A DNA stretch of 10,636 bases from Candidatus Helarchaeota archaeon (GTDB taxonomy: Archaea; Asgardarchaeota; Lokiarchaeia; Helarchaeales; HEL-GB-A). The stretch is from the NCBI GenBank assembly GCA_016840125.1, contig JAEOSY010000111.1, positions 1 to 10,636 of the forward strand, in the 5' to 3' direction. Positions 1 through 10,636 of this stretch are shown here, piece by piece (positions within the stretch are counted from its first letter, which is position 1; every line of letters begins with the position of its first letter). The notes under the pieces were generated by a model. That model saw nothing but the letters and a program-made list of their open reading frames with translations, searched no databases and was not told where the DNA came from. The position numbers were made by a program, and so were the translations under genes.

Positions 1-3
1 AAA

Positions 4-280
4 GTTTCAATCCTTGTTTTATTGGATTACTTATTTTGAGCCTGAGCCAATTCGCGTTTAAGGTGAGATTATGAAGTTTCAATCCTTGTTTTATTGGATT
101 ACTTATTTTGAGTTTTGCTATCTAACATCCATAGTAGATAGATATTTTTCGACTTCTGGAGTTTCAATCCTTGTTTTATTGGATTACTTATTTTGAGCCG
201 CAGGAGGCAAGCGCGTGAAAGAGTTAGAAGTCCTTCTTATTATGTTTCAATCCTTGTTTTATTGGATTACTTATTTTGAG
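4..280 (-). CRISPR. Leader-proximal end of a type I-B CRISPR array (4 repeats, 3 spacers in window)
   Basis: Four identical 37-nt repeats lie at 4-40, 76-112, 161-197 and 244-280, separated by unrelated spacers of 35 nt (41-75), 48 nt (113-160) and 46 nt (198-243). Read on the minus strand each repeat ends in GGATTGAAAC, so the last eight bases ATTGAAAC match the crRNA 5' handle known from type I-B repeats. Transcription is therefore leftward, the same as the cas operon. A weak 5-bp inverted repeat, AATCC/GGATT around a 10-nt loop, sits just before and into the handle and could guide Cas6. The repeat at 244-280 is the leader-proximal one. The array continues beyond position 1, so its size is unknown. 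No spacer matches other parts of this window by eye. Confidence 0.98.
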
Positions 281-389
281 AGTACCCTATTTGAGAAGAT
301 GCAGTAAATATAGACACTATGAGGGGGGAAAAGTGTATCTAGAATTTCAAAGTGCATTATTATTTTTTCCTTTATAAAAGTTCGAAGAT
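281..389 (-). promoter_or_regulatory. CRISPR leader with candidate pre-crRNA promoter
   Basis: This AT-rich 109-nt stretch separates the cas4 stop from the first repeat and lies on the leader side implied by the repeat orientation. On the minus strand a TATA-like element TTTTATAAA (371-379) is preceded by TTCGAAC as a possible BRE. A start about 25 nt downstream would give roughly 65 nt of transcribed leader before the first repeat. An imperfect inverted repeat (TAGACACT at 311-318 with AGTG, a 2-nt bulge and TCTA at 332-341) flanks a G-rich run at 321-328. It could be an integration-guiding or structural leader motif, which is inference. No clear terminator separates cas4 from the array, so read-through from the cas operon is also possible. 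Confidence 0.7.
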
Positions 390-974
390 TCATCGGGGAC
401 ATAAATTTTTGTAACAACAATCATGACACCTTTTTTTAAAGGTAGTCGGGACGGGAAAATATCCCAATTGAATGAGGTTAAAAATTTTCGTGATGATTTT
501 TTGAGTATGGTTTTTTAATTCCTCAGTAATAAAGATTTCTTTAATTAAATGATTACTTTTTGTATAACAAATTAACCCCCTGTCGACGGGAACATCAAAT
601 TGTTCCATTATCATCAATCCATATAAAATAATTTGAAATTTATAGGTATTAAAGACCTTTTCCTTATATTCAGCAAATTTATAATCTAATGGGCAAGCGG
701 TTCCATCCTCAAGAAATAATATTTCATCAACTATACCCCTAACTTTAAATTCTTTTGAGGATAAATAGACAGCAGATAGTTTCTTGGTGACATTATAACT
801 TCCTCTTAAATACTTTTTATTAATCACGCCCTTAAGTTCATGAATGTCGCGTCCTTTTCGAACTTTATACCTCCTCTCTTCATGTTGGGGAATTAATAGA
901 ATATTCTGAAAAAAAATAAATCGAGGACAGAAGAGGTACTCGATTACTTCAGAGATAGTAATACTTTCCCGCAA
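390..974 (-). CDS. cas4: Cas4, RecB-like exonuclease of spacer acquisition
   Basis: Cas4 trims 3' ends of prespacers and selects PAM-containing ends for Cas1-Cas2. The 194-aa protein has the full family layout. The first iron-sulphur cysteine is C16 in FCPR. H45 is the likely RecB motif I histidine. The nuclease motifs are GIVDE (D83), LDYK (D97, K99) and a QIILYG segment (Q114). The C-terminal cluster has C183, C186/C187 and C192. Its length is normal for the family. The start codon is TTG (972-974); there is no in-frame ATG because an in-frame TGA precedes it, but GAGGAG six bases upstream, overlapping the cas2 stop, is a convincing ribosome site. It is the last gene of the operon, 9 nt after cas2, which is unusual because cas4 more often precedes cas1. 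Confidence 0.96.
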   Translation of the reverse strand: MRESITISEVIEYLFCPRFIFFQNILLIPQHEERRYKVRKGRDIHELKGVINKKYLRGSYNVTKKLSAVYLSSKEFKVRGIVDEILFLEDGTACPLDYKFAEYKEKVFNTYKFQIILYGLMIMEQFDVPVDRGLICYTKSNHLIKEIFITEELKNHTQKIITKIFNLIQLGYFPVPTTFKKRCHDCCYKNLCPR

Positions 975-983
975 TGGAACTCC

Positions 984-1274
984 TCAGAAAAATTGGGTTT
1001 TAATATGATCTTGAACTAATTTTTTATCAAAGGAAATACCCGCAATCCTGATTTTGCCAAAACAGTTTTCACAGAGTGGGAAAAAGAAGACAGAATCTGT
1101 TGTGAAATCAATTAAGTCCTTACAAATCGTGTAGATAGAATCGAATTGATTAGAGTTTAAAGTTCCTAAGAAGACACTCTTTTGAACACGGTAAAGCCCA
1201 AAACTTTTACAGATTTTTGCGACGCGATCCCGAATTCTATTCTCGGTTATATCATAAATTACCCACGTTAACAT
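984..1274 (-). CDS. cas2: Cas2, spacer-integration complex subunit
   Basis: Cas2 forms the central dimer of the Cas1-Cas2 integrase that inserts new spacers at the leader end. The 96-aa protein shows the ferredoxin-like pattern: a first strand WVIYDI with the conserved aspartate D8, the RVAKICKSFGL helix, and the hallmark VQKSVFLG strand at about residues 30-37. Length is typical. The ATG lies 3 nt after the cas1 stop, with GGAG inside the end of cas1 acting as ribosome site, so translation is probably coupled. I see no sign of damage. Confidence 0.96.
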   Translation of the reverse strand: MLTWVIYDITENRIRDRVAKICKSFGLYRVQKSVFLGTLNSNQFDSIYTICKDLIDFTTDSVFFFPLCENCFGKIRIAGISFDKKLVQDHIKTQFF

Positions 1275-1277
1275 TAT

Positions 1278-2261
1278 TTAATCTCCGTCAGGTGAATAGT
1301 TGATCATTTTCTTGGCTAAATCATGACACCAAAATTGGAGCATATTTCTTAACTTTATCTTCTTCCGTTGATAGGTAACAGAACCATCAAAGTTCTCGTT
1401 AAATGCTTGTATTAGGACTTTCTTCCCTTCTGAGTCCAGTCGAACGGTCTTCGGGGTTTTAATAAAGAAAGCCCCCTTAATCTTTTTCATATTGATCAAG
1501 GTCACAACGATTTTATCTACATGTATTCGAAAGACCTCAATTATATCAAAAACGAGGGATTTCTTGTTATAATTATCTGTATGAAGAAGACCAATGTAGG
1601 GATCTAAACCAGCTAAAATACAAGCTCTTTCAATTAGGGAATATAAAATTCCATAACCATAATTTAGCAGACAATTGAACTCATCTTCTGCGGGATGTTG
1701 GCTTCTTTTCTTAAATTGAAACTTTTGAGGTAGTATTAAATTGAGCCCCTCAAAATAAGCTCGTGAGGCAATCCCCTCATAACCCATGATCTTCTTTTGA
1801 TTAGTACTGATTTTACCAGATACTTGAGATAGATGTTTTTTATGAGTTTTTAATTGGTTTATAATATCTTCAATGCTCTCTCTGTTTGCTTTTGAATATT
1901 TTACGCGATTTAGATACTGGATCTGATTTGATAATTTTTGAAGAATCCAGCCCTTGACTAATTCTAATCCAAAGTCTTCTGAAATAAGTTCTAATTGGCG
2001 TCGTCGTATAAAAGTTGTACTTCCGAATTTTGAGTGCCAGATTCGCCCATAAGGATTGCCATAAAAATCTAAAAAAACAATATCAATATTGTTCTCAATA
2101 GCTAATTTAATGGCATCCGTTGAAAGAGTAGCAGAAGTTGTAATTAGGATACTTCTTACTTTATGCGGAGAGATTTCTAACTTGTTAGTATCATTTTTTA
2201 TAACGAACAATTCATTTTTTTTCCGAAGATACGATCCTCTCGAATTAATCACAATTTCCAT
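1278..2261 (-). CDS. cas1: Cas1, CRISPR integrase
   Basis: Cas1 is the metal-dependent integrase that joins prespacer 3' ends to the repeat. I start it at the ATG at 2259-2261 (327 aa). The opening MEIVINSRGSYLRKK then matches the usual Cas1 N-terminus, and GGTGA lies 7 nt upstream; the earlier in-frame ATG at 2274-2276 would add five residues and overlap cas6 by 8 nt. From this start the metal ligands are E162 in GYEGIASRAYFEGL, H227 in GLLHTDNYNKKSLVFD, and E242 in DIIEVFR at the position usually held by D or E. The N-terminal beta domain is followed by the all-alpha catalytic domain, and length is normal. The gene sits in the cas6-cas1-cas2-cas4 stretch and appears intact. Confidence 0.97.
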   Translation of the reverse strand: MEIVINSRGSYLRKKNELFVIKNDTNKLEISPHKVRSILITTSATLSTDAIKLAIENNIDIVFLDFYGNPYGRIWHSKFGSTTFIRRRQLELISEDFGLELVKGWILQKLSNQIQYLNRVKYSKANRESIEDIINQLKTHKKHLSQVSGKISTNQKKIMGYEGIASRAYFEGLNLILPQKFQFKKRSQHPAEDEFNCLLNYGYGILYSLIERACILAGLDPYIGLLHTDNYNKKSLVFDIIEVFRIHVDKIVVTLINMKKIKGAFFIKTPKTVRLDSEGKKVLIQAFNENFDGSVTYQRKKIKLRNMLQFWCHDLAKKMINYSPDGD

Positions 2262-2268
2262 TGACAAT

Positions 2269-2946
2269 TCACCCATTTAATGACGTCTTATATTGATGTA
2301 CAGTTCCAAAACCCTTGGAAACGCCTTTCCCAATCCCTATGTAACTAGGGATGTTGAAATTGGTATAAAAGGATCCTCTAAAGCCAACTAAGTGCAGATT
2401 TTTCAAACGAACGGGTTTTTGGAGCTGTTTTAGATCATGATACACCTGTATTTGAGTAGGGACAGTGTAACGGAAGCATTTTGCGACGGACAAAAGATTC
2501 CCAATCAAGATTTTCTGGAGAAATAAGGATTTTTGCGCTTCGGGGAGCGACATATAGGATTTCATGTTTTTCTGATTTAGTGCAAGCCAAGGCGTCAGGA
2601 AGTGGTAGGATTGACCTGTATCTGAAATACCAAATTCACTTTCAGTTAGTCGAATCTCCTTTTCTATAATCGGAACTCGTTTTCCGCCTATTTGAAGTTC
2701 ATGGAACTTATTAAAAATTTGGCTGATTATGTCCACACCTTCGTTGATACCAATGATTGTTGGCTTACTATTTATATATTTATACTGAATTAAGGGATAT
2801 TTATACAAATACCTGTCAACTTCAATATGTTGGTGTAATAAGAAATATTCATTGAATTTGGTTGCAAAAAACCCTCTCAATTTTTGAGGATTTATAAAGA
2901 TCGAATTATCAAGGGTTAATTTAAGGATTAATTTCTTTATTTTCAT
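2269..2946 (-). CDS. cas6: Cas6, pre-crRNA processing endoribonuclease
   Basis: Cas6 cleaves the repeat RNA eight bases before its 3' end, giving the ATTGAAAC handle, and usually stays on the crRNA as a Cascade subunit. The 225-aa protein has the family signature: the glycine-rich C-terminal loop GIGKGVSKGFGTV (about residues 204-216), plus the PLIQYKYINSKPTIIGINEG block at 51-70 seen in archaeal-type Cas6. H38 or H40, in FLLHQH, are candidates for the catalytic histidine; which one cannot be told from sequence alone. It begins 9 nt after the cas3 stop with only a weak TGATC-like ribosome signal. Its place between cas3 and cas1 differs from the common I-B order, in which cas6 comes first. Confidence 0.93.
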   Translation of the reverse strand: MKIKKLILKLTLDNSIFINPQKLRGFFATKFNEYFLLHQHIEVDRYLYKYPLIQYKYINSKPTIIGINEGVDIISQIFNKFHELQIGGKRVPIIEKEIRLTESEFGISDTGQSYHFLTPWLALNQKNMKSYMSLPEAQKSLFLQKILIGNLLSVAKCFRYTVPTQIQVYHDLKQLQKPVRLKNLHLVGFRGSFYTNFNIPSYIGIGKGVSKGFGTVHQYKTSLNG

Positions 2947-2955
2947 GGGATCAAA

Positions 2956-5379
2956 TCAAAATATTATGGATGTATGAGGGGGGGAGGGAATAAATCCAGT
3001 ATCCTGAGAATACACAAAATCCAGCTCTTCACGGGATAAGAAGATAATTTTTTCGTGATCCTTAGGGAGCTTAGAGAGATGATTCCTATTAACTGAGATA
3101 ACATAACTGTAAAAATCTTTTTTCAGTTTCAAGAATGCCGTTCTTCTTTCAAAAGGATCTTTAATATCAGCTAAATTCTTGAACTTTTGCCAAACTATGG
3201 ATGCCGCTTCATCGCATTCTAAAAAAACATCAACTTTGTAGGGTTGCTCTTCTATCAATTTGAACTTGGTGGCTAGCTTTTTGAACTCTAGTTTAGTTAA
3301 AGATGCGAGCAACGTTTTTGACGTGTCTGAGCTATGTGTCTGGCTTATCTTATCAAAATATTCGTTATTAAGCGTTAGAAATTGGGATTCTTGAACCTGG
3401 GGCTTATTTTGTAGAACCTCAAGAGTTTTACTGATTAAGAAGGAGTCATAGATATATCGATAATACTCTTGTTTCTCATCGCGTAGCATCACAATAAAAA
3501 CTTCTCCTCGTTCTCTAGAGGCATTATTTCGATTGCATCGTCCCGCAACTTGGTGAATGGCGTCTAATGGGGCAAAATCCCGGTAGGTGATATCGACGTC
3601 AATGTCGACCCCGGCTTCAATTAGCTGGGTGCTGACGATTACTTTTCGTTTAGGGTCTTGCTTAATCTGATTAATTCGGCTGAGGCGTTCCTTCGGAATG
3701 ACATGGGTGGAGAGATAATAAAGGTGTGTATCTTCAAGCTCTACACTTTTTAGAGAGTTGAAAACTTGTCGACTTGCACTGATCGTATTGAGGACGATCA
3801 GAAAGTCTTTATTTTTCTGGGTAATAATCTCAGTTTGGATTTGTTCTTTGAATTCCTCTAATCGAATTGATTCTCCTAGAACTAAATTTAGATTTATTCG
3901 ATTGAGTTGTTGAAAATAATATTCATATTTGGGGAGCAGTTCGTAAATTTCGGATTTTGCCCGGCTAAAAATGAGTGGAAGCGTCGCCGTCATAAAAATA
4001 AACCGTACATTATAGACGGACGCTAAAAACTTAATGACCTTTTTAAGAAATAACCAATATTTATGGGGAATTGACTGTACCTCATCAAGAATAATTATTG
4101 AATTTATCATATTATGGAATTTCCGTATCGCCCGGTTTCTATTACTGATTATTGAATGAAATAACTGGATAAATGTGGTTACTATGACTTCGGAGTTCCA
4201 GCCTTCGATTAAAAATTCACTTTCGTGGGTTTCAAATTCATGAAGTTCATTTTTATAGGAAATATCAGAGAGATGGTGATGTTTCAGTAACAGAGACGTA
4301 TTGACAGAGACATTACCTCCAACCGTAGAGAATATGTCATAAAATACTTCAAAATTCTGATCAATTATGCTCATGAACGGAAGACAATAGATTATCCTTG
4401 GGAGATACCCCTGCGTTCTTTGGATCTGGGATCTTAGTTTCAACGCGTAAGACAGCGCGGTTAATGTTTTCCCTGTGCCAGTTGGTGCATTCAGGGATGA
4501 TATTTTATGAGTTTCAGTGAGGCTGGAAGTTACTTCATTGTAGATATCGTTTCGCATTGTATTCAATCGCGTTTTAGCAAGGTCGAAACCTTTGAGGTGT
4601 TTAAACGTATCGACGATATCCTTTTGAATGTCTATCCGCTTTTGAATAAGCGGAGTTTTAAAAATAGCATCATTTTTATCTGCTTCTAGTAAAATAGAAT
4701 ATAATAACTGATGAAGGAAGTAAACTGCAATTTTACTGCTAGAACCCAATTTCCTAATGAGTCTCTTTCCCTTTCTCAAAATAGAGGTCTGATAAATCTC
4801 AAGGAATTTCTGTTTGAACTGACCGAAACTCACCTGCAAATCGAGGTTTTGTAATCCACACGATAAAATTTCGTCGATTTCAATTCCATCGATTGAATCC
4901 ATCTGGTGTGTAATTGTTACTTTTAGATCATCGTCTTCCAAATCGAGTATCTCTGTAGCGGCGTCCTTCAAGTTCCCATGATGCTTTTTCACGATAATAA
5001 AACTGAGGATAGGGATTAAATTCGTCAAGAAGGACGTTTCATCTAAAGAATCAATGTACTGATCTAGAAGATAGTAACAGAATAGAGCACTCAGTAGTGA
5101 GTGGTTAGTTTCTCTTCTTGCTTTTAATTTCCTGCGATTAATTTCATCCTGTTCAGTAAGATAATCTTGGAAATATGCGGTAGATTTCCCAAAATCGTGA
5201 CTTAATCCTATGAGGTAGGTAACATCGCTGAGTACGTGCTTAGGAACAAAAAGATTGTGGTTAATGGACTTTTTGTTCAAGAGATACTGGCAATGTTCTG
5301 CTACTTGGAGTAAATGGTCTTTCAACACCTTTTCAGGGTGTGATAATAACTTAAAGGAAAAGGATGCGTTCACTTTCAT
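2956..5379 (-). CDS. cas3: Cas3, HD nuclease and SF2 helicase
   Basis: Cas3 is recruited by target-bound Cascade and unwinds and degrades the invading DNA. In 807 aa it carries both activities. The N-terminal HD nuclease has H22, the GLSHDFGK motif (H61, D62, K65), H93, the H133-H134 pair and D234/D237. The helicase has Walker A APTGTGKT (298-305), Walker B LDEVQ (D432-E433-V-Q435, a DExQ rather than DExH form, common in Csh-type Cas3), MTATLP (463-468), and motifs V/VI with STQLIEAGVDIDVD and QVAGRCNR (610-617). A C-terminal region follows. No nuclease or ATPase residue looks lost. The start overlaps the end of cas5 by 29 nt, implying translational coupling; the N-terminal SHPEKVLKDHL block supports this start. 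Confidence 0.97.
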   Translation of the reverse strand: MKVNASFSFKLLSHPEKVLKDHLLQVAEHCQYLLNKKSINHNLFVPKHVLSDVTYLIGLSHDFGKSTAYFQDYLTEQDEINRRKLKARRETNHSLLSALFCYYLLDQYIDSLDETSFLTNLIPILSFIIVKKHHGNLKDAATEILDLEDDDLKVTITHQMDSIDGIEIDEILSCGLQNLDLQVSFGQFKQKFLEIYQTSILRKGKRLIRKLGSSSKIAVYFLHQLLYSILLEADKNDAIFKTPLIQKRIDIQKDIVDTFKHLKGFDLAKTRLNTMRNDIYNEVTSSLTETHKISSLNAPTGTGKTLTALSYALKLRSQIQRTQGYLPRIIYCLPFMSIIDQNFEVFYDIFSTVGGNVSVNTSLLLKHHHLSDISYKNELHEFETHESEFLIEGWNSEVIVTTFIQLFHSIISNRNRAIRKFHNMINSIIILDEVQSIPHKYWLFLKKVIKFLASVYNVRFIFMTATLPLIFSRAKSEIYELLPKYEYYFQQLNRINLNLVLGESIRLEEFKEQIQTEIITQKNKDFLIVLNTISASRQVFNSLKSVELEDTHLYYLSTHVIPKERLSRINQIKQDPKRKVIVSTQLIEAGVDIDVDITYRDFAPLDAIHQVAGRCNRNNASRERGEVFIVMLRDEKQEYYRYIYDSFLISKTLEVLQNKPQVQESQFLTLNNEYFDKISQTHSSDTSKTLLASLTKLEFKKLATKFKLIEEQPYKVDVFLECDEAASIVWQKFKNLADIKDPFERRTAFLKLKKDFYSYVISVNRNHLSKLPKDHEKIIFLSREELDFVYSQDTGFIPSPPHTSIIF

Positions 5380-6067
5380 TTAGTTCCCAGTAAGCTTTTA
5401 CTTTCGCAGTTATTTTTCCACAGTTTCGTTCATAGAGAACTTCCTGATACTCAGTGACAGTGCGATCCACGTCCATTTCAGTAGGAATTGTTACAGTAAA
5501 ATACTCCTTGGAGTCCTCAAACTTAATTTGGGATATCATTTTTGTTGGGATGATGGAAATTATATCGATGAATTCATCTTGCTGCTTCAATTCTGCCTTC
5601 ATTTCATCTATAAAGCAAAAATTAGACAAAAATTCACTTTGTCCAAGGTAGGGTGTGTAATAGGATATGTGAGATTGCAGGAATTTTTTACATTTTATGT
5701 AAAGAGCCATGTCAGAATGATGGAAGTAGATGCGATATTTTACATCTTTCATTAGTTCGAAGCGGATTTGAGTTCTCGGCTCATGGCCTGCTTTCTTTAA
5801 TAAATTGAATTCATCGTCTGCGGTATTAATTAAATTTTTAGAGAGAATCATTTTTTTCACTGGGTTTAATAACTGAATTGCTATTTTAGCTGCGTCTTTT
5901 TTGAATTGAGAGAGGTATTCGTTTCGATCGATTCCTATGATAGCTGCAATTAATCCAGTTATAACTGTTCGTGTGGGAAAAGGGAACGAGAGAGGTGATG
6001 TGGTAGTATAATACCTATGGAAATGGGCATAGTCACCCCAGACATCAAATATTAATATGTCTTCCAT
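5351..6067 (-). CDS. cas5b: Cas5 (I-B/Csh type), Cascade subunit capping the crRNA 5' handle
   Basis: Cas5 is the RAMP-fold subunit that binds the crRNA 5' handle and links Cas8b to the Cas7 backbone. The 238-aa protein begins with the distinctive Csh-type block FDVWGDYAHFHRYYTTTSP (7-25) followed by PFPTRTVITGLIAAIIG, and ends with YERNCGKITAKVKAYWEL, also typical of this subfamily. No catalytic histidine role is expected because Cas6 is present separately. The ATG follows the cas7 stop after 14 nt with a weak GATGGT ribosome signal, and the 3' end overlaps cas3 by 29 nt. Confidence 0.95.
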   Translation of the reverse strand: MEDILIFDVWGDYAHFHRYYTTTSPLSFPFPTRTVITGLIAAIIGIDRNEYLSQFKKDAAKIAIQLLNPVKKMILSKNLINTADDEFNLLKKAGHEPRTQIRFELMKDVKYRIYFHHSDMALYIKCKKFLQSHISYYTPYLGQSEFLSNFCFIDEMKAELKQQDEFIDIISIIPTKMISQIKFEDSKEYFTVTIPTEMDVDRTVTEYQEVLYERNCGKITAKVKAYWELNESERILFL

Positions 6068-6081
6068 TTTACCATCGTTTA

Positions 6082-7080
6082 TTATTCTATCTTGAGTTCC
6101 GAGGCATTTTCAGTTATATCTTTAAAGACTTGGTTGAGGTCTGTCTCCTCTTTTCCTGCAATTGGGATCGGTACTAATTTGAGTTTTTTATCTATTTTGA
6201 ATTGAATCGACGCGATTTTAGTGTGATTTTTCTTTAACAGCTGATACAAAGGATTTAGATCTAGTTGATAATCATCCGTTCCCCGAACTTTTTCATCAGG
6301 TAAATCAGTTTTCAAGGTAATATATGCGTTTAATTCACCCAAATGGTAATTTTTATCACCGTAAATAACTCTTACTAGAACTCTGGGGACTTGACCAAAT
6401 TTCGACCGCGTAATCAAATTTTTAGTACCATTCCATATTCCATCTAGTAGTAGCTGGACATCACCTTCTGTCAAGTTTGTTTCCTTTGCTACGTTTTCGT
6501 TAATTATTCCGTAGAAGCAGATAAGGGAGTAATATAGAATGTCTTCTTCCCGAAATGTCTTTTGTGTTGCCCCCTCTTGCGAGGCAAATGCCCCTGTCCC
6601 CTTGATGTGCTTCATCACAACTTTATGGAGTGACCGTCCCAAGTTGAATTGGACTGGTCCCGTATGGATAATGGAACCTCTCCGTTTTTTGTCCAGCTCA
6701 ATAGGCATCGTGACGCCAAAAAGTCTAATATCAATGCATTCCTTTAATACACTAGCATCAATTTCTTTCTTCATCTCGGCGAGATCTTTGAGTTCACTCT
6801 TGGGGCTTTTCAAAAAGTCATCAGCTCTTGTTTTTGATGTCTGTATCGTCCCATCAGCAGCAACATTCTCTTTGATAAAAATCTCTTGTTCGCGGTAATT
6901 CATGAGGTAATCCCGGATTGTTCGCTTGAGGCGAACATCTGTTACCAAGTTAACACCTGTTTCTTCATCTAGTCTCGGTTTATTTTCATCCAAGGGATCT
7001 CCATTCGGATTTCCATCTTTTATATCGTATAAAAAGAGGAGTTCCGATCTATTTTCAATAATTTTTGAACTATTCATCAT
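6082..7080 (-). CDS. cas7: Cas7 (Csh2 type), crRNA-binding Cascade backbone
   Basis: Cas7 polymerises along the crRNA spacer to make the Cascade backbone. The 332-aa protein has clear Csh2 hallmarks: SELLFLYDIKDGNPNGDP near residues 12-29, the DEETGVNLVTDVRLKRTIRDYL block, and HTGPVQFNLGRSLH followed by GTGAFASQEGATQKTFREED in the middle. The fold is expected to be RAMP/RRM. The ATG directly abuts the cas8b stop (TAA then ATG), and a strong GGAGG five bases upstream lies in the last codons of cas8b, so expression above the level of cas8b is plausible. A second ATG immediately follows; either could be used. Confidence 0.96.
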   Translation of the reverse strand: MMNSSKIIENRSELLFLYDIKDGNPNGDPLDENKPRLDEETGVNLVTDVRLKRTIRDYLMNYREQEIFIKENVAADGTIQTSKTRADDFLKSPKSELKDLAEMKKEIDASVLKECIDIRLFGVTMPIELDKKRRGSIIHTGPVQFNLGRSLHKVVMKHIKGTGAFASQEGATQKTFREEDILYYSLICFYGIINENVAKETNLTEGDVQLLLDGIWNGTKNLITRSKFGQVPRVLVRVIYGDKNYHLGELNAYITLKTDLPDEKVRGTDDYQLDLNPLYQLLKKNHTKIASIQFKIDKKLKLVPIPIAGKEETDLNQVFKDITENASELKIE

Positions 7081-7512
7081 TTAATCCTCCTTTTTTCTTT
7101 TTTTAAATAGATAAGATAAATTCAACCCTAACGTAAAATAAAAACTGATCTCATCATTGCTTGACTTCCAATCATTCCCCGCCAGAAGAAAATATTTGGA
7201 AATAATCGTTTCTAATTTGGTGTAGTAATTTTTACCATATTCTATTAGTTTGTTCTGAACTTCAGGGAAAAGCCGTTTAATGAGTTTTTCGTCCATTTTC
7301 AAACCTTGGAGTTTCGACATGAACGGCTTTGCATTCCGTTCAAGAAATTGAATTTTCAACAGGAAATCTGTGAGGACGCCAACTAAAAAGGTCACCTTTT
7401 CCACGTAGTTTTGAAAAGTTTCAGGAAATTCATCAAAAATTTGTTGGATTTTATTTGTCGTTTCATCCGAACTATCAAACTCAATCAATGTTGAGGAAAT
7501 TTCTTTTTTCAA
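7081..7512 (-). CDS. cas11b: Candidate internally translated Cas11b small subunit (within cas8b)
   Basis: In type I-B, I-C and I-D systems the small subunit is known to be made from an internal start inside the large-subunit gene. Here, in the cas8b frame, TTG at 7510-7512 (residue L477) is preceded by GGAG at 7521-7524 with 8 nt spacing. The surrounding GGGAGATGATGG resembles the full archaeal anti-16S consensus. Starting there gives 143 residues (about 16 kDa), mostly helical, the size expected for Cas11. The other in-frame starts fit less well: M458 has no ribosome signal and M541 would leave only 79 residues. The motif is seen directly; that it is used is inference. Confidence 0.5.
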   Translation of the reverse strand: MKKEISSTLIEFDSSDETTNKIQQIFDEFPETFQNYVEKVTFLVGVLTDFLLKIQFLERNAKPFMSKLQGLKMDEKLIKRLFPEVQNKLIEYGKNYYTKLETIISKYFLLAGNDWKSSNDEISFYFTLGLNLSYLFKKRKKED

Positions 7513-8940
7513 ACCATCATCTCCCTTTTTTCTGAGTAGTTTTAATCGTTCTAAGAAAAGCAATAACATAAAACTTTGAACAGTGAGGGTTCGGAAAGAA
7601 TAAAACTTATCATGCCAAAGTTTTACTCTTAACTCTTTCATAATCGCTGTCAGAATAAATTCATAATCAATAAGCTTATTGGAAAAAATTTTATTTGTTA
7701 AATCCAAGAAGTATTTATCAAAATTTCGCCGATAGAAATCCAATCGGGAACTTCTTGGGAAGATTTTTCTCAAAATACTGAAATTGAACTTAAGGGGGAA
7801 TTTGTTATCTGAATAATTTTTAAAAAGTTCCATTTGCTCCAGTTCTCTTTTCACTTCAAAAAGCCTTTTTAATCGAGAGGGGAGTATATCTTCAACATAC
7901 TGTAATATTCTGAAGGCGGACTGCTGTTGTTGGAAAAATAAAAGGTTGAGATTGAGAGAATTTTCTTGTTCACTCAATAGTTCTAAAATTTCCCGTTCAT
8001 CTCCCGTTATTTGTTTTCGGCTCTCTTCTGTGATCTTAGGACTTTTCTGATATTGTTCGAGAACTTCAAATATTTCAGCGAATCCTTGATTTAAGATGAA
8101 TTTGGGAATGAGTTTGTAGGGAATTCCATAAAAATTAAAGGTTAAATTATCATCAATAAACTTCTTTCCAACCTCTAAGGTTAATGCACATTCTAAGCAC
8201 ACGGGATAATTCAAACATGCGTTTTCTCGGTTGAAACCCCCTGCTAGAAATCCCGTCTTATCCACTGTATAAAAATTGTAGGTTTGAACGAACCCAAAGA
8301 CTTCGGGTTTTTTTTGCAGACATATTGAGCAAAGCCCTTCTTCCATTCGCGATTGAACTTTATATTTTTTTGAATAATAATAATCAATTTTGGATTGTTG
8401 AACTAAATGATGCTTGAAAAGTGGAATATCTCCAAGATAATTGATTTTTTTTCCATCTAGGATCTTGATAGTGATTAATATACCCTCATTTTTACTCAAT
8501 ATTTTTATTATTTCCTCTAAATCTTTTATGATTTGGCTATAATTATCTTGAATGCACCTATCAAGCGCTGTAATAAATTGGATATTGTCGTTAGAAAGTT
8601 GATTTTTACCCTTTTGCATTCTAAATTGTTTGAACCAATTCACAATTTTAATCGGAAACGTTTTTTTGACTTCGGTCACAATGGAGGTTGGCAGTAAGTC
8701 TGTACCGCGAGGTGACCCTTTTCGATAGAGATACTTTTCTAATTTACTAGAATCATATTCTTCGCTTTCAATCCTAATATAATTAAAGAGATCGAGTTTT
8801 TTCTCTAGAAGAATCGCTAGGACATATTTATTTTGGCTTTTGGTGAATGGTTTTTGAATTAGAATCTCTAGTGAATTACTAACATCTTTATTTTCTCGGT
8901 GCAGAATAAATTTGCCGATATTGTAGATCGCTTGAATCAT
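7081..8940 (-). CDS. cas8b: Cas8b (Csh1 type), Cascade large subunit
   Basis: Cas8b is the large subunit that recognises the PAM and recruits Cas3. The 619-aa protein opens with MIQAIYNIGKFIL, as Csh1 proteins do. A four-cysteine zinc-binding pair follows (C204-x-x-C207 and C248-x-x-C251, with an extra C242) framing the typical YNFYTVDKTGFLAGGF segment. The C-terminal 150 residues are helical and charged, as expected for the part that acts as or produces the small subunit. It is the first gene of the operon; the ATG at 8938-8940 has only a weak ribosome signal (GGGAACGGGAAT). Sequence identity within this family is low, so the call rests on the N-terminus, the zinc motif, length and position before csh2. 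Confidence 0.95.
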   Translation of the reverse strand: MIQAIYNIGKFILHRENKDVSNSLEILIQKPFTKSQNKYVLAILLEKKLDLFNYIRIESEEYDSSKLEKYLYRKGSPRGTDLLPTSIVTEVKKTFPIKIVNWFKQFRMQKGKNQLSNDNIQFITALDRCIQDNYSQIIKDLEEIIKILSKNEGILITIKILDGKKINYLGDIPLFKHHLVQQSKIDYYYSKKYKVQSRMEEGLCSICLQKKPEVFGFVQTYNFYTVDKTGFLAGGFNRENACLNYPVCLECALTLEVGKKFIDDNLTFNFYGIPYKLIPKFILNQGFAEIFEVLEQYQKSPKITEESRKQITGDEREILELLSEQENSLNLNLLFFQQQQSAFRILQYVEDILPSRLKRLFEVKRELEQMELFKNYSDNKFPLKFNFSILRKIFPRSSRLDFYRRNFDKYFLDLTNKIFSNKLIDYEFILTAIMKELRVKLWHDKFYSFRTLTVQSFMLLLFLERLKLLRKKGDDGLKKEISSTLIEFDSSDETTNKIQQIFDEFPETFQNYVEKVTFLVGVLTDFLLKIQFLERNAKPFMSKLQGLKMDEKLIKRLFPEVQNKLIEYGKNYYTKLETIISKYFLLAGNDWKSSNDEISFYFTLGLNLSYLFKKRKKED

Positions 8941-9066
8941 ATTCCCGTTCCCATTAATTCATAAAAAAAATCCTAGGTCTATCTGAGCTAATAACTTAAA
9001 AATAGAATATATATGTCGAAAAAATAAATCTTTGCATTGTATCAATATGACATAAATTAATTTTTT
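8941..9066 (-). promoter_or_regulatory. Probable promoter of the cas operon
   Basis: No coding sequence lies here. On the minus strand two TATA-like elements are visible upstream of cas8b: ATATATAT (9007-9014), which would start transcription about 45 nt before the ATG, and TTTATTTT preceded by GCAAAGA (about 9022-9036). Further upstream, TATGTCATATTGA (9042-9054, minus strand) is identical over 13 bases to part of the palindromic element beside the AbrB-like gene, and is a candidate operator about 100 nt before cas8b. Which TATA element is used cannot be decided by eye. Confidence 0.4.
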
Positions 9067-9143
9067 TTGTTTATTTTCAACAAAGTTTCATAGTAAAATT
9101 TTAACAAAATCCTTCATCAGGTTTTAACGTAGAGGACTATCTC

Positions 9144-9453
9144 TTGTAAACTTTTGACAAAGCCCTTTGTAAACTTTTAACGAATTTGTAAACTTCTAAC
9201 GAAATCTTTGTAAACTTTTAACGAATTTGTAAACAATTAACGAAATTTTTGTAAACTTTTAACGAATTTGTAAACAATTAACGAAATTCTTTGTAAACTT
9301 TTAACGAAACTTGTAAACAATTAACGAAAACTCTTGTAAACTTTTAACGTGCGCGTAAACTTTTAACAAACTTGCAAACCAATAACGAAGTCCTTTGTAA
9401 ATTTCTAATGGACTTGTAAACTTCTAACAAGAGTCTTTGTAAACTTCTAACAG
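9144..9453. repeat. Iteron-like array of ~15 17-bp motifs phased at two helical turns
   Basis: Fifteen copies of a motif with consensus TTGTAAACTTTTAACGA start at 9144, 9167, 9186, 9208, 9227, 9249, 9268, 9291, 9311, 9334, 9353, 9372, 9395, 9414 and 9437. Steps alternate between 19-20 and 22-23 bp, with one break of two consecutive 19s near 9334-9372. The mean is 20.9 bp, and every second copy is 41-43 bp apart, about four helical turns. In copies 4-9 an AAACTTTTAAC version alternates with AAACAATTAAC, so a 42-bp dimer has been duplicated. Weaker copies flank it (9091-9107 with two mismatches; 9454-9470). Each unit is a loose palindrome (GTAAA...TTAAC). TAA stops occur throughout, so the stretch is not coding. 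A set of protein-binding sites is the likeliest reading; the protein is unknown. Confidence 0.9.
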
Positions 9454-9520
9454 ATGTTAATTTTTAACACCCCCAAAAAAAAACAAATAGTGAATCTCAA
9501 TACATTCAAATTTATGCTCG

Positions 9521-9539
9521 TTCCCTTTCTTCAAGGGAA
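9521..9539. other. Hairpin TTCCCTT/AAGGGAA downstream of the AbrB-like gene
   Basis: A perfect 7-bp inverted repeat with a 5-nt loop lies about 40 nt past the stop of the AbrB-like gene. It could form an RNA hairpin at the 3' end of that transcript, but no T-run follows it on the minus strand, so a simple intrinsic terminator is unlikely. The same arms recur at 10184-10204 with a different loop. The rest of 9471-9576 shows nothing else recognisable. Confidence 0.5.
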
Positions 9540-9576
9540 GGTTATTTAAGCCCCACGTTTTGAAGGAAAAATTATT

Positions 9577-9771
9577 CTATTCTTTTGAACTCTCTTTAGT
9601 TTTTGCATACAAATCTACTGGAACTAGTTTTATATAACCTTCCTCTGCTACAACCTTGAAAAAATTGGTATTATAACGTTCCAGAATCTCTTTTGGTAGA
9701 TGGATTTTTCCGGTTTTTTCAACTTTTTTAACGTCTTTCATGTCTTCAATTTTTTCTAATCGGTCATCCAT
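9577..9771 (-). CDS. AbrB/SpoVT-type swapped-hairpin DNA-binding protein
   Basis: The 64-aa protein has an acidic and basic N-terminal helix (MDDRLEKIEDMKD) followed by one AbrB-like domain at about residues 14-53: KVEKTGKIHLPKEILERYN, then FFKVVAEEGYIKLVPVD. This is the two-half beta pattern of dimeric swapped-hairpin DNA binders, which act as transcription regulators or as antitoxins. I start it at ATG 9769-9771, because AGGTG lies six bases upstream; a GTG at 9778-9780 would add three residues. No toxin gene (PIN, RelE, Doc) sits next to it on either side, so a regulator is likelier than an antitoxin. It lies upstream of the iteron-like array and cas operon and divergent from a nuclease-like gene. 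Its control of either is inference. Confidence 0.8.
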   Translation of the reverse strand: MDDRLEKIEDMKDVKKVEKTGKIHLPKEILERYNTNFFKVVAEEGYIKLVPVDLYAKTKESSKE

Positions 9772-9845
9772 TGAGAACACCTTTTACAAATATCCAATAG
9801 AATCTTGCCATTTTAAACTTTATTTAAATATTACTTCCTTTTTCC

Positions 9846-9892
9846 AAATATAAGCTTGTCAAAATGGAAATGCTTATATGTCATATTGACAT
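9846..9892. promoter_or_regulatory. Divergent promoters with a perfect palindromic operator candidate
   Basis: On the plus strand GGAAATG (9866-9872) followed by CTTATATG (9873-9880) is a good archaeal BRE plus TATA pair directing transcription rightward. On the minus strand CTTATATTT (9846-9854) is a TATA candidate for the AbrB-like gene; TTTAAATA near 9824-9831 is an alternative. ATGTCATATTGACAT (9878-9892) is a perfect palindrome with 6-bp arms and a TAT centre that overlaps the rightward TATA element, so a protein bound there would block that promoter. TATGTCATATTGA (9877-9889) also occurs in front of cas8b. Confidence 0.5.
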
Positions 9893-10255
9893 TAGGAGTA
9901 TTGTCAAATGAGTTGTTCTATTTTGGTGTGAAATGAAAAACGAAAATTGGGTGTAAAGGAACTCAGAGAGGTGAAAGGAATTCAACGAGAAGTTTTTGTT
10001 AGCATCTCCTTTTTCTGGTCTCAGCTGAAAACAAGCATTTTTGATAAAAAACCCCCTTCTAGATTAAATATATTATCGGGACAGTATGTGTCTTACATTC
10101 AACAAAATCAGATCCGAAGTTTAAGAGAGGTGAAAGGTACTGCTCCTTTTTAATTTTACCTCTAAAATTTTCCTTCCCCTTCATTCCCTTTTCACACAAG
10201 GGAAAGTACCCTCGATTCTGTATCTCAATAGAATTAATGTGGTAAGGTGGTGAGG
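9893..10255 (+). other. Untranslated stretch with short direct repeats, upstream of the nuclease-like gene
   Basis: No convincing gene is present. A 7-codon ORF (ATG 9933 to TAA 9956, MKNENWV) has GGTG four bases upstream and could be a leader peptide or chance. AGAGAGGTGAAAGG occurs twice, at 9965-9978 and 10124-10137, exactly 159 bp apart; each copy contains a GGTGA ribosome-site core, but no ATG or GTG follows at suitable spacing. A weak hairpin AAAGG/CCTTT followed by Ts (10133-10151) could be a terminator-like element. The role of the stretch is unknown. Confidence 0.4.
10184..10204. other. Second copy of the TTCCCTT/AAGGGAA hairpin
   Basis: A perfect 7-bp inverted repeat with loop TTCACAC lies about 50 bp before the start of the nuclease-like gene. 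Its arms are identical to those at 9521-9539 while loop and flanks differ, so the stem, not the whole element, is what the two sites share. It might be a transcript-level structure or a binding site; it is not followed by a T-run. Confidence 0.45.
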
Positions 10256-10636
10256 ATGGTGAGTAGCACGCTGAAGGGGAATATGGGAATCAATTCGGTG
10301 CTGGTGCAGCTGGGGCGGTTCGGGGTGCAAGGGCGGGTAATGTGGGCGAAGAATCACTGGGATGTAGCAATTGAGGATGAAGGCGAAGAAACAAAGGCAG
10401 AGGTCAAATATTCCTTTCAGGAAAAACGCTTTCGCTTCAGCATCTCCCCGCACCAAAAAAAGCATTGCGATTACGTTGTCCTCGTCTTCGATTACCGAGT
10501 AGCGATGCGATTCTACATAATCCCCATGCGGGAAGTCGGGGGGTACTACATCACGCTCAACCCCTTCTCTAATTATTTTAGCAAGTATAAGAAATATGAT
10601 AATTGCTGGCAATTACTCCTCCCCATTAAAGACCGT
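10256..10636 (+). CDS. PD-(D/E)XK nuclease-like protein, 5' part (cut by window end)
   Basis: An uninterrupted frame runs from ATG 10256 to the window edge (127 codons, no stop). The N-terminal KGNMGINSVLVQLGRFG helix, then HWDVAI (D36), AEVKYS (E49, K51) and a strand HCDYVVLVFDYR, follow the order of PD-(D/E)XK endonuclease-fold proteins: an N-terminal helix, the D, then the E-x-K pair. Relatives include Holliday-junction resolvases, homing endonucleases and restriction-like nucleases; which group this is cannot be said. AGGTG at 10245-10249 supports the ATG; GTG at 10259 is an alternative. Codons end mostly in G or C (CTG, GGG, CGG, then CGC, TTC, ATC), unlike the AT-ending cas genes, suggesting recent transfer or different selection. 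Confidence 0.65.
   Translation, partial: MVSSTLKGNMGINSVLVQLGRFGVQGRVMWAKNHWDVAIEDEGEETKAEVKYSFQEKRFRFSISPHQKKHCDYVVLVFDYRVAMRFYIIPMREVGGYYITLNPFSNYFSKYKKYDNCWQLLLPIKDR

Follow-up and report, generated by a model that had tools for sequence, protein, structure and literature searches.

How archaea and bacteria silence their costly and risky CRISPR-Cas genes until they are needed is only partly known. In the sections available of a review of CRISPR regulation, Lrp and Csa3 are mentioned, and AbrB and tandem or multiple binding sites do not appear (PMC10013973). In the excerpts available, Csa3a and Csa3b of Sulfolobus are described as DNA-binding proteins that are encoded beside cas genes and act on cas transcription (PMC4333418, PMC7480081, PMC10013973). 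Ss-LrpB, according to the accessible part of its report, binds to CRISPR leaders, with an activation of CRISPR B of about 2-fold, and its Box 1 reads TTGTAATTTTTACAA (PMC4046817). A non-coding element near type I CRISPR loci is found in CreTA modules, as described in the portions consulted (PMC9458426, PMC8501985).

The operators of archaeal Lrp/AsnC (FFRP) regulators, such as Ss-LrpB, BarR and FL11, are presented in the excerpts available as semi-palindromes of 13-15 bp with an AT-rich centre and TTGTAA-like half-sites. Their centres lie two (or three) helical turns apart, and dimers bind them cooperatively with wrapping of the DNA. About three to six sites per operator are described there, at a leader or a metabolic gene. 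In plasmid iterons and partition centromeres, sites of about 20 bp are repeated directly at two-turn intervals; usually such repeats, with a step near 21 bp, adjoin the gene of a small DNA-binding protein. Among the top matches in the open-licence literature, judged by title and the start of the abstract, there was no paper on a long row of operators at the promoter of cas genes.

Genomic context of the array

The window, that is, the whole stretch of 10,636 bp analysed here and apparently an entire metagenome contig, carries a type I-B operon on the minus strand in the order cas8b-cas7-cas5-cas3-cas6-cas1-cas2-cas4, followed by a CRISPR (Table 1). In this operon cas3 was called by NCBIfam only and cas6 by Pfam only. 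The identical CRISPR repeats enclose spacers of unequal length (35, 48 and 46 nt). Among the best 120 protein matches, the relatives of Cas8b with more than 40% identity and an organism name comprised five archaeal sequences and one from a metagenome-assembled genome called Actinobacteria; the five archaeal ones belong to Methanoperedens and its kin, Methanosarcina and Altiarchaeia. The host is probably an archaeon. The plasmid collection held one Cas8b relative (Deferribacter, 29% identity). In viral contigs no Cas8b relative was confirmed, and the CRISPR repeat of the window had 0 matches there.

Table 1. Positions of the array, the neighbouring genes and the promoter-proximal sites in the window.
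Feature	Position	Strand	Basis or placement
CRISPR with three spacers between four identical 37-nt repeats	4..280	-	Rfam CRISPR-DR7
Other operon genes: cas7, cas5, cas3, cas6, cas1, cas2, cas4	390..7080	-	Pfam and NCBIfam
cas8b/csh1 (TM1802 type), first operon gene	7081..8940	-	Pfam PF09484, E=3.9e-151; NCBIfam TIGR02556, TIGR02591
TATA-like box ATATATAT, presumed cas8b promoter	9007..9014	-	inferred from sequence
Second palindromic site TATCAATATGACA, differing from TGTCANNNTGACA at one position	9040..9052	.	between array and cas8b
Decayed left edge	9067..9130	+	sites 9067, 9091 (strong), 9114 (right half only)
Starts of strong copies	9091, 9144, 9167, 9186, 9208, 9227, 9249, 9268, 9291, 9311, 9334, 9353, 9372, 9395, 9414, 9437	+	weight matrix
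Core array: 15 successive 17-bp sites	9144..9453	+	weight matrix, steps and phases, pattern against shuffles
Amplified centre: 41-bp dimer of AACTTTT site and AACAATT site	9165..9349	+	TRF
Decayed right edge: one symmetric site with the core TGTTAATTTTTAACA	9454..9470	+	site placement
Small AbrB/MazE-like protein, 64 aa from ATG at 9771	9577..9780	-	hhalign to PF04014 profile
Second palindromic site TGTCAATATGACA, exact match to TGTCANNNTGACA	9879..9891	-	upstream of AbrB-like gene

The consensus TTGTAAACTTTTAACGA (17 bp) recurs upstream of this operon in 15 strong copies in a row, with a 16th strong copy at 9091, which bears out the count of about 15 recurring 17-bp sites given by the sequence-only reading. 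All 16 are on the plus strand and score 15.9-27.1 bits in a weight-matrix scan of the window, where the top scores elsewhere are 6.6 (plus strand) and 6.0 (minus strand). A two-copy pattern has nine matches in the window and no match in 200 dinucleotide shuffles, and the array is far above chance expectation. Three degenerate copies, set by inspection at 9067, 9114 and 9454, extend it to 9067-9470 and bring the total to 19; the decay of copies at both edges was correctly recognised. The whole array is downstream of the AbrB-like gene and covers the stretch 127-530 bp upstream of cas8b, the distance from the cas8b start being 127 bp if measured from 9067 or 151 bp from 9091. It adjoins the presumed promoter of cas8b, not that of the AbrB-like gene.

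Such direct repeats beside an AbrB-like gene, in AT-rich DNA (9001-9500, GC 25.6%), also resemble a cluster of replication iterons, or a centromere-like site for partition, on a plasmid or another element bearing the cas operon; the AbrB-like neighbour would then be the centromere-binding protein. This origin is unlikely. Unlike iterons and centromeres, the array adjoins a cas promoter, and neither Rep, Orc/Cdc6 nor ParA genes were found among the window proteins scanned (Pfam, NCBIfam), the contig ending 856 bp past the AbrB-like gene so that further genes could sit outside the window. GC skew in 500-bp steps has no clear switch at the array, 10 kb being short for judging it. A blastn search of 72,556 plasmids, with the low-complexity filter on, found no similar array, and in phages gave one short weak match (73% identity, in two records of one Campylobacter phage).

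Site anatomy and symmetry

Each site consists of two blocks, GTAAAC and TAAC, which flank a variable 3-bp centre and form a 13-bp core (GTAAAC-N3-TAAC). Six columns are without variation in the 15 copies (G3, A5-7, T12 and A14), and columns 1, 2, 4, 8, 13 and 15 each deviate in one copy of the 15. The centre (columns 9-11), columns 16 and 17 and most linker columns are more variable, though 13 of the 15 copies have A as their first linker base. The half-site is TTGTnAA, in a 7-3-7 layout. This two-block pattern fits a dimer contacting both sides of an AT-rich centre, as a compatible arrangement rather than a proof of one.

The description of the sites as palindrome-like holds for some edge copies and is weak for the consensus, which pairs at five of eight positions, a value equalled or bettered by 3.9% of random 17-mers. 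The selected edge copies at 9067, 9091, 9144 and 9454 reach six of eight pairs (P=0.017) in a set that omits 9114 (3/8); P is 0.11 for nine edge copies, with 9114 again omitted, and 0.26 over all 19 copies. The neatest symmetric copy is TGTTAATTTTTAACA at 9455.

Spacing and helical phase

The steps between the 15 copies starting at 9144-9437 are 23, 19, 22, 19, 22, 19, 23, 20, 23, 19, 19, 23, 19 and 23 bp. Their mean of 20.93 bp agrees with the two helical turns (20.9 bp) reported before. Throughout the regular run the site is constant at 17 bp and the linkers measure 2-3 or 5-6 bp, and length changes occur only in the linkers. The alternation of 19 and 22-23 bp that had been described applies to most of the array; it is broken once (19, 19 at 9334-9353-9372), and a jump of 53 bp, with one degenerate copy inside, separates 9091 from 9144. 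Similarly, the dimer period, which had been called constant at 41-43 bp, has this value in 12 of 13 sliding two-step sums and is 38 bp in one.

For a period of 10.5 bp the phase coherence (R) of the 15 copies is 0.71; the best period, 10.41 bp, gives 0.81. R falls to 0.04-0.13 when each step is altered by 1 bp. A shuffled step order equals the observed 0.71 in 6.6% of 20,000 trials, and R is 0.58 over all 19 copies. The deviation of individual sites from the first one reaches about 100 degrees. The claim that all copies face the same side of the helix was therefore too strong; the phasing is an average and not strict, and the phase evidence is at most suggestive.

The predicted curvature of the whole array, computed with wedge parameters, is strong, with an end-to-end shortening of 0.51; 300 mononucleotide shuffles have a mean of 0.15, an sd of 0.08 and a maximum of 0.42. 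Curvature was rejected as the cause of the array, since in 126-bp windows the array gives 0.22 compared with 0.30 at 4281, and it may be a possible aid only. The strongest predicted curvature of the window is at 4281-4406, inside cas3.

Tandem copying and occurrence elsewhere

The centre of the array consists of 4.4 copies of a 41-bp unit with 92% matches (TRF), in which the two versions of the site noticed earlier, AACAATT and AACTTTT, indeed alternate at 9208-9334. This part clearly arose by recent tandem copying of the 41-bp dimer, and its regularity is therefore partly ancestry, so that any argument for selection has to come from the edge copies. In seven edge copies the two blocks are better conserved than the other columns: of 23 distinct non-majority states, five lie in the core, which makes up 10 of the 21 columns (P=0.01, the core having been defined post hoc). 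GTAAA and TAAC are retained in the edge copies and the centre and linkers change.

The recent copying of the centre keeps in play a minisatellite, namely a functionless 41-bp unit that spread through intergenic DNA by slippage or unequal exchange and whose near-two-turn period is accidental. The near-identical 41-bp copies of the centre are what such a process leaves behind, a mean step this near 21 bp is not very improbable by chance on a rough, uncomputed estimate, and the core conservation after removal of shared states reaches only the P of 0.01 given above. Against this, the edge copies hold their two blocks while linkers and centre change, and site length is fixed while short and long linkers compensate each other, as in the 12 of 13 two-step sums of 41-43 bp. 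On balance a functionless origin is rather unlikely. The earlier proposal of selection instead of slippage does not stand as an either/or, because the central dimers are recent tandem copies.

The distribution of the array bears on the same question. By exact-pattern search of genome and viral collections it occurs in one contig only, as would be expected of a minisatellite. With the exact three-copy pattern, nothing comparable turned up in 84,980 species genomes, a collection that covers contigs of at least 3,000 bases and a type of search that misses arrays with a diverged motif. Nine matches were returned, and all are other tandem repeats. Seven were rejected as heptamer-type units like AACAGTT, another as a 23-bp repeat, and the last, from the unrelated cyanobacterium Lyngbya (about 7128-7182), as a 21-bp repeat of the GTAAACTTTTAACTTTTAACT type. 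The Lyngbya repeat carries GTAAACTTTTAAC, the 13-mer of the window, three times at 21-bp steps, apparently in a heptamer-derived simple repeat; the 13-mer at a 21-bp period can thus come from slippage, a further point in favour of a minisatellite. In 2.9 million viral contigs there were 0 matches for the two-copy and three-copy patterns, and the palindrome-pair pattern was found in one viral stretch.

Distant TM1802-type cas8b loci served as controls. From 1,082 genomes of three phyla, 19 PF09484 matches were obtained, and dropping the four below the family cut-off left 15, counted regardless of whether cas8b is the first operon gene. A tandem array (TRF score of at least 40, within a flank of at most 1.5 kb) was seen at none of the 15, a weak negative result: at least two flanks are cut short, one locus starting at a contig end with nothing upstream and another having a flank of about 0.8 kb. 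The cas8b identities are 23-33% in 11 of these loci, and the other four, including the one with the best Pfam match, gave no tblastn alignment. The closest Cas8b relatives, one of 66% identity encoded on a contig of 9,476 bp and others of 45-49%, were compared as proteins only.

A putative operator at the cas promoter

The array appears to be laid out like the operators of archaeal Lrp-type regulators, in a likeness of layout and not of membership. It has their two-turn step, on average only (20.93 bp, with single steps of 19-23 bp), and its TTGTnAA half-site resembles theirs with one extra base per half. Unlike the 15-bp site of Ss-LrpB, which is arranged as 6-3-6 in the excerpt available, the half-sites of the array are 7-3-7 and lie 2 bp wider apart. 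It also differs in its 16 strong sites, compared with the about three to six described in the excerpts on Lrp/AsnC operators, and in its place upstream of a cas operon and not of a metabolic gene or a leader. The window proteins scanned (Pfam, NCBIfam) included no Lrp-type regulator.

Unlike Csa3a/Csa3b control, the locus has no Csa3-type gene among the scanned window proteins, and the portions consulted on Csa3 describe no long site array. Like the element of CreTA, the array is non-coding and near a type I-B operon; unlike it, the 17-bp site is not repeat-like. The best alignment for a CreA-like degenerate CRISPR repeat near the AbrB-like gene scored 11.5, which does not exceed the background in the rest of the window (up to 12.0).

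The best single reading of these features, put forward tentatively, is a homotypic operator at the cas promoter, to which dimers would bind cooperatively. Successive 17-bp sites about two helical turns apart would be filled by a small homodimeric DNA-binding protein. Adjacent dimers would touch, bending or wrapping about 300-400 bp of DNA beside the cas8b promoter, and the resulting nucleoprotein complex could act as a steep, cooperative switch for the entire type I-B cas operon. The tandem duplication of the 41-bp dimer, which has recently raised the copy number, may tune the switch. Candidate binders are the adjacent AbrB-like protein or an Lrp/AsnC-type (FFRP) regulator encoded elsewhere, a type whose described archaeal operators share the two-turn spacing and TTGTAA-type half-sites.

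The regulatory role suggested by the sequence-only reading gains from the position of the array next to the cas8b promoter, the kept core and the restriction of length changes to the linkers; the spacing is also compatible with slippage, and the phase is at most suggestive. The Lyngbya repeat, together with the symmetry test that omits 9114, makes the operator slightly weaker and the minisatellite slightly stronger. A far-reaching version, which is a long shot, would make the array a CRISPR-control element in which at least 16 phased sites support a nucleosome-like wrap and a steep cas switch, tunable by copy number and reset as tandem copies are gained or lost. If true, control of a cas promoter through a long array of phased operators would be unusual in being cooperative and adjustable by the number of sites. 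The array also offers a defined DNA probe for fishing out its regulator.

Promoter-proximal palindromic sites

A near-palindromic word is present before both cas8b and the AbrB-like gene (Table 1). Two occurrences of TGTCANNNTGACA with one mismatch were counted, compared with 0.30 expected, a number equalled in 8 of 200 shuffles; TGTCAATATGACA with at most three mismatches is at chance level in the window (6 compared with 4.5 expected). The overlapping TCAATATGACATA is exact at 9042-9054 (plus strand) and 9877-9889 (minus strand), where 0.03 matches would be expected allowing at most one mismatch. Some 35 bp downstream of either copy there is a candidate TATA-like box, and the AbrB-like gene has another candidate box. 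The word is a possible common operator, and its presence in front of both genes means that cas8b and the AbrB-like gene may share a second regulator.

The same word could instead mark the ends of a small inserted element of 848 bp (9042-9889), comprising the array and the AbrB-like gene, with the array as its subterminal protein-binding repeats. Inverted repeats of 22 nt (I1, 82%) bound this segment, and TCAATATGACATA is exact and inverted at its two ends, well above the 0.03 expected. An insertion of this kind is nevertheless highly improbable: no target-site duplication was seen by eye, and a near-palindromic word about 35 bp from the TATA-like box of both genes suits a shared operator better.

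The AbrB-like protein and the contig end

The small protein encoded beside the array is a probable member of the SpoVT-AbrB family, judging by profile comparison and a predicted model. Nothing was above the cut-off in Pfam, NCBIfam or PHROGs, the best Pfam row being UFD1_N1 (E=0.051). Against a profile built from 30 PF04014 matches, one of them below the family cut-off, hhalign gave a probability of 85% (E=6e-6), and the family HMM score of 7.9 bits was reached by none of 2000 shuffled versions. A search of 5.8 billion proteins for homologues returned only the protein itself, and plasmids returned none. The single-sequence model is of moderate confidence (mean pLDDT 69.3), and we take its order of strands and helices to suit the SpoVT-AbrB fold. 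The fold search gave nothing significant, and VapB and MraZ were among the insignificant rows.

An ORF at 10247-10636 runs past the contig end; a search found no homologue, and it has a weak match to phrog_12058, a family of unknown function. The partial ORF at 10256 gave a single-sequence model with a mean pLDDT of 57.5 and no significant match in the fold search. Upstream of the ORF at 10247, the 14-bp word AGAGAGGTGAAAGG is repeated exactly and in direct orientation at 9965-9978 and 10124-10137, 159 bp apart. Among 301 genomes, the best match to the AbrB-like protein of the window is a stretch in another locus (1501-1659), where the reading frame of an ABC-type ATPase ends in an AbrB-domain-like sequence.
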